Shown here: one piece after another, positions 1 to 64,000 of the stretch
How the letters are laid out: each line of letters starts with the position of its first letter
How positions within the stretch are numbered: position 1 is the stretch's first letter
DNA from: Gimesia fumaroli
GTDB taxonomy: Bacteria > Planctomycetota > Planctomycetia > Planctomycetales > Planctomycetaceae
Assembly: GCF_007754425.1 (NCBI RefSeq)
Contig: NZ_CP037452.1
Span: 7,419,164 to 7,483,163, forward strand
Length of the DNA stretch: 64,000 nucleotides
Reading direction: 5' to 3'
Program-made: the position numbers and the translations under genes
The notes under the pieces: model-generated
The model's input: the letters and a program-made list of their open reading frames with translations, nothing else
Database searches by the model: none
What the model was told of the DNA's origin: nothing

Positions 1-524
1 AAGCTGTCCAATGCGGGAGTCTTGCTTTTGCCGGCTTTCTGGCTACCGGTTCCAGGTGTCCGTTCGCCAGCTTCGCCCCCTTCAAGACCGTGCCCCAGAA
101 GATTCAGTACTTCTTCGCGTACTTCTTCCAGTTTCAATCCCAGATTCATCAGAACCTGAGCAGCAACACCATCCTGCTCGCGGAGTAAGCCCAAGAGCAG
201 ATGCTCGGTTCCCACATAGTTGTGGTTCAGATTCCGAGCTTCTTCCATCGCATATTCGATGACCTTTTTGGCGCGTGGTGTTTGAGGGAGTTTGCCCATC
301 GTGACCATGTCCGGCCCGGATTGGACAATCTTCTCAACTTCCAGACGGATTTTTCGTAAATCCACGTCCAGATTTTTCAGCACATTGGCTGCGACTCCTG
401 AACCCTCTTTGACTAATCCTAAAAGGATATGTTCGGTCCCGATATATTCGTGATTGAAGCGTTGGGCTTCCTGGTTCGCCAACTGCATCACTTTTCGAGC
501 TCGATCTGTAAACCGCTCGTACAT
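1..524 (-). CDS. clpC: ATP-dependent Clp protease ATPase ClpC, N-terminal part
   Basis: Only the first ~174 codons are inside the window; the gene runs off the left edge. Reading the minus strand from the ATG at 522-524 gives MYERFTDRARKVMQLAN followed by two Clp N-domain repeats, each with the EHILLGL / EHLLLGL signature (HEYIGTEHILLGL and HNYVGTEHLLLGL), and then the flexible region that leads into AAA module 1. ClpC is a cytosolic Hsp100 unfoldase that feeds substrates to ClpP; the N-domain docks adaptors and substrates. A good Shine-Dalgarno (AGGAG) lies just upstream of the start. The gene diverges from the thiE-like fusion at 1130, which itself carries a Clp N-domain. The AAA modules cannot be judged because they lie outside the window. 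Confidence 0.93.
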   Translation of the reverse strand, partial: MYERFTDRARKVMQLANQEAQRFNHEYIGTEHILLGLVKEGSGVAANVLKNLDVDLRKIRLEVEKIVQSGPDMVTMGKLPQTPRAKKVIEYAMEEARNLNHNYVGTEHLLLGLLREQDGVAAQVLMNLGLKLEEVREEVLNLLGHGLEGGEAGERTPGTGSQKAGKSKTPALDS

Positions 525-1129
525 AATTTGTTTCTCCTGTGGCCCTATATGATGTCGGGCACTTTTGGATGAACACTGCGATTCTGCTTTGAAACCGACT
601 GCTTCAAACGCAGGAATCAATTCTCCCAAACTATTCTAAAAATGGAATCGTGTTTGATTTGTCTTAATTTATTTCAAAAATGCGATCTAAAGACCTGTAC
701 ATCTTTAAACAACATTACAATTTGAAACGGAAATTGCTTCTTTTAGGAAAGGCTTCTACGAATAATACGTTACTCACCAAAAAACGTCGAGGAATTTCCC
801 AAAACTACTACCAGATCATTAAAGGAAGTCACTGAAAAACCACAACTTACTAAAATATTCTACCCATTTTAACACTTCTGAATTCAGAACGACTCGTTGT
901 TCGGGGCAGCACATTCCGATTCATACATGATCACATAAGGAATCACCACCCTGCCAACACTGCAAAATCAGCACAATCCGCAAAACCAGTCATTCTAATT
1001 CTAGTACCCACACCCCATTGTAGCAAGATTAGCCTTGAATCGGTTAACCTGTTTACTGCATGGTGTCCCTTAACGGACAAAGAATGTGTCCCACTACAAA
1101 TGATCGTTTCAAGAAAAAACTGAACCGTT
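525..1129. other. Intergenic region between divergent clpC and thiE-like gene
   Basis: About 605 bases with no convincing gene. It must hold promoters for clpC (leftward) and the thiE-like fusion (rightward). I found no TPP-riboswitch core, no CIRCE element and no good paired -35/-10 boxes. A short inverted repeat (TGTCC-N6-GGACA, 1064-1079) lies about 50 bases before the thiE start; its meaning is unknown. Confidence 0.5.
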
Positions 1130-2692
1130 ATGCAACATTTACTGACTGCAGGAGCACAGCGTGCGTTGAAGCAGGCCGAGCGAATTGCGCAAAGTTCTGC
1201 AGCTCCCGAGCTGGATGCCTGCCATTTGCTGGCCGCACTTGCCTTTGAAGAATCACGGGCCGCCGAATTGTTATTGGCCCATCAAATTGAACTGGCAATG
1301 ATCCTGGAGCAGTTTCCGATTCAGCTGCCCGAGGAACCAGCCAATTCAGACTCAGATTCAACAAATGAACCACTTGAACTCTCTCAGGCGCTGTACCATT
1401 TTCCGGCACTGCGCGAAATCCTGAACCAGGCACTGGAACAGGTCAGCCGGTCAGATGTTCCCACCGAAATTGGAAGTGAGCACCTTTTATGGGGCTTATT
1501 GACGACTGCCGGCTCACACTCGGAATGGCTCCGCTCACAAGGGACACTGACAACAGCTGCATTCGAGCAGAACTTAATTCTCCAGCAACGTCAATCTGCA
1601 GAGCCAATCAACGTCGACTTCGCGTTTCGGGTCGTTCCCACGACAGCCAGCGATCAGACCAATACGTTCAGAACCATCGACGCGGCTGCCAACCGTCTGC
1701 GGGAAGGCTTGCGCGTGATTGAAGATTATCTCCGCTTTACCCTCGATGACGCACATCTGATGCAACTGTTAAAAAATACGCGACACCAGCTGGCAGAAGC
1801 GCTCAGATTTATCGGGCAAGATTCATTGATTGCCAGTCGCGACACTCTTCACGATGTCGGTACCAGCATCAGTACCACATCCGAATTCGAGCGGCAATCG
1901 ATGGAACATCTACTGCAGGCAAATTTGAAACGCGTGCAGGAAGCCACACGCACCCTGGAAGAGTTCGGCAAGCTGATTTCAGTAGAAGCAGCCGCACTAT
2001 TCAAGCAAATGCGCTATGCACTTTATACTTTGGAAAAAAGTATTCTGTCGTGTTTACATAATCAACGCCGACTGGAAGACTGCCGGCTGTACCTGCTGGT
2101 TTCCGAATCCTTATGCCATCATGGATCAGGTCCCGCTGTTCGAGAAGCGCTGGCGGCCGGCGTCGGCATCGTTCAGATTCGTGAAAAAGAAATGACAGAT
2201 CGCCAGCTTCTGGAGCATGGCAGACACGTCCGCGAGTGGACTCGCGCCGCGGGAGCGATCCTCATTATGAATGACCGCCCGGATCTTGCCGTCGCGATCG
2301 ACGCCGATGGAGTACACGTTGGCCAGGATGAATTACCGGTGAGAGAGGTCCGTCAAATTATAGGCCCCCAACGAATGATTGGTGTCTCTACGCATAATAT
2401 CGAACAGGCCCGCCAGGCCGTGCTGGATGGGGCTGATTACATCGGTGTCGGCCCCACATTTCCGACTACGACGAAATCATTTGCAGAGCACGAGTACGCG
2501 GGATTGAACTTTATAAAGCAGGTCGCCGCCGAAATAACGCTCCCCTGGTTTGCCATTGGAGGCATTAATGCCGACAATCTTTGCCAGGCGGTTCAAGCTG
2601 GTGCGCAACGCGTGGCAGTCAGCAGTACAATCTGCAGTGCCCCTGAGCCCGGCCAGATCACCAGCGAGTTACTATCTCAATTCCCAGGATGA
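1130..2692 (+). CDS. thiE: Thiamine-phosphate synthase with Clp_N-like and ThiD2 domains
   Basis: A 520-residue three-part fusion. Residues ~1-150 look like a Clp N-domain pair (HLLAALAFEESRAAELLLAH, then SEHLLWGLLTTAGSHSEWL). Residues ~178-300 match the ThiD2 domain that precedes ThiE in several phyla (TIDAAANRLREGLRVIEDY, RVQEATRTLEEFGKL). Residues ~305-515 are a complete ThiE TIM barrel with GIVQIREKEM, MNDRPDLA, GVHVGQDELP, GVGPTFPTTTK and FAIGGI. ThiE joins HMP-PP and HET-P to give thiamine monophosphate in the cytosol; ThiD2 is linked to the HMP branch. The extra N-terminal Clp-like part is unusual for ThiE, and the divergent neighbour clpC starts with the same fold, which suggests local domain capture (inference). 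The ATG at 1130 is the first start that includes the whole Clp-like part. Confidence 0.9.
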   Translation: MQHLLTAGAQRALKQAERIAQSSAAPELDACHLLAALAFEESRAAELLLAHQIELAMILEQFPIQLPEEPANSDSDSTNEPLELSQALYHFPALREILNQALEQVSRSDVPTEIGSEHLLWGLLTTAGSHSEWLRSQGTLTTAAFEQNLILQQRQSAEPINVDFAFRVVPTTASDQTNTFRTIDAAANRLREGLRVIEDYLRFTLDDAHLMQLLKNTRHQLAEALRFIGQDSLIASRDTLHDVGTSISTTSEFERQSMEHLLQANLKRVQEATRTLEEFGKLISVEAAALFKQMRYALYTLEKSILSCLHNQRRLEDCRLYLLVSESLCHHGSGPAVREALAAGVGIVQIREKEMTDRQLLEHGRHVREWTRAAGAILIMNDRPDLAVAIDADGVHVGQDELPVREVRQIIGPQRMIGVSTHNIEQARQAVLDGADYIGVGPTFPTTTKSFAEHEYAGLNFIKQVAAEITLPWFAIGGINADNLCQAVQAGAQRVAVSSTICSAPEPGQITSELLSQFPG

Positions 2693-2728
2693 GCCTTGGT
2701 CTCATACGAAGAAAGCTAATATAAAAGT

Positions 2729-3796
2729 ATGTCCGTCGATCAAATATCATCTGTTTCCTTAGGGCCCTATCAACTGCAGACGCCTTTATTCCAGGCTGCC
2801 TTGAGCGGTTATAGTGACTACCCTATGCGCGTGATCGCTGCCAGACTGGGTGCCGCCTATACCCTCTGTGAGGTCATGATCGATCGTATGATCGTGCAGT
2901 CCAAACAGGGCAAGCAGCACTCGATGATGTACTGTCATCAGGATGAGTTTCCCGTTGGCGGTCAACTGATGGGTTCAGAACCAGAAGAATTTGGGCCTGC
3001 TGCACAAAGGCTCGTTGAAGCTGGCTTTCATGTGATCGACATCAACTTCGGCTGCCCAGTCAAAAAAGTCATGAGCCGCTGCCGGGGCGGCTATCATCTG
3101 GGGCAGCCTGAAGTAGCACTCGATATTATTTCCCGCGTACGCGATGTGGTACCCGATCAAATTCCCGTCACGTTAAAAATGAGACGAGGGATCGACGATA
3201 CCGCAGAATCAGAAGACAACTTCTTTCGCATTTTTGATGGTGCCTATGAACGCGGACTGGCCGCGATTACCGTGCATGGACGAACTGTGCATCAGAAGTA
3301 CCTCGGCCCCAGTAACTGGGAATTTCTCAAACAAGTCAAAGAACATGCCGGCTCGAATACCGTCATTGGAAGTGGTGACCTGTTTTCGCCGCAAGCCTGC
3401 ATCGATATGCTGCGGGTAACTCACGTCGATGGTGTTTCCATTGCCCGCGGCGCTATTGGGAACCCCTGGATCTTTCAGCAGACGGCTGACCTGCTCCGCA
3501 ATCAACCGATTTCTCCACCGGACGTCCACGAACAACGGACTGTGATCACAGAACACTTTGAACTGGCACGCACATTTTATGGTGAGAAAAAAGTCTGCAA
3601 CACGATGCGCAAGTTCGGCATATTCTATTCCGAACTCCATCCCCAGCGAACCGAGGTGCGTAATGCTTTCATCGCCGTGAAAACGGCAGAACAGTGGTTG
3701 CAGGTTTTAGAACAATGGTATCAAAATAATGCGTCTGGTATTTTTCCGCCTGTAGAACAACCCAATCCTCTCTCCCTGGAAGCGCCATCCCTCTGA
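2729..3796 (+). CDS. dus: tRNA-dihydrouridine synthase (DusB-like)
   Basis: 355 residues, normal for the family. Dus enzymes are FMN-dependent and reduce uridine to dihydrouridine in tRNA. Visible motifs are the N-terminal barrel start (PLFQAALSGYSDYPMR), the INFGCPVKKVMSR segment, a catalytic cysteine at about residue 118 (SRCRGG), TLKMRRG, the phosphate-binding VHGRTVHQKYLGPSNW region, and GDLFSPQACIDML plus ARGAIGNPWIF for FMN phosphate binding. The position after the cysteine differs from the usual GAG(A/S) loop of DusB, so subfamily assignment is tentative. It starts 36 bases after the thiE-like gene on the same strand and may be cotranscribed with it. Confidence 0.9.
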   Translation: MSVDQISSVSLGPYQLQTPLFQAALSGYSDYPMRVIAARLGAAYTLCEVMIDRMIVQSKQGKQHSMMYCHQDEFPVGGQLMGSEPEEFGPAAQRLVEAGFHVIDINFGCPVKKVMSRCRGGYHLGQPEVALDIISRVRDVVPDQIPVTLKMRRGIDDTAESEDNFFRIFDGAYERGLAAITVHGRTVHQKYLGPSNWEFLKQVKEHAGSNTVIGSGDLFSPQACIDMLRVTHVDGVSIARGAIGNPWIFQQTADLLRNQPISPPDVHEQRTVITEHFELARTFYGEKKVCNTMRKFGIFYSELHPQRTEVRNAFIAVKTAEQWLQVLEQWYQNNASGIFPPVEQPNPLSLEAPSL

Positions 3797-3966
3797 GCCA
3801 GTAAGACGGTACCTGCCCTGGCCAGATCATCATAGTCGTTAAAAACCGACCTCTCAAGCGGTATGCTCACATTGTAGCTGTCACTCGTTGAAGGATCCGA
3901 TTGTTCCGACGATTCACCCTGTAAGGCCCTGAACGTAGGGGAATCGCCGCTTTATTGATGTTAAAT

Positions 3967-4018
3967 GAGTGTTTACACTCCAATTTCTTTTTGACAGTCC
4001 ATTAACCCAAAGTAGAGT
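3967..4018 (+). promoter_or_regulatory. Candidate promoter with palindrome upstream of the ammonium sensor kinase
   Basis: A TTGACA at 3991-3996 and a TAGAGT at 4013-4018, spaced 16 bases, resemble a sigma-70 type promoter for the gene at 4098. A perfect inverted repeat GAGTG-TTTA-CACTC (3967-3980) ends 10 bases before the -35 box, a position suited to a regulator site. No sigma-54 type -24/-12 box was seen. Assignment is by inspection only. Confidence 0.4.
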
Positions 4019-4097
4019 TGAGTAAATTATGTTTCTTTTTTTAAACAACAATTTTTTCGCGCTTCGTAGTTGACCAGTTAATTGAAGGCCCCTTTCA

Positions 4098-7082
4098 ATG
4101 TCACACGAGTTAACGACCAATACGATCTGGGTGCTGACTTGCACCAGCCTTGTATTCCTGATGCAGGCTGGTTTTTGTTGCCTCGAATCTGGTCTTTCCC
4201 GATCCAAAAACAGTATCAACGTAGCCACAAAGAATGTGGTTGATTTTTTCATCGGCGCATTGATTTTCTGGCTGTTTGGTTTCGGTCTGATGTTCGGGAA
4301 CTCCTACTACGGATTGATCGGAACTTCGCAATTTGCGTTTGAAGATAACAGCCCTGCTCACTGGCCTACTGTCATTTTCTTATTCCAACTTGTTTTTTGT
4401 AGTGCCGCAATGACCATTTCTTCCGGCGCGGTTGCCGAACGAATGCGATTTCGATCTTATATTATTTTAGCCTGCGGCATTGGTGCCGTTGTCTACCCTT
4501 TGTTTGGACACTGGGCCTGGGCAAAAGATGTCGCCGGAGCACCGGCGGGATGGTTAGGAAAACTGGGTTTTCTTGACTTTGCCGGCTCCAGTGTAGTGCA
4601 TTCTGTTGGTGCCTGGTCTGCACTGGCCGCCGTTCTGATACTTGGTCCACGAACGGGACGGTTTTCTAAAAATTTCAACCAGTCACGGTTTTCGTCCAGT
4701 AATCTTCCCCTGGCGGCTTTGGGATTTTTAATTCTCTGGTTTGGGTGGTTTGGATTTAACGGGGGCAGCACTCTTGGTTTGAACGGTGAAGTTCCCTCAA
4801 TCATTCTGAACACCATTCTGGCCGGGATCGCAGGGGGAGTCAGTGCGTTAGCCTGGGAGCTCGTATCGTCGACACAAATTTCGGTCGAAAAGATCTTCAA
4901 CGGTTCACTGGCAGGACTGGTTGCCATTACAGCATCCTGTAATGCGGTAACGTTTCCCAGCGCCCTGCTTATCGGCGTTATTGCCGGCGTGGTAATGCTG
5001 GCCTCTTTGTCTCTACTGGAAAATCGCTTCAAGATCGACGATGTTGTAGGCGCAATTCCCGTACACGGTTTTGCCGGTGCCTGGGGTACACTGGCGGTCG
5101 CCTTATTTGCCGACGCCAGTTTTTTTCCCAATGGGGTCTCTCGTACCCATCAGTTGGGAATTCAAGCGCTCGGCGTTGTCGTCTGTTTTGTCTGGAGCTT
5201 TGGATTCATCTGGATTTTCATGTCGATCGTGAATCGCCTGATGCCCATTCGCGTCTCCGTTGAAGATGAAAAAATCGGGCTCAATGTAGCCGAACACGGT
5301 GCTTCAACCGAATTACACAGCCTGCTGGAAACAATGATTGCCCACGAAAATGGCGACAATTCCTCAAGAGCAGAAACGGATAATTTCACTGAAGCAGGCA
5401 TTGTCGGCCATCAATATAACCGAGTGCTGGATGCACAGGAAATTCTGCTATCCGATGTGAAAGATCGCGAGCTACGATATCGTTCCATCATGGATAATGT
5501 GATGGATGCGATCATCACCATCAATCTGGAAGGAAAAATCGAAGAATTCAATCTGGGTGCGGAACATTTATTTGGATACCTGAATCACGAAGCCGTTGGG
5601 CAAAACATCAATTTACTCATCCCTCCTCTACATCAGAAAATTCAACACGAATATGCAGAAGGAGATCTCAACCCACAACTGGTACGAGCCATCGGATCCC
5701 GGCAGGAGATTGTGGCACAGCGCAATGATGGCTCGACTTTTCCGGCAGAGCTCGCGGTCAGCTCGGTGGTCCTGGCCGATCGGGAAATCTTTACTGGTAT
5801 TATTCAGGACATCAGCGAACGCAAAGAATATGAGCGGTCTTTAAACGAAGCACGCAAACGAGCTGAAGCTGCCAGTGAAGCCAAAAGTGAATTCCTGGCG
5901 AATATGAGTCACGAAATCCGGACCCCGATGACAGCCATTCTGGGCTTCACCGATATCCTGCTGGGGAACTTGCAAAATAAAGAAGACATTGAAGCGGCCA
6001 ACATTGTGAAACGAAACGGTGAATATCTCATAGGCGTGATCAACGATATTCTCGACCTTTCAAAAATAGAAGCACGTAAAATCGAACTGGAACAGGTTCG
6101 CATCAATACTCAGGAGCTCATTTCAGACATCGCTTCACTCATGCAGGTCAAAGCCGACTCCAAGGGGCTGAAGATTGTTCTCTCTTTTGAAAATCCGATC
6201 CCGGAAACTATCGTCACCGATCCTACTCGCTTGCGTCAAATTCTGATCAACCTGCTGGGTAATGCCATCAAATTTACGGAAACCGGTCACGTCGAATTGC
6301 GAATCAAAACAATCAATACAGAACATGGATTCCCGCAACTTCAATTTCAAGTCATTGATACCGGCATCGGCATTTCGGAATCGGCCCTTGCACAAATCTA
6401 TCAGCCCTTCACACAGGCAGACAGTTCAACGACCCGGAAATATGGTGGGACAGGCCTGGGACTGGCGATCTCTAAGCGACTGGCAGAAATGCTTGGCGGA
6501 AAGATTCATGTCACCAGCATAATCGGTGAAGGCAGCACTTTTACAATTTCGATCAACACCGGATCACTGGAAGGCATCCGCCTGTTACAACTGGATGAAA
6601 GTGCCATCAAAAAGGTCTCTACTGAATCCAAAGCTGAAAACTCACTCAAGACAAACAGCGACATTCATTCCAGCCGAATTCTCATCGTGGAAGACGGGCT
6701 TGATAACCAGCGGCTCATCTCATTTCTCTTGAAAAAAGAAGGCATGCAAGTAGAGCTGGCAGATAACGGGAAAATGGGATATGAGCAGGCGATGGCGGCA
6801 TTCGAAGATGAACATCCCTTCGACTTCATCCTGATGGATATGCAAATGCCTGTGATGGATGGTTATACTGCCACTCGAAAATTGCGCGATGCCGGCTATG
6901 CCGGACCAATCATTGCACTCACCGCCCACGCGATGAAAAACGACATGGAAAAATGTATTGAGGCTGGCTGCAATGCTTATGCCACCAAACCAGTCGACAA
7001 GAAAAAGCTGCTGGAGACCATCGAGCGCCTTGCGCAACCAGTGAATCAGACACAAGAATCTAAGCCAATGGCGAATGGATAA
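4098..7082 (+). CDS. Ammonium transporter-domain hybrid sensor histidine kinase
   Basis: A 994-residue membrane protein. Residues ~1-400 form an Amt/Mep/Rh ammonium-transporter domain, keeping the twin-histidine pore segments ([10 protein letters not shown] and [11 protein letters not shown]) and the [11 protein letters not shown] stretch. After a soluble linker, a PAS domain (~460-580) leads into a HisKA dimerisation domain with SHEIRTPM (His at about 605), an HATPase_c domain ([39 protein letters not shown]) and a C-terminal receiver (~855-975) with the [12 protein letters not shown] phosphoacceptor region (Asp about 914) and TKPVDK. It therefore likely senses external ammonium and signals by phosphorelay; a similar Amt-kinase fusion has been characterised from the anammox planctomycete Kuenenia. 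No dedicated output regulator or GlnK lies beside it. Whether it also transports is unknown. Confidence 0.93.
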
Positions 7083-7091
7083 CCTCACGAT

Positions 7092-8627
7092 TCAAGACCA
7101 AAACTGCCGATCCAGCGTACGGTAATTGATGGCTTCACTAATGTGCGATGCGGTAATCTGATCGCTCCGATCCAAGTCGGCTATGGTTCGGCTGATGCGT
7201 AAAATCTTGTCATGGGCTCGTGCTGAAAGGCCCATTTCTTCCATTGCCGATTTTAATAACGCCTCGGCATCCGCAGCGAGTTGACAGTATTTTCTCAACT
7301 GGCGTGGCGTCATTCGGCCGTTGTGTGAAGTTGAATCCTGCTGGAAACGGCGCGACTGAATTTCCCGCGCATACAACACCCGCTCCCACATCATCGCACT
7401 GTCAGTGCCCGCTGTCTTTTCAGAGAGATCTCGGAACGGGACTGGGGGAACTTCAATATGAATGTCGATCCGGTCAAGCAGCGGGCCGCTGATCTTGGAA
7501 AGATATCGCTCGATTTGCATTGGATTACAAGAACATTTTCGCCGCGGATCAGAAAGATATCCACAGGGGCAGGGATTCATCGCCGCGATAAGCATCACGT
7601 TCGCAGGAAATGTGACGCTGCCGATCGCACGAGAGATGGTCACTTCTCCACCTTCGAGTGGTTGCCGGAGTACTTCCAGAGTACGCCGATTAAACTCAGG
7701 TAACTCATCCAAAAATAACAAGCCATTATGCGCCAGACTGATTTCCCCAGGTGCCGGCGTAGACCCGCCTCCCACCAGCCCTGCTTCACTAATAGTATGA
7801 TGGGGCGTGCGAAACTGACGCAGCATGACCAGAGATTGCTTGTTAGACAAACGCCCCATCGCACTGTAAATTCGAGTTGTCTCTAAACTCTCTTCCTGAG
7901 AAAGCCGAGGCAGGATTGTACTCAATCGTGAAGCTAGCAGGGTCTTGCCGGTACCTGGTGACCCAATCATTAATAAATGATGCATGCCGGCAGCGGCCAC
8001 CGTGATCGCCCGCTTCGAATATTCCTGCCCCTTCACATCGCTGTAGTCAATTTCGTACTGACCGTGTTCTTCCAGCGCGTTCTCCCAGGAAAATTCGACT
8101 GCCTCGATGGGAAGGTTCCCCGTATAAAAACCGACGGCTTCTGCCAAAGTGCCCACAGCAAACACATCCAGACCCTCGACGACGGCAGCTTCTTCTGCAT
8201 TCTGAACGGGAACCAGCAACCCCTGCTTGCCTTGTTCGCGCGCCGCAATCGCCATTGATAATGCACCGCGCACCGGACGAATCGTGCCATCCAATGCCAA
8301 CTCTCCGACAACGGCATAATCCTGAAACCGATCTGAGGCGAGCTGTCCACTGGCAGTCAACAGTCCCAAAGCAATCGGCAAATCAAACGAAGCCGCGTCT
8401 TTGGGGAGGTCCGCAGGCGACAGATTGATCACAATCCGATCAATGGGACGATTGTACCCACTATTGACCAAAGCCCGCTCAATTCGATGCGTACTCTCTT
8501 TTACAGCAGCTTCTGCCAGCCCCACCAGAATCGTTTTCGGCATCGCCCCAGGAGAGATATCGACTTCGACCTCAACCGGCTTGGCTTCAATGCCAAATAA
8601 AGAATAGGTATAGAGCTTGGCCAGCAT
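7092..8627 (-). CDS. comM: YifB/ComM family Mg-chelatase-like AAA+ ATPase
   Basis: About 511 residues from the ATG at 8625-8627 (MLAKLYTYSLFGIEA), which matches the usual family start; an in-frame upstream ATG at 8675 would add 16 residues not typical of the family. Order: N-terminal ChlI-like domain (EVDISPGAMPKTILVGL, INLSPADLPKDAASFDLP), AAA core with Walker A GSPGTGKT and Walker B LLFLDELPEF, NPCPCGYL, and a C-terminal Mg-chelatase lid (GLSARAHDKILRISRTIADLD). ComM promotes branch migration during integration of transformed DNA in naturally competent bacteria. It converges with the ammonium sensor gene, the two stops being nine bases apart. The dprA gene in this window is compatible with a role in DNA uptake, but linkage is loose. 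Confidence 0.92.
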   Translation of the reverse strand: MLAKLYTYSLFGIEAKPVEVEVDISPGAMPKTILVGLAEAAVKESTHRIERALVNSGYNRPIDRIVINLSPADLPKDAASFDLPIALGLLTASGQLASDRFQDYAVVGELALDGTIRPVRGALSMAIAAREQGKQGLLVPVQNAEEAAVVEGLDVFAVGTLAEAVGFYTGNLPIEAVEFSWENALEEHGQYEIDYSDVKGQEYSKRAITVAAAGMHHLLMIGSPGTGKTLLASRLSTILPRLSQEESLETTRIYSAMGRLSNKQSLVMLRQFRTPHHTISEAGLVGGGSTPAPGEISLAHNGLLFLDELPEFNRRTLEVLRQPLEGGEVTISRAIGSVTFPANVMLIAAMNPCPCGYLSDPRRKCSCNPMQIERYLSKISGPLLDRIDIHIEVPPVPFRDLSEKTAGTDSAMMWERVLYAREIQSRRFQQDSTSHNGRMTPRQLRKYCQLAADAEALLKSAMEEMGLSARAHDKILRISRTIADLDRSDQITASHISEAINYRTLDRQFWS

Positions 8628-8930
8628 AAGGATTTTCTTCAGTTCAATATCGCGTTTATTTTGTCCAGTACTCAATTGATCCTCATCATGCTAACCGGAA
8701 TCAGAACAACAGTCCACATACCCAAAGTCGAACAATCCTGATTTTGAAGCAAAATATTGAGAGATTTGGCAAGAATTCTGCGCCAAACCAGTGATTTTCG
8801 ACTGATTGACTTTTTTTCATCGTAGTCTTCGACTAAAATACCCGGCCCAATACCGATAACATTCTGCAGGCCTCATCATTCAATATGTGGTCTTGATTTG
8901 AAAATTTCGAAGACCATAAAGGATAAAGTC
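8628..8930. other. Intergenic region upstream of the bL37-like gene and comM
   Basis: About 300 bases between the divergent comM and the bL37-like mini-gene. It should contain promoters for both. TTGACT and TAAAAT boxes can be found near 8806-8840, but their spacing (about 22) is too long to be convincing. A leader hairpin at 8888-8916 is listed separately; nothing else stands out. Confidence 0.45.
8888..8916 (+). promoter_or_regulatory. Leader stem-loop before the bL37-like gene
   Basis: A perfect 7-base inverted repeat, TGGTCTT (8888-8894) and AAGACCA (8910-8916), closes a 15-base loop and ends shortly before the ribosome binding site (AAAGGAT) of the gene at 8931. Leader hairpins often mediate autogenous control of ribosomal protein genes; that role here is inference. 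Confidence 0.35.
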
Positions 8931-9029
8931 ATGGCAAAAACACAACGTAAACTGAAAAAAGCGAATCACGGTCGTCGTCCTGCCAGTGCCAAAGCACGCA
9001 AGGCAAAACGGAAGCACATCAAATTCTAA
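8931..9029 (+). CDS. Very small basic protein, bL37-like ribosomal protein candidate
   Basis: A 32-codon gene with a clear ribosome binding site (AAAGGATAAAGTC before the ATG) and its own strong terminator 38 bases after the stop. The product is almost entirely basic (about half Lys/Arg, no acidic residue) and begins MAKTQRKLKKANHGRRPAS. The core KANHGRRP closely resembles the KANHGKRP motif that I recall from actinobacterial ribosomal protein bL37, a ~24-residue large-subunit protein. An rRNA-binding role on the ribosome is therefore the best guess. Length and charge alone would also fit another rRNA-associated peptide or a nucleoid peptide. It is too short for most automatic gene finders. 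Confidence 0.75.
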   Translation: MAKTQRKLKKANHGRRPASAKARKAKRKHIKF

Positions 9030-9067
9030 TTTGATGTCGCTGGTCGCGTACGACTCCCAAACATGAA

Positions 9068-9101
9068 AACCTCGCCCTGTGATGATCAGGCGAGGTTTTT
9101 T
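9068..9101 (+). terminator. Rho-independent terminator of the bL37-like gene
   Basis: AACCTCGCC (9068-9076) pairs with GGCGAGGTT (9089-9097), the stem can extend inward by CTG/CAG with a bulge, and six T residues follow (9096-9101). GC-rich stem plus U-tract is a textbook intrinsic terminator. Confidence 0.9.
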
Positions 9102-9255
9102 GCTGCGCGGTCACATTTTTTCCGCTTCTCTACGAAAGATCATCTGTTTTCGCGTGAATGATCTCGTTTCTTCCCGCCTCAGATACCAGAGGCCTGCTGC
9201 TCCCGGCCGGCATTGAGCCATCTGGAAGAGATCACTCGATTGCGAAGAGACGCAC

Positions 9256-9612
9256 ATGAAACGCCCGCAAGAATATCTACTGCGAAATAACACTCCGATT
9301 GCCTACCTTTTGACTTGGGCCGGCATTCTGTTTTTTCTATGTCTGATGCCGATCATCGATCAATATCTCGTTGACTATACCCACCATGGTAGTCCATTAC
9401 GTCAGATTCTCCCCGGTGGACTTGGCCTGATATCCGGGAGTTTGGTCGTCGCAGGAACTCTTATCTTATTCATTTCTTCGCTGCACATTCGGCTCAGTAA
9501 GTATCGGCTGCTGAGTGTCCTGCTATCGCTTGTCATATTTGTGTTGCAGTTGGCCGGACAATTGCTGGTCTATTTTTTGATCCTTTACTTTTTTGTCGGC
9601 ATCGAGCTGTAA
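9256..9612 (+). CDS. Small three-helix membrane protein, unknown function
   Basis: A 118-residue protein that I do not recognise. It starts MKRPQEYLLRNNTP and has three strongly hydrophobic segments: residues ~16-35 (YLLTWAGILFFLCLMPII), ~56-75 (GLISGSLVVAGTLILFI) and ~83-115 (LLSVLLSLVIFVLQLAG). The short loops and the positively charged N-terminus suggest an inner-membrane protein. It converges with the ECF sigma gene (stops 64 bases apart), with a small hairpin CCAGC-CTG-GCTGG at 9653-9665 between them. It may be an independent gene rather than part of the sigma/kinase cluster. Confidence 0.65.
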   Translation: MKRPQEYLLRNNTPIAYLLTWAGILFFLCLMPIIDQYLVDYTHHGSPLRQILPGGLGLISGSLVVAGTLILFISSLHIRLSKYRLLSVLLSLVIFVLQLAGQLLVYFLILYFFVGIEL

Positions 9613-9676
9613 GCGGAGGTGGAACACTGAGAGAAATGAAGGCATCGCGAGTCCAGCCTGGCTGGGAAGATACGGA

Positions 9677-10321
9677 TCAGGTCAAACCGAGGCCGACCAG
9701 ATCTGGGTCGTGTATCTGAGCGGTTTTAATTGCATCTTTCAATTTTCCCACCACAAAGTGCTTATGGTTGGCGACCGCCTGTTCGGAAATCTGCATTTGC
9801 ATGGCGACCTCTTTATTGGCTTTGCCTGAAACGAACAACTGCTCAATACACTCTAGTCGTTCGAACTCCCCGTTTTGAATCCAGGACAGAATCAGAGCCT
9901 GCAGGCTTTCACAAATGACCTGTTCCTCTTTGGATCTCCGCTCTTTACTGCGTGCCAGGCTGGACGCAACCCGCGAGCGACCCGCCGGTTCGCGGTGATT
10001 TTCGCGTTCGCCGTTTTCATCGGGAAACAGGGGAATGGTCGGTCGCCTGCCCTGCTTACGGAGCAAATCTGTCAGCTTATGGGAAGCAATCGCAAATAGA
10101 AACGACTCTAGAGGCGTTGCGGGATCATAGTTAGGCAGACTGATCAGAAACCCCAGAAACGTTTCCTGAACCACATCTTCACTGCTCGCCGCATTCCGTA
10201 GACGGCTGTTAACAAACGCCAGCAGGCGTCCTTCAAATCGTGCAATCAATTCCGCCCAGGCATCCGAGTCGCCGGCTTTGATTTGAGATACCAGAAGTTG
10301 ATCGGCTTCGTCTATTGGCAT
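9677..10321 (-). CDS. RNA polymerase sigma factor, ECF type
   Basis: 214 residues with sigma-70 region 2 at ~10-95 (ARFEGRLLAFVNSRLRNA, EDVVQETFLGFL, LESFLFAIASHKLTDLLRK) and a region 4 helix-turn-helix at ~165-205 (NKEVAMQMQISEQAVANHK). A basic linker between them carries RSKERRSKEEQ. ECF sigma factors direct RNA polymerase to stress or envelope regulons. It is the last gene of a minus-strand group that begins with a Ser/Thr kinase at 13276; planctomycete ECF factors are often encoded beside such kinases, so phosphorylation-dependent activation instead of a classical anti-sigma factor is plausible (inference). No anti-sigma factor is recognisable next to it. Confidence 0.9.
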   Translation of the reverse strand: MPIDEADQLLVSQIKAGDSDAWAELIARFEGRLLAFVNSRLRNAASSEDVVQETFLGFLISLPNYDPATPLESFLFAIASHKLTDLLRKQGRRPTIPLFPDENGERENHREPAGRSRVASSLARSKERRSKEEQVICESLQALILSWIQNGEFERLECIEQLFVSGKANKEVAMQMQISEQAVANHKHFVVGKLKDAIKTAQIHDPDLVGLGLT

Positions 10322-10355
10322 GAGTGAATCACAAACTGAACTGAAGGGAAAAAGA

Positions 10356-11276
10356 CTAATGTGATTTCATTGTAGCCGGAGAGTGGGAGGCTCTCAAATA
10401 CACGGCGATGCTGGCACACAATAGCGTGATCAGCCCCAAGCCGCCTCCTAGCCAGGCGGTCCGTTCATTGCCAACCTTTCGCTTCCATTTTGCAAACAGT
10501 GTTTCTCGCACACGAGGAGAATCTTCGATTTCCAGATAGCCTCGGTACATGTTCTGCTTGAGTGGTTCACCATTTTTCAGAACGTCTCCAAAATTATGTT
10601 CGACCAGCTGATAGTAACTTCGCCGCAATGCCACCTGACGAACTTCATCCGGGCTGACCTCCAAATTTGCCAGAGGGTAATGTGGATAGCGTAACTGTAG
10701 ATTCGCTTTCAATTTCAAGCCTGCCTTAGCCAAAGCATCGTACTGTGCTTCACCAACCGTCACAAACAAGCCAGATTCAACAACCAACCGGCTTGATTCC
10801 AACAGGTTCTTCTTGTTTTGATGCGTATGATCCAATCCGGAAACTACCCAGTCTGGTAACGGTTTCAGCGGTTCCTTTGTTTTCGCCGTCGCAGGAACAG
10901 GGATCTCCGCTTGAGGAGGATCGTGTGGTTTTCGGGCAACGACAGGCGCATCTGATGAAGAGTTCTGTACTAATTCAGGACTGATCACTTTTGTTGCCAT
11001 TGGTGCATTTCCGTGAAATGACTCACTGCTCATTGCTTCAGCAGATACAAGCTCTGAAGATCTCGAGAGAAAGACATACGGCAGTAAAATTGCCAGTAAA
11101 ACTAAAAGTACTCCCCCTGCAATCACTGCAGCCATCAGCGCCAGAAAACTCCCGAACGAGAAACCTCGAGCAACTTTGGCAACGATCACCAGGAAGGTTG
11201 GAACCAGAATCAGTACCATTAACAGAATAAAAATCCCGATATAATCCGGGGTAACCTCAAGTGGTGCGGTGTTCAT
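10356..11276 (-). CDS. Membrane protein of the kinase/sigma cluster, unknown function
   Basis: 306 residues. Two hydrophobic segments near the N-terminus (~12-33 GIFILLMVLILVPTFLVIV and ~42-68 FLALMAAVIAGGVLLVLLAI) and one at the C-terminus (~278-296 LGGGLGLITLLCASIAVYL) enclose a soluble region of about 200 residues, so the central part is probably on the outer face of the membrane. The ATG overlaps the stop of the kinase gene by one base (TAATG), implying translational coupling. The central region contains a repeated-looking phrase about YPHYPLANLEVSPDEVRQVALRR but no family I know. It may be a sensor or partner of the kinase at 11276-13276. Confidence 0.8.
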   Translation of the reverse strand: MNTAPLEVTPDYIGIFILLMVLILVPTFLVIVAKVARGFSFGSFLALMAAVIAGGVLLVLLAILLPYVFLSRSSELVSAEAMSSESFHGNAPMATKVISPELVQNSSSDAPVVARKPHDPPQAEIPVPATAKTKEPLKPLPDWVVSGLDHTHQNKKNLLESSRLVVESGLFVTVGEAQYDALAKAGLKLKANLQLRYPHYPLANLEVSPDEVRQVALRRSYYQLVEHNFGDVLKNGEPLKQNMYRGYLEIEDSPRVRETLFAKWKRKVGNERTAWLGGGLGLITLLCASIAVYLRASHSPATMKSH

Positions 11277-13276
11277 TATTTCGTCCCCTTGATCTCAACA
11301 ACTCGTTGCTCTTCCGGAATCCAGGAAGCCGCCAATTGAACCACACACGAAATGATGGTTGCCCAGCTCAAAGCAACAACGACGGGAAATGCCCAGATTG
11401 CGGTAATCACATAGGCCACGAATACGGTTATCAAAACTGAAGTCACTTTAAACTTTCGCGGCCGAAATGAATCGGCGTGCCACCACCAGCGACGAAAACA
11501 GAATAGCATTCCAAAGAAAACCATGTAGCCAATCAAACTCGGTTGCCCATCTCCTAAAATTAATGAATACGGACCGATCACATTGAACCAGGGCCTTAAT
11601 CCCAAATGCATTTCGCGTGACGCAGGCATCGAGGCCATTAAGACATCTGCTTGAATCAGATAGATCAGCGATCCAACAAAAACCCCTGTCACCATCCAGA
11701 TAATACGACGCGTGCTATTATCGAACGATTTCCCTTCTGTTAATTTTGCTACAACCAATACACTCCAGGCCGCGACGATTGATCCAAACGTAAGTAGAGC
11801 CAGGGGAGCGAAATCATTGCCACTCCAGAATCCTCTGGAAATCGATCCATCTGTAAAACACAGAATCCCTGCCATAATCACCAGTGTGCAGATGACGGCT
11901 TTGACCATCGAGATTGATAAATCATATAACCTGCATTGAGGTGAAATCGATCGCGGCGTACGGGGCGTCAAGGCGCGCCGATAACTGCGTTTATTTCGAT
12001 GCTGTTCCCGTACCCGACGCTGCTCTGCTTCTGCTTTCTGCCGTTCCTGTTCTCGGAAAATCCGTGTCTCTTCCAATACTTGCGCACGATATTCTCTGTC
12101 AGTCGTGTCTGCGGGATGATGTTTTTCTTTGTCCCAAAGATCACTGATAGGAGGCGGCCCCTTCACAATCGCTGCAATTCCTTTGGTAAAAAACAGTCGC
12201 CCGAACGCACCCGTCATGACAACGGCTCCACAGAAAAGCATCATGAGAGGGAGACCAAGAATAAAATGTGGAAAACCAGCCCCCAGACTGGCCATCGTAG
12301 CTCCCATCAGCCCGATGAGAAGAAACATCAGGATGATTGCAGGTCCTAATAGCTTCGTATACTCCCAGGAACTCTGATTGTTCGAGACGCGCGAGGTCTG
12401 CTTCATCCCATCCCCATGCTTTGGCGTAGCGACAGCCGCAAAGGTCTGAAATGAATCTTCAGGAATTTCCGTTACCGTCTCGCGCTGAAACAGAGCGCGT
12501 TCAAATTCCTGCTTAAAGACTTTGATGTCGGCAATTCGTTTGTGTGGGTCTTTTTCCAATGCGCGTCCCATGACGGCCCGCAGATGAACGGGCAAACGGC
12601 TCAGGTCCGGCTTTTCGGAAAGATGTTTCATGAGAATCTCCGCCGTCGATTCCCCGTCGAAGGGGACTACGCCGGTAATCATCTCGTAGACCATCACGCC
12701 GACCGCATAGATATCGACTTCTTTTCCGTAACGTCCCCGCGCCACTTCGGGTGCCATGTAATACACGGTGCCCACGCTCTGTGTATTCGCACTCCGTCGA
12801 CTGTGAGAGATGAATTTAGACAAGCCCACATCACCAATTTTGATGGTCTCGCCATCGCGGAATACATTCGAAGGTTTCAAATCCCGGTGTACCAGACCGC
12901 GACTGTGCAGATAAGACAAGCCTTCGGAAATCCCCGACAGCCAATACCGCACCTGTTCCATCGGCATCCCGTTGGGGCACTGATGCAAAGCTTTATCCAG
13001 CCCTTGACCGGACACATATTCCATCACCACCCAGTGGTCGCCGTCGCGGTCCGTTTTGACATCAAAGATCGTGACCAGATTCGGATGTTTTAGATTCAGA
13101 CATTGCGTCACGCCGCGCAATTCAACATCCATGTTCTGCTGCAGCAGTTTGAGCGCCACTTCTTTGCCCGAATCACTCAGTGCATAATACACCTCTCCAA
13201 ATCCACCCCGATCGATGGCGCGCTTGATCGTAAATCCTGCTAAAGGCTTCGATTCTGGTGCAAAGGTGAATTTCAT
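11276..13276 (-). CDS. Transmembrane serine/threonine protein kinase
   Basis: 666 residues. The Hanks-type kinase domain occupies ~12-262: glycine loop GGFGEVYYA, catalytic lysine in VALKLLQ, HRDLKPSNVF, IGDVGLSKF (DVG instead of DFG, aspartate kept) and YYMAPEVARGRYGKEVDIYA. Then follow two membrane helices (~305-365), a charged segment rich in Glu/Arg/Gln that may be a coiled coil (~390-430), and about five more helices to the C-terminus. It would phosphorylate cytosolic or cluster-encoded partners in response to an envelope cue. It is coupled to the downstream membrane protein and lies upstream of an ECF sigma gene, with an FHA protein encoded further upstream. A GGATGGAAT Shine-Dalgarno supports the start. 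Confidence 0.93.
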   Translation of the reverse strand: MKFTFAPESKPLAGFTIKRAIDRGGFGEVYYALSDSGKEVALKLLQQNMDVELRGVTQCLNLKHPNLVTIFDVKTDRDGDHWVVMEYVSGQGLDKALHQCPNGMPMEQVRYWLSGISEGLSYLHSRGLVHRDLKPSNVFRDGETIKIGDVGLSKFISHSRRSANTQSVGTVYYMAPEVARGRYGKEVDIYAVGVMVYEMITGVVPFDGESTAEILMKHLSEKPDLSRLPVHLRAVMGRALEKDPHKRIADIKVFKQEFERALFQRETVTEIPEDSFQTFAAVATPKHGDGMKQTSRVSNNQSSWEYTKLLGPAIILMFLLIGLMGATMASLGAGFPHFILGLPLMMLFCGAVVMTGAFGRLFFTKGIAAIVKGPPPISDLWDKEKHHPADTTDREYRAQVLEETRIFREQERQKAEAEQRRVREQHRNKRSYRRALTPRTPRSISPQCRLYDLSISMVKAVICTLVIMAGILCFTDGSISRGFWSGNDFAPLALLTFGSIVAAWSVLVVAKLTEGKSFDNSTRRIIWMVTGVFVGSLIYLIQADVLMASMPASREMHLGLRPWFNVIGPYSLILGDGQPSLIGYMVFFGMLFCFRRWWWHADSFRPRKFKVTSVLITVFVAYVITAIWAFPVVVALSWATIISCVVQLAASWIPEEQRVVEIKGTK

Positions 13277-13429
13277 GGTTCATTCCATCCGTTAAACAAC
13301 GTATTTGTTGTACGGCAAACTATTTACGACTGTGAATTAATGTGTGTACTTCCACACACTCGCATGAGAATTACTGACTGTTTTAATAACGTTCAAAAAG
13401 GCATGGTGGATCATTTTATTTCTCTGAAT

Positions 13430-13654
13430 CTATTGCCCTGTCTGTTTAATACGCTCGGGACGACGGACCAGATAATAGATCAAAGCACCAATCCCATTTA
13501 GAAAGATTATCACTAACGCCCAGATGATTTTATCGTTGCCAACAGACGGTTCATTTTTCAGACAATCAATCAACATCCAGATCCAGAGCACAAACGCTAA
13601 TACCGAAAGAAAAAATCCGATGACTGTAAGCACCAGGCCGACTAATAAGCCCAT
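13430..13654 (-). CDS. Small PLDc_N-like membrane protein, copy 1
   Basis: 74 residues with two hydrophobic helices (~3-28 and ~44-62) joined by [18 protein letters not shown], and a C-terminal [13 protein letters not shown]. This layout matches the phospholipase D nuclease N-terminal (PLDc_N) domain, a small two-helix membrane module that occurs alone in many bacteria. Function is unknown; a membrane-stress or envelope role is often supposed. The last 50 residues are identical to those of the neighbour at 13694-13918, pointing to a recent tandem duplication. Confidence 0.8.
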
Positions 13655-13850
13655 AATTCAAATTCCAATAATAAAATCCATGAGTCTCCAAATTTACTGA
13701 CCCGTCTGCTTGATTCGTTCAGGCCGCCGGACCAGGTAATAGATCAAAGCACCAATCCCATTTAGAAAGATTATGACTAACGCCCAGATGATCTTATCGT
13801 TGCCAACAGACGGTTCATTTTTCAGACAATCAATCAGCATCCAGATCCAG
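13473..13850. repeat. 114-base direct repeat in the PLDc_N-like genes
   Basis: Bases 13473-13586 and 13737-13850 (offset 264) are identical except for three substitutions. They cover the coding sequence for the C-terminal two thirds of the two adjacent genes. The third paralogue at 14018 is related at protein level only. Recent duplication or gene conversion is the likely cause. Confidence 0.85.
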
Positions 13851-13918
13851 AAAATAGTCGCCAAAATACCAATAACAAAAGACAGTAATCCAAATATCAA
13901 ACCAAGGATTGAGAACAT
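13694..13918 (-). CDS. Small PLDc_N-like membrane protein, copy 2
   Basis: 74 residues from the ATG at 13916-13918, which has GGAA placed like the start of copy 1; an in-frame ATG at 13933 would add five residues. Two membrane helices flank the same [18 protein letters not shown] loop, and the C-terminus ends [13 protein letters not shown]. It differs from copy 1 mainly in the first helix (MFSILGLIFGLLSFVIGI), so the copies may have diverged in partner or membrane interaction while the loop and tail are held constant. Confidence 0.8.
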   Translation of the reverse strand: MFSILGLIFGLLSFVIGILATIFWIWMLIDCLKNEPSVGNDKIIWALVIIFLNGIGALIYYLVRRPERIKQTGQ

Positions 13919-14017
13919 AATTCCAATTTCCATAAGATTATTTTTTATATCAGCGCGAGTAAAACCTTGAATCGATTATCCAAGAACCTCCTGGAAGAAA
14001 TACAATGGACTCTTTAG

Positions 14018-14242
14018 CTATTGTCCCAGTTGTTCTATTCGCTGGGGCCGACGTATGAAGTAATAGAGCAAAGATCCGATAATCCCGAGAAACACCATCA
14101 AGAGTACCCAGATCACTTTATCATTTCCTTCCGATGGTTCATTTTTTAGGCAATCGACTAGCATCCAGATCCACATCACCAACTGTAAGATAATGAAAGC
14201 AGCAACTCCCATTATAATCAGTCCAACTATTATTGAATCCAT
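14018..14242 (-). CDS. Small PLDc_N-like membrane protein, copy 3
   Basis: About 74 residues from the ATG at 14240-14242 (MDSIIVGLIIMGVAAF); a GTG at 14251 is an alternative. Same architecture as the two following genes: helix, [20 protein letters not shown] loop, helix, then YFIRRPQRIEQLGQ. It is the most divergent of the three and probably the older paralogue. The trio lies between the Ser/Thr kinase and the FHA-domain gene, all on the minus strand, so it may belong to the same envelope-signalling neighbourhood. Confidence 0.78.
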   Translation of the reverse strand: MDSIIVGLIIMGVAAFIILQLVMWIWMLVDCLKNEPSEGNDKVIWVLLMVFLGIIGSLLYYFIRRPQRIEQLGQ

Positions 14243-14298
14243 GAACTTCACTTTCTTAACAACACAAACTGATTAGCGCAAGTAAAACCCCAGTTCGT

Positions 14299-14970
14299 TT
14301 AACTAACGACCTCCCAGCGAAAACGCAATTCAGGTCCACTTACCAGAGAACCCGGGGTTAACACGGCTCCCTCAGAAGCAGGCTCTGCATTGTTAAATAT
14401 TTCCAGCTTTGAGCGACACAAAATCTGGTCACCTTGTCGATACAAAATGACGGTTCCCGACCAATTGTGACAGACAACATGATTCTCACAGGAGGGCCCC
14501 ATCAAACATGTATCCGCCATCAAGATGATGCCATCCAGTCGCTGCTGAGGCTGATGATAGCTAGTCAGATCCAGACAAGCAGTCGCACTCAGCACAGTTG
14601 GCTGACGAAATGTGAGCACAGCATCTGTATTCAGTCTAAGCTCTGCCTGATCGGTCAGCAAGACGCGGTCATTCACAGCACGCTGATTACAAAAAACAGG
14701 GGCCTTCGCTTCCAGATAATAGCTCTCGCCAGAACGCACGATTGAAGCATGATGCCGGGACAAGTTCGCCAGCAAAGACAAATCGGCCCAAGCCGATCCC
14801 AAGCCACCAATGGTTCCCGGATCCCCCGGGCCACCAATGCGCATTGTTTCCTGTAAATACACCAGATAGGTTCCGACTCCGTCAATCCACAACAGATAGC
14901 TCGAACCAGCGGCGGTTTTGGTCGCGGGAGCTTGCTGCGAATCTTTTGATGACGAAGTGAAGAAGCCCAA
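14299..14970 (-). CDS. FHA-domain-like protein
   Basis: 223 residues from a TTG start with an AGGAG Shine-Dalgarno seven bases upstream. Residues ~40-115 have the forkhead-associated pattern: a short strand with RIGGPGDPG, then LSRHHASIVRSGESYYLEA (Ser-Arg-x-His core), and N(Q/D)xxV positions at about 95-100. FHA domains bind phosphothreonine, so this protein could read phosphorylation by the kinase encoded at 11276-13276. The C-terminal half (~130-223) is beta-rich with cysteines (CLMGPSCENHVVCHNW) and may be a second, diverged FHA-like fold; no other domain is recognised. Planctomycetes commonly encode FHA proteins near such kinases. Confidence 0.75.
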   Translation of the reverse strand: MGFFTSSSKDSQQAPATKTAAGSSYLLWIDGVGTYLVYLQETMRIGGPGDPGTIGGLGSAWADLSLLANLSRHHASIVRSGESYYLEAKAPVFCNQRAVNDRVLLTDQAELRLNTDAVLTFRQPTVLSATACLDLTSYHQPQQRLDGIILMADTCLMGPSCENHVVCHNWSGTVILYRQGDQILCRSKLEIFNNAEPASEGAVLTPGSLVSGPELRFRWEVVS

Positions 14971-15195
14971 GGTTGTTCTCCTGAAAACAGATCTGATTTT
15001 AGACGAAGTGACAGATAGTATGACTCTTTATCTTAACGTATGATTCCCCAAATTGGTCTATTGGAATCGATTTTTTCGCTAATCATCAGGCTGATTCCTG
15101 ACTTATGTAAAATTGGCACGGGGCAGGCAGCCTCGTCCAGGGACGAAAACTACCTGCCACCACTCGCGCCAATGCTTTATCTCTCAGTCAGAAAA

Positions 15196-16002
15196 TTACT
15201 GAACAGCAACTTTATCGCCAGATTTCAGTTTGAAGTACTCATCCATTTGTTTCACCACATCCCGCTTTTCTTCTACTTTCGTATCGACGGGAATCAGGCC
15301 GGTGAATTTTCCTTCGGCATCCAGCAGCTTTTCTTTCACATCCAGCTGCTTGTTCAAATCTTTGATCAGCCCCTTGGCTCGTGTGAGCTGCGAGTTGTCA
15401 ATTTCCAGGTTACTGACCGTCTCGGCTGCCTGGACCGATTTCAAACGTGCTTCCAGTTGTTCGATCTGCACTTCCATATCCATCTTGGCAGACAGCATGT
15501 TTTCGAGCTTCTCACGGTTGGCGTCCAACGCTTTTTCGCGTGCTCTTAAAATCTGCTGATTTCGTTTTAATGTGTCCGTAGCGACCTTGAAACGATCAAA
15601 TCGCTGTGCCAGATCGTTGCGAATTTCATCTTTGGAATAGGTTCGACTCGCATACACAAACTCGGTGTCACTCGACTCCAGATCAGAACGTAGCGTAAAC
15701 ATCGCCTCTTTCTGCTGTTTCATTGCCAGCTCTGAATCGTGAATTTCGTTCTGCAGCGATTCAACGTCAACCTGTTGCTCGGCAATCACATGCATGCAGC
15801 GCCGGATATCCGGAACCAGATCCTCTACCATCTTGCGAGCACGTTCCACTTCAAAATCAACGGGAACTTCGGCTTTGACCGCATCCCTGACGGAATTGCC
15901 CGCCGTTTTCACATAGCTCACCACATCACGGCCAAAGACGAAGGTACCCAGCGTGGCCAGCACTGCAGCACCTATCACAAATTTCTTACAGAAAAATACC
16001 AT
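15196..16002 (-). CDS. Membrane-anchored coiled-coil protein, unknown function
   Basis: 268 residues with an N-terminal hydrophobic segment (~7-24, FVIGAAVLATLGTFVFG) that could be an anchor or uncleaved signal, then long heptad-rich helices from ~50 to ~245 rich in Glu, Lys, Gln and Leu (for example QQKEAMFTLRSDLESSD and KLENMLSAKMDMEVQIEQLE). The C-terminus ends FKLKSGDKVAVQ. I do not recognise a named family; comparable coiled-coil proteins occur across planctomycetes without assigned function. Start choice is supported by GGGAG. It may act as a periplasmic spacer or scaffold. It forms a likely single-gene unit between the FHA gene and the dipeptidase. Confidence 0.75.
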   Translation of the reverse strand: MVFFCKKFVIGAAVLATLGTFVFGRDVVSYVKTAGNSVRDAVKAEVPVDFEVERARKMVEDLVPDIRRCMHVIAEQQVDVESLQNEIHDSELAMKQQKEAMFTLRSDLESSDTEFVYASRTYSKDEIRNDLAQRFDRFKVATDTLKRNQQILRAREKALDANREKLENMLSAKMDMEVQIEQLEARLKSVQAAETVSNLEIDNSQLTRAKGLIKDLNKQLDVKEKLLDAEGKFTGLIPVDTKVEEKRDVVKQMDEYFKLKSGDKVAVQ

Positions 16003-16136
16003 TGTCCAGACTCCCTCTCACAACAACAAACTTCGATTCGGAACCGTAGGCCAAACCGATCGGCCACGTCACTCTCAGTTATTCGCCGGCCGCACTCCAA
16101 TCTTGAAACATTTTCAAAAAGATTTCCCACAAAAAC

Positions 16137-16179
16137 AAAAAAACGCCGTATCCTATTGAAATTCAATAAGATACAGCGT
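16137..16179 (-). terminator. Rho-independent terminator of the dipeptidase gene
   Basis: Read on the minus strand, an 18-base stem (with two G-U pairs) spans 16143-16179 around a very small loop and is followed by a run of seven T residues (16143-16137). It begins 24 bases after the stop of the dipeptidase gene. Confidence 0.9.
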
Positions 16180-16203
16180 ATGTGTTCTGAAAAACAACTC
16201 GTA

Positions 16204-17292
16204 TCAAGCAGACGTTTGCGGTAACGCTTTCAGAAAGAAGTCGATGAAGTTCTGAGACATTATGCCCTTAATATCTTCCGTGCTGTAACCCCGCTTCTCC
16301 AGAATCCCGGCGTACATCTCCAAGTCAGCAATGGTATCCAGATCATGTGGCGTCTGCTCTTTGCCGAAACCACCATCCAGGTCCGTCCCCATACCACAAT
16401 GCTTCGCATTTCCTGCCAGCTGACAAATATGATCGGTATGGTTGGCAATGTCTTCCATTGATGTTGTCGCCGGATCAGAAACACCAATCGTCCAACCTGG
16501 TTTGATCATCCAGTTATCGAAAGCACAACCGATCACCGCCCCCCGTTCAATCAACGCCTTGATTTGCTCATCCGTCAATTGTCGGTCTGCGTCTACCAAC
16601 GAACGGCAGTTATGATGGCTGGCAAGCACAGGTCCCTGATAAATCTCAAGTGCTTCCCAGAACGATTGATCTGCCAGATGAGTCACATCCAACAGCATCC
16701 CTACCCGATCCATCTCTTTCAGTAAAGCAGGACCTTCCTCTTTGAGTCCTCCGGTACTGCCTGTTCCAAAACAGTAGGGTCCTGGCCCATAGTGTGCGGG
16801 TCCTAAAATCCGTAAACCCGCATCAAACCAGTCACCAATTTGTTCTGGAGACAGAATCGGCGGTGCGCCCTCCATACTCAGGATAAAACCAATCGGAATA
16901 GAACTCCCGTCTGCTCGTGCAGCGTCTTCGTTGGCCTCCCACTCCGCCACATGACTCTGTAAAGTGGCGCTGTCTGGAATCTCTCTCAACACTCCTTTGG
17001 CAACCATTGCCCGGTAATAAGCCAACTGCCCCATCGCCACGCCATAGGCGGCTTCGCGAGACTGATAATGCGTCAGCGCGGCATCTTTGCGATGCAATCG
17101 TGGCAACAACGTAGAAATCGTCATCCCCACGCCCCCTTTGCGTAAAGCATGCCAGGAAACGGTCGCTTCGCCAGGGATAATATTTTCGAACTGCCTTTCG
17201 AATTTCCTGATTTCGGTAACAGGTAGTTCCAGATCACGGTTCCATTCACAGGCGTTCCAGGCCATATCAAGGTGGGCATCAAAAATCAGCAT
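16204..17292 (-). CDS. Membrane dipeptidase, peptidase family M19
   Basis: About 362 residues from the ATG at 17290-17292, giving MLIFDAHLDMAWN, the usual family start with the His-x-Asp zinc pair; an upstream in-frame ATG at 17340 lacks a ribosome site. Other metal or substrate motifs are LSMEGAPP (bridging Glu), LDVTHLADQSFWEAL, ASHHNCRSLVDADRQLTDEQ and GTDLDGGFG. The family hydrolyses dipeptides, often with a D- or dehydro-residue at the C-terminal side, using a binuclear zinc centre. No export signal is seen, so a cytosolic location is likely. A strong terminator follows. Confidence 0.9.
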   Translation of the reverse strand: MLIFDAHLDMAWNACEWNRDLELPVTEIRKFERQFENIIPGEATVSWHALRKGGVGMTISTLLPRLHRKDAALTHYQSREAAYGVAMGQLAYYRAMVAKGVLREIPDSATLQSHVAEWEANEDAARADGSSIPIGFILSMEGAPPILSPEQIGDWFDAGLRILGPAHYGPGPYCFGTGSTGGLKEEGPALLKEMDRVGMLLDVTHLADQSFWEALEIYQGPVLASHHNCRSLVDADRQLTDEQIKALIERGAVIGCAFDNWMIKPGWTIGVSDPATTSMEDIANHTDHICQLAGNAKHCGMGTDLDGGFGKEQTPHDLDTIADLEMYAGILEKRGYSTEDIKGIMSQNFIDFFLKALPQTSA

Positions 17293-17371
17293 GAGTTCTA
17301 CAATCCTGAAAGAAAGGTGGGAATGATCGTTTCCAATCATTGATTTAAATATCAGCCACGCGCCGGTGGCA

Positions 17372-17857
17372 TCATGTTGAGGAAGGAGTTTCGGGAGCGG
17401 TCACGACATCGGAAGCAGAACCACCACAGCAACAGACTCCTGCAGCCAGAGAAAACCAGCCCACAATGAGCAACGTGCCCCCAATCGGCGCAATCGCTCC
17501 CCAAAAAGTCTGACCGCTCAAAGTCAAAACGTAAAGACTGCCGGAGAAAAAAATGATCCCCAGCAGAAAACACCAGCCCGCAATATTCAACAATTTTTTC
17601 TTCTGTGAAGTCAGGCCGGCAAAACCGACCATCAGTAATGCCAGCGAATGATACATCTGATATTGTGCGCCGGTTTTGAAATCATTTAGATATTTCTGCG
17701 ACGCCGGTACTTTCACGCCAGCGACCGTTTTGACCTGCCCTGCATATTTCTCCGTGAAATATCCGTCGATTCCATGCGCGCCGAATGCCCCTAAAATCAC
17801 AGCCAGGCCCCCCAAAGAGGCACCAATCGTAGACCAGTTAAGAGAACAACAAGACAT
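17372..17857 (-). CDS. DUF423 family membrane protein
   Basis: 161 residues. Starts MSCCSLNWSTIGASLGGLAVILGAFGAHG, which matches the conserved N-terminus of DUF423 (YgdD-like) proteins, followed by helices at ~65-82 (MYHSLALLMVGFAGLT), ~90-112 and ~118-142. A ~20-residue insert after the first helix (FTEKYAGQVKTVAGVKVP) is longer than in the enterobacterial members. The C-terminal tail has a CCCGG cluster. Function of the family is not established. GGAGAAA precedes the ATG. It is followed by the dipeptidase gene on the same strand, 79 bases away. Confidence 0.88.
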   Translation of the reverse strand: MSCCSLNWSTIGASLGGLAVILGAFGAHGIDGYFTEKYAGQVKTVAGVKVPASQKYLNDFKTGAQYQMYHSLALLMVGFAGLTSQKKKLLNIAGWCFLLGIIFFSGSLYVLTLSGQTFWGAIAPIGGTLLIVGWFSLAAGVCCCGGSASDVVTAPETPSST

Positions 17858-17904
17858 CAGATTTCTCCAGATTCAGAAAGAGTCAGAGTCAAGACTCATC
17901 AATA

Positions 17905-18486
17905 TTATAACTCGATTTTCGTTCCCAGTACTTTCAGAAAAGCCGCCAGCCACTGTGGATGTGCGGGCCAGGCGGGCGCGGAAACCAGATTCCCATCCAC
18001 GTGCACGCCATCAATGGGTGTCTCGACATAAGTGCCTCCCGCTAGATTCACTTCCGGAGCACAGGCTGGATACGCCGTACAGCTTTTTCCTTTGAGCACA
18101 TCAGCGGCTGCCAGCAACTGTAAACCATGACAGATCGCGGCAATCGGTTTATTCGCTTCGGCAAACTCACGTGTTATCTCCAGGACGTGTTCATTCAGGC
18201 GAATGTATTCCGGTGCTCGTCCGCCGGGAATCAACAGCCCGGTATAATCAGCGGGTTTGACATCCGCAAAGGTCGCATTCAGCGTAAAATTGTGGCCTCG
18301 CTTTTCAGAATAGGTCTGATCTCCTTCGAAATCATGAATCGACGTCCGAATGATGTCGCCCGCTTTCTTATCGGGACAGACCACATCGACCTGATAGCCG
18401 ACCATTTGCAGTGCCTGAAACGGAACCATGATTTCATAGTCCTCGACATAATCGCCCGTTAAAAACAGGATGGATTTGTTTGCCAT
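17905..18486 (-). CDS. DJ-1/PfpI superfamily protein
   Basis: 193 residues. Contains the PfpI core: [17 protein letters not shown] near the start, [12 protein letters not shown] around 83-94, and the nucleophile elbow [13 protein letters not shown] with Cys at about 119. The family includes class I glutamine amidotransferase-like proteases, deglycase-type stress proteins and chaperones, and sequence alone does not separate these. The Glu in DYVEDYE is placed as the partner of the cysteine in this group. An AGGAGAG ribosome site supports the start. Likely cytosolic. It is 47 bases upstream of the DUF423 gene on the same strand and may be cotranscribed with it. Confidence 0.9.
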
Positions 18487-18512
18487 TGGGTTCTCTCCTC
18501 TTGTGCTATTTT

Positions 18513-19391
18513 TTATCCGGCCAGCAAAAATACCAGACGCACTCCAATCATAAGAGCCACTGACAGTAATAACCAGCCAAACTGTTGTCTTAACTGCAGG
18601 CCTTTGAGTCGAGCATTCAGATCAGAACCCAGGCGGGCTCCCACCGTCCCTCCCAAAAGCAACGCAATCACAATGATGATGCTCACATTTCCATGCCAGG
18701 CATGCGCCACCGTCGACTGAAACGCCACAATCCAGACAATCACCAAACTGCAGGAGATGGCCCGATGAGTGGGAATTCCTAAACCAAAAATCAGCATCGG
18801 TAATAACAGGATTCCCCCGCTAATTCCCAACAGACCAGAGATCAAACCCAGCCCCAGTCCAAACCAGGCAATCACAGGAATCGAAAGAGAGCCTTCAAAT
18901 AAATCTGGAAATCGTGCCAAAGGCGGAATCTGTAATCGATCTTTCAGAAGAGCGCCGCTGAGTTCCGCATCAGATCGACGGGCACTCCTCAAGGAAAGTA
19001 TCCCCAATCCCAGCAGCATCATAAAATAGATCACCAACACTACGAATTCCGCAACGATGATCTTTTTTCCATTGATACTGAATTCGGCCAAATCTTTGGC
19101 ATGCTCCAGAATACTTGTTCCGGCAATGACGCCCAGCAACAGTCCGCCGGTAATTACCAACGGAAAAAACAGATCGCGTAGTTTAATTTTTCGCGCTAAT
19201 AAGGATGTCGTCGCCGGCCCCAAGACCTGACAGGCACTCGCTCCGACTGCCAGTTCCATCGGTATTCCCAGCACAATATTCAGTATGGGTACCAGAAGAA
19301 AACCGCCCCCGACCCCAAACATCCCCGCCAGGAAGCCAATCAGCCCCCCGGCTGATGAAATCAGTAAAAAATCGATCAATCCAAAGCCCAT
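18513..19391 (-). CDS. TauE/SafE (TSUP) family permease
   Basis: 292 residues with about eight membrane helices arranged as two repeats. Each repeat begins with the family signature: [19 protein letters not shown] (~18-36) and [19 protein letters not shown] (~178-196). A hydrophilic cytosolic loop (~135-160) joins them. The family exports or imports sulfur-containing anions such as sulfite, sulfoacetate or thiosulfate; the substrate here cannot be told. It precedes the DJ-1 gene by 26 bases on the same strand. Exported sulfatases such as the one at 23756 release sulfate and give a loose physiological context, but no direct link is visible. Confidence 0.9.
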
Positions 19392-19403
19392 CCTGATGCC
19401 GCC

Positions 19404-19550
19404 TTAGATTTGATAGTCGGGGAAAATATAGTCATCGTCAGAATTGTTATTTGAGCGATCCTGCCACTGGTTGAAGATCCAATTCACAATCACTCCCCAT
19501 AAAACCGGAATGATGATGCAGGCAAAAATGAAAAATAACTTGTCCAGCAT
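19404..19550 (-). CDS. Single-helix small membrane protein
   Basis: A 48-codon gene with an AAAGG ribosome site 7-8 bases before the ATG at 19548-19550. The product begins MLDKLFFIFACIIIP and has one hydrophobic helix (~5-26, containing IIIPVLWGVIVNWIF), then an acidic/Asn-rich soluble tail that ends DDDYIFPDYQI. The stop lies 12 bases before the TauE/SafE start, so the two are probably cotranscribed and the peptide may be an accessory of the permease. No known family is recognised; the conserved-looking aromatic tail suggests a protein contact. Confidence 0.6.
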   Translation of the reverse strand: MLDKLFFIFACIIIPVLWGVIVNWIFNQWQDRSNNNSDDDYIFPDYQI

Positions 19551-19733
19551 AAGCTTGACCTTTGACTGAGTTTACTTTCGTGTGTCTCGTGTTTAGAGGC
19601 AAACTGCGGTCTCTGTCAAGCGTCAGCATCAGCTTCCCCCAGATTGCGCTCCGATCTTAGTTGTTTTTTCATATCTTTTATGAGAGCATGTACGTTCGTG
19701 AATCAACCTGTTTTTGCTGAGGTCTTCCCAAAT

Positions 19734-20864
19734 ATGGATGAGTGCCCCCCTGAATCAGAACAGCCACTCCTCGATCAGATTCAACTCAATCTGATCCACG
19801 GAGTAGGTCCGCGCATCCGTCATACACTGTTAGAACATTTCGGTACCGCTTCCCAGATCTTAAAGACGCCTCGACAGGAACTTTTAAACGTACCCGGGAT
19901 CGGTAAGAAACTGGCCGACGCGATCTGTTATCGCTCTGCCAAGTCGACTGCCGAAGACGAACTCAGACGCTGTCGTGAGTTCGGCTATCAGATTCTGTCT
20001 GAAGAAGCAGACGCGTATCCCTCTCTCCTGAAAGAAATGCCAGATCCGCCCTCCCTGCTCTACTGTAAAGGTACACTGCTCCCCGAAGATGAACTGGCGG
20101 TCGCCATCGTCGGCTCACGTAAATGCACCCACTACGGACTACAACAGGCAGAAAAGATTGCCGGCGCTCTCGCCCGGTCCGGCATCACAATCGTCAGTGG
20201 ACTGGCACGCGGCATCGATCGCGCCGCCCATGAAGGTGCGCTCAAAGCAGGTGGCCGAACAATCGCAGTAATGGCCACAGGACTCTCACACATTTACCCA
20301 CCCGAACATCAGGACCTCTCAGAGCAAGTCGCCAGCCAGGGTGCACTCGTCACCGAATTCCCCCTCGATCAGGCACCAGTCGCCGGTCTGTTTCCGCAAC
20401 GCAATCGTATCATCAGCGGTCTCTCGATGGGAGTCGTACTGATTGAAGCCGGTCGAAAAAGCGGCGCGCTGCACACTGCTCGTCATGCTTATGAGCAGGG
20501 ACGTGAAGTCTTCGCTGTTCCCGGCCGCATCGATCATCCAGCCAGTGCCGGTTGTCACGATCTGATTCGTGACGGTGCAATGCTCGTGCGTGATGTGGAA
20601 GACATACTGGAAGGACTTGGCCCGGTCAAAACCCCTGTGATGACCGCAGAAAGCCGTGAAGTCCATTCTCCCCGTGAGCTCGCGTTAAGCGAATTTGAAC
20701 GTGACGTCCTGAATCTGGTCACGCTCGACCCTCAGCACCTCAACGAAATTGTTCAGTCCAGTCATCTCGATTCGTCACGCATTCTGTCGACGCTCACTAT
20801 CCTGGAAATGCGAAAAGTGGTCAAACGGCTGCCTGGCGGTTTTCTAGTGAGAGCCACCGGCTGA
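19734..20864 (+). CDS. dprA: DNA processing protein DprA
   Basis: About 376 residues from the ATG at 19734 (MDECPPESEQPLLDQI); earlier in-frame starts would add an unrelated 30 residues. Order: N-terminal helix-hairpin-helix/SAM-like region (~20-75, HGVGPRIRHTLLEHFG and VPGIGKKLADAI), Rossmann domain with AIVGSRKCTHYG, VSGLARGIDRAAHEGAL, GLSHIYPPEH and FPQRNRIISGLS, and a C-terminal winged-helix domain (~315-375). DprA loads RecA onto incoming single-stranded DNA during natural transformation. ComM is encoded 11 kb away. Neighbouring genes on the plus strand follow closely (methyltransferase at 20906). Confidence 0.95.
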   Translation: MDECPPESEQPLLDQIQLNLIHGVGPRIRHTLLEHFGTASQILKTPRQELLNVPGIGKKLADAICYRSAKSTAEDELRRCREFGYQILSEEADAYPSLLKEMPDPPSLLYCKGTLLPEDELAVAIVGSRKCTHYGLQQAEKIAGALARSGITIVSGLARGIDRAAHEGALKAGGRTIAVMATGLSHIYPPEHQDLSEQVASQGALVTEFPLDQAPVAGLFPQRNRIISGLSMGVVLIEAGRKSGALHTARHAYEQGREVFAVPGRIDHPASAGCHDLIRDGAMLVRDVEDILEGLGPVKTPVMTAESREVHSPRELALSEFERDVLNLVTLDPQHLNEIVQSSHLDSSRILSTLTILEMRKVVKRLPGGFLVRATG

Positions 20865-20905
20865 TCAGGATTTAAAAACGAAACGCATTCGATTACACTC
20901 TCACC

Positions 20906-21583
20906 ATGAATACTGCTTCTGAAGAAAGCATCGCTGGTCAAGCGGTCTACTCAAAAAATTTATTGTCTATCTATGATCTCTGGGTTCTGGGAATTTCAAA
21001 TTCCCTGATCTGGAAGTGTCGTACAAAACACATTCTGCGCTGGTTGAATCAAAATTTGACATCCAATCATCTGGATGTCGGCGTCGGTACCGGCTACTAC
21101 CTGGATCACTGCACGTTTCCGAATTCCCAAGTCAGACTCGGCCTGCTGGATTTAAATCCCAACAGTCTGGAAACAACCGCGCAACGAGTTAGTCGCTTTA
21201 GTCCCGAAGTCTATCAGGCGGATATCCTGCAGCCCTTACCTGCACCACCCCAGCGGTTTGACTCGGTCAGTCTGAACTATCTGCTGCATTGTCTGCCCGG
21301 CGACCTGACATCCAAGGCAACACTCTTTGATCATCTCACTCCCTGGTTGAATCCGGGTGCGCTGATTTCCGGCTCCACGATTCTGCACGAAGGAGTTCCC
21401 AAAGGTCTAGCCGCGCGACGATTAATGCGTATTTACAATCAAAAAAAGATCTTCACGAATGCTGCGGACAGTCTCGATGAGTTACAATCTCAGCTTGCCA
21501 GTCGCTATACTGGCGTGGAACTGAAAGTCATCGGCTGTGTCGCCTTGTTTCGAGCTCAATTCAATCCCACTACACCTAATTGA
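20906..21583 (+). CDS. Class I SAM-dependent methyltransferase
   Basis: 225 residues with a Rossmann-type methyltransferase core: motif I LDVGVGTGYYLDHC (~57-70), GLLDLNPNSLE, and motif IV-like DSVSLNYLLHCLPG. The C-terminal part ends in RYTGVELKVIGCVALFRA, typical of small-molecule methyltransferases. The N-terminal AVYSKNLLSIYDLWVLGISN is found in a subgroup of uncharacterised methyltransferases that act on small or lipid-like substrates; the substrate is unknown here. It starts 41 bases after dprA and is followed seven bases later by the DUF455 gene, so the three may form one unit. Confidence 0.85.
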   Translation: MNTASEESIAGQAVYSKNLLSIYDLWVLGISNSLIWKCRTKHILRWLNQNLTSNHLDVGVGTGYYLDHCTFPNSQVRLGLLDLNPNSLETTAQRVSRFSPEVYQADILQPLPAPPQRFDSVSLNYLLHCLPGDLTSKATLFDHLTPWLNPGALISGSTILHEGVPKGLAARRLMRIYNQKKIFTNAADSLDELQSQLASRYTGVELKVIGCVALFRAQFNPTTPN

Positions 21584-21590
21584 TGCCTGT

Positions 21591-22415
21591 ATGGAAATTC
21601 GTGAATTTGCAGAACGAGTCCTGCTCAGTGACTCACTAGAAGAGAAACTGAAGGCTGCTCCGGAAACACTCACAGACGAGCAACCCGGCAAACCGTTGCG
21701 TATTAAAGAACCAGGGCGACCTGCCAATCTGCAATTCGCACCACCCCGCACAGCGCCCGGTATGCCGAAACCGTCTGCGCTGGTCGAACAGGACAAACGG
21801 GCGCTCGCCCACCACATTATGGCTAACCATGAACTGCAGGCATTGGAAGTGATGGCCTACATTCTGTGCGCGTTTCCCGATGCCCCTACGGAATTTCGCC
21901 AGGGAATGTGTAAAATCATGGCTGACGAGCAACGTCACACCCGCATGCATAAAGAACGCGCTTCGGTACTCGGCCTGGAATTCGGCAGCCTGCCTGTGAA
22001 CTGTTACATCTGGAAGAAGGCGCTCAGCTACGAAAGCGTGCTTGATTATCTAGCAGGTCTTCCGCTCACCTTCGAAGGTCGCAACCTTGATCACGCACAA
22101 GAATTCGAACAGTATTTTCTCGACGCCGGTGACCAGCGCAGTGCCGCGTTGATGAAAGTGGTCTACCGCGATGAAATTCAACACGTCGCATTCGGCCTGC
22201 ACTGGCTCCGCAAGTTAAAGCCCGATCACCTCTCCGACTGGGATGCTTACGAACAACACTTGCACTGGCCCGTCCGTGCGGCGCTTTCCGTCGGTGATAC
22301 CTTCAACCGCGAAGGCCGCAAACAGACGGGAATGACCGACGAATTCATCGAGCAACTCTATCAGGCTGCACAAACCGATCTGCCCCCGAATCAGAAACCG
22401 AAGAACCTGGAATAA
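21591..22415 (+). CDS. DUF455 family ferritin-like protein
   Basis: About 274 residues from the ATG at 21591 (MEIREFAERVLLSDSLEEKL), which follows the methyltransferase stop by seven bases. The family (COG2833) has a ferritin-like four-helix fold with metal-ligand signatures seen here as MANHELQALEVMAYIL (Glu/His), MADEQRHTRMH and VYRDEIQHVAFGLHW. N-terminal APGRP-like stretch appears as KEPGRPANLQFAPPR. It is likely a di-iron cytosolic oxidase or hydroxylase of unknown substrate, distantly like MiaE. All four helix motifs are intact. Confidence 0.9.
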   Translation: MEIREFAERVLLSDSLEEKLKAAPETLTDEQPGKPLRIKEPGRPANLQFAPPRTAPGMPKPSALVEQDKRALAHHIMANHELQALEVMAYILCAFPDAPTEFRQGMCKIMADEQRHTRMHKERASVLGLEFGSLPVNCYIWKKALSYESVLDYLAGLPLTFEGRNLDHAQEFEQYFLDAGDQRSAALMKVVYRDEIQHVAFGLHWLRKLKPDHLSDWDAYEQHLHWPVRAALSVGDTFNREGRKQTGMTDEFIEQLYQAAQTDLPPNQKPKNLE

Positions 22416-22429
22416 ACCGGAGATTTGTC

Positions 22430-23173
22430 GTGCCTCAGCAAAGTTTGCCTGCAGGAATCAAGGTAATCTTCGTCGACTGGCACGGAGTCCTCACACGCGA
22501 CCCGTTCTGGATCTCGATTCTCCAAAACTCGTGGCATCCTCTCCATCAGCAATTAACAAACGCAGCAGAAACCCTATTCACACAAAAAAACGACATGGTG
22601 CGCGACTGGATGCGGGGAAACCTGACAGCAAATCAGATCGTAGCTACTCTAAAAATCACACCGAGTCATGAATTCCCCCCTAATTACCTGATTCGTAAAT
22701 TAGTCCATGACTGCCAACTGATGCAAATTAACGGACCGTTGATTCAGTTTTTACAAGAAGCACAGAAAGCAGCTATAATGATTGTCCTCGCAACAGATAA
22801 TATGGACTGCTTTCATGAAGCAATACAAAGAGCAAGACAGCAGAAACCCAGATCGACTCAACAAAGGTTGTGTGAAACAACATCGTTCGTTGCAGCCGCT
22901 CAGCTATTTGATGACATTCTGTGTTCCAGCGAACAAGGCGTACTGAAAAGAGAAGATCCGCGACGTTTTTTCAAAGACTGGCTTAACCGCCATTCCCTCG
23001 ATTTCAGAGACGCCCTGCTAGTGGACGACCTGGAAATCAACTGCAATGCATTTCGTTGTGTTGGTGGTTCCACTCTGCAAATGACAATCGAACCTTGGAG
23101 AACAGATTCAGATCCTGCAATATTAGAGTTTTTCAACCGGTTGCAAACAAAACTATCAAACAAGACTATTTAA
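22430..23173 (+). CDS. HAD-like hydrolase
   Basis: 247 residues from a GTG start with CCGGAG ten bases upstream; it begins 14 bases after the DUF455 stop. HAD motif I is present in a modified form, VIFVDWHGVLTRD (nucleophile Asp kept, the usual +2 Asp replaced by His), motif II is IVLATDNMD, motif III a lysine in VLKREDPRRFF, and motif IV LLVDDLEINC. The cap is a small helical C1-type insert. Loss of the +2 general acid is seen in HAD members with altered chemistry, so phosphatase activity should not be assumed. Codon use and composition look similar to neighbours. Substrate unknown. Confidence 0.75.
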   Translation: MPQQSLPAGIKVIFVDWHGVLTRDPFWISILQNSWHPLHQQLTNAAETLFTQKNDMVRDWMRGNLTANQIVATLKITPSHEFPPNYLIRKLVHDCQLMQINGPLIQFLQEAQKAAIMIVLATDNMDCFHEAIQRARQQKPRSTQQRLCETTSFVAAAQLFDDILCSSEQGVLKREDPRRFFKDWLNRHSLDFRDALLVDDLEINCNAFRCVGGSTLQMTIEPWRTDSDPAILEFFNRLQTKLSNKTI

Positions 23174-23208
23174 TCAAGAACTCATTCTCTTATCTATTTC
23201 TTCGAAAA

Positions 23209-23718
23209 ATGAATCTAATGCCTCAAAGTGACAACTTCCCGGAAGAAAAGAGCAGTGAAGACATCGCTAATAGTCTGATGTTTCAGTCTATGGATCCGAA
23301 AATGCGTGAGAGTGATCCGCGCGCTTACTTTCGTGCGAGGCTCTTAAGTCTCTATGAAGTGCGTGAAGGATTAACTTCAGAGGAATATGAAGAAGAGCGA
23401 CAGGAAGTCTTTAAACAAATTACGCGCCCTTCTAAACGTCCTCCTTTGTTATACCCGATACTCCTGCCGTTTATTTTCATCGGCTTGATTGCAGCTGGAT
23501 ATGGTATTTACGAGAATGAAGCTCCCCTGGTTGTCGGTTCTGTTCCTGCAATCTTTTTTCCAATCTGGTTCTTGTATCACAACCAAAGACACTACCAGTG
23601 GTTAAATTCTTTTTCTCGTGAGCAGCGAACCGAAATCATTCATGAATTGAAACATTCGCATTTCATTGACGAACATGAACAGATTCAGATGCTTTCTGTA
23701 CTCGATAATAGACGATAA
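23209..23718 (+). CDS. Small two-helix membrane protein, unknown function
   Basis: About 169 residues from the ATG at 23209 (MNLMPQSDNFPEE); the next ATG at 23218 is equally possible and no clear ribosome site separates them. The N-terminal ~80 residues are hydrophilic and helical (FRARLLSLYEVREGLTSEEY), then two adjacent hydrophobic helices (~85-105 LLYPILLPFIFIGLIAAGYG and ~112-130), then a charged C-terminal domain ending in EQIQMLSVLDNRR. I recognise no family. It lies 35 bases after the HAD-like gene on the same strand. Confidence 0.6.
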   Translation: MNLMPQSDNFPEEKSSEDIANSLMFQSMDPKMRESDPRAYFRARLLSLYEVREGLTSEEYEEERQEVFKQITRPSKRPPLLYPILLPFIFIGLIAAGYGIYENEAPLVVGSVPAIFFPIWFLYHNQRHYQWLNSFSREQRTEIIHELKHSHFIDEHEQIQMLSVLDNRR

Positions 23719-23755
23719 AAATCACTTGCCACAGTAATATTTCTGGGAGTCTTTC

Positions 23756-25273
23756 TTACTTGGAAACTTTTTTCTTGCCCCGTTTTTTTCGTTTCACTTC
23801 GACACTCGGATGCTTGGGGCCGCCACCTAAATAGGGATATGCTTCCAATTCGTCTCCCTTACCCAACTCGCGGGGATCGTGTGTGGCGGTCAATTGCTGG
23901 TGTAATTTTTTTTCCAGCTTACCTTTGATCTTCTGATACATCGGATCTTGTGCCACATTTTTGAGTTGGTCAGGATCATTCCGCAGGTCGTACAATTCTT
24001 CTGCAGGCAATTTGCCAAACGCCAGTTCGTAGAGACGACGATGATTCGCGTCTTTGTCTTTATTCTCGATCATATATGTCTTGGTCGGCCCGTTGTCACA
24101 ATCGCCGTACCAGGTTCCGGGAATCGCGGCTTTCTGATATAGGGGTGTCCCCGCCGGCCAGCGATCCGGACGGTAGTTACGGATAAACAGAAAATCATCG
24201 GTACGAACAGCACGACACGGATAACCGCCCATGTCGGGTGCTTCCTGGGATGGGACATGGCGTTCCTTACCGAAATAGATCTCACCCCGGTCTGCAGTCA
24301 CGCGTCCCGACTTTGAATTTGTCAGAACCGGCATCAGACTGCGGCCCGTAACATCCGCGGGAATCGAGACCCCGGCTGCTTCATAAAACGTGGGTGCTAA
24401 ATCTATCAGGCTGACAAAATCGGTCACACTTCTCCCTGCGGGAATTTTCGCAGGCCAGCGTGCTGCCAGGGGAACGCGGGTGCCCGTATCGTACAAACAG
24501 CTCTTGCCGCGCGGGAACGGCATTCCATGGTCGCCGGTCATGAAAATGATCGTATTATCCAATTCGCCTTTTTCTTCAAGTAAGGCCAGTACGTCTCCGA
24601 CCAGTTTGTCAAACCGCTGGACTTCCCAGTAATAGTCGGCTACATCGCTGCGCACTTCCCGTGCATCCGGAAAACAGGCAGGCAGTTTGACTTTTGAAAG
24701 ATCCATGCCACTTTCCACACCTGAGCCAGTCTGATAAGGTCGATGGGGATCGCTGCTGCCCAGCCAGAAACAGAACGGTTTTTCTCCGGCTTGCTGGTTC
24801 AGAAACTCCTGAAAGTTTTTAAACCGTTTACCTGCCAGTGGACGCCCGGGAGTTTCCGTGCGCCCTGGTCCCCAAGCTTTGCCGGTATGGCCAACGTCAT
24901 ATCCGTGTGCTTTGAGAATTTCCGGATACGTTTCAAATTTGTCCGGGAAAATACAATGCAGGTTAGCACCCGCTTCGAGCTGCCAATGATATTTCCCTGT
25001 CAGGATCGCGCCCCGTGAAGGAGTACAGGAGGGCGACGACACATATGCATGCTGAAACAGCACACCTTCCCGTGCCAGGCGGTCAAATGTGGGCGTCTTG
25101 ACAACCGGATCACCGTACGCGCCTGCGTGTGGCCAGCCCCAGTCATCGGCAATCGCAAACAGAATGTTGGGCCGCTTCTGTTTCTCAGCAGCCTGTGTCT
25201 CAGCAGCAAAAAACAGATTCGAAATGAGGAGCAAACAGAACAGTAGACGTAGAGCGACAGAACCATTAAGCAT
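23756..25273 (-). CDS. Exported sulfatase, type I (formylglycine)
   Basis: 505 residues with an N-terminal signal peptide (~1-29, LRLLFCLLLISNLFFAAETQA). The catalytic core begins RPNILFAIADDWGWPHAGAYG (metal-binding Asp pair) and has SCTPSRGAILTG, the CxPSR signature in which Cys83 is converted to formylglycine. Further motifs are TGKAWGPGR, MTGDHGMPF and the C-terminal EELYDLRNDPDQLKNVA. It would cleave sulfate esters, probably of algal or animal polysaccharides, outside the cytoplasm; planctomycetes have many such genes. A Lys/Arg-rich tail (KRKKRGKKK) is unusual. It lies directly downstream of the PVC heme protein gene, with a strong hairpin between. Confidence 0.93.
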   Translation of the reverse strand: MLNGSVALRLLFCLLLISNLFFAAETQAAEKQKRPNILFAIADDWGWPHAGAYGDPVVKTPTFDRLAREGVLFQHAYVSSPSCTPSRGAILTGKYHWQLEAGANLHCIFPDKFETYPEILKAHGYDVGHTGKAWGPGRTETPGRPLAGKRFKNFQEFLNQQAGEKPFCFWLGSSDPHRPYQTGSGVESGMDLSKVKLPACFPDAREVRSDVADYYWEVQRFDKLVGDVLALLEEKGELDNTIIFMTGDHGMPFPRGKSCLYDTGTRVPLAARWPAKIPAGRSVTDFVSLIDLAPTFYEAAGVSIPADVTGRSLMPVLTNSKSGRVTADRGEIYFGKERHVPSQEAPDMGGYPCRAVRTDDFLFIRNYRPDRWPAGTPLYQKAAIPGTWYGDCDNGPTKTYMIENKDKDANHRRLYELAFGKLPAEELYDLRNDPDQLKNVAQDPMYQKIKGKLEKKLHQQLTATHDPRELGKGDELEAYPYLGGGPKHPSVEVKRKKRGKKKVSK

Positions 25274-25291
25274 AGCGCAACCTTTAACGGT

Positions 25292-25326
25292 AAGTGAAAT
25301 TCAGAAGAAGTCTCTGAATTCCACTT
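25292..25326 (-). promoter_or_regulatory. Intercistronic hairpin between heme-protein and sulfatase genes
   Basis: Two 14-base arms (25292-25305 and 25313-25326) that differ at one position (G-U in the minus transcript) close a 7-base loop. The stem begins at the stop codon of the upstream gene and ends about 20 bases before the sulfatase start. There is no U-tract, so an mRNA-stability or processing element that uncouples the two genes is more likely than a terminator. Confidence 0.55.
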
Positions 25327-28300
25327 TACTTACGGTTCTGAAGGTACGCAAGCAAATCCCGAATTTCCTGAGATGTGAGACGCTTTTCGAGCCCTTTCGG
25401 CATGATCGAAATCGGCGATTCTTTCATCATATCAATCTCATCACGGGCAATTCGTACTTCTGACAGGTCGGCTGTTCTGAGATAAACTGTATCCGTTGAT
25501 TCACGACTGATCACACCAGTATAAATCTTACCCTCATCGGTCACCACCAGATAAGACCGATATCCACGGGCAAAACTCGCACTGGGTAGTGCGATCGCTT
25601 CCAGTAAGTCCGTTCCCGTACGAATTGCCCCAATACGCGTCAAATCAGGCCCGACTTTGCCTCCCAGATCTTCAACGGTATGACAGCCCGCACAGGCGGC
25701 TTTCTTGCCAAAAAAGATCTTTCGGCCTTCTTCTATTCGACCTTCCGTCAACAAAGGCTTTAGTGATTCCAGATGAGCTTTCTGCTGTGCCAGATCTACA
25801 CCCAGTTTTTTCAGCAATGGTGTAGCTGCTTTTTGAACCGATTGCGGATACTTTTGTAGCAGGCTTGCCAGTTCATCAGCCGACAGATTTGTAGCCGCCG
25901 ATGAACCGTTCAACCCTTTGATCAGTGCCAGTCCAACTTCTTCATTCGTACTCTTTGCATAAGCTCTCAGCAAAACAGGTAATGCCAGAGGGCCCGGTGC
26001 ATCCAATTGTTTAGAAAGTTGAATCAACTGATCTGCTGATTGTGGTAATCCCGACAGAGCCCGCGCTGCTGCCAGACGATCCAGAGGCGGATACTCTTCA
26101 TTCATCCGTGATATCAGAAAATCAAACGTACTCTGATCGACGGCTTTCATTTGAGGACCAACGGCCGAAAGCGATTCAATCCGCAAATTCGCGGGCTGTT
26201 TCGAATCCAACGCCAGCGACTTCAACAATTCGCTCAACGCAGGCAAATCATGTGTCTGAGCAATCCGAACCACTAAAATCTGCAGATCCGGAGTCGCAGA
26301 CTTCAGCGTCTGTTCTAATGCCGTTCGCCAACTCACCGGAAATTCTTTCAAGGCGGAACGCTGAATTACTTCCAGCAGAATCCCCTTGGCTGAATTTGAT
26401 GTTTTCGAACTGGTCAACGACTGGGCAATCAGCGTCTGTACTTCGGGATCTGCTGACTGGGCGATTAAAAACCCTCGCAGCACAGCCGCCCGTTCCTCAC
26501 TCAACGCTTCCTCACTCAGCCAGGTTTTAAGGAGATTCAACGTTTCACTGGCCCAGCCTTCATGTTCGCCGATAATTGTGAGTGCTTCTTTCTGGAGCGC
26601 GGGGTCATCAGTATCCAGTAACGGGGTCACCAGTTCCCGCGTCAGATTTCCGGAATTCATTTGATCGAGGGCAATCAAAGCTGCCCGACGAACTGCGGGA
26701 CTCGAATCACTCAGACCAGCCAATACCAGATCACGGTGATCAATGCGAATCAATGCGTAGATCAAAGCATGCTCCAATGTTCGATCCGGCGATCCCGTTT
26801 TCATGGCATGAAACAACGATTCCACCACGGTCTCCAAATCAGCATCCGATACACCATCACGACGACCCGCTTCACAAATGCGACCTAGTGCCGTCGCAGC
26901 ATTCCGCTGTACTGCTGGTTTTCCCTCTTTTACCAGCCGCACTAATCCTGCGATTGAGCTACTGTCTCGCAATGACCCTAAACTTTTGGCTGACGTCATC
27001 TGCACTGTCTCAGAAGAATCAAAGCCTTTTTGAATCGCGGTCCGGGCTTTCTTAGTACCGATCCGCGTCAGAGTCCAGATCGCGTTCCGCTTACTGGTAT
27101 CATTATAAAATGAACCAGCGGGCGAGGAGATGACTTTCGCGAGTCGAGGAACCGCAAGATCCCCTGCTTCGGCTAATACCTCAATCGCCCGTTGTTGAAC
27201 GAACGGTCGCGTGTCATTTAAAAGTTGAATTTTTCGATGGGGAGAGAGCGAACTCCAGTCCAACGCTAACCCGTACGGATCGTTTAATTCTGGTGTGCCC
27301 GTTTTTCTGATCCGATAGATGGCACCATGGATGTCCGGCTTGGAAATCTGCGACTGCGGGCAACCGATGCGAAACCAGCCCCCCGTATTGATGACCAGCA
27401 GGCTGCCATCCGCGTCTTCAATCACATCCGTCGGATGAAAATCGGGATCATCGGAAACCAGAAAGTCTTCTTCTTTAGTTTCATAGGTCGCACCATTTCG
27501 CACCAGCTGCGAGCGAATCACCTTATGCGTATTAAAGATGGATGTAAAAATATTCCCCTGATATTCTGGTCCGAACTGGGTGGAACGATATCGTAACATA
27601 CCCGATACGGCAACGTGACCAAAGCGGGTAATCGGTCCCAGCAGATCTCCCGTGCGTTTGAACTCTTCGACGCAATCTTCAAAGTGAGGATACACGCCCC
27701 CTTCCTGCCAATGCACCAGACAATCCACCCGAGGCCGCGTCATCAATATGTTGACCGAACCAATCATTTCCCCTTCGGGTGTGAAATCGATCTCGACCGG
27801 ATTATCCATGCCGCCGCCGCAATGCACTTCGATATCAGAGCCATCCGGCTTACAGGAGAAGATCCGCGCCGCGAGACCTTTACTGGTCACATTTCCGGAT
27901 TTGTCTTTAAACTCATGACCATGTCGACCATCACACCAATACAGGCGGCCTTCCGGTCCTCGAAAGCAACCATGAATGCTGGCTGCGTTTCCAGAGAACC
28001 CAAAAGAATCGACAATGATTTCGCGTTCATCCGCCACGCCATCATCATCAACATCGGTGAGTCGCCAGATATTCGGAGGGCTCGCAACGTACAAAGAACC
28101 TTCATGCCATAAGGCTCCCATCGGTAGTGTCAGTTTGTCAGCAAAAACGGTACTCTTATCAAAACGCCCATCGCCGTCCCGATCTTCCAGCATGCGAATC
28201 ATGCTTTTTGGCTCTTTGATTAATTGAGGAGCCCGCGTATTTTCTCCGGAACTTTCCGCAATAAACAGGCGACCCCGGTCATCAAAGCCCGCCATCATCG

Positions 28301-28463
28301 GATATTTTGTCAGCTCACTATTCGTCACGCGTTCGATACTGAAACCTTCGGGAACACGGGGCAGATCTTCAGCCCAGCTCCATCCGGAGCCGGCATAGCT
28401 CAACAGGAACAAAGCTATCGAGCAACCCAAAACGGCAATGCGAGGCAGTGGTTGTTGATTCAC
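25326..28463 (-). CDS. PVC-type heme-binding dehydrogenase with HEAT repeats
   Basis: 1045 residues from a GTG start (AAAGG upstream). A signal peptide (~1-31, AVLGCSIALFLLSYAGS) is followed by a beta-propeller membrane-bound-dehydrogenase domain (~35-390; PEGFSIERV, DDRGRLFIAE, DRDGDGRFDK, GPEGRLYWCDGRHGHEF), HEAT-type helical repeats (~395-880; SSPAVRRAALIALDQM) and a C-terminal cytochrome-like domain with KKAACAGCHTVEDLGGKVGPDL, the CxxCH heme site, then a methionine-containing tail (SPISIMPKGLEKRLTSQEI). Such proteins are abundant in planctomycetes and are thought to oxidise exported carbohydrates; substrate unknown. The following gene is a sulfatase, consistent with sulfated-polysaccharide use. 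Confidence 0.92.
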   Translation of the reverse strand: MNQQPLPRIAVLGCSIALFLLSYAGSGWSWAEDLPRVPEGFSIERVTNSELTKYPMMAGFDDRGRLFIAESSGENTRAPQLIKEPKSMIRMLEDRDGDGRFDKSTVFADKLTLPMGALWHEGSLYVASPPNIWRLTDVDDDGVADEREIIVDSFGFSGNAASIHGCFRGPEGRLYWCDGRHGHEFKDKSGNVTSKGLAARIFSCKPDGSDIEVHCGGGMDNPVEIDFTPEGEMIGSVNILMTRPRVDCLVHWQEGGVYPHFEDCVEEFKRTGDLLGPITRFGHVAVSGMLRYRSTQFGPEYQGNIFTSIFNTHKVIRSQLVRNGATYETKEEDFLVSDDPDFHPTDVIEDADGSLLVINTGGWFRIGCPQSQISKPDIHGAIYRIRKTGTPELNDPYGLALDWSSLSPHRKIQLLNDTRPFVQQRAIEVLAEAGDLAVPRLAKVISSPAGSFYNDTSKRNAIWTLTRIGTKKARTAIQKGFDSSETVQMTSAKSLGSLRDSSSIAGLVRLVKEGKPAVQRNAATALGRICEAGRRDGVSDADLETVVESLFHAMKTGSPDRTLEHALIYALIRIDHRDLVLAGLSDSSPAVRRAALIALDQMNSGNLTRELVTPLLDTDDPALQKEALTIIGEHEGWASETLNLLKTWLSEEALSEERAAVLRGFLIAQSADPEVQTLIAQSLTSSKTSNSAKGILLEVIQRSALKEFPVSWRTALEQTLKSATPDLQILVVRIAQTHDLPALSELLKSLALDSKQPANLRIESLSAVGPQMKAVDQSTFDFLISRMNEEYPPLDRLAAARALSGLPQSADQLIQLSKQLDAPGPLALPVLLRAYAKSTNEEVGLALIKGLNGSSAATNLSADELASLLQKYPQSVQKAATPLLKKLGVDLAQQKAHLESLKPLLTEGRIEEGRKIFFGKKAACAGCHTVEDLGGKVGPDLTRIGAIRTGTDLLEAIALPSASFARGYRSYLVVTDEGKIYTGVISRESTDTVYLRTADLSEVRIARDEIDMMKESPISIMPKGLEKRLTSQEIRDLLAYLQNRK

Positions 28464-28913
28464 GGCAAGTACCTTTATCGGCAGGAAAAAAGAGCTTTTA
28501 GTGATGCTAAATCAGGGAATCAGTGCTTGAGGACTTTATATTGTAAACAAAGTAAATAATGTTCACAAACGGGAATCTGAAGATTTCCGGATTTCCTGGT
28601 CTGAATTTCGTTCCCTGCTATTCCACACCGGCCATAGTACGACTTCTCTGGCAATTTCCTCATGTCGTTTTCATACAAGATTTCTCATGTCGCTTTCCAG
28701 TTTGGATTTCGCGTGCAGAAAAAATAAAAAAAACACATCTTTTTCTGGCGACAAGCGTCGGAAGACGGCGCCAATATTCGGTGATTTGCGATAGTTGGCG
28801 TCATTCGTCTCTTCACTGTTTTGAGACACCTTCTGAAAAAAAGAGACTGCTTTTTTGACGCTATAATTCCTCACGTAACGCACACCATTCACCACTCAAA
28901 CAAGGAATCAAAC
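28464..28913. other. Divergent promoter region of heme-protein and LexA-CsrA genes
   Basis: About 450 bases with no credible gene. It contains a direct repeat CTCATGTCG(T/C)TTTC at 28659-28672 and 28684-28697 (offset 25), and an inverted repeat GTCTC-N11-GAGAC at 28807-28827 with a further GAGAC at 28843. A TATAAT at 28862-28867 could be the -10 box for the gene at 28914, but no -35 lies at the proper distance. A LexA-like regulator next to repeats suggests self-regulation; this is inference. Confidence 0.4.
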
Positions 28914-29297
28914 ATGAAAACGACAGAAGCAACCATGCGACAGAAACTGACAGAAAAACAACACGCCATTTATTCATTCATCAAACAGGAAATTACGCAA
29001 CAGCGTCTTTCCCCCACCGTACGAGAAATCGGGGACCAATTTGGGATTCGCTCTTCTAATGGCGTGATGTGTCACTTGCGTGCACTGGAGCGTAAAGGAT
29101 GGATCAAACGCGACCACTACCTCTCGCGTGGCATAACCTTGATCGCAGAACCAGTCACTCAATTTTTGACTCTCACGCCTGGAGAAGCCGGCTGCTTAGG
29201 TGAGATTTATGTGGGTTGTGTCGGCGTGGAAAATCGTAGCGTCACGCTGGAATTGATCGCTCCCGACACAATGGGAGAACTTCGCAAAGATCTATAA
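28914..29297 (+). CDS. LexA-type DNA-binding domain fused to a CsrA-like domain
   Basis: 127 residues from the ATG at 28914 with AAGGAATCAAAC upstream. Residues ~10-77 match the LexA N-terminal winged helix: LTEKQHAIYSFIKQEI, RLSPTVREIGDQFGIRSSNG, HLRALERKGWIKRD and SRGITLI. The LexA protease domain (Ser-Lys dyad) is absent. Instead residues ~84-127 align with CsrA: FLTLTPGE, GEIYVGCVGVENRSVTLELI and IAPDTMGELRKDL correspond to the LILTRxxGE, VTVxVLGVxGNxVRxGI and APxxxxVxREEI positions, with the RNA-contacting arginine kept in LRKDL. It may bind both DNA and RNA, or be a LexA-like repressor with a CsrA-type dimerisation fold. Two unknown genes follow. Confidence 0.8.
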   Translation: MKTTEATMRQKLTEKQHAIYSFIKQEITQQRLSPTVREIGDQFGIRSSNGVMCHLRALERKGWIKRDHYLSRGITLIAEPVTQFLTLTPGEAGCLGEIYVGCVGVENRSVTLELIAPDTMGELRKDL

Positions 29298-29376
29298 GAC
29301 TGGTCGTACATAAAACCCGACAGTTTGTATCACAATAATTCATCAACCGAAATCTGAATTCAACACTACAAGACAA

Positions 29377-30084
29377 ATGGGAATATCAGACATGGATCAA
29401 GTACCAGAACATAATCAGGACTCCGGTTGCTTACCATTTTCAAATACACCGGTTACCGATTCTAAGGATTTATCAACTGCAAACGAACGACTCTTAGAAG
29501 TTCCCGCAGTATTGAAACGCAGTTATGCAAATCTGCTGACCATCGAAGATGAATATGAAGGTCTAACAGCAGCAGAAGCGGAAACTGATGTCAAGCAATG
29601 TAACGAACTGTTGCTTGATCAGGAGCAGCAGATTTCAACACTGGCTCGCAAATTAAACCAGGAAAAATCAAAGCTCGATCGCTTCAAAGGAGATCTGGAA
29701 GAAGCAGAAGTTTGCCTTGCGATGGCCCAATCTTTTGAAGCTGCTGTTACAGGCTGGCGAGAGACCATACATAATATGGAATCTCTCCACAATGAATTCA
29801 TCAAAAGCCAACAATCGTTCTCACTGGCAGAACAAGCCTGGGAAGACTTGAAACACGCAGAGAAACAGGCTGTGGCTAAACTGAAAAGCTCAGCCACAAC
29901 AGACGCGATTTCTGTTCCTTATGGGTCAACCTCTGCTATCAAACAGGAATCGTTACTGCCCGACGAAGTTTCCATCGAGATTCTGGGCGACTATCTCCCG
30001 ATCTCTATTTTGACGGTGGGTGCACAACTCTCTCTCAAGCAATGTCAACAGGGAACCGCAACTTACGCCGTTCACTGTCTCTGA
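29377..30084 (+). CDS. Coiled-coil protein downstream of the LexA-CsrA gene, unknown
   Basis: 235 residues from ATG 29377, or 230 from ATG 29392. The central part (~60-165) is a long amphipathic coiled coil rich in Glu, Lys, Gln and Ala (LDQEQQISTLARKLNQEK, DRFKGDLEEAEVCLAMAQ). The C-terminal ~45 residues are more globular (EVSIEILGDYLPISILTVGAQL). No signal peptide and no membrane helix, so probably cytosolic. I do not recognise a family. It begins 79 bases after the LexA-CsrA gene and is followed 64 bases later by another unknown gene on the same strand; the three look like one cassette. Confidence 0.6.
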   Translation: MGISDMDQVPEHNQDSGCLPFSNTPVTDSKDLSTANERLLEVPAVLKRSYANLLTIEDEYEGLTAAEAETDVKQCNELLLDQEQQISTLARKLNQEKSKLDRFKGDLEEAEVCLAMAQSFEAAVTGWRETIHNMESLHNEFIKSQQSFSLAEQAWEDLKHAEKQAVAKLKSSATTDAISVPYGSTSAIKQESLLPDEVSIEILGDYLPISILTVGAQLSLKQCQQGTATYAVHCL

Positions 30085-30148
30085 TCGTTCGATCGTGCAA
30101 GTCACGATTTTTATCCAAAATTATTTAAAACACGGGGAGTTTACGTCT

Positions 30149-31237
30149 ATGCAAAACCAGTCAACTCAACCAGATTTTGTTTCCAATGCCTGTCGGACAA
30201 TCAGCGGCCAACTCGCCGAATGGGGCATTGCCTTCAGCCAGGACCGTGTCGCGCAACTCAAGCCCGACCAGCGCAATGAACTCCAAAACTGGATCAACGC
30301 AAGTGTCGATGCAGATGAAGAGTATCGAGAAGCGATTGCATCACTACCCGAGTTCATGGAGAGTGAGCTACTGGAAATGTGTGGTGCATTATCAAACGAA
30401 GGTCAAGAGACCATTATCGAACAGGCCATCAATGCATATGAGGCAGACGCCGCGATCACAGAGAACCCATATCTGTTTGACACCAATGCCTGGCACCTCT
30501 GGCGCGCCGCTTTCTGTCGCTGGCATCATGGAGAACCACTTGATTTCCCTGGAGAACAAACGAAAGATGCTATTGAAATTGAGAACCAGAACTTGGTCTC
30601 TGAAATTCAACAAACGTTAATCCAGATCGCACCTCAATTAAGTCAAGCAGAGCGTACTCTGAAACAAATCTGCCATCAACTAAAACAACAGGTACAATTG
30701 ACACACCAACTATGCGAATCATTTGAATCAAGTGCAGAAACAGTTCCTGCGGTTGAAGAGAACGTTTCGCTAAATCATGAAAAAGAAGACGCGCAGAAGT
30801 CATCACGAGCTGCTCCTACTACAGGATACTCAAGCATAGTTCGCATTCCTGTTACCGGGCCAGAGACAAATCGGGTTGAAGTTTACTTGCTTCAGGACAA
30901 CCAGGGACAATGGCGAGCCGGGCACCTCTGGTCGGTCGAAGCAGACCTCCGGACCGGTCAACTATCACGAGGTAGTAGACAGCCTGATCAACAGCAAATC
31001 GCCTACCCGACAGAAACCGAAGCGTTAATCAATGAAGTCATCTCTCTCAGCCAGTCTCTGATTGGCGTGCCTGAGATCGAAAGGCAGATTATTGACTACT
31101 TAAACCTTTTGGAAGAATTTCCGGGGCAAATAGCGGTCTGCAGGGCTTGTCAACGTCACTATATTGATGACGGCCTGTCTGAAACAGACTGTTGTCCGAC
31201 GTGTTTCGAAAAATTGGACTCAACAGCAAAGCTATGA
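30149..31237 (+). CDS. Unknown protein with C-terminal zinc-ribbon-like motif
   Basis: About 362 residues from the ATG at 30149, which has CGGGGAG upstream; earlier in-frame starts overlap the previous gene. Four parts are visible: an N-terminal helical region; NPYLFDTNAWHLWRAAF (~111-127), which recalls the ribosome-modulation-factor-type motif NPY...aW..G; a coiled segment (~145-210); a beta-rich part (VEVYLLQDNQGQWRAGHLW ... PTETEALINEVISL); and a tail with CRACQRHY and CCPTCFEKL, four or five cysteines placed as a zinc ribbon. The beta part resembles short domains often found in plasmid and mobile-element proteins. Function unknown. Confidence 0.65.
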   Translation: MQNQSTQPDFVSNACRTISGQLAEWGIAFSQDRVAQLKPDQRNELQNWINASVDADEEYREAIASLPEFMESELLEMCGALSNEGQETIIEQAINAYEADAAITENPYLFDTNAWHLWRAAFCRWHHGEPLDFPGEQTKDAIEIENQNLVSEIQQTLIQIAPQLSQAERTLKQICHQLKQQVQLTHQLCESFESSAETVPAVEENVSLNHEKEDAQKSSRAAPTTGYSSIVRIPVTGPETNRVEVYLLQDNQGQWRAGHLWSVEADLRTGQLSRGSRQPDQQQIAYPTETEALINEVISLSQSLIGVPEIERQIIDYLNLLEEFPGQIAVCRACQRHYIDDGLSETDCCPTCFEKLDSTAKL

Positions 31238-31369
31238 TCAGTCGGGATTTTCTGAGAGCCATGTATTTTGTCTTGCCATGCCCTGCCATTCTTGCCATAG
31301 TTAAAGATAGTTAAGTAATCAGATTCATAATTAGATAGCAAATTGATATTCCAGAAGTGGAGGCTCACT

Positions 31370-32743
31370 GTGCAAGATCAACCTGGCAAAGCGGACAAAA
31401 CTCATTCCTCAATGAACCGTAGACGATTTCTGGCAACATCAGCGTCCGCAGCAGCAGCCATCGGTTTTGGTGCACCTGCCATCGTGCGTGGCACCAATCT
31501 GAATGAAAAACTCAATATCGCCATTATCGGTTCCGGAGGACGGGGCGGCAGCAATCTGCGGTCCGTCTCTTCAGAGAATATCACTGTACTCTGTGATGTT
31601 AACGAACAGAACCTCTTCCGCGCTGCCCAGAGCCATCCCAAGGCAAAACAGTTTAAAGATTTCCGCGAGGTCTACGATCACGCTGACCAGTTCGACGCGG
31701 TTGTGGTCAGTACGTGCGAGCACACGCATGCGTTCGCGACCTTGCCTGCACTGCAATTAAAAAAACATGTCTACTGTGAAAAACCCCTTACGCACAGTGT
31801 CTGGGAAGCCCGCGTTATCCGTGAAGCAGCCCGTAAAGCCAACGTCGCCACGCAGATGGGTACACAAATTCATGCCAGCGACAACTATCGCCGCGTTGTA
31901 GAGCTGATTCAATCCGGCGCCATTGGTCCGGTACAGGAAGCTCATGTCTGGGTTTCTCGCGCCTGGGGTTGGCATCCCTCTGAAGAAGAAGCCCGTAAAT
32001 CAAAGGATATTGTTTACTCAGAAAAACGTCCGAGCCACTCTGATCCGATTCCCAAAGGATTGGACTGGGATCTCTGGCTGGGACCTGCGCCGAAACGGGA
32101 ATTTAATAAAATTTATTTCCCAGGTCCCAAATGGTACCGCTGGTGGGATTTTGGAAACGGAACTATGTCTGACTTAGGTAGCCACTGGATCGACTTACCT
32201 TTCTGGGCATTGAATCTGGATTACCCGCTGACTATCGAAGCACAAGGCCCGCCGATTCAAAAAGAAATTGCACCTGCTTCAATGCAGGCCATTTATGAAT
32301 ACGGTCAACGCGGAGACATGCCCCCCGTGACTGTCGGCTGGTATCAGGGCACAAATAAACCCAAACTCTGGGAAGAAGGTAAGATCCCAAAGTGGGCGAA
32401 TGGCGTTTTATTCATTGGCGAAAAAGGCATGCTGCTTTCCGATTATCGAAAACATGTTCTGCTGCCGGAAAAAGAATTCGCCGACTTCAAACGTCCCGAA
32501 CCGTTCATCCCCAAATCACTGGGGCATCACGCTGAGTGGATTCATGCCTGTAAAACTGGCGCACCGACCACCTGTAATTTCGAATATGCGGGCCTGCTTA
32601 CCGAAGCCAATCATTTAGGTAATGTGGCCTATCGCACAGGCAAAAAACTGCACTGGGATACCCAGGTAATGAAAGCAACCAACGCCCCGGAATCTGATCA
32701 GTACATCCGCCGCGAATATCGCAAAGGCTGGAAACTGATTTAA
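31370..32743 (+). CDS. Tat-exported Gfo/Idh/MocA family oxidoreductase
   Basis: About 457 residues from a GTG at 31370, chosen because a perfect GGAGG lies six bases upstream; the ATG at 31412 ([10 protein letters not shown]) is the alternative. The N-terminal [19 protein letters not shown] is a twin-arginine signal. The Rossmann domain follows with [15 protein letters not shown] and [18 protein letters not shown], then [12 protein letters not shown] (the EKP motif) and [19 protein letters not shown]. The C-terminal part has [19 protein letters not shown], typical of planctomycete members. These NAD(P)-dependent enzymes act on sugars or sugar derivatives, here probably in the periplasm with the cofactor folded in before export. 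Confidence 0.93.
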
Positions 32744-32782
32744 TCGATTCAGAGTTGTTCATACGCAGAAAGATCTCACAAG

Positions 32783-33534
32783 ATGCTTGGTCGGTTCCGC
32801 TCGAAGCCAACTTGTCCTGTCTCTGCTAATGACAAAGCCTGGATTGAAAACCGCTTCTCGTGGCTCATTAACGAGTTTGGGATGCAGAGGCTGACAAAAG
32901 GGATTGTTATTCTTCCCACCACTCAATTCTTTCCAACTGAGTACCATCGAACAAAGGAAGAAATGCAGGACATTATGTACCTTGTCGCAGAGTACATGGA
33001 CGTTGCCCCATCTCTATTGCAACTCAATTTCTATGAGGATATTCGAACGGAAATTTAAGGCATGATGACGGAAGGATCCGTCGGTCTGTATTCCGAATCG
33101 GATAGGCATTTTGATATCTGGCTGGAACTTCACAGTTTAGAAGATCCGCTAAATGTCATCGCCATTCTGGCTCATGAAATTGGACACGTGATCTTACCGG
33201 GGCAACGACGTATTTCGCCCGATGAAGAGATCAGGAACCGTTAAGAGGTCGGTTAACGGTTTTTCTGGGACTAGGATTATTTCCAGCAAATGCAGTCATG
33301 CAGGAATATTATTGAAACGATGTCACTTTATCAGGTTGGAGTATGGGCCGGCAAGGTTATCTGACAATGGACATGTTCAGTTATGCATTCGCTTTGTTCG
33401 CCATTGCCCGAGGTGAGATCGCACCAAATTGGCTGTCTCAATTACGCTTAGACGTACACTCAGCATGCAAGAAGGGGAAGCAGTATGTTAATGAAACAGG
33501 AGACTGTCCTTGCCCGTTTGTCACTACCAGATAA
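32783..33534 (+). pseudogene. Decayed metalloprotease-like gene
   Basis: Three conserved pieces of one protein are visible. 32783-33058 encodes MLGRFRSKPTCPVSANDKAW to NFYEDIRTEI, then an in-frame TAA. The same frame resumes as MMTEGSVGLYSESDRHFDIW and reaches ILAHEIGHVILPGQRR, a HExxH-like zinc motif (HEIGH), up to a stop at 33244. About 33235 the coding frame shifts: EPLRGRLTVFLGLGLFPANA continues in another frame, meets an in-frame TGA near 33284-33330, and ends YLTMDMFSYAFALFAIARGE to a stop at 33534. Two stops and one frameshift make function unlikely. It lies at the edge of the phage-derived block. Confidence 0.8.
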
Positions 33535-33806
33535 GCTTGTTTTAAATATCCCCTAAGCTCATTTACATACTTTTCGTTAATTTCTCAATTAAAATTTTTG
33601 CCAGACACACACTTAGTTTCCCCAACATTTTCAAGGCACCAGCATAACAACAAACGAATGTCTAAATCCCGGGCAGCAGCTAGTGAACGTCACCAGCTGC
33701 TATACACGGATCAATCAAAACGGTTTCAATGCAAACGAGAGTAGCTCAATGATCAAAAGGGAGGATGACATCTTATGTAGTCTAATTCATAGAAGCCTAT
33801 TTTGAG

Positions 33807-34358
33807 TTAAATAGATTTCTTAGGCTTCGTGGTGAAATCAGCACTAAAATGCTGGCGAATTAACTGCCGTAATTCATCAGTCCATTGAATCCGCTGCTTC
33901 ATCTGCTGATAATCCGGCATGGACTTTGAGACATTCAGCCTGTGAATTTCTGGTACCGGCGGTTTTACAAACGGAAGCGTAAGCACTTCGGTATCGAGCG
34001 AATCAACGCGCAGGATATAAGTCGCCTCTTTGGTATATAGCGATTGTAGTGGCAGATATTTCAATCTTGTGCGGGTGAATTCGCCGAATGTTTCATTGAC
34101 TCCCATCTGCAGGCAACAATACAAATAGAAGGATTCCCAACGTTCAAACGGTTCACGAATACAAGTGATAATCTCATAATTCTGACAATTTTCGGGCAAT
34201 GTATATCGATGCCGTTCAACAATTCCCTTGGGTAATTTCAGTTCTGGATTGGAATAGTCCATGAATCCATAATGCTCAGCCAACCATCGACTCAGCGCAA
34301 TCCCGGCACACTTAGGTGCGTGCATAAAAACCATTTTACGACTGTGATTCACCAGCAT
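33807..34358 (-). CDS. Sulfotransferase-like protein
   Basis: 183 residues, short for the family. The N-terminus MVFMHAPKCAGIALSRWL corresponds to the 5'-phosphosulfate loop (HxPKxAGT) of membrane-type or heparan-like sulfotransferases, and CIREPFERWESFYLYC matches the 3'-phosphate-binding motif (xRDPxxRxxSxY). A downstream VPEIHRLNVSK supplies the usual acceptor-side His/Asn region. It would move a sulfuryl group from PAPS to a carbohydrate or protein. It is the last gene of an operon with the glycosyltransferase (gap of one base), the Gly/Tyr-rich virion-like protein and the capsid-like gene, suggesting modification of a glycan, possibly on the phage-derived structure. Shine-Dalgarno AAGGGGAT. 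Confidence 0.75.
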   Translation of the reverse strand: MLVNHSRKMVFMHAPKCAGIALSRWLAEHYGFMDYSNPELKLPKGIVERHRYTLPENCQNYEIITCIREPFERWESFYLYCCLQMGVNETFGEFTRTRLKYLPLQSLYTKEATYILRVDSLDTEVLTLPFVKPPVPEIHRLNVSKSMPDYQQMKQRIQWTDELRQLIRQHFSADFTTKPKKSI

Positions 34359-34359
34359 A

Positions 34360-35691
34360 TCATCCCCTTAATAATGCTTCATATCCTCTTACCATCCTAG
34401 TGGACGAAAACAATTCCCAGGTCAGACGGCGCGCACGCTCGATGCGTTCATCGCCAATTACAGCCCGGCGTACCCCCTCTCCTACCTCCCAAGGAGAGGG
34501 ATCAACAGGAATTCCAAATGTCAGAGGACCATGCTCTGCTTCCAGATCCGGTATCATGCCGACTGGAGTTGAAACCACAGGGCACTCAGCCAGCCATGAC
34601 TCTATGACTGTCATTGGGCCTCCCTCAGAAGGACTCGCCAACACCATGCAATCCAGAGCTGCCAGCATGGTCCCAATATCTTCAACGCGGGGAATGAATG
34701 TCACCCGATCACCACACAGTTTTTTTACTCCTTTTACTATTTGTTCCTGTTGATATCCTTCGCCGACATAAACTGCATGGTAGCCTGTTCCTAATTCTCT
34801 CACAGCTTCTGCCGCAGCCAAGGGATTTTTGTCATTCGCAAACCGGCCAATATAGCCGACTGCCCGAGTATTCTGATCTATCCCCCATTCTTGTCGTATC
34901 TGCGCACGACCTTGGGCGGGAGCACATCGCGAAAAATCCACACCGTTATAGACCACCTTCACTTGATCCTGAATCGCATCAGGGAAGCATTTGACTCCTC
35001 CCTTAGAAACGGATGCCAAAATGCAAAGAGAGCCTTTTGAAAGACTCACTGCAAGATTCTTTCGAGTCCAGTCACATTGACCATGTGCAACAATTAGAAT
35101 AGGCTTGGCACTCCAGTCCACCGCATCAATTTCATCATTTGAGTGTATATAGCCCCAGAGTTTCACCACATCAGATCCATCAACTACGATTTGGCAGGCA
35201 TTATCCACGATTGTCACCAGCCCCTGAAACCTAGAATCATCCTTCGTGCAATAGATCGGACAATGCTGTAAGATTCGTTGCGCTGTTTCCGGGTCAAATG
35301 CGCCGGCATTATTAATCGCGATCCCTGACCACTCAATCCCATGCTTGACAGGAGCATTCATCATTGTCAGAAGACCGCGACAAACACCACCCATTGACAT
35401 TGTAGGCATGCAAATACCAAGACGGATTTTCTTTCCCTTAAATTTGTTTTTCCATTCCTTTAACTGATGACCTTCAGGGGAGACTTCCCTCCAAGGCTCG
35501 CACCAGTGTTCTTTCAGCTTGGCGAAATCAGCACAGACCCGCGAATGCTGCAGGCACCTTGTGTCACTTCGGCTCGAGCACGCTTCACAGGCTTTGATTC
35601 GCGTTTCAAACTGCTGCTTGTCCACTTCTTTATCGGTAAATTTTCGGAACTGCCGAACGCAGTGCGACAGGTCGTTAATCCGCTTATGCAT
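34360..35691 (-). CDS. Glycosyltransferase family 4 protein with Cys-rich N-terminus
   Basis: 443 residues. Residues ~25-65 hold a cysteine cluster (RIKACEACSSRSDTRCLQHS, CADFAKLKEHWCEPW) of the kind found in short phage-associated zinc-binding domains. From ~90 a GT-B fold begins (RLGICMPTMSMGGVCRGLL), with VVYNGVDFSRC, AVGYIGRFANDKNPLAAAEA and the nucleotide-sugar site SPSEGGPMTVIESWLAECPV (EGxxxxxxE). It thus resembles GT4 retaining glycosyltransferases. The donor and acceptor are unknown. Only 21 bases separate it from the Gly/Tyr-rich virion-like gene and one base from the sulfotransferase gene. The fusion of a phage-type Cys module with a GT suggests action on the viral-type particle or on cell-surface glycan. 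Confidence 0.85.
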   Translation of the reverse strand: MHKRINDLSHCVRQFRKFTDKEVDKQQFETRIKACEACSSRSDTRCLQHSRVCADFAKLKEHWCEPWREVSPEGHQLKEWKNKFKGKKIRLGICMPTMSMGGVCRGLLTMMNAPVKHGIEWSGIAINNAGAFDPETAQRILQHCPIYCTKDDSRFQGLVTIVDNACQIVVDGSDVVKLWGYIHSNDEIDAVDWSAKPILIVAHGQCDWTRKNLAVSLSKGSLCILASVSKGGVKCFPDAIQDQVKVVYNGVDFSRCAPAQGRAQIRQEWGIDQNTRAVGYIGRFANDKNPLAAAEAVRELGTGYHAVYVGEGYQQEQIVKGVKKLCGDRVTFIPRVEDIGTMLAALDCMVLASPSEGGPMTVIESWLAECPVVSTPVGMIPDLEAEHGPLTFGIPVDPSPWEVGEGVRRAVIGDERIERARRLTWELFSSTRMVRGYEALLRG

Positions 35692-35712
35692 TTATTTTCT
35701 TTCTGGTCTATC

Positions 35713-37476
35713 TCAGTAGGTAGTGATCCTGGAATAATTGCCTTCTGTGACGTGCATCCAGAACTCGCGATTTTCCAGCTCGGTAACAACGTAGCCGCCG
35801 CCCTCGACCCAATTGGCGACTCCAAACGAGCCGGCGGCTGTATGCTGGTAAATGTTGTTTGCGTAGTTGTTCACGATTCCGTGGTCGTTTTTGTGTTCAA
35901 CACTCTCCTGATGCGATAACAGGCCGGTGTGAAGATGCCCCCACACGCCGTAGTACCCCCACGTCTCGCCGTTTGCATTCAGGCCGTTGACGTCAAAACC
36001 AGCGGGGTCATACCCATCTTTGTTATACCCGTACTGGTTAAACCCATGCTCGTTGAACGTCCCGCTTGATGAAATCTCTCCATTCTCATCACGATCATAC
36101 GGACCGGCGAAGAGGGCAGCATCATAGCCGTTTGGACCATAGTAACCATCGTATGCGTACCCAGCGCCGTCATAATAATTGCCGCCAAAGTAACCGAGAG
36201 GTCCGCCTCCCCAGCCGCCGTAATACCCGTAGCCGTATCCCCAGCCGTAGTATCCGCTGTAATAACCACCACCGCCATACCACCGCTGGTAATACGACAG
36301 GGGCTTTGAAGCTGGGGTGATCTGCACGCGATGCACCCCCGGAATGATTCGGTAATCGAACTCCACCATGTCATACAGTTGAATCGGAGGAACTTGCGGA
36401 ACCCCGCCGAGCAGGTTTTCAGGCGGGTTCGTAGAAACTGTAATGACACGCTGCCAATAAAGTGCGGAGACACGAGTTCCTGCCAACTCATTGATGAATT
36501 CTATGATGAATCGACCGGTCCGTTGACCTGGAGTGTGAACCGTCACATTGCCTGCACCAACCCACCACAGCGACTCTAAGGCAGCCTTGATATCAGACCC
36601 GTCTGTTGAGATTAAAAACGGTCCTATGAAATTGCCGTGTTGATCTCGGATTTCGAAGGCGTATTCATGGCCGAACACTCCGGTAAAATCTAGCAGGAAT
36701 TTGTGATTCCACCGAGGGGACCGTGGATCAACATACTCCAAGAGGTCCACAGCCACTGATCCAGCCCGAAACACCTCGTTCGTGACGTCCTCTTTCGTCA
36801 TAAAAATCACACTGGGTGGTGGCGACGATGATGCAGGTGCCACCATGACGAGCAAATTCTTTGTTTTGTCGTCGTCCTCTTTTTTACCGTTGATCTTTTC
36901 GCCGGTGTTGTACTTATAGACGCCCAGCACGTCCCAGCCGGTGATGAACTGCTGGTCTGAATTATCGTCCCCGGAGGGAAGTTTCAGCGATCCGTCGGGA
37001 GATCCCAGTAACTGAACCCTCTGCCCCTGTCCGAACAGCTCCTCCTGGCGTTCGAAGTAGTCATAATCCGCAGGTGAATACCTGCCGCCGCTTGTCCGCT
37101 TTGGTGCCTTATAGCGACCGTAGATTTTGTCTGTATCTTCTTCACTGCCCGTAAAGCGGCACATTGCAGGACTGAATTTAAACCGTCCCTTGTGGTTAGC
37201 AAGGATGTCTCCTGGTCCAGTAAACCCCTGATTAGCACTAGACCCTACGCTGTTCTTATCCGATTCAATTGATCTGTCGGTTCGCTCACGATTCAACCGC
37301 ACCTCATGCACGAAATGATCGTCATTAATTTTTCGAATACCGACGATTTCCACAAGCGAAAATCCTGGTATCACCAGATCCTCTTCCTTACGTCGGTCCG
37401 CCTTCGCTTCGTACTTGTCGCCGACATTCAAACAACTGAACCACTGGCCGGGACTGTCTATTGATAGATTCAGCAT
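35713..37476 (-). CDS. Virion-like Gly/Tyr-rich protein with pentapeptide repeats
   Basis: 587 residues. The central part (~285-345: DGSDIKAALESLWWVGAGNV, then IIEFINELAGTRVSALY) matches a repeat domain seen in phage tail or minor virion proteins (AALExLxxVGAGNVxV ... LAG). Residues ~390-455 are a Gly/Tyr stretch (YYSGYYGWGYGYGYYGGWGG) and are followed by six tandem pentapeptides of the form (F/Y/L)(N/D)xxG at ~475-505 (FNEHGFNQYGYNKDG...). The C-terminus is an ordinary globular region. No signal peptide. Its start overlaps the stop of the capsid-like gene by one base, so it is coupled to it. Likely a structural or adhesive component; exact role unknown. Confidence 0.7.
   Translation of the reverse strand: MLNLSIDSPGQWFSCLNVGDKYEAKADRRKEEDLVIPGFSLVEIVGIRKINDDHFVHEVRLNRERTDRSIESDKNSVGSSANQGFTGPGDILANHKGRFKFSPAMCRFTGSEEDTDKIYGRYKAPKRTSGGRYSPADYDYFERQEELFGQGQRVQLLGSPDGSLKLPSGDDNSDQQFITGWDVLGVYKYNTGEKINGKKEDDDKTKNLLVMVAPASSSPPPSVIFMTKEDVTNEVFRAGSVAVDLLEYVDPRSPRWNHKFLLDFTGVFGHEYAFEIRDQHGNFIGPFLISTDGSDIKAALESLWWVGAGNVTVHTPGQRTGRFIIEFINELAGTRVSALYWQRVITVSTNPPENLLGGVPQVPPIQLYDMVEFDYRIIPGVHRVQITPASKPLSYYQRWYGGGGYYSGYYGWGYGYGYYGGWGGGPLGYFGGNYYDGAGYAYDGYYGPNGYDAALFAGPYDRDENGEISSSGTFNEHGFNQYGYNKDGYDPAGFDVNGLNANGETWGYYGVWGHLHTGLLSHQESVEHKNDHGIVNNYANNIYQHTAAGSFGVANWVEGGGYVVTELENREFWMHVTEGNYSRITTY
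35966..36058 (-). repeat. Six-fold pentapeptide-coding repeat
   Basis: A 15-base period encoding (F/Y/L)-(N/D)-x-x-G units: FNEHG, FNQYG, YNKDG, YDPAG, FDVNG, LNANG. The pattern resembles calcium-binding-like NxDG repeats of surface proteins. It sits just after the Gly/Tyr-rich stretch of the virion-like protein. Confidence 0.75.
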
Positions 37477-38963
37477 TATTTGTCCTTCGGCTCTACTTGA
37501 TCGGTTTTATCGACGGTTTCGTTGTGTTTTTTGACCATGTCTTTTAAGGCGATATTGCGTTGGCGCTCATCAAAGTCGGGGACATAGATATTCACTTCCT
37601 GATTGCGCGATACCGTGGTTGTCATGCCGCCGGAAGTATTGATCGAAAAAGCCACCTGTTGAATCGCTCCGTCAAGCTGGACTTTCTTCATTCCGGCATA
37701 AACACCCGATCCGGCATCCTTTGTAAAGATCTTGATGTTCTCCACATCGATTGCGGCAAGGGCCTGTTTTTCAAGCTCTTCTGTCTCCGCGTTGTCTACT
37801 ACATTTACCAACTTAGTGACAAGCTCACCGGTTGAGTTCTTCTTTGTCTCATACTGCGCCTGGTAGGCTTGCACAATTTCGTTTTTAATGACGACTTTCG
37901 TGTCAGTGCCTCCCGACAATTTACGCGGATTACCCATCATCATCAACGACATCATATGCATTTGTTTGTGCTCGTTCGCCTGGTCTACAATCTCTTGGAT
38001 GATCGCCGCGTGCTTTTTCACGATATCGTCATCAGGGAACAGATCCACTGCCTTACACTCCTTCCAGTGCTGGTAGACTTTCAGATTCTTTGAACTCAAT
38101 ACTTTTGGTTTCTGTGCGGTTCCTTTTGGGCATCCCTTCGGGTGCTTTGGATTACAACAGGGAGCTGGCACAACTCTTTCGACAGGTTCGTCTCGAAACA
38201 AACTCAACTGACCCGCATTCCCGACTCCATTCCCATTAAAGATGGATTCTCCCAGCATGAACTCCATTTCTTCTGTCACTTTCTTGTTGACATAAGATTC
38301 CAGAGCCATGCCATTGTCATTGATTAATTCTTCAGTCAGATAAACAAGAACTGCCAGTTTATTGAGTTTGAGTGTTGTTTCTCCAAGCTTAGGAGAAGTG
38401 CCTGTCAGGGGATCACCTTCTCCTACCCAGTAGGCACGTAAACCATCGGCGCGTGAGCCATCGGCACGACTGGTCTCTGAATCTGTGGGAAATGTCATAT
38501 TATTCCCAGCGACCTGATAGTGATCGGTCCGGCTGAAAATGTCGTTTTGATAAATGCGCGTCAGAATTTCCTGATGAAATTCCGGCAAAATGGCGATTCC
38601 TCCGTCAGCGCCGACAATTTCTGACATTCCTTGGATTGCCTTACACATACCCCATGATTTTTTTGTTTTAGAGATGACCTCACTTCGGTCCTTAAAACCA
38701 CATCGAATAAATTCACCAAATGATTGAAATTCCGAAAATGGCTTATATCCCGCAGGAAACCTTCGCGTATTTTTGGAATGGGATTTATTTAATGAGATCT
38801 GATTCGTTTGGCCCTCATCAGTTTCCCAGTAACTGGATAATCGCCCCTGCTCATCATGATGAATCCCGCTCATATCTGGAGTGTTTAACTGGTCAACACT
38901 TTTCGTCAGATTTTCAATGTTTGATGAGAGAGACTTCACTTTTTCTTCCAGTGTTTCAGACAT
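37476..38963 (-). CDS. HK97-type major capsid protein, chimeric
   Basis: 495 residues. After a coiled N-arm (~1-55), residues ~70-255 are an HK97-fold capsid half: GADGGIAILPEFHQEILTRI, VAGNNMTFPTDSETS, AYWVGEGDPL, TLKLNKLAVLVYLTEELIND and MLGESIFNGNGVGNAGQL. What follows does not look like the capsid C-terminal half: a Cys/Pro/Lys stretch (PAPCCNPKHPKGCPKG), then KVYQHWKECKAVDLFPDDD and GVYAGMKKVQLDGAIQQVAF ending in VPDFDERQRNIALKDMV, which looks like the end of another virion protein. The join falls near residue 258. I infer an in-frame deletion that fused the capsid gene to a distal structural gene. It is coupled by a one-base overlap to the next gene. Confidence 0.85.
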   Translation of the reverse strand: MSETLEEKVKSLSSNIENLTKSVDQLNTPDMSGIHHDEQGRLSSYWETDEGQTNQISLNKSHSKNTRRFPAGYKPFSEFQSFGEFIRCGFKDRSEVISKTKKSWGMCKAIQGMSEIVGADGGIAILPEFHQEILTRIYQNDIFSRTDHYQVAGNNMTFPTDSETSRADGSRADGLRAYWVGEGDPLTGTSPKLGETTLKLNKLAVLVYLTEELINDNGMALESYVNKKVTEEMEFMLGESIFNGNGVGNAGQLSLFRDEPVERVVPAPCCNPKHPKGCPKGTAQKPKVLSSKNLKVYQHWKECKAVDLFPDDDIVKKHAAIIQEIVDQANEHKQMHMMSLMMMGNPRKLSGGTDTKVVIKNEIVQAYQAQYETKKNSTGELVTKLVNVVDNAETEELEKQALAAIDVENIKIFTKDAGSGVYAGMKKVQLDGAIQQVAFSINTSGGMTTTVSRNQEVNIYVPDFDERQRNIALKDMVKKHNETVDKTDQVEPKDK

Positions 38964-39067
38964 AAAAATGCCCTTTCTACAAATAGTATTTATCTTTCGA
39001 CAACTCAGTCATTTCCCAGAGATTCTGGACATTCTTCTTTCCGCGACATGCATTTCATCGAATTTTT

Positions 39068-40468
39068 TCAGGCAGGTAAAAGATCAGATAATTTTTGCTG
39101 TAACTCTTTGACTGCTTGAGAGAGCTCTTCAACGTTCCGCTCAATTATTGGTTTATTGAAAGCGGGCTGACTTTGATGAACGGTTCTCTCTTGTTTTAAA
39201 ATTTCCATTACTCCTTGCCGTTGTTGAGGGGTTAAATTTTGTGCCTGGAACGATGAATTCAAACTTCTGTACTGGTTAGTGTCTTGCAGGTGGCCACCCT
39301 TTTCGGAGTCCAGACAGGAATTTGCAAGTTGCCTGACCAGCTTATTTGCAAAACCACTCGTGCGAATTTCATCTTCACTTTCGACTCGACACTTCAAGTG
39401 GGCATAATTCTCTTTAAATAACTTCTCTACAGATCTTTGTTCTGCCTCGAGAGATCGCAAAAATGTTTTCAAGTACGATTTGACATGTTCGTTCTCTAAC
39501 ACGACAGCTGTCGAATCCACACCTGCCATCAGTTCCAGAATTGAAACTCGAATGGTTTTTAAGACTTGTGCCCCGAATGGAATCAATTCACTGGGATATA
39601 CCGGGGGAGCCGAAACGTAATGACTTTTGTTGATTACTTTCGTCTGCTCTCCATCATTGCCGTTTCCAGATGGTTTTGCCTTTTTCTCTTTTACCGATTT
39701 ATTATTGTGACAAATGTGATCATTCATTTTTCCCTTCTCGTGTTCTGGTTCTGGACGTTCCTCGAGAGTACATTCCGTTGACAGTTGCTTCTCTGGATGT
39801 GTCCAGCCAGGCAGCGTATGATTTTTGGGAGGCAGAACTGCTTTCAATGATTTCAAAAGTGGCTCCGTGATTTTGCGTCCTTCAATCGTCCCTCGATCGA
39901 TGGTTCGTGCAATTGCATCGGGATTCACTCCTAATGCTCCCCACGACCATTCAATTAATTCCCATTCTTCAAGAACTATTCCAATTCCATCATTCGACGT
40001 TTTACGAGTAAACGATTTGAGCGGAACTGCTCGAACTGATGTTGCTCTAACCAAGCCTTCAGCAATGAGATGAAAAATCTGCACAGACTCCAGGCATTTC
40101 TCCGTGAAGTAAGAAGTTGCTGAAATATGTTCTTCTTCGACTTCTAATGCCAAGCCGCCGTCGGGATGTTGGCATTTGGCAATCGGACGTGTGATTTCTC
40201 CTAGCCCATGCTCCCAGAGTACGACCGGGTTCTTGCGGAAATTCTCAAGTTGGACGCCTTGAGGGACGATAATATCGCCTTCACGATCCTCACGCGGAGT
40301 GTTGATGATTGCACGTGCCGACATTAATCGTTCGTCAACCATTGGCTGTGCCTGGCACGTTAAGGAAAGATCAGAGGGCTTTCCGGCAATGCTGCAGAAA
40401 GTGCCAATTTTTTTCTGCCGATTTTTGAGAGTAGCCAGTAGTGAGTCAGGTATTGTTTTTGTATTCAC
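39068..40468 (-). CDS. HK97-family prohead protease with long C-terminal extension
   Basis: 466 residues from a GTG start. Residues ~45-215 form the prohead protease (S78-like) domain: SARAIINTPREDREGDIIVP, NFRKNPVVLWEHGLGEITRP (catalytic His region), EGLVRATSVRAVP (Ser region) and EEWELIEWSWGALGVNPDA. Beyond ~235 a linker rich in charged residues leads to a helical C-terminal part (~285-466, SILELMAGVDSTAVVL ... LSQAVKELQQKLSDLLPA) that may act as a fused scaffold, as in several phages. It should mature the capsid encoded 104 bases downstream. The domain motifs look intact although the portal gene is frameshifted. Confidence 0.87.
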   Translation of the reverse strand: MNTKTIPDSLLATLKNRQKKIGTFCSIAGKPSDLSLTCQAQPMVDERLMSARAIINTPREDREGDIIVPQGVQLENFRKNPVVLWEHGLGEITRPIAKCQHPDGGLALEVEEEHISATSYFTEKCLESVQIFHLIAEGLVRATSVRAVPLKSFTRKTSNDGIGIVLEEWELIEWSWGALGVNPDAIARTIDRGTIEGRKITEPLLKSLKAVLPPKNHTLPGWTHPEKQLSTECTLEERPEPEHEKGKMNDHICHNNKSVKEKKAKPSGNGNDGEQTKVINKSHYVSAPPVYPSELIPFGAQVLKTIRVSILELMAGVDSTAVVLENEHVKSYLKTFLRSLEAEQRSVEKLFKENYAHLKCRVESEDEIRTSGFANKLVRQLANSCLDSEKGGHLQDTNQYRSLNSSFQAQNLTPQQRQGVMEILKQERTVHQSQPAFNKPIIERNVEELSQAVKELQQKLSDLLPA

Positions 40469-40865
40469 AGTCTGCCCCGGAAAGAAACAAAATAATGTTT
40501 GCGACGGGGCAGTGTTTTAAGGTTCGGCACCTGTAGGTCAAGCTGATACAAACCGATTTTTGATTTTTTGTTGCCGAAGAACTTCTTGATCTTCAGCTGT
40601 TTCTTATCTGAAAGCGGTCGCTAGAGTCTGCTGCTGAGAATTTTGTGCTAATTTCCCAACGTTGAAAAGCACAAATGATTGCAGAGAGAAGAGCAGACCG
40701 GTTTAAAGCAGAAAATCTGATATTACTTCAGATAGCAAAATACGAGTTTCGCATTTGTTTCTCTGCAATTTGAGATTTTAAATTACTGAGTTGAGGTACT
40801 CGGGAAAGAGACTTCTTGAAACTGGCAAAAGAGTCGTGCTTTTTTGCCTGGGAGAAGCGGCATAC
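40469..40865. other. Intergenic region between Cys-cluster and protease genes
   Basis: About 400 bases with no gene, repeat or terminator that I can support. It lies within the phage-derived block, so it could be remnant sequence of a lost small gene. Confidence 0.4.
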
Positions 40866-41579
40866 TCAGGCTGCTTTGCGAGCTGGGCCCAAACCTTCAG
40901 TAGAATGTGATTTTGTTTGCCCCACCTCTGATGGAACTTGCTTCGAACTACTTTGAGGTTCTGAACTGATTCGATTTGAATAGATGATATCGATGAATTC
41001 TGGAAAATTATTCCACTCACCTGGGTTCTGATTCCAGATCGCTGCAATTTTACTAAAAAATGTCATTTCATATTGGGCGATTACCAGACTCTGAATTGTA
41101 TCATTTGGTTCCAGATCGGAAGCATTCCACTGCCGAGGACATAAATCGTAGGCGGCTTCTCCATTCCGACCATTGCTGGGAATATCATATAGAATTGCCA
41201 GTTCATTGGAATCATTCAACTTCGCAGGAAAACTGCGGCAAGTATGAGGACGACTTCCATAAATACTACAGCGACCTAAGCCTTTAGGATGTTCCTCATC
41301 GGGGACACATTCTGTCAGAAAACGGCACTTGGTCGTTCCCGGAAATGAGACGCTCGGAATGTGTTTTAAACAAATTACAAAAGGAACAGCAGGATCATCC
41401 GCAAAATAGAAATGGGGAGCAAGATTACGCGAAATCAAGCCTTCGGAATCTTCCCAACGACAGGCAAAATCCCAAAACGCCTTATTCTCATGGTGAGTAA
41501 AGCGATGAATGTCTGCACCAGAAATCGGGACTGCGAAAGATCGACAACACCCAGAATGGCAGGAATCACAAATACCCAT
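40866..41579 (-). CDS. YkgJ-type cysteine cluster protein
   Basis: About 237 residues from the ATG at 41577-41579 (MGICDSCHSGCCRSF); upstream TTG starts are possible. The family binds a metal, probably zinc or an Fe-S cluster, through cysteines: CDSCHSGCC at the start, FVICLKHI, TKCRFLTEC, GRCSIYGSRPHTCRSFPA and DLCPRQW. YkgJ-like proteins may act in protein modification or iron-sulfur chemistry, but no reaction is established. The gene lies between the aminotransferase and the prohead protease, on the same strand as the phage block, and could be either a moron-type passenger or a host gene. The C-terminus (~200-237) is low-complexity Ser/Gln/Pro. Confidence 0.8.
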   Translation of the reverse strand: MGICDSCHSGCCRSFAVPISGADIHRFTHHENKAFWDFACRWEDSEGLISRNLAPHFYFADDPAVPFVICLKHIPSVSFPGTTKCRFLTECVPDEEHPKGLGRCSIYGSRPHTCRSFPAKLNDSNELAILYDIPSNGRNGEAAYDLCPRQWNASDLEPNDTIQSLVIAQYEMTFFSKIAAIWNQNPGEWNNFPEFIDIIYSNRISSEPQSSSKQVPSEVGQTKSHSTEGLGPARKAA

Positions 41580-41798
41580 TAATTTGCTTACTCTTTGAGG
41601 AAGTCCTGGAGTTTTTGTTTTGTGATTTAAAATCAGAACCAAATATTAAAGTAGCCAACGGCGCCACTATAGTAAAATCAAACCACAAAACCCTGCCTGC
41701 GTTATCGTCATAACCGTCAAACTCACTTGAGTCAATTTCCAAAAACAAGGCTTCACTTTAATATGCCAAGAGGATCAAGAAAGAATTCTTAAGATACG

Positions 41799-43100
41799 TC
41801 ACACAAAGGACTTGACCGCATTTGCCAGCCTCTGCATACCCTCCTGAATCCCTGCCAGATTTTGTACACCAAACGTCAGACGCATGTGATTTTTTTGAAT
41901 CGAAGGCTGTTCCTTCTCTCCCCGTCCCGTATCAACGGCATAGCATAACTCGCCGGGGACATACATGACCTTATCTTCGTGAATCGCTTTCTGGAATAAG
42001 GGGCTGTTGAATCCCGTTTCAATTCCGTCAGGCAATGTCATCCAGACATATAATCCCCCCCTCGGGTGAACCCAATGTACATTGGGAATATTTGAAAAAT
42101 GAAGATCGGCTGCTTGAAGCATGCAATCCCGTTTCTCGCGATAAACGGTTCTTAAATATTCCACATGGTCGTAGTAGAGATTTTCGCGCAAGGCCGTGGC
42201 TAAAATGTGCTGACTGAAATTTGTAGAGCCAAAATCATCGTTACCCTTCTTATCTCGAATCGCTGCACAAACTTCATCCGGAGCAACACCAAAGCCAACT
42301 CTTAAACCCGGCGAAAAACTCTTAGAGAACGTTTGAGTCAGAATCACTGTCTCTCCCGTTGTATCAAAACTTCTGATACTGGGAACTACTGGACCATCGT
42401 AGCATAATTCACGATACGCCAAATCCTCCAAAACAAAGATCCTCTGTTCCCTGGACCAGGATCGCGCTATTTCCACAACCTGTTTACGGCGATCCAATGC
42501 AAGAGAAACACCAGATGGATTTTCATAGTCACTGACAAGATAAATCATTTTGACTCGACTTAATTGTCCTTGTGAATCCAGCATTGCAAGCGTCGCTTCA
42601 AGTGAATCCATACGCATTCCAAATTCATCTGTTTCCACAGAAACGATGCGCGCTCCCAGGCCCTGCAAGACTCCAAGAAAAACAAAATAGGTCGGAGCTG
42701 CGACCAGACAGATATCACCTGGATCAAGCAATACCTCTCCCAGTAACGAGAGGTACTGCTGAGAACCAGTGGTCACGATCATGTTATCTACAGTGATCCC
42801 TAATGCTTCGGCTGATTTTTGTTCGAGTCGGGATAAATGTTTCAGCAAGAGCGTCCGTAACGCTAACGATCCTGCGGTCGTCCCATATTGCAGCGCCTCT
42901 TTCGCAGTCCTGGGATCTGCAAAGAGATGATCAAACGCCTGCTTTGTGAGACCAGCTGGCAAACTCTTTTGATCGACCAACCCTGCAGCTAAGGAGAGTA
43001 CTCCCGGATTTTCCACGCCTTGCTGCATCAGAAAACTAATCGGTAAGTCGTGGCTCCATGTTCTTTTATTACTGAATTTGATTTTTTTGTTAGTAGACAT
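41799..43100 (-). CDS. PLP-dependent aminotransferase (class I/II)
   Basis: About 433 residues from the ATG at 43098-43100 (MSTNKKIKFSNK); a TTG upstream would add 11 residues. It has the fold type I pattern of 2-aminoadipate or aromatic transaminases: LQYGTTAGSLALRTLL near the start, VTTGSQQYLSLLGEVLLDPG, SDYENPSGVSLALDRRKQV, ILTQTFSKSFSPGLRVGF (PLP lysine in TFSKS) and RLTFGVQNLAG at the end. The substrate cannot be fixed. It stands between the symporter (opposite strand) and the Cys-cluster gene, inside the phage-derived block but of ordinary host type. Confidence 0.9.
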   Translation of the reverse strand: MSTNKKIKFSNKRTWSHDLPISFLMQQGVENPGVLSLAAGLVDQKSLPAGLTKQAFDHLFADPRTAKEALQYGTTAGSLALRTLLLKHLSRLEQKSAEALGITVDNMIVTTGSQQYLSLLGEVLLDPGDICLVAAPTYFVFLGVLQGLGARIVSVETDEFGMRMDSLEATLAMLDSQGQLSRVKMIYLVSDYENPSGVSLALDRRKQVVEIARSWSREQRIFVLEDLAYRELCYDGPVVPSIRSFDTTGETVILTQTFSKSFSPGLRVGFGVAPDEVCAAIRDKKGNDDFGSTNFSQHILATALRENLYYDHVEYLRTVYREKRDCMLQAADLHFSNIPNVHWVHPRGGLYVWMTLPDGIETGFNSPLFQKAIHEDKVMYVPGELCYAVDTGRGEKEQPSIQKNHMRLTFGVQNLAGIQEGMQRLANAVKSFV

Positions 43101-43334
43101 TGCGTTTTTATTTTTCAAACCTGAACAAAACAATTTTCAACAGTGCCTCTGAAATCAGTCAATCGGTCCTGAATGAAGCATAATGGAGATACTTCTGATT
43201 TACTATGTACTTTGATACAACAGAATTGAAATCGTATCCTGATATCAGCATACTGGTGATTGATTCTGCTCGAAAATCTACAGTGGAGGCAAGAGATTGC
43301 CATTATCTGTGTAAATTAAGTAGGAAACAGTATA

Positions 43335-44939
43335 TTGAAATCGATACGATTCTATCTGACGCTCATCACTATCTTATTCCTGCAAAGCCCCCTATCAGCG
43401 GCAGAAACAATTCCCGACCCACTCCCAGTCAATAAAGGCCTGCATCCAATCGATTGGGTCATCATTGCATTTTATGCGGTCTCAACTATTTTTTTGGGTT
43501 GGTACTTCAGCAGGGGGCAAGAAGATACGTCAGAATACTTTGTCGGTAGCGGCCAGATGAACCCCATTCTGATTGGGGTCTCTTTATTCGCAACACTGCT
43601 CAGCACAATTACTTATCTCTCAACTCCGGGAGAAATCCTTGGTAAAGGGCCGGTCTATCTGGTCAAAGATTTGGCGATGCCGTTTATCTTTATTATCGTC
43701 GGATTTGTCATGCTGCCGGTTTACATGAAACAACGAGTGACCAGTGCCTATGAACTATTGGAAGACAAATTAGGGCTAGGGATTCGCCTGCTGGGTGCGA
43801 TCATGTTCATCGGCCTTCGCTTAATTTGGATGTCGTTGCTCGTTTTTCTCACGGCTAAAGCGATTACAACAATGCTGAATGTAGACGAAACATGGATCCC
43901 CTATATCGTGTTGAGCACTGGTCTAGTCGCAATTATTTACACATCTCTGGGTGGATTACGCGCTGTTGTAATTACTGACTTAATCCAGACGATTCTCTTG
44001 TTTGGCGGTGCATTACTGGTGATTGCCACCATTACTTACCATCTGGGTGGTTTTAGCTGGTTTCCGACGGAGTGGAACGAGAATTGGGATACACAGCCGT
44101 TTTTCAGTTTTGACCCATCGACAAGAGTCACTTACGTTGGGACATTTTTGTCAATTTTAATCTGGTATGTCGCCACATCGTGTGGCGATCAAGTTTCCGT
44201 ACAACGTTTCATGTCAACGAAAGATGCCAAGACGGCCCGGAAATCACTAGCCATTCAATTAACTGTCTCCGTTGTCGTTTCACTGACACTCGCCATGGTT
44301 GGCTTCGCGCTGCTGGGATACTTCAAAGAATTTCCAAATGAAATTCCAGCAGGAATTGACCTGAAAAAAGATGCTGACAAATTCTTTCCACATTATATCG
44401 CTTACCATCTTCCTGTAGGAATTTCAGGCTGTGTTGTCTCAGCCATGTTTGCTGCCGCCATGTCGAGTATTGACTCTGGTGTGAACTCCATCACAGCGGT
44501 CGTGATGACAGACTTCTTTGACCGCTTTGATCGCAAGCCTCAAACGGAAAGAGGACATATTCTTTCGGCGAGATTACTGGCATTTGGTATTGGTGCAATC
44601 GTAGTGATGGCAAGCTCAGTTATGGGATCAATTCCTGGGAATATTACAGCTGTAACGAATAAAACGGCAAACTTGTTGACCACGCCAATTTTCTGCCTGT
44701 TTTTTTTCGCACTGTTTATTCCCTTTGCCAGACCTGCCGGTGTCCTGGTTGGCACAGTACTGGGAACAGCAACTGCTGTTCTGATTGCGTTCTCTGGACC
44801 TATTTTTGTCCCTAATTTCAAACCAACTGACTTAGATCCGATTAGCTTTCAATGGATTCCCATTGCTGCAGTCACTGTGAATCTTGCAAGTGGCTCGCTG
44901 GTCAGTTATCTCATCGCCAGCTTTGAAAAAAATAGATGA
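43335..44939 (+). CDS. Sodium:solute symporter family transporter
   Basis: 534 residues from a TTG with AGGAA upstream; this start gives a plausible signal-like first segment (FYLTLITILFLQSPLSAA). About 13-14 helices follow. Family features: YFVGSGQMNPILIGVSLFAT (first core helix region), RVTSAYELLEDKLG, IYTSLGGLRAVVITDLIQT (sodium-site region), VATSCGDQVSVQRFMST and AAMSSIDSGVNSITAVVMTD. The SSS family imports sugars, amino acids or small acids with Na+. It is divergent from the aminotransferase gene and may share a metabolic route with it, for example uptake of an amino acid derivative. It interrupts the minus-strand phage block. Confidence 0.92.
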   Translation: MKSIRFYLTLITILFLQSPLSAAETIPDPLPVNKGLHPIDWVIIAFYAVSTIFLGWYFSRGQEDTSEYFVGSGQMNPILIGVSLFATLLSTITYLSTPGEILGKGPVYLVKDLAMPFIFIIVGFVMLPVYMKQRVTSAYELLEDKLGLGIRLLGAIMFIGLRLIWMSLLVFLTAKAITTMLNVDETWIPYIVLSTGLVAIIYTSLGGLRAVVITDLIQTILLFGGALLVIATITYHLGGFSWFPTEWNENWDTQPFFSFDPSTRVTYVGTFLSILIWYVATSCGDQVSVQRFMSTKDAKTARKSLAIQLTVSVVVSLTLAMVGFALLGYFKEFPNEIPAGIDLKKDADKFFPHYIAYHLPVGISGCVVSAMFAAAMSSIDSGVNSITAVVMTDFFDRFDRKPQTERGHILSARLLAFGIGAIVVMASSVMGSIPGNITAVTNKTANLLTTPIFCLFFFALFIPFARPAGVLVGTVLGTATAVLIAFSGPIFVPNFKPTDLDPISFQWIPIAAVTVNLASGSLVSYLIASFEKNR

Positions 44940-44968
44940 ATTCTTCATTGGTTGGAACCCTCCGCCAG

Positions 44969-46400
44969 TTAATTCCGTGAGTTCGATTTTGTCGAATTCA
45001 GAATCGTTTTACCCTCAGACAAAGCAGGAGGGCTGGAGTCGTTATTATCCGGTACGTTGGATGAAGGTTCCTGTTGCTTTTTTTGACTGACTAATTGACC
45101 GCCACCTTGTCTGTCTCCCAGAGGAGGCAAGCCGCGAATGGCCCTCAACTCATCGACTTTAATAATCTGCGCTCGTATATCTGTTGCCAGGCGTTTTTCA
45201 AGTATATCTGGATCGTCAATGTGCGTGGCTTCGATCTCCACGGTTAAACTCTTACCAAACTGAGGCGCTAAGCGTTCGGTATCATCTTCCGCTAACAAAT
45301 CCAAAATTGGTTGCACTGTGAGTGAAATGAACTGCTTCAAACTTGCATAAAAAGCGGCGTAACTTCCTCCATCAGAAATCCCGGCGGCAATTCCTGGTAC
45401 CCCATGCAAAGCTAGAATAGCATCTCTGAATTGTACGAACGATTCATTGTAAGCCATCTCTCTGGGAGTAGCCGTCAGCGAGACCACCTGCTCTCCCGTC
45501 GTAAAAATCGCCTTTCCTATTTTTTGTTCCGCCATATTTCTGTTCAAACATGGCAGCTGCTGCTTCGAGCTCTTCTTTCGTCGGATTCATGCCTTTTCCA
45601 CAGGTCACAACAATAGAAGGATCGGCACCATTATTCATCTGCGCCCAGCGAGCGGCATCAATCTGATTTGCGGAATCAATCCATCTGGCACCTGCACTGA
45701 CAGGTGATTGTCCATCATCTTTATAGAGCGGATGGGGCCAACGCGTGATTTGCAATTGGAAAAGTGGAATTATTTTACCGGCAACCTGCTGAAATGTCCC
45801 TGAATCAATAAAACTGTGTCCCGCAGATTCATGGAAATAACGTATGGATGCTGTCTGAATTTTATATCCCCCTTCTGGTAGTTCGCTGGAGGGAGCAACC
45901 GGTGTCGCAATCGCTGTTGGTATGACATACCGTTGGACAGTTTTGCCGAATTTATTGGGTACGTTCCAAACAATACTTGTTCCCGTCAGCTGCAACTGTA
46001 AGACACGTTCATAACGAAACGAGGCTCCCGATTGTGTAGGATTTGGCTGTTTTAATATTTTGCATAAGCTATGATCATTGGGGAGAGGTGCTGAAGCACC
46101 ATATTCACCTGCATATAAACTTTTCGTTTGACCGTATCCAGATTCTTCCTGAATTCTCTGTTGCATTCGTTTTTGTTTTGATCCGTTGACCGAATCATCG
46201 TAAACAAACACAGAAGCCTGCATGGCCTGCAGACAAATGGCCCTGACGGCAACGAAAGTCCAACCAGTAAATTGTTCCGATTCCTGGCGATGATCACTAC
46301 TCCAGGAACCGGGTTGTCCTGCCCCTAAAACAGCACGCAGAGCAACTGCAAACCGATGAGATTTAAAACGTGACACTAGCTGCTTAACTGGATTCCACAT
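44969..46400 (-). pseudogene. Phage portal protein, split by a frameshift
   Basis: The N-terminal piece (46400 to ~45523) has HK97-type portal features: FTGWTFVAVRAICLQA, LCKILKQPNPTQSGASFRYE, LTGTSIVWNVPNKFG and IDAARWAQMNNGADPSIVVT, ending ...AAMFEQKYGGTKN. The C-terminal piece lies in another frame (visible through GKAIFTTGEQVVSLTATPRE, then DAILALHGVPGIAAGI, ending at 44969). Removing one A from the A6 run (45520-45525 on the plus strand as T6) restores a smooth reading FEQKYGGTKIGKAIFTTGE. So it is a pseudogene, a frameshifted expression or a sequencing error. Full reading would be about 477 residues, normal for a portal. It is 60 bases after the terminase. Confidence 0.8.
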
Positions 46401-46459
46401 AATCGGTCATTCCTGTTCAACTGAAAATTCTTGATTGAATTTTCCACTTGTTTAATTTT

Positions 46460-48172
46460 CTAAGCCACAATCAGACGGCGTCGACTTTGATCTCGTATTG
46501 CACACAAGCAATAGACAACTGCATCTGCCCGATCCGGCGATCGTCCCAGCATCTCACGCAAGGTTTTTCCCATATAGTTTTCGTCTGCCCCGCGGCGGCC
46601 TTTGGGAGTGATATAGTACTTTTCCCCGTCATGCCCTGAATAAATTTTTGCGGGCGCGATTAACTCAGCCTTTAATCGTTCGTTATCAGGCAACCCAAAC
46701 GGCATCATGCGAAAGTCCCCTGCTGGGTCAAGTCGTCTTCCGGCTTCACCATAAAGTTCTGCTCGTTTATTGGCATATTTTTTTGTATTTAGATCACTGG
46801 CTGCATTCCCGTGAACTTCAATGACATGCACATTTAACTTTTTCAATGGATCTCCCACTGCATTGCCATAACCACCTCCCCAATCAATGGCGATTGGGAC
46901 AGCTCCCTGTTTTAAGTTGATTCCATAAATAAGGGCTGTCTCCAAAACCCACTCCATTGTTTGTTGCGTATCAGAGAATTGACACTCATGGATGGCACGA
47001 ATCCCATATCGTCCTCCCACTGCGAGTACAGAAGTGTCTCCATACCGGGATGCTGCAACGTCCAGCCCAAATCCCTCCACTGGTAAGATGTGATCCAAGA
47101 TCTTTAAAGCCAGGGAATGATTTCCTTGACTGGCACGCAACCAGAGTTGATTCCATCGTCGCCAGAATCTGATTGGTTTAACCAACCATTCAGGAAGAAT
47201 CACTTGCTTATCAGGATCTTGATCAGGAAACTTACCGAGTGCATAAACATTTCGAATCAGTGGATCTGAATCATGCAGCAAAGCCATAAATTCATCGTAA
47301 CAGGTTTGACCCGGAATTTTTGGATGGCATTGATCGAAGTGCGTTTTCTCGATAGAAGTACCATGCGGATAGAAAGTCCCCGCTATTTCAATTCCTCCCA
47401 TAGGTGCAATCGGCTGCTCAAGACACTTTTCTTTGACATTCGTGCATTCCCAACCACTGACTGTGATACAACGAGTTTTTCCATATTGGTCAAGAATTGT
47501 CTGGGTTTTATCGGGTTCGACAATTGGAAATGCATCTCGAAAGGCTCCCGAGAGAGTAGAAGGGTTGGAAAGGGCTAGAAATTTCTTGGCCTGTGTATTT
47601 GCCAATTTGTATTTATCTTCCAGGTTTGGTGCCGTCGCTTCATCAAACCAGAATAGAACATGGGGTGAATGAGCACCTCGAAAACCTTCGATGTGCTGTG
47701 GATTAGCCAACGTAATTGAATGTTGCTTGTTATCATACACACCAGAGATTTGTAGTGAGCCCGGAGGAATGACCGTCATCTCCCGCCACCATTTATCGAC
47801 TTCCCCAAAGGCAATTTTTTGTGCCATTTTCATGGAATCGCGGGTAATGATGATTTTGGCATCACTCCAAATATGAAAATAAATACAACAGGCGATACCG
47901 GCCGCCGCCCCTTTCCCACACCCTGTATTTCCCTTGACAAAAACACGCCGAATTGTGGGATCAAACAGGGACTCGAGAATATCCCACTGCCATTCATCCA
48001 ACTGAACTGCGGGCCACTGAAATTTGACATAAGGACGGATTTTTCCAACACGTGCCTGATCAATCGTCTGCTTTAATTCAGTCTTTATCTGTTTTTGCTG
48101 AGCACGAGTTCTCTGTTCCCGCTCTAAGTCAAGCATTGAGCCTTTACTAGAGGCTGCCAAACGCTTCACCAT
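46460..48172 (-). CDS. Phage terminase large subunit
   Basis: 570 residues. ATPase part: Walker A-like VKGNTGCGKGAAAG (GCGKGA, with Gly where Thr or Ser usually follows the Lys), Walker B LFWFDEA, then KFLALSNPSTLSGAFRDAF (coupling motif area). Nuclease part: VEGFGLDVAASRYGDTSVLA (first metal Asp), VPIAIDWGGGYGNAVGD and RSPDRADAVVYCLCA (third acidic site). The C-terminus is intact. It would translocate DNA into the prohead through the portal. No small terminase gene is recognised before it; an IS5-like element lies 86 bases upstream. Its reading frame is undamaged, in contrast with the portal gene. Confidence 0.9.
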   Translation of the reverse strand: MVKRLAASSKGSMLDLEREQRTRAQQKQIKTELKQTIDQARVGKIRPYVKFQWPAVQLDEWQWDILESLFDPTIRRVFVKGNTGCGKGAAAGIACCIYFHIWSDAKIIITRDSMKMAQKIAFGEVDKWWREMTVIPPGSLQISGVYDNKQHSITLANPQHIEGFRGAHSPHVLFWFDEATAPNLEDKYKLANTQAKKFLALSNPSTLSGAFRDAFPIVEPDKTQTILDQYGKTRCITVSGWECTNVKEKCLEQPIAPMGGIEIAGTFYPHGTSIEKTHFDQCHPKIPGQTCYDEFMALLHDSDPLIRNVYALGKFPDQDPDKQVILPEWLVKPIRFWRRWNQLWLRASQGNHSLALKILDHILPVEGFGLDVAASRYGDTSVLAVGGRYGIRAIHECQFSDTQQTMEWVLETALIYGINLKQGAVPIAIDWGGGYGNAVGDPLKKLNVHVIEVHGNAASDLNTKKYANKRAELYGEAGRRLDPAGDFRMMPFGLPDNERLKAELIAPAKIYSGHDGEKYYITPKGRRGADENYMGKTLREMLGRSPDRADAVVYCLCAIRDQSRRRLIVA

Positions 48173-48314
48173 CTATTTCTATCAATACTTCTGTAGAAAG
48201 AACTTGATGTCATTGGCATGTCGTATCTCTCCTCTCCATCACTCCACTGAGTCTCTAGAGGTAGTTTCAAAACCCAAAATTACGTGAACAGTTTGGTATA
48301 GTATTTGTAAGAGT

Positions 48315-48333
48315 ACCTCCCCAGAAAGGAGGT
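48315..48333 (+). promoter_or_regulatory. Shine-Dalgarno-sequestering hairpin of the transposase
   Basis: ACCTCC (48315-48320) and GGAGGT (48328-48333) form a perfect 6-base stem with a 7-base loop. The right arm is the GGAGG ribosome site of the transposase, so the site would be hidden in the mRNA. Hidden ribosome sites that limit transposase made from read-through transcripts are known in several IS elements. Confidence 0.65.
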
Positions 48334-48339
48334 CTCATT

Positions 48340-49175
48340 ATGACCATGACCCGCGTGTCCCGACCTGCCACAGGTCGCAACATAACCGGGTCCAGGACGG
48401 AACCAAAACCACAACTCTCGGACGAGCAATGGCTTCTGATCAAAGATCTGTTTCCAGAACCACCGGCAAACGCAGCCGGAGGGCGGCCCAGAGTGGCTGC
48501 CCGCGAGTGCCTCGAAGGAATCCTTTGGGTATTAAGGACTGGTGCCCGATGGAAAGATTTACCAACATTTTTACCATCGCCCAGCACCTGCTGGCGTCGT
48601 TTCAAGGAATGGACCGAAGACGGTGTGTTCCTGGAAGCGTGGCAGCGATTACTCGAACACCTCGATCGCCGGAAGCTGGTAGTCTGGTCGGAAGCGTTCG
48701 GGGATGGCACATTTTGCCCTGCAAAAAAAGGGGCGCCGATGTCGGCAAGACAAAACGGGGAAAGGGAACCAAGCTTATGCTGCTGGTCGACGGGAACGGA
48801 CTCCCTCTCGCTCTGGATCGTACCAGTGCCTCGCCGGCAGAGGTGAAGTTGATTGAGTCCCTGCTGGACCAGCGCATTTTGCCACGCGACCCTGATCGCC
48901 TGATTTATGATCGTGCGGCCGACAGCGATCCCCTGCGCACACAATTGGCGGAACGGAAGATAGAGCTGATCTGTCCGCATCGCAAGAACCGTGTAAAACC
49001 AGCGACGCAGGATGGGCGTGCATTGCGGCGATATCAACGCCGTTGGAAAGTCGAACGCACCATCAGTTGGTTGTTCAACTTTCGTCGCCTGGTAGTACGG
49101 TATGAAAGATACAGTCATTTGTTTTTAGGATTCGCACAACTCGCGTGCGTGTTCACCTTACTTAATAAGTTATGA
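48340..49175 (+). CDS. IS5-family transposase, produced by -1 frameshifting
   Basis: Two overlapping frames make one protein. The first (48340-48846) starts MTMTRVSRPATGRN and holds the N-terminal DNA-binding part (LSDEQWLLIKDLFPEP, LRTGARWKDLPTFL), ending the DDE region with GDGTFCPAKKG. The second frame carries GADVGKTKRGKGTKLML and the rest, including LIYDRAADSDPLRTQL (second Asp region) and RRWKVERTISWLFNFRR (catalytic Glu). The overlap contains an A7 run (48723-48729) giving A-AAA-AAA in phase, a typical -1 slippery heptamer; about 278 residues result. It catalyses excision and integration of the element through a DDE active site. Confidence 0.9.
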
Positions 49176-49342
49176 AACCACTTCTAATCATTTTGTTTTG
49201 CAATTCAGACTGAAAACCACTCATCATCCTTGCCTTTGGCGTGCGCTCGTCAAGATAATTTATGTTTGCTTGTTTCTACCTGAACTGAAAATTGTAAAGT
49301 TCACAAATGCCAATCGAATACGTTCTTTATTGGAGCAAGAAC

Positions 49343-50200
49343 ATGAAAGTCGCTTTCACTGCCATCGTACTTACCTCTCTCTTGATCCCCATTCACCCTA
49401 CATTTGCTGAAAATGAGGTGAAAATCATACCAGATGTCGTTTATGGTCATAAATATGGAATGGCTCTGACGTTTGATGTTTACCAGCCTCAAAAACAGGC
49501 AAACGGAGCTGCTGTACTGTTTATGGTAAGCGGCGGCTGGTATTCAAAATGGACGGATCCTAAAAACATGCTCGGCTGGTTTAAGCCCTTACTCGATGAA
49601 GGGTTTACTGTTTTTTCCGTCAGGCATGGCAGCAGTCCTAAATTTATCATTCCGGAAGTCGTGGATGATGTTCGCCGTAGCGTGCGATTTATTCGACTTC
49701 ACTCAAATGAATATGGAGTCCGTCCCGATCAGCTCGGCGTCTGGGGGGGAAGTGCCGGTGGCCATTTATCTTTGGTCTTGGGAACAACTTCAGATGAAGG
49801 AAACCCAAAAGCAAAGGACAAAGTCTTGCAAAGCAGCGATCGTGTGGCTGCCGTCGTCGCTTACTACCCTCCGACTGATTTACGAGAGTTTGTTGATGAG
49901 AAGTCACCTTATTATCACCGCTTTCCAGCGCTCCAGTTTGATGCAGATCTGGCAGATGATTTCTCTCCTTTACTGCATGTTACACAGGATGATCCGCCGA
50001 CATTGCTCATTCATGGAGATCAGGACCAGCTTGTTCCCATCAGTCACAGCAAAAACATCATGAAACAGTTTCAGACACAAAAGGTGCCTGCAGAGCTACT
50101 GATCATTGAAAATGCGGCTCATGGATTTAAGGGGGACGACCATAGCCGGGCCAGTGAAGCTGTTGTGAAATGGTTTAAGCAACACTTGCTGCCGCAATAA
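49343..50200 (+). CDS. Exported alpha/beta hydrolase
   Basis: About 285 residues from the ATG at 49343, which has GGAG placed eight bases upstream; the N-terminus VAFTAIVLTSLLIPIHPTFA is a signal peptide. The fold has VLFMVSGGWYSKW (oxyanion HG-like region as SGGW), nucleophile elbow GVWGGSAGGHLSL (GGSAGG), PPTLLIHGDQDQLVPISHS (acid Asp) and IIENAAHGFKG (His). This is the lipase or esterase branch with the GxSxG triad, acting in the periplasm on unknown esters. It lies after the IS element and converges with asnS, the two stops 32 bases apart. Confidence 0.88.
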   Translation: MKVAFTAIVLTSLLIPIHPTFAENEVKIIPDVVYGHKYGMALTFDVYQPQKQANGAAVLFMVSGGWYSKWTDPKNMLGWFKPLLDEGFTVFSVRHGSSPKFIIPEVVDDVRRSVRFIRLHSNEYGVRPDQLGVWGGSAGGHLSLVLGTTSDEGNPKAKDKVLQSSDRVAAVVAYYPPTDLREFVDEKSPYYHRFPALQFDADLADDFSPLLHVTQDDPPTLLIHGDQDQLVPISHSKNIMKQFQTQKVPAELLIIENAAHGFKGDDHSRASEAVVKWFKQHLLPQ

Positions 50201-50232
50201 ATCAATGTACTCGAACCACCTGTGATGGAAGA

Positions 50233-50257
50233 TTAAAACTCCGCATTTTTCGGAGTT
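50233..50257 (-). terminator. Terminator-like hairpin at the end of asnS
   Basis: On the minus strand AACTCCG (50257-50251) and CGGAGTT (50243-50237) form a 7-base stem with a 7-base loop, followed by TTTTAATC-type sequence that contains the asnS stop. The U-tract is short, so strength is uncertain. The hairpin is made from the last codons of the gene. Confidence 0.45.
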
Positions 50258-51624
50258 CGGGGGAATGGTATGCAATCTCGAATATTGGTCATTGAAGTGA
50301 TTAATTGAATCAGGCGTTCAAATCCTAAACCAAACCCGGAATGCGGGACAGTACCATATTTACGCAAGTCGGTGTACCACCAATAATCATCCGGATTTAA
50401 TCCCCCCTCTTTCATCCGATCAATCAGAACATCGTAACGCTCCTCACGCTGGCTTCCGCCAATAATCTCACCAACACCGGGCACAAGCACATCCATGGCA
50501 CAAACGGTTTTTCCATCATCATTACAGCGCATATAAAACGGTTTGATCGTTCGCGGATAATTGTAAACAATGACCGGCTGTTTGAAATACTCCTCCGTTA
50601 AGAATCGTTCGTGCTCTGACTGCATATCACTCCCCCACTCAATGGGATAGTCAAATTTCTTTCCGCTGGACTTCACAATTTCGATTGCTTCCGTATAAGA
50701 AATTTGAATGAATTCATGGCTCGTGATATTCGTCAGTGTTTCGAGCGTTGTGTTATCAATTCTCTGATTAAAGAACTCCATGTCTTCTGAACAGTTTTCA
50801 AGCACATCACTAATGACCGTCCTGACGAAGCTTTCTGCCAACGCCATATTATCCTGGAGATCGTAAAAGGGCATTTCTGGCTCAATCATCCAAAATTCAG
50901 CCAGATGACGAGAGGTATTAGAATTCTCAGCTCTAAAAGTGGGGCCGAAGGTATAGCATTCCCCAATTGACGTTGCAAATATTTCTGCTTCCAATTGCCC
51001 GCTAACTGTTAAAGAAGCAGGTTTTCCAAAAAAGTCCTGAGAAAAATCAATCTCTGTTTTGACTTGCGCAAGTCGTTCCAGGTTGAGTGTGGTGACCTGA
51101 AACATCTCTCCTGCTCCTTCACAATCACTGGTCGTAATGATGGGAGTTTGAATGTAAACAAATCCGCGCGTCTGAAAAAAACGATGAATCGCGGCTGCCG
51201 CCTCATTACGAACTCGTGTAATCGCCCCAAAGGTATTCGTTCGAGGGCGTAAGTGCGCAATCTCTCTCAAAAATTCAAAGCTATGCCGCTTTTTCTGTAG
51301 TGGATAAGTATCGGGGTCTGCGGTACCGTATAAAACAAAAGATTCTGCGTGTAATTCAATTCGCTGATTTTTGCCAGGTGATTCATTCACTTTTCCTGTC
51401 ACGGAAATACTGGCCCCCGTATTAACATCTTTAATTGTAGCCTCATAATCCGGAACGTTTTGATCAATGACAATCTGCAAGTTGGTCATACAACTGCCAT
51501 CATTTAATTCAACAAATGAAAAACCACTCTTGGAATCGCGGCGTGTTCGAACCCAACCCGAGACCTTGATTGTTTCTCCTGGTTGAGCTGTACTTAATGC
51601 TGTTTTTATTTTCGTCCGAATCAT
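50233..51624 (-). CDS. asnS: Asparaginyl-tRNA synthetase
   Basis: 463 residues, normal length for class IIb AsnRS. N-terminal OB-fold anticodon domain ([33 protein letters not shown]), then the catalytic core with motif 1 region [19 protein letters not shown], motif 2 [20 protein letters not shown] and motif 3 [16 protein letters not shown]. It charges tRNA-Asn with asparagine in the cytosol. The [14 protein letters not shown] and [18 protein letters not shown] stretches agree with AsnRS and not AspRS. Its ribosome site is not strong. It stands alone between the hydrolase and the pilus-type operon. Confidence 0.95.
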
Positions 51625-52068
51625 ACGAAAGGAACTTTCCTGATTTGAATTCGTGACACTGCGACACGATTGATTTTGGGAAATTCAAGACAGCCATCAC
51701 TTGTTTAGCGAGGGCTGTTCAAAGACTGATTTCTAGTGCACTTACTAGAAAACGGTTTCCTTTTTTAATATGCCGTTTGGAATCTGTAAACTGTAATACT
51801 GCGGGCCGGGCAATGATTGTGCTTTTCCAACAGAAATTTCTATTCAACAAGATCGAAAAACAGCACTTTTTGTATCTTTATAAACAAAAAGCCCTCAATC
51901 AGCGTTCTCATGAAAGATAGTGTTGCTGGAAAATGGATCTAAAGCTTGTTTGAAATATCATGTCCCAATTTCTGTTAACCCAACACACTTCATCGTAAAC
52001 CACAATGCCGTGAACGTAAGGTCACTTCACCAAAACGATCTAAAATAGATGCCGAGATTCAAAAACGA
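51625..52068. other. Intergenic region between asnS and the pilus-type operon
   Basis: About 445 bases with no gene. It contains a perfect inverted repeat TTTCTAGT-GCACTT-ACTAGAAA at 51730-51751, which could be a protein-binding site or a hairpin. No clear -35/-10 pair before 52069 and no ribosome site at the first gene of the operon. Confidence 0.5.
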
Positions 52069-53175
52069 ATGAGTAATCCTGACTCCCTCCAGCTCAAGAA
52101 AATCTCTCCAGAAAGCCTGGCTGATCTAAACGATGAGCTTTCTGCCATGATTCGTGCAGGAATCCCATTAGATGAAGGTTTGCGGAATGCGGCAAAACAC
52201 TTGAGAAAAGATTCGCGCCAGTTCATAGAACAACTCGCTTTAAGGGTCCAGCAAGGGGAGACTCTGGGAGATGCGATCGACCAGGAGTCGAAAACACTCC
52301 CCATCTCATATGTTTCATTAATCAAGTCGGGGCTGAAAATGGGGCGACTTCCAGAAGCCTTGCAGGCCTACACATCCTTTTCTCGCTCTCGCATGGAACT
52401 ACGCCAGGAACTTGGAAACGCATTATTATATCCCGCTTTTGTACTCATGATGGCGTTTCTACTTTCGCTGTTTGTCTGCTTTATGATATTTCCGCAACTC
52501 ATGGTCGTAAATAAAATGTTCCAGCTGGAAATTACTCCTCTTATGAGTTCCATTTCAGCCTTGTTTGAATTCTATCAAAGCTGGTATCTACTGATCCCGC
52601 TGGTTTTCTGCCTATTATTCATCAGCTGGAAAACCAGTCGATTCTCATTCCTTGTTGCTCGAGAACAAAATGAATCCTTCATAGGAAAACTCTTTTCAAC
52701 AATCGCTTATGGGTGGATACCAGGATATCAGACATTAGTTCGAGAAATGAATTATTCGACTTTTGCCGAAATGTCGGGCATCCTGCTGACCTATGATGTT
52801 CCCCTGCATGAATCTCTCACACTGGCAGCTGAATCCACAGGAAACACAAAAATCATTACGGAATCGCACTCTCTTTCCAGACTCCTGGTACGCGGGACTT
52901 CACTCAAAGAAGGAATTCAATCCTGCAAACAGTTCCCAGACTTTATAAAATTGATGATGATGGAAAAGACTCATCAGAATCATCTACCCCAGATTATGTC
53001 TGAAATAGCACGGGTCTATCGAGCGCGCGTTTTAAATCGCATTGATTGGATTAAACGAATCATTCCCGTCACACTTCTAATTGTAATAGCCGGTGGTATC
53101 ACCGCTTGTTATACACTCATTGTGTTTATCCCCTTCGTTGAAATATTAAAAATGTTAGGGAGTCCCACGACCTAA
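52069..53175 (+). CDS. Type II secretion system F-type inner-membrane protein, first copy
   Basis: 368 residues with two GspF domains: an N-terminal helical cytosolic part (SPESLADLNDELSAMIRAGI ... QQGETLGDAIDQE) followed by the first membrane helix pair (LLYPAFVLMMAFLLSLFV, then LIPLVFCLLFISW), and a second repeat (TFAEMSGILLTYDVPLHESL ... LVRGTSLKEGIQS) ending in a C-terminal helix (VTLLIVIAGGITACYTLIVF). GspF forms the inner-membrane platform of type II secretion or type IV pilus machines and couples to the assembly ATPase. The next gene overlaps the stop by one base (TAATG). No ribosome site is visible. Confidence 0.9.
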   Translation: MSNPDSLQLKKISPESLADLNDELSAMIRAGIPLDEGLRNAAKHLRKDSRQFIEQLALRVQQGETLGDAIDQESKTLPISYVSLIKSGLKMGRLPEALQAYTSFSRSRMELRQELGNALLYPAFVLMMAFLLSLFVCFMIFPQLMVVNKMFQLEITPLMSSISALFEFYQSWYLLIPLVFCLLFISWKTSRFSFLVAREQNESFIGKLFSTIAYGWIPGYQTLVREMNYSTFAEMSGILLTYDVPLHESLTLAAESTGNTKIITESHSLSRLLVRGTSLKEGIQSCKQFPDFIKLMMMEKTHQNHLPQIMSEIARVYRARVLNRIDWIKRIIPVTLLIVIAGGITACYTLIVFIPFVEILKMLGSPTT

Positions 53176-54437
53176 TGAATCATTATTCTTATATTTGCAC
53201 AGATGATAACGGACAGGAAAAACATGGCTTCCTGCAAGCAAAAAATGATGAATCTGCGCGTATAAACCTGATGGAACAAGGCCTGAGAATTGTTCGGTTG
53301 GATTTGTGTTCTGGAGAAGAAATCCCCCAGCCTGATACGAATGCTGTATCAGAAAACATTGCATCTTCAAATCATCAACTCTCTGAGTATGGTAAAACAG
53401 CGTGGAATCCTGACACTGAATTCCTTGATCACTTACCGAAAATCTCCCAACTCAATGTCCATGGTATGCCGCTTTCAGCAAGCATGCGTACCTTGGCTGA
53501 AGAGACCACTTCTAGAAAACTCTCTCATACATTTCAGAGAATAGCCATTGATCTGGAACAGGGCACAACTACAGAAGAAAGCTTCTCTCGGCACTTGAAG
53601 CATGTTCCTCAAAATCTGGAATCACTGATTCGAGCAGGCGCCCAAACTGAGCAACTGGAATCGATTATTGAAAATTATATCGAGAGCCAAAGGCTTCTGG
53701 TCCAGTCGCGGCATAAAGTTATGACGTCTCTTTTTTATTCATGTGTGTTAGTTTTGGGTACTTTTTCACTCTTTTATTTTCTGATGGTTTCCGTGGTCAC
53801 AAATTTCCAATCAATTTTTATCGACTTTGGAATAGAATTGCCCACAATCACAATTTTGACGATCAGTATCTCAAATTTTCTTTCTTCCTATGGTTTATCA
53901 GCTTTAGCAATCCTGTTATTCAGTTTTGCCGGAATCTGGTTCAGTTTTGACTTGTTCAAAATGCAGGCGATACGTAGGCGCCTCATAAATCATATACCGA
54001 TTCTTGGCAATATTTTAAATTACACCTCAATTGCATTATTTTGCCGGATGCTGGCTACGATCATCGAAGCCAAAATCAAGCTGCCTGAAGCAATTGAATT
54101 AGCCGCCAAAACGACCAAAGACCCGAACCTAATTGCTGGCTGTGTACTATTGAAGCAACGAACGAGGGAAGGATTTGATCTCCTGGAAGCTTCAATTGAA
54201 ATCCCCCATTTCTCCCAAAATTTCGTACCTATTTTTCAATGGCAAGATCGCCCCGATATTTTCGTTGATTCACTACGTGCCAGTAGTAATATATTTCAAG
54301 CCAAAGCAAACATGAAGACAGGGGTGCTTGTATTCACGCTGCAGCCACTTGTGCTAATTGGAATCATAGTCAGCATTGGCCTGCCGATCGTAGCAATCTA
54401 TCTCCCTTTAATAAAGCTACTCAATGATCTCTCATAA
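53175..54437 (+). CDS. Type II secretion system F-type protein, second copy
   Basis: 420 residues. The first ~85 residues are a short domain starting MNHYSYICTDDNGQEKHG, of the kind that precedes GspF in many pilus systems. Then two GspF repeats: MPLSASMRTLAEETTSRKLS and HLKHVPQNLESLIRAGAQ, membrane helices at ~185-215 (LFYSCVLVLGTFSLFYFLMV) and ~235-258, and the second repeat with ALFCRMLATIIEAKIKLPEA. The last helix is near the C-terminus (LVFTLQPLVLIGIIVSIGLP). It starts in a TAATG overlap with the first copy, so translation is coupled. Likely a partner, not a redundant copy. Confidence 0.88.
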   Translation: MNHYSYICTDDNGQEKHGFLQAKNDESARINLMEQGLRIVRLDLCSGEEIPQPDTNAVSENIASSNHQLSEYGKTAWNPDTEFLDHLPKISQLNVHGMPLSASMRTLAEETTSRKLSHTFQRIAIDLEQGTTTEESFSRHLKHVPQNLESLIRAGAQTEQLESIIENYIESQRLLVQSRHKVMTSLFYSCVLVLGTFSLFYFLMVSVVTNFQSIFIDFGIELPTITILTISISNFLSSYGLSALAILLFSFAGIWFSFDLFKMQAIRRRLINHIPILGNILNYTSIALFCRMLATIIEAKIKLPEAIELAAKTTKDPNLIAGCVLLKQRTREGFDLLEASIEIPHFSQNFVPIFQWQDRPDIFVDSLRASSNIFQAKANMKTGVLVFTLQPLVLIGIIVSIGLPIVAIYLPLIKLLNDLS

Positions 54438-54468
54438 CTAATTTTTTCGTCAGAAAGTTGCTTCAATC

Positions 54469-56013
54469 GTGGATGTACTCGGTCTTATTATTAGTTTGGC
54501 ATTCTTTGTCTATTTTCCTATCGCAGGAATTTCTTCGATTCTTCTTGCGCGCAGAATTAATGATTTTGGACATCAGGGCGTCAACCCACTACTTAAAACC
54601 TGTTGGACTTCCTTTACGATGTTCATGATGGGTTGCAGTGTCATTTTAATTGGCTGCAGTTTTTTCTCTCTGAGCACCAGTCAGTATTCTGGTGTAGGAG
54701 CAATATTTCTCATTATTCCCATTACACTCTTGCTCTCACTTACCATTTATCTGGAATATCTGTGCTATCTCTCTACGTCTGCGCTTAACCAGGGAGATGA
54801 ACATGATTTACCCGAGCCACTACGTAATTTGACACATAAAACACATGTCTTAGGATGGATCGTCCTGGGGTTACCTTTGTTGTTATTTGCACCGGGCTTG
54901 CTATTAGCAGCTACGGTAGTGTTATCATTTGCCATGGTATTCCTGGTCTTTGTGATTCTTGGCTCGGTGTTAAACATCATGTCCGTTTCGAAACGGGCCA
55001 ATGAGTCTGAGCTGCTTTGGTTACTCGCACTTTGCGTAGAAAAAAATATCCCGATTGCAGAAGAACTCGATATGTACTCGCTCACTCAAAAACGAAAGTA
55101 TCGAGAAAAGATCCAACTTTTGAGCAGTCGGCTCTACTCTGGCGAATCACTTTCCGATTCTCTGTCTACAACACCTGGGCTGGTCCCCCAATCGGCAATT
55201 GTTGCAGTGCGTATAGGTGAAGAAAGCAATAGTCTGGGAATCGCCCTGCGAGATGCTGCTGTTCAGTCTACCAAGAAACTAAAACACTTATCTGATAACT
55301 CTAATCTCACCATCATCTTTCTTTATTTGACAGTTGTAGTGTCGATTCAATTTCTGATTACCGGTTTTATCATGTATTGGATCATTCCAAAATTTAAAAA
55401 AATCTTCTTAGATTTTGGAACCGAACTTCCCTCGGTCACACTTGGACTCATGAATGTCAGTGATTATTTCGTTGCCTACTTTTATTTATTTTTACCGCTA
55501 TTTTCTCTCCCCATTATCGCATTGGTCCTGACACAAGTCGGCAATTACTATGGGTGGTATAATTTGCGAATCCCCTTCTTCACAGAATGGTTCCCGCGTT
55601 TAAATACTCCTCATTGTCTGAGACAGATTGCGCAGTCAGTTTCCGTTCAAAAACCTCCTCAAATTGCTCTGGAGTCGATCTCAACATTTCACCTCTGGGC
55701 GGACGTCAGAATGCGCACTCAATCCGTGAATGAACGAATCAAACAGGGAGAAAATACCTGGGAATCCCTGCAGAATGCCAAGGTAATCAATGAAACTGAA
55801 GCTGCTTTGTGCTCCACTGCCGAACGAATGGATAATCTTCCCTATGTGTTGAGAACGCTGGCAGAATCCATAGAACTTCGTAGAGCCAGAAAATTAAGAG
55901 TTCTATTGGAGTTCCTGAAGCCGATCATTATTTCATTCCTGGCTATTCTGGTCGGATATTTTGTAATTGCACTATATATGCCTCTTGTCAAATTAATTTA
56001 TGACCTTGTTTGA
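54469..56013 (+). CDS. Type II secretion F-like protein with extra membrane domain, third copy
   Basis: 514 residues from a GTG. The N-terminal ~165 residues contain about four helices (LIISLAFFVYFPIAGISSIL, WTSFTMFMMGCSVILI, GVGAIFLIIPITLLLSL, LLLFAPGLLLAATVVLS) unlike normal GspF. Residues ~175-514 form a GspF-like part with LYSGESLSDSLSTTPGLVPQ, YLTVVVSIQFLITGFIMYWI and a second repeat VQKPPQIALESISTFHLWAD, ending with LLEFLKPIIISFLAILVGYF. It may be the anchoring subunit of the platform. It starts 31 bases after the second copy. The extra N-terminal domain is not known to me. Confidence 0.8.
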   Translation: MDVLGLIISLAFFVYFPIAGISSILLARRINDFGHQGVNPLLKTCWTSFTMFMMGCSVILIGCSFFSLSTSQYSGVGAIFLIIPITLLLSLTIYLEYLCYLSTSALNQGDEHDLPEPLRNLTHKTHVLGWIVLGLPLLLFAPGLLLAATVVLSFAMVFLVFVILGSVLNIMSVSKRANESELLWLLALCVEKNIPIAEELDMYSLTQKRKYREKIQLLSSRLYSGESLSDSLSTTPGLVPQSAIVAVRIGEESNSLGIALRDAAVQSTKKLKHLSDNSNLTIIFLYLTVVVSIQFLITGFIMYWIIPKFKKIFLDFGTELPSVTLGLMNVSDYFVAYFYLFLPLFSLPIIALVLTQVGNYYGWYNLRIPFFTEWFPRLNTPHCLRQIAQSVSVQKPPQIALESISTFHLWADVRMRTQSVNERIKQGENTWESLQNAKVINETEAALCSTAERMDNLPYVLRTLAESIELRRARKLRVLLEFLKPIIISFLAILVGYFVIALYMPLVKLIYDLV

Positions 56014-56025
56014 ACTCTATTTATT

Positions 56026-56478
56026 ATGAATATCCATCGTCACAAGATAGCTCCCCAACACACTTGTTGGAACAAGCGAAGTGGTTTTACGATTTTTGAA
56101 GCCTTGATCTCGATGATTCTTGTCAGTGCCACTGTGGCTATTTCCATACCAACCCTCAAGGTGGTCAACCTGCAAAGAAAATCAATCAATGCGAAATTGA
56201 TCGCGACAACTACATTAGCCAACCTTGGAGAAAGAATTGTTGCTGAAAATTCATGGGATGACCTCACTTCAGAGAAAATGGCTGAATACGAAGCTGAGAT
56301 TCCCGGTCAATTAAATTTGAAAGAACCTCGATTAAGTATGAAGCTGGTACAAACAGAAAATGATCCGGCAGTGCGTCAGGTGCGAATTCGTCTCTCTTGG
56401 GAAAATCCCTATGGTGAATCTGTCGATCCGTTACTCCTTTCCCTGTGGTTCTATCGTGAAGGGAGTTCTGATGAATAA
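56026..56478 (+). CDS. Prepilin-like protein
   Basis: 150 residues. A 20-residue leader ends in SGFTIFEALISMILVSATVA, a class III signal cut after Gly by prepilin peptidase, with Phe +1 and Glu +5, then a hydrophobic helix. The C-terminal globular part is short (LNLKEPRLSMKLVQTE ... RIRLSWENPYGESVDPLLLS). It is probably a minor pseudopilin (GspI/PilV-like position in the operon). It follows the third GspF-like gene by 12 bases; the next gene overlaps its end by eight bases. Confidence 0.82.
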   Translation: MNIHRHKIAPQHTCWNKRSGFTIFEALISMILVSATVAISIPTLKVVNLQRKSINAKLIATTTLANLGERIVAENSWDDLTSEKMAEYEAEIPGQLNLKEPRLSMKLVQTENDPAVRQVRIRLSWENPYGESVDPLLLSLWFYREGSSDE

Positions 56479-57079
56479 ACGCAAACCAGCAAACTCAAAA
56501 TCACAGAAAACATTGATCAAAAACATAAAGGTCATTCCCAGAGGTGTCTCACTCATTGAAATGTTGCTGTTGATCTCGCTGATGTCAGTGATCTTTACTG
56601 TATCAATTACAACTCTGGGATTTCTCATGCGTGTGGAAATGAAAGGGACTGCTCGAATCCAGGAGACTCTCAGTTTTCAGAAAATGTCTCGCCAATTTCG
56701 AGCGGATGCCGGAACTGCACATAGGTCTGTACTCATCACGGGGAACAGTAACAACTCCGATCAACTCAAGCTTGAAATTGAGCCAGACACATCAATCACC
56801 TATACCAAACACAAGACGAAAAATTCGATTCTCAGGTTGAAACAACAATCCGAGAAAACCATCGCAAGTGATGAATTCCGCATCCCCGTCGAACTTCTCC
56901 AATTCCAGATTGAGAAGGTAAACCAACGGGAGCTTGTTACCATGCTGCTCCAATTTACCCCTGAAGAAATTCATGAGAATCAGACCGTAAAAAAAACTAA
57001 CACCATTTTGAAAGTGGAGTCCCTCGTTTCTCAGAAGTACTCTCTTCAAAATCGTATTAAAACAAATAACTCGAATTGA
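56471..57079 (+). CDS. Prepilin-like protein, GspJ/PilW position
   Basis: About 202 residues from the ATG at 56471, which has GGGAG upstream and overlaps the previous stop by eight bases. The leader ends PRGVSLIEMLLLISLMSVIF: cleavage after Gly, Glu at +5, then the N-terminal helix. The globular part has beta strands (KLEIEPDTSITYTKHKTK) as in minor pseudopilins of the J group. It is followed directly by the GspK/PilX-like gene. Role: initiation or tip of a pseudopilus. Confidence 0.78.
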   Translation: MNKRKPANSKSQKTLIKNIKVIPRGVSLIEMLLLISLMSVIFTVSITTLGFLMRVEMKGTARIQETLSFQKMSRQFRADAGTAHRSVLITGNSNNSDQLKLEIEPDTSITYTKHKTKNSILRLKQQSEKTIASDEFRIPVELLQFQIEKVNQRELVTMLLQFTPEEIHENQTVKKTNTILKVESLVSQKYSLQNRIKTNNSN

Positions 57080-57087
57080 TAGAGAAG

Positions 57088-57549
57088 ATGAAACAAAAAA
57101 CAGTCATTCCCGGGTCAAATATATGTGAGCAACGCCAGTCCCGTTGGATTCAGCGGCGAGGAACGATTGTCCTGATTCCAATGCTCTGTCTGGTGTTGTC
57201 ACTGGCAGTGATTGGAGGACTATTAAAACAGACCTCGATAGAGCTCAAACAGCTGAAAAAAGAGCAATATCTGACACAGGCTAATTGGCTTGCAGATGCC
57301 GCAGCACAACGCGCCGTCAGGAAATTGCGCGAAGAACAAAATTATACCGGAGAAACATGGACCCTCTTACCAGAAGAGATTGGCGGAAAATTCCCCGGAA
57401 GCATCGTGATCGAAATAAACCGGAGTCCTCAGAATAATCAGTCAATCACCATTCGAACCCTCGCCAGCTATCCATCAAAAGGACTGGAGCGGGTCCGAGT
57501 TATTCGTGAATGGCCTTCTAAGTTAAGTAATACGATATCCAAAAACTAA
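57088..57549 (+). CDS. PilX/GspK-like minor pseudopilin
   Basis: About 153 residues from the ATG at 57088; a TTG at 57076 in a TTGA overlap with the previous stop is an alternative. A basic leader (QSRWIQRRG) is followed by the hydrophobic stretch TIVLIPMLCLVLSLAVIGGL and the helix LKQLKKEQYLTQANWLADAAAQRAV. Like GspK and PilX, it lacks Glu at +5. The rest is a small beta-rich domain ending in RVRVIREWPSK. Third in the minor-pilin trio. Confidence 0.72.
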   Translation: MKQKTVIPGSNICEQRQSRWIQRRGTIVLIPMLCLVLSLAVIGGLLKQTSIELKQLKKEQYLTQANWLADAAAQRAVRKLREEQNYTGETWTLLPEEIGGKFPGSIVIEINRSPQNNQSITIRTLASYPSKGLERVRVIREWPSKLSNTISKN

Positions 57550-57591
57550 GTCTCCTTCTGAAAAGAACAAAACCGCAGCGAAGGAATCATC

Positions 57592-58515
57592 ATGGAACAA
57601 ATTGATCTACCATCACCCTCAAAGCAGCAGGACTTAACCAGAGGTTTTACTTTGATCGAGTTACTGGTTGTGATTGCCATCATTGCCATTTTAATTGCCC
57701 TGCTCCTGCCCGCAGTTCAACAGGCACGCGAAGCAGCACGCAGATCCTCTTGTAAAAATAATTTGATGCAAGTCAACGTAGCACTACAAAATTATGAGAT
57801 GGCTCACAATGTTTTGCCTAGTGGCACGGTAAATCCTACAGGCCCCATTCTGAATGAAGCGAAAGGGTATCATGTCAGTTGGATTTTACAAATTCTGCCT
57901 TACCTTGATGAGCAAACCGCGTTTAATAAATTTGATTTCAATAAAAGCGTGTATGATCCGGTAAATAAACAGATCGCCGACTATCGAATTCCGACCTTAA
58001 GATGCCCTTCCAATCCAAATCAGGGGCATTGCTATGCAGGAATGCACCATGATATTGAAGCTCCTATTGACTCAAATAATAATGGCATTTTATTTTTGAA
58101 CAGCAGTGTGAGTTATGATGACATTCCCGATGGAAGTTCCAAGACACTCTTTATCGGTGAGCTTACGGAAGGCAATGAGCTAGGCTGGGTTTCAGGAACG
58201 CGTTCGACTTTACGAAATGCCGGTACTGCCATAAATCTCAATAATGCCAAATTATTTTCAGGCCGCGCTGCCTTTGAAAATCGCTTTCCTTCAGAAGATT
58301 CTGAATCTGATACCGAAACCCCGAACAAAGAGGCCGAATCACCAGAAGGGAATAATCAACTTCTCCAAGTCGGTGGATTTTCGAGTTATCACACAGGGGG
58401 GGCGCATTTTGGAATTGGTGATGGATCAGTTCGATTTCTCAGTGAAAACATCAGTGTTCCACTCTATCAAGCCTTAGCAAATCGACACGATGGGCAACTC
58501 GTTTCTGATTATTAA
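57592..58515 (+). CDS. DUF1559 domain, pilin-like protein 1
   Basis: 307 residues. After an N-terminal leader, [20 protein letters not shown] is a class III prepilin signal (G|F, Glu +5), then [20 protein letters not shown], the start of the DUF1559 domain, and the C-terminal [20 protein letters not shown], which is the H-x9-DG motif. Such proteins are strongly amplified in planctomycetes and are assumed to form surface fibres or pseudopili; function is not established. Gap to the previous gene is 42 bases with AAGGAATCATC as ribosome site. Confidence 0.93.
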
Positions 58516-58580
58516 ATGAGGTCAGCTCATCCTTGGGAACTCGCTGTAATGTCTAAGACCCTCAGGAATTGAGATTTTCG

Positions 58581-59531
58581 ATGAGATTAAAACACCACAA
58601 GCACCTGACACGATCCGGATTTGTTCTGATTGAGCTTCTCGCCGTCTTAATGATTATCATGATTCTGATTGCGCTTTTACTTCCCGCAGTCCAACAGGCG
58701 CGTGAAGCTGCTCGAAGTACCAGTTGTAAAAATAATCTGGCTCAAATTGGTGTCGCATTACAAAACTATCAGATGGCACACTTGTTGTTACCCCCTGGTA
58801 CAGTCAATCCGAAAGGCCCTATCCTCAATCAACCGAAAGGCTATCATGTTGGATGGGCAATTCAGATCCTCCCATTATTGGACGAAAAAGCCGCATTTCG
58901 CAGCCATAACTTCAAATTTGGTGTCTACAATTCTACAAATCGACTCACCGCGAACTATATCTTGCGATGTTTTCAATGCCCTTCCAGTGCTCGAGGTGGT
59001 TTTAACTACGTCGGTTGCCATAATGATTTAGAGACACCTATTGATGTCGACAACAACGGCGTTTTGTTTCTGAACAGCAGCATCCGAGAAAAAAACCTGA
59101 AAGATGGTCGTTCTTACACAATTTTTGTGGGAGAGGCCCTTGATGGCGGTTTTTTAGGATGGACATCTGGAACTTCCTCCACGCTTCGAAATACGGGAAC
59201 TAAAATCAACTTCGTGAATCCAAATCAAAGTGCATTCGCTCAAGCCTATCGATACGGAAACTATGGAGAATATCGTTTTGAAGATCAAGCTGATGACATG
59301 CTTGACGACCTTAATTCCCAACCAGAAGATTTAAATTCGGAAGGAATTGCAAACACTCCCGAGGAACAAAAGCGTCTGCTTCAAGTTGGAGGCTTTTCCA
59401 GCGCTCATACAGGGGGTGCCCATTTTTGCCTGGGTGATGGTTCAACTCGCTTCATCAGTGAAAATACGGATTTCCAAATTTTGAGAAATCTCGCAAATCG
59501 CCATGATGGCAATCTGATTGGAGAGTATTAG
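58581..59531 (+). CDS. DUF1559 domain, pilin-like protein 2
   Basis: About 316 residues from the ATG at 58581 ([14 protein letters not shown]); a TTG at 58569 would add four residues. [20 protein letters not shown] is the prepilin signal, followed by [20 protein letters not shown] and, at the end, [20 protein letters not shown] (H-x9-DG). It is a clear paralogue of the preceding protein, with an acidic insertion at ~240-265 ([20 protein letters not shown]). A local duplication is likely. It may polymerise together with protein 1. Confidence 0.92.
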
Positions 59532-59540
59532 GTTGCCAAC

Positions 59541-61400
59541 ATGAAAATGAAGACGCGAAATTTCAAACTGAAATGGGTCATCTATTTCTCGGTGGTCAGC
59601 TTTGTTTTTCCTCAATTCGTAGAGGCCATTGAAATACATGACATCCGATGGGGATTCAACAATCGGCCCGTTGCTTATAAAATTAATCCAGTCACGCTTT
59701 TGGTTGAAAATACCTCGCCAACACCATTTGAAGGTGATATCAAATTTCAACAAGTATCATTTCGTGGCCAGCGAATCGGAATTACTCTGTCAGCGACAAC
59801 TTATATTGCACCATTTGAAAAAAAGTCGCTGCAGTTCTACCCGTATATCGCAGAGTCTGCAAACAATTGGGAAGCGAGCTGGGAAGATAAAAACAATCAA
59901 CATGTTCAATCATTTCTATCACCCCGCCCAACAACCAATGATGTCCTCATACAGTTAGTACAGCCAGATAGCCTGGACCGAATCATCCCCGGCATCAAAC
60001 AGTACCCCGAAGACCTGTTCCCCCCCTTGCTGGGGGCTGTCGACTCGTTAGATGGAGTTATTCTGGATCATGTTCCTAGGTGGGAAAAATCGCGCAGAAC
60101 AACCTTCCTGCAATGGATCTTTTCAGGTGGAATTGTTCATATCTTTGAAAATTCGAATGGAGACCTCCCACTCTTCCCGGAATCGTATTCTCCCTTAAAT
60201 GAAATTGCAACTCCGGTATTCTATGGGAATGGAGCCGTTTACCGTTATCAAACTAAATTGAGCGATCTTTCAAATTCAGACCTGAAACGATTGATAGACA
60301 GAAATACTCGCGTTTCCCAAAACCGACCGACAAGTGAAAAGGATACTTCTTCTCCTCAGTCACTCAAGTCTACAGACATAAAATTCTCGGAAACTGTAAC
60401 TCATTTTTCAATGGCCAGTGACGAAGAAATTCTTGCCACATTGACCGAGATCAGCAAGCCCAAACAAATTTGGTATTTCATTTTCTTACTCTCATTTTTT
60501 TACTTGATTGTTGCCGGTCCAGGTTATTATCTGGTCATGAAATTCTCAAAGAAGCATTCTACTTATTACGGAGTGTATCTAGTTGGAACGATCCTGTTTT
60601 GTTTGATTTTCTTAGTGATTGGTCACCATAGCACAAACCGCACATCTCAAATTCACTCTTTGGTTATCGCTAACATTATGCCTGATAACGAAATTGATCT
60701 CACATCCTGGGCAAGTCTTGGAATGGTACTGGGAGGAGATTTCGATATCGCATATTCTGGAGACACACACATTTATTCGGCATGCCAACCCTATTCGAAA
60801 GTCAACGGTATTGTTACCTGTGGCACTGAAGGGCAAATGCAAGTTGATATTCCACCTAATTCATCCTGTACCGTCTTCCATCGCGGAAAGACCACGGAAA
60901 CAATCTTTAATGTGAAGGTCAGTTCGTTTCTAACAAATGAAACAGGAGTGGAGCATATCTCATTGGAGACTGATGATAAATTTCCACGAGAGGTCGAACA
61001 AATTTATTTTCTGTTTGGTGCAAAATTGTATGAATTAAAAAAGGAAAATGAGCGACTAGAATTTCAAGGCAGTTCTAAAAACCTTTTCACCGTACTTAAT
61101 ACAAATCCACTTATGGAGATTAATTTTTTCACGCCAAACAGGCTTTTACCTTTCATCAACCCTCGAAACCCCAAAAAAGATTTTGCCTTAAAAAAACTCT
61201 TTCCCATCTTACTGCAACGTGCGATGCGGTTGTCAGCCAAAGATATTAACCGCAGATATCGTTATCCTGAAAATCGTGGTAAGCTATTTGTTCTAAGTAA
61301 AATCCCAGATAATCTATTTCCGAAAACACCTGACATTTCACGAAAAAATGGCTTGGTATTGTATTCACTTGAAGTTCTATTTACTGGCCAGACTGATTGA
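59541..61400 (+). CDS. Large exported/membrane protein upstream of ABC-2 permease, unknown
   Basis: 619 residues. An N-terminal signal or anchor (~11-29, WVIYFSVVSFVFPQFVEA) is followed by a beta-rich periplasmic region (~30-305) that includes NPVTLLVENTSPTPFEGD and resembles proteins encoded beside planctomycete ABC permeases. Two helices lie at ~312-334 (FIFLLSFFYLIVAGPGYYLV) and ~343-365. The C-terminal ~250 residues are beta-rich again. I do not know a named family. Ten bases separate it from the DUF1559 gene and 23 from the permease, so it is in the same operon. It may couple exported material to a transport process; this is inference. Confidence 0.75.
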   Translation: MKMKTRNFKLKWVIYFSVVSFVFPQFVEAIEIHDIRWGFNNRPVAYKINPVTLLVENTSPTPFEGDIKFQQVSFRGQRIGITLSATTYIAPFEKKSLQFYPYIAESANNWEASWEDKNNQHVQSFLSPRPTTNDVLIQLVQPDSLDRIIPGIKQYPEDLFPPLLGAVDSLDGVILDHVPRWEKSRRTTFLQWIFSGGIVHIFENSNGDLPLFPESYSPLNEIATPVFYGNGAVYRYQTKLSDLSNSDLKRLIDRNTRVSQNRPTSEKDTSSPQSLKSTDIKFSETVTHFSMASDEEILATLTEISKPKQIWYFIFLLSFFYLIVAGPGYYLVMKFSKKHSTYYGVYLVGTILFCLIFLVIGHHSTNRTSQIHSLVIANIMPDNEIDLTSWASLGMVLGGDFDIAYSGDTHIYSACQPYSKVNGIVTCGTEGQMQVDIPPNSSCTVFHRGKTTETIFNVKVSSFLTNETGVEHISLETDDKFPREVEQIYFLFGAKLYELKKENERLEFQGSSKNLFTVLNTNPLMEINFFTPNRLLPFINPRNPKKDFALKKLFPILLQRAMRLSAKDINRRYRYPENRGKLFVLSKIPDNLFPKTPDISRKNGLVLYSLEVLFTGQTD

Positions 61401-61423
61401 CTCACTTCTTACTATACTGAAAG

Positions 61424-63007
61424 ATGCCCGGGATGTTTCAAGGGTCATTGATTTTTGCCAGTTTTGCATTAAAGAAAGACATTCGTCTCAAACGAACACA
61501 CATTTTCCGCTTCGTCTGTATCGGCCTCGTGTTCATTATTTTGTTTTCATCATGGTTAACCAGTTCCAAGATCAGTTCACCTGGACTCGATTTTTTCACA
61601 AAAATTGTGTGGCTCAATTTCTGGCTGATCACATTAGCAGGCATCGGATTCTTCTCAACCGCCATCACTGAAGAAAAAGAGGAAGAAACTCTTCCGTTGC
61701 TCAAGTTAGCCGGGATTGATTCACTGGGTCTCCTTCTGGGGAAATCTACAGTCAGATCATTAAGAATAATTTTGATCTTAATAAGCCAACTTCCGTTTTT
61801 AATGCTCGCTATCGCTTTAGGAGGAATCACTCCATTACAGATTGGCGCCACAATAGTAGCAATGATTGCTTACGTGATTTTGATTGCCAATTTTTCATTG
61901 CTCTGTTCGGTATATTCTAGACGCTCAGGCGAAGCAATTATCCTTGTCCTGATCGGCTTGTTTATTCTTTTCTTGGCTCCCACGATTTTAACAAAGATAT
62001 CGGTGAACCTTCAGGCACGTGGATACCTTGCTGCTGACGAACTGATTCCCCAATTCATCAAAGCGTACCAGCAGTTCGCTCACGAAATTTCAGTCACCGA
62101 ACGCATTAAAACAATTCTGAGCACTGGATACTCGGGATCTGTGTTCAATACACAAGTCGTTGGCAATTCATTGCTTGGGCTCATCTGCTTCATTACAGCC
62201 TGGTTCTTCTTTGAACGTTTCACTATGACAAACCATGTCAAAAAAGAGAGGAAAATGTCACAAAATGGTGAACAGATTCAGAGAAAATCCCGCCCTGGTA
62301 AACTGGCATTCCTCTGGAAAGAATTTCATTTCGTAACGGGTGGCAAAAGAGTCCTGATTATCAAGTCAATTCTATACATTTCGGTGATACTCTTTGTAGT
62401 AGGGGGAGGGTTATTTTTAGATCAGCATTCAAAGATGAGTTTTCTTTTTTCATTTTCCTGGAACGAGTTAATACACACCTCACTCTTACTGATGCTGGTC
62501 GGATTAGTCGCGGAATGCACCATCTATACCTCTCGTCTTTTTCGTGAAGAACGAAAACTGAAAATGCTCCCATTAATCACGATTCTACCTCATTCATTCA
62601 TACGTATTGTCTATGAAAAAATCTTCGGATGCATGAGTGCCCTTATTCCAGTTGGCATGGCAATCGGATTCTTGATATTGATTGCACCAGACAGTTTTAC
62701 AAATTTTTTCAACTCTGGTATCAACTCGCTCTTACTGCTATTCGGTATTCAATTCATACTTTTTCTGCACTTACTGGCTTTCTACTCACTCATTGTCAGA
62801 TGGGGGGCACTTGCTTTTGCGATCGGCACGATGATTCTGGTTGAATCCGTTGCAACCCCCTTCCTCCAAATTCTTTTTGTATTGTTTCATGTGGCGATTG
62901 GTGAGGCTGGAATTATTTTGCCTGTATTTTATTTGAGCTTAATTAGCTGTTTTATTTTACAACTTCTGATTGCAAAACGCTTACGGCAAATTGCTGCTGA
63001 AGAATAA
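61424..63007 (+). CDS. ABC-2 type transport permease
   Basis: 527 residues with about 12 helices. The first half has the ABC-2 pattern: N-terminal helix after RLKRTHIFRFVCIGLVFIIL, then AITEEKEEETLPLLKLAGID (the EExxxxTLPLL coupling motif), and helices with LAIALGGITPLQIGATIVAM. A cytoplasmic loop (~270-290) splits two halves; the second half repeats a coupling-like motif EERKLKMLPLITILP. No ATPase gene is visible in the window; it may lie elsewhere. Together with the preceding membrane protein it probably forms an export unit, but the substrate is unknown. Confidence 0.85.
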   Translation: MPGMFQGSLIFASFALKKDIRLKRTHIFRFVCIGLVFIILFSSWLTSSKISSPGLDFFTKIVWLNFWLITLAGIGFFSTAITEEKEEETLPLLKLAGIDSLGLLLGKSTVRSLRIILILISQLPFLMLAIALGGITPLQIGATIVAMIAYVILIANFSLLCSVYSRRSGEAIILVLIGLFILFLAPTILTKISVNLQARGYLAADELIPQFIKAYQQFAHEISVTERIKTILSTGYSGSVFNTQVVGNSLLGLICFITAWFFFERFTMTNHVKKERKMSQNGEQIQRKSRPGKLAFLWKEFHFVTGGKRVLIIKSILYISVILFVVGGGLFLDQHSKMSFLFSFSWNELIHTSLLLMLVGLVAECTIYTSRLFREERKLKMLPLITILPHSFIRIVYEKIFGCMSALIPVGMAIGFLILIAPDSFTNFFNSGINSLLLLFGIQFILFLHLLAFYSLIVRWGALAFAIGTMILVESVATPFLQILFVLFHVAIGEAGIILPVFYLSLISCFILQLLIAKRLRQIAAEE

Positions 63008-63024
63008 TTGACTATCTTGTTGAA

Positions 63025-63966
63025 TTATCCTTTAGAGAAAGCTGTCTTTAAGTACCGCCCCGTTAGCTGGACTGCTTCAAATGCCCGATCGTATAAATCA
63101 GCACGTCTGAAAAAGCCATGAATCATATCTTCAAAATTGATATGTTCGACATTTCCTCCTGATCGCCGCATCAGTTCGACATACTGGACTGCTTCAGAAT
63201 AAAGGGGATCATAACCCGCTGTGATCACAATTGCATCTGGCAAACCACTCAGGTCTTTGCAGCGCAGCGGAGATGCATAAATTTCACGTCCTGCTGACTC
63301 ATTCGGAAGATATTGTTCCCAGAACCATTCCATCGCGCGTTTGGTGAGAAAGTAGTCGATCCCGTATTTTTGATACGATTCTGTATCGAACCGATAATTC
63401 GTTACAGGATAGACAAGCATTTGATAGATAAGATTCAGACGATTGGGTTGCCTGGCTCTAATCGCGACTGCTGTTGCGAGATTACCTCCTGCACTGTCAC
63501 CACCGACAGCAATTCTTGTCGGATCAATTTCTAATTCGCCTGCATGGTCTGAGATCCATTCAGTAGCTGCATAAGCATCTTCAAAGGGTACAGGGTAAGG
63601 ATGTTCCGGAGCCATTCGATAATCAACAGATATGACTTTACAGCCTGCAGAACCTGCCAGATCCTGGCACAGACCATCATAAGCATCCAATGTTCCCATG
63701 ACCCATCCACCCCCATGAAAGTAAACCAGTGCGGGGAATGCCGCAGGTGAATTCGCTTCGGATTCCTCTGGTGTGTAAATTCGAACCGGTAATTCTGTCT
63801 GATTGACAGGGAGTTTAAGGTCTTCAATTTTTTGAGCGGGAAAATGAGGTTCTGGTGAAGGAGAAAGCGTCGACCTGATAAGCTCTGGAGTCATTTCATC
63901 AAACGAGGGTAAGTCAACTTTTGCAACTTCTTCAAGGTATTGGACCACTTGGGGATGGACTGGCAT
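63025..63966 (-). CDS. Alpha/beta hydrolase, HSL-type esterase
   Basis: 313 residues with HSL-type motifs: oxyanion motif VYFHGGGWVMGTLDAYDG, nucleophile elbow AVGGDSAGGNLATAVA (GDSAGG, catalytic Ser), DAIVITAGYDPLYSEAVQ (Asp) and NFEDMIHGFFR (His). No signal peptide; start MPVHPQVVQYLEEVAKV with AGGA upstream. It is probably a cytosolic carboxylesterase of short or medium acyl esters. It is on the opposite strand from the operon before it and converges with the permease gene (18 bases apart). The short stretch 63967-64000 after it holds nothing I recognise. Confidence 0.92.
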   Translation of the reverse strand: MPVHPQVVQYLEEVAKVDLPSFDEMTPELIRSTLSPSPEPHFPAQKIEDLKLPVNQTELPVRIYTPEESEANSPAAFPALVYFHGGGWVMGTLDAYDGLCQDLAGSAGCKVISVDYRMAPEHPYPVPFEDAYAATEWISDHAGELEIDPTRIAVGGDSAGGNLATAVAIRARQPNRLNLIYQMLVYPVTNYRFDTESYQKYGIDYFLTKRAMEWFWEQYLPNESAGREIYASPLRCKDLSGLPDAIVITAGYDPLYSEAVQYVELMRRSGGNVEHINFEDMIHGFFRRADLYDRAFEAVQLTGRYLKTAFSKG

Positions 63967-64000
63967 TTGAGTTTCCTAGGAGGGATTTATCTGCTTGATT

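Follow-up and report, generated by a model that had tools for sequence, protein, structure and literature searches.

Organisation and conservation of the locus

The window, which is the whole stretch of 64,000 nucleotides analysed here, comes from Gimesia fumaroli, a marine planctomycete with a genome of 7.7 Mb in a single contig. The gene under study encodes a protein of 127 aa in which a LexA-type winged helix is joined to a C-terminal domain (CTD) with the predicted fold of CsrA. The following features were mapped at the locus:

28862..28884, plus strand: putative conserved promoter core TATAATTCCTCACGTAACGCACA, a -10-like box with a conserved block next to it (possible operator)
28914..29297, plus strand: LexA winged helix-CsrA-fold fusion gene (ATG at 28914, stop codon ending at 29297, 127 aa)
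28941..29132, plus strand: LexA-type DNA-binding winged helix, residues 10-73 (PF01726; model match to LexA chains)
29160..29294, plus strand: predicted CsrA-fold CTD, residues 83-127 (AF2, Foldseek, VIA, hhalign, register)
29377..30084, plus strand: downstream partner gene for a 235-aa coiled-coil protein with no assigned function (conserved adjacency)
30020..31237, plus strand: conserved gene that follows, for a product of up to 405 aa whose C-terminus is Cys-rich (the ORF overlaps the preceding gene and its start is uncertain)

A search of 59 relatives (17 Gimesia genomes and 42 genomes outside the genus) identified an ortholog in all 17 Gimesia genomes with 82-95% identity. Of the 42 others, 41 matched by the LexA head, with an overhang to residue 103 at most. 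Both halves of the protein look to be kept by purifying selection. The pN/pS (Nei-Gojobori, all pairs) is 0.065 for the DNA-binding head and 0.175 for the CTD, values that are upper-side estimates because pS is near saturation.

The coiled-coil gene adjoins the fusion gene in 16 of the 17 Gimesia genomes; in the remaining one the contig ends 28 bases past the match and the coiled-coil copy lies on another contig. This gene is present in 17 of the 59 genomes and in none outside the genus. A homolog of the coiled-coil protein (28% over 178 aa, E 1e-15) is encoded with a fusion paralog in a second cluster of the same genome. The 405-aa gene occupies the same place in all five Gimesia loci with enough flanking sequence (L047-L051), and no convincing family match was found for its product.

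Upstream of the fusion gene, a -10-like box is followed by a conserved CGTAACGCACA block, in which one of the 14 aligned upstream regions (from the 17 orthologs) carries A for the second G. The TATAATT and CGTAAC-CACA columns are invariant in all 14. To judge from this conservation the block may act as a promoter and operator. When as many as 3 mismatches are allowed, it occurs at a single place in its own genome and therefore defines no regulon. No operator common to the window gene and the two lexA genes was seen by eye (10 upstream sequences each). There is no csrA within 31 kb of the window gene, and defence models (PADLOC) gave nothing convincing.

A LexA-type head lacking the peptidase

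Residues 10-73 match the Pfam LexA_DNA_bind family with an E-value of 1.2e-19 (70.3 bits against a cut-off of 23.7), and residues 10-80 are matched by LexA chains of the PDB. The full-length model aligns with LexA chains 1jhh and 1jhf with Z of 13.2 and 13.1 and rmsd of 1.2 and 1.1 over 72 and 73 residues, respectively. No Pfam match to the S24 peptidase was found in the 127-aa protein, which bears out the initial annotation of a LexA DNA-binding domain without the self-cleaving protease. The NCBIfam lexA model is matched only at profile positions 2-78 of 203, scoring 66.3 bits where the cut-off is 110.95. Because the full-length lexA model fails and S24 is absent, the protein is not a LexA. 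It shares with LexA a winged-helix DNA-binding domain of one family, and its recognition-helix stretch SSNGVMCHLRALERKG resembles SPNGVMCHLKALEKKG in a LexA protein encoded by the same genome. It differs in having no peptidase domain, so that self-cleavage is not expected, and in carrying a C-terminal domain of another fold.

LexA-type DNA-binding heads are also found in the phage families PHROG 362 (annotated as a transcriptional repressor) and PHROG 3502. The short LexA-type phage proteins differ from the fusion in that, of the 77 viral loci in which a LexA-type ORF was present, the CTD profile matched only L134 and L135. Proteins of 81-82 aa that consist of a LexA head only are encoded several times per Gimesia genome and have similar, LRIRFCGxV-like tails (for example L063 2440-2688, L064 2498-2743, L056 2272-2517 and L058 2098-2343).

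Predicted structure of the C-terminal domain

The full-length AF2 model has a mean pLDDT of 89.7. The CTD is approximately 46 residues long, and residues 79-127 were used for a stand-alone model, to which AlphaFold2 assigned a pLDDT of 94.8. Strands b2 (92-95), b3 (98-106) and b4 (109-115) were read from the full-length model, and b1 (~84-88) and b5 (~121-125) were placed by register. In the stand-alone model b2, b3 and b4 form a meander, and the b1 and b5 stretches are extended, confident and unpaired. In the CsrA protomer b1 and b5 go to the partner chain, as described in part of the text of PMC3791407. The unpaired strands of the predicted CTD are consistent with such a strand-swapped protomer.

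With the stand-alone model as query, ranks 1-15 of the Foldseek search of the PDB were all CsrA or RsmA chains (E 0.04-1.4, TMq up to 0.80), and the unrelated proteins beyond rank 15 had E-values of at least 2.0. The full-length model retrieved CsrA chains at ranks 22, 28 and 50 among the best 50 rows; the first of these, 5z38_H, had a probability of 1.00 and rmsd of 1.2 over 45 columns. In VIA-align the CTD placed eight CsrA-family entries first (Z 2.4-6.3), followed by two unrelated rows at 2.0. The best was 1vpz_B, with Z 6.3 over 49 residues and rmsd 1.8. A Z of about 6 is middling for a large domain; here the alignment of the modelled CTD covers the whole domain and lies well above the non-CsrA value of 2.0. 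For the full-length model VIA-align listed no CsrA entry, since matches of the LexA domain take up all places.

A CsrA-like protomer is thus predicted for the CTD by AF2, Foldseek and VIA-align, in keeping with the fold that the initial annotation had anticipated. The absence of any CsrA profile match combined with a predicted fold lacking the CsrA dimer would have spoken against this assignment; what was found is a sub-threshold match and a CsrA-like protomer. As a model-based argument, structure prediction is stronger evidence for the CsrA fold than sequence, and AF2 may lean on a memory of CsrA. Tolerance of the CsrA fold to change is illustrated by RsmN, a structural variant of RsmA that is rearranged and still dimeric (PMC3791407, part of the text). 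RsmN differs from the fusion in that it binds RNA, and no DNA-binding domain is described for it in that part of the text (PMC3791407).

Sequence relationship to CsrA

The CsrA likeness noted in the initial annotation is real, and it is weak by sequence. At the level of single-sequence profiles there is a match, and it is sub-threshold. Residues 83-127 score 12.5-12.9 bits with the Pfam CsrA model (E 0.11; cut-off 27). Over the whole genome PF02599 gives the window CTD 11.9 bits (E 1.95) and finds 13 other places above the cut-off. In all, 18 CTDs were aligned (alignment A4), which comprise 13 of the 17 orthologs and five other CTDs. Eight of these match CsrA in Pfam, with 12.2-19.2 bits among the scores listed; the best is L022 (19.2 bits, E 0.0012, against the cut-off of 27). 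The other ten CTDs have no CsrA match in Pfam. CsrA is the only Pfam family matched by more than one of the 18 CTDs, two other families being matched by one CTD each.

An hhalign comparison of 11 CTDs with 48 unique CsrA domains gave a score of 22.6 (E 1.2e-4, 39 columns), and the register was held through IG...V..V...V.L...AP...R. The highest score of a column-permutation null (n=200) was 17.0. Seven orthologous rows alone scored 14.7 against CsrA, which is inside the null tail and not significant; L053b with L052 scored 10.5, and L054 alone 8.7. Since the subsets score low, the CsrA signal depends on the diverged paralogs being combined. A profile search of the PDB with the CTD alignment retrieved two chains of CsrA (1y00 and 2bti) with an E-value of 0.7, and unrelated chains at an equal level. 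The likeness of the CTD to CsrA is beyond chance, and sequence alone would not have settled its identity as CsrA.

The CTD shares with CsrA/RsmA/RsmE (PF02599) the predicted protomer fold, the length, the strand order and a GE..IG..V..V...V.L...AP pattern. The AP....R motif of the initial annotation was recovered in part: A and P are each present in 16 of the 18 CTDs, and the R is not universal. The CTD differs from CsrA in its sub-threshold score, its acidic character, the loss of Arg6, the variability of Arg44 and the replacement of Gly33 by Glu. It is also joined to a DNA-binding domain and is devoid of the C-terminal helix of CsrA, for which there is no room because the window protein ends directly after b5.

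RNA-contact residues and charge

Positions of CsrA were mapped onto the CTDs by the hhalign register. Arg6, which we take to contact RNA in CsrA, is Arg in 48 of 48 CsrA domains and in none of the 18 CTDs, where it is Leu (17) or Thr (1). Arg44 is described as an RNA-contact residue of CsrA in part of the text of PMC3791407. It is conserved in 48 of 48 CsrA domains and in 11 of the 18 CTDs, that of the window protein included. Among the 17 orthologs this position is Arg in 12 (again with the window protein), Gln in four (L023, L024, L025 and L027) and His in one (L021). Gly33 is found in 47 of the 48 CsrA domains and is Glu in all 18 CTDs.

The net charge of the CTD ranges from -2 to -6 in the 17 orthologs and that of the 48 CsrA cores from -1 to +7, and each ortholog CTD has 2-4 Lys+Arg, against a mean of 8.1 in the CsrA cores. 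In the five other CTDs the net charge is -7 to 0. The viral CTD of L134 has a net charge of 0 and an Arg at the CsrA-7 position. Because Arg6 is lost, Arg44 is variable and the CTD is acidic, canonical RNA binding by the window protein appears unlikely from its residues.

Distribution outside Gimesia and other proteins resembling the CTD

Outside the genus no match to the CTD at E <= 1e-5 was found in 294 genomes of the phylum when the best 20-23 candidates per genome were scored. At E <= 0.001, 29 of 347 genomes of the class matched (14 Gimesia genomes and 15 from outside the genus), and every match with E < 1e-15 belongs to Gimesia; since the class search also scored only the best 20-23 candidates per genome, weak relatives may be missed in both. 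The 15 non-genus matches of the class (E 1e-5 to 1e-3) are nine short proteins of 56-119 aa and six proteins of approximately 400 aa, with no LexA fusion among them. Phage records, queried with the L052 protein only, gave seven matches, all on the LexA-type head. The 15 matches listed of 134 in plasmid records, queried with the window protein, are mostly annotated as LexA and some as 'DNA-binding' or hypothetical.

The short set consists of stand-alone ORFs of 56-94 aa (L086, L091, L092, L094, L095, L096, L098, L099 and L103) and L090 with 119 aa. These planctomycete proteins carry a CsrA-like PGES.RVG..IVTLV.VE and a different tail that is often acidic and has no RNA-contact arginines; L095 scores 17.8 bits with Pfam CsrA. 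They are possibly degenerate relatives of CsrA, to judge from this pattern. The approximately 400-aa proteins (L087, L088, L089, L093, L097 and L100) have a short b-domain-like end that resembles the CTD, LRLAPGETFTIG. L087, the sole one of these that was scanned, has a putative Ig domain.

Against the CTD profile hhalign scored the short proteins at 48.2 and the domain of the approximately 400-aa proteins at 43.9, compared with 22.6 for CsrA. The first two sets were picked by the CTD profile itself, and similarity to a CsrA gene was the criterion for the CsrA set. The higher scores of the non-CsrA sets are in part a selection effect, yet they show that the b-hairpin pattern is generic. The short proteins score 33.9 against CsrA (E 3.5e-7).

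Fusions on phage-like and mobile elements

Related fusions are found on four phage-like or mobile elements (L054, L052, L053 and L134). L054 is a second copy in the genome of the window (51% identity) and also occurs on IMG/VR contig L135. Its genes are ordered as fusion, csrA (38 bp on, approximately 80 bp to the likely ATG), an HTH gene and the coiled-coil homolog. L053 has two fusions, a terminase and parB, and its csrA is 1.6 kb from the nearer fusion and 3.2 kb from L053b. L052, which is also on IMG/VR contig L326, has a phage integrase and a csrA 679 bp from the fusion. In the IMG/VR viral contig L134 csrA and the fusion overlap, sharing 4 bp. All four elements thus encode a separate CsrA above the Pfam cut-off at most 1.6 kb from a fusion, and these CsrAs retain R6 and R44. 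A tree of 29 winged helices is little resolved, with unsettled bootstrap, long branches and a badly trimmed L033 row. L052 and L053b stand apart as a starred pair in it, which leaves room for an old fusion or for two separate origins.

The survey of similar fusions for which the initial annotation called returned all 17 Gimesia genomes and relatives on four phage-like or mobile elements. The architecture of a LexA winged helix with a CsrA-like domain that it proposed is backed by sequence, structure prediction and this conservation. No description of a LexA-CsrA fusion was found among the matches listed from titles and abstract starts of the open literature, outside which most subscription papers lie. 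The architecture is real, conserved and, as far as searched, undescribed, and combines two known domains anew.

Phages and plasmids of Pseudomonas and others are known to carry csrA, and the words 'fusion' and 'fused' do not occur in the text of PMC7366521, where this is described. A general pairing of lexA and csrA genes was considered and rejected, since 80 viral csrA loci have no accepted LexA-type gene within 2.5 kb. The LexA-type matches of L257 and L258 near viral csrA (E 2.1e-5) were judged spurious because the two sequences are identical and run for the most part opposite an open frame of 434 codons. Conversely, csrA is within approximately 4 kb in 5 of the 77 viral LexA-type loci. Unfused csrA genes that overlap or abut a separate LexA-head gene were seen in viral L138 (3790-3996 and 3977-4300) and L145 (3327-3938 and 3674-4600). 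CsrA matches are numerous in the family: each of the 61 genomes sampled, the window's own and 60 relatives, has 5 to 16 (E <= 1e-6), and that of the window has 13.

Proposed role of the CsrA-fold domain

CsrA is known as a stand-alone RNA-binding dimer. We propose that in the fusion its fold probably serves as a dimerisation domain, which replaces the LexA peptidase domain in a small DNA-binding regulator, probably a repressor. The LexA-type winged helix at the N-terminus would read a LexA-like half-site and the CsrA-fold domain would stand in for the peptidase/dimerisation domain of LexA. Two chains would exchange b1 and b5 as in CsrA to give an intertwined, permanent dimer whose pair of winged helices would face a palindromic operator. 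Because the S24 peptidase is absent, RecA-driven self-cleavage could not switch the protein off, which would make it a non-cleavable repressor. Binding of RNA in the canonical manner would be mostly lost. The family is tied to planctomycete phages and other mobile elements, and a chromosomal copy is fixed in Gimesia beside the coiled-coil gene. The head-CTD and coiled-coil module occurs both in a prophage-like element and in the chromosome, which suggests domestication of the chromosomal pair from a mobile element, presumably of phage origin.

The initial annotation had offered this dimerisation reading next to another, in which one protein would control both transcription and translation by binding DNA with its winged helix and, still, RNA (GGA motifs) with its CsrA domain. 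The former fits better. Dual regulation would draw on the predicted CsrA fold, on the Arg that 11 of 18 CTDs and 12 of 17 orthologs have at the position of Arg44 and on the less acidic viral CTD of L134 with its Arg at CsrA-7. We consider it decidedly unlikely in the face of the loss of Arg6 in 18 of 18 CTDs, the Q or H at Arg44 in five orthologs, the 2-4 K+R per ortholog CTD against 8.1 in CsrA and the missing room for the C-terminal helix. That the CTD is a generic small b-domain, as in the approximately 400-aa planctomycete proteins, and merely CsrA-like would account for the hhalign scores of 43.9 and 48.2 with the non-CsrA sets against 22.6 with CsrA. Both sets were preselected by the CTD profile, however; the short proteins themselves match CsrA and Foldseek ranks 1-15 are exclusively CsrA-family chains, which makes this explanation very unlikely.

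A further explanation is that the CTD mixes with true CsrA of the host or phage, and that the fusion tethers CsrA to DNA, antagonises it or binds DNA in dependence on the amount of RNA-free CsrA. A strand-swapped fold could in principle mix, an intact csrA lies at most 1.6 kb away on four of four phage-like elements with a fusion, the CsrAs of the elements retain R6 and R44, and CsrA matches number 13 and 16 in the two Gimesia genomes that were scanned. Against this stand the absence of csrA within 31 kb of the window gene and of an accepted LexA-type gene within 2.5 kb in the 80 viral csrA loci, and such a switch is in our view unlikely. We hold it to be quite unlikely that the CTD pairs both with true CsrA and with itself, linking the DNA-binding state of a repressor of phage descent to the amount of CsrA not bound to RNA. 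If mixed CsrA dimers do form, translation control would feed directly into transcription via swapped strands.

If the proposed dimerisation role, or that of a CsrA sensor, is true, the CsrA fold would have been reused as a transcription-factor dimerisation module or as a sensor, with decayed RNA-contact residues. The fusion would offer a compact, testable case of phage and bacterial repressors that are built without the SOS cleavage domain, and would link the csrA genes of mobile elements to transcriptional control.
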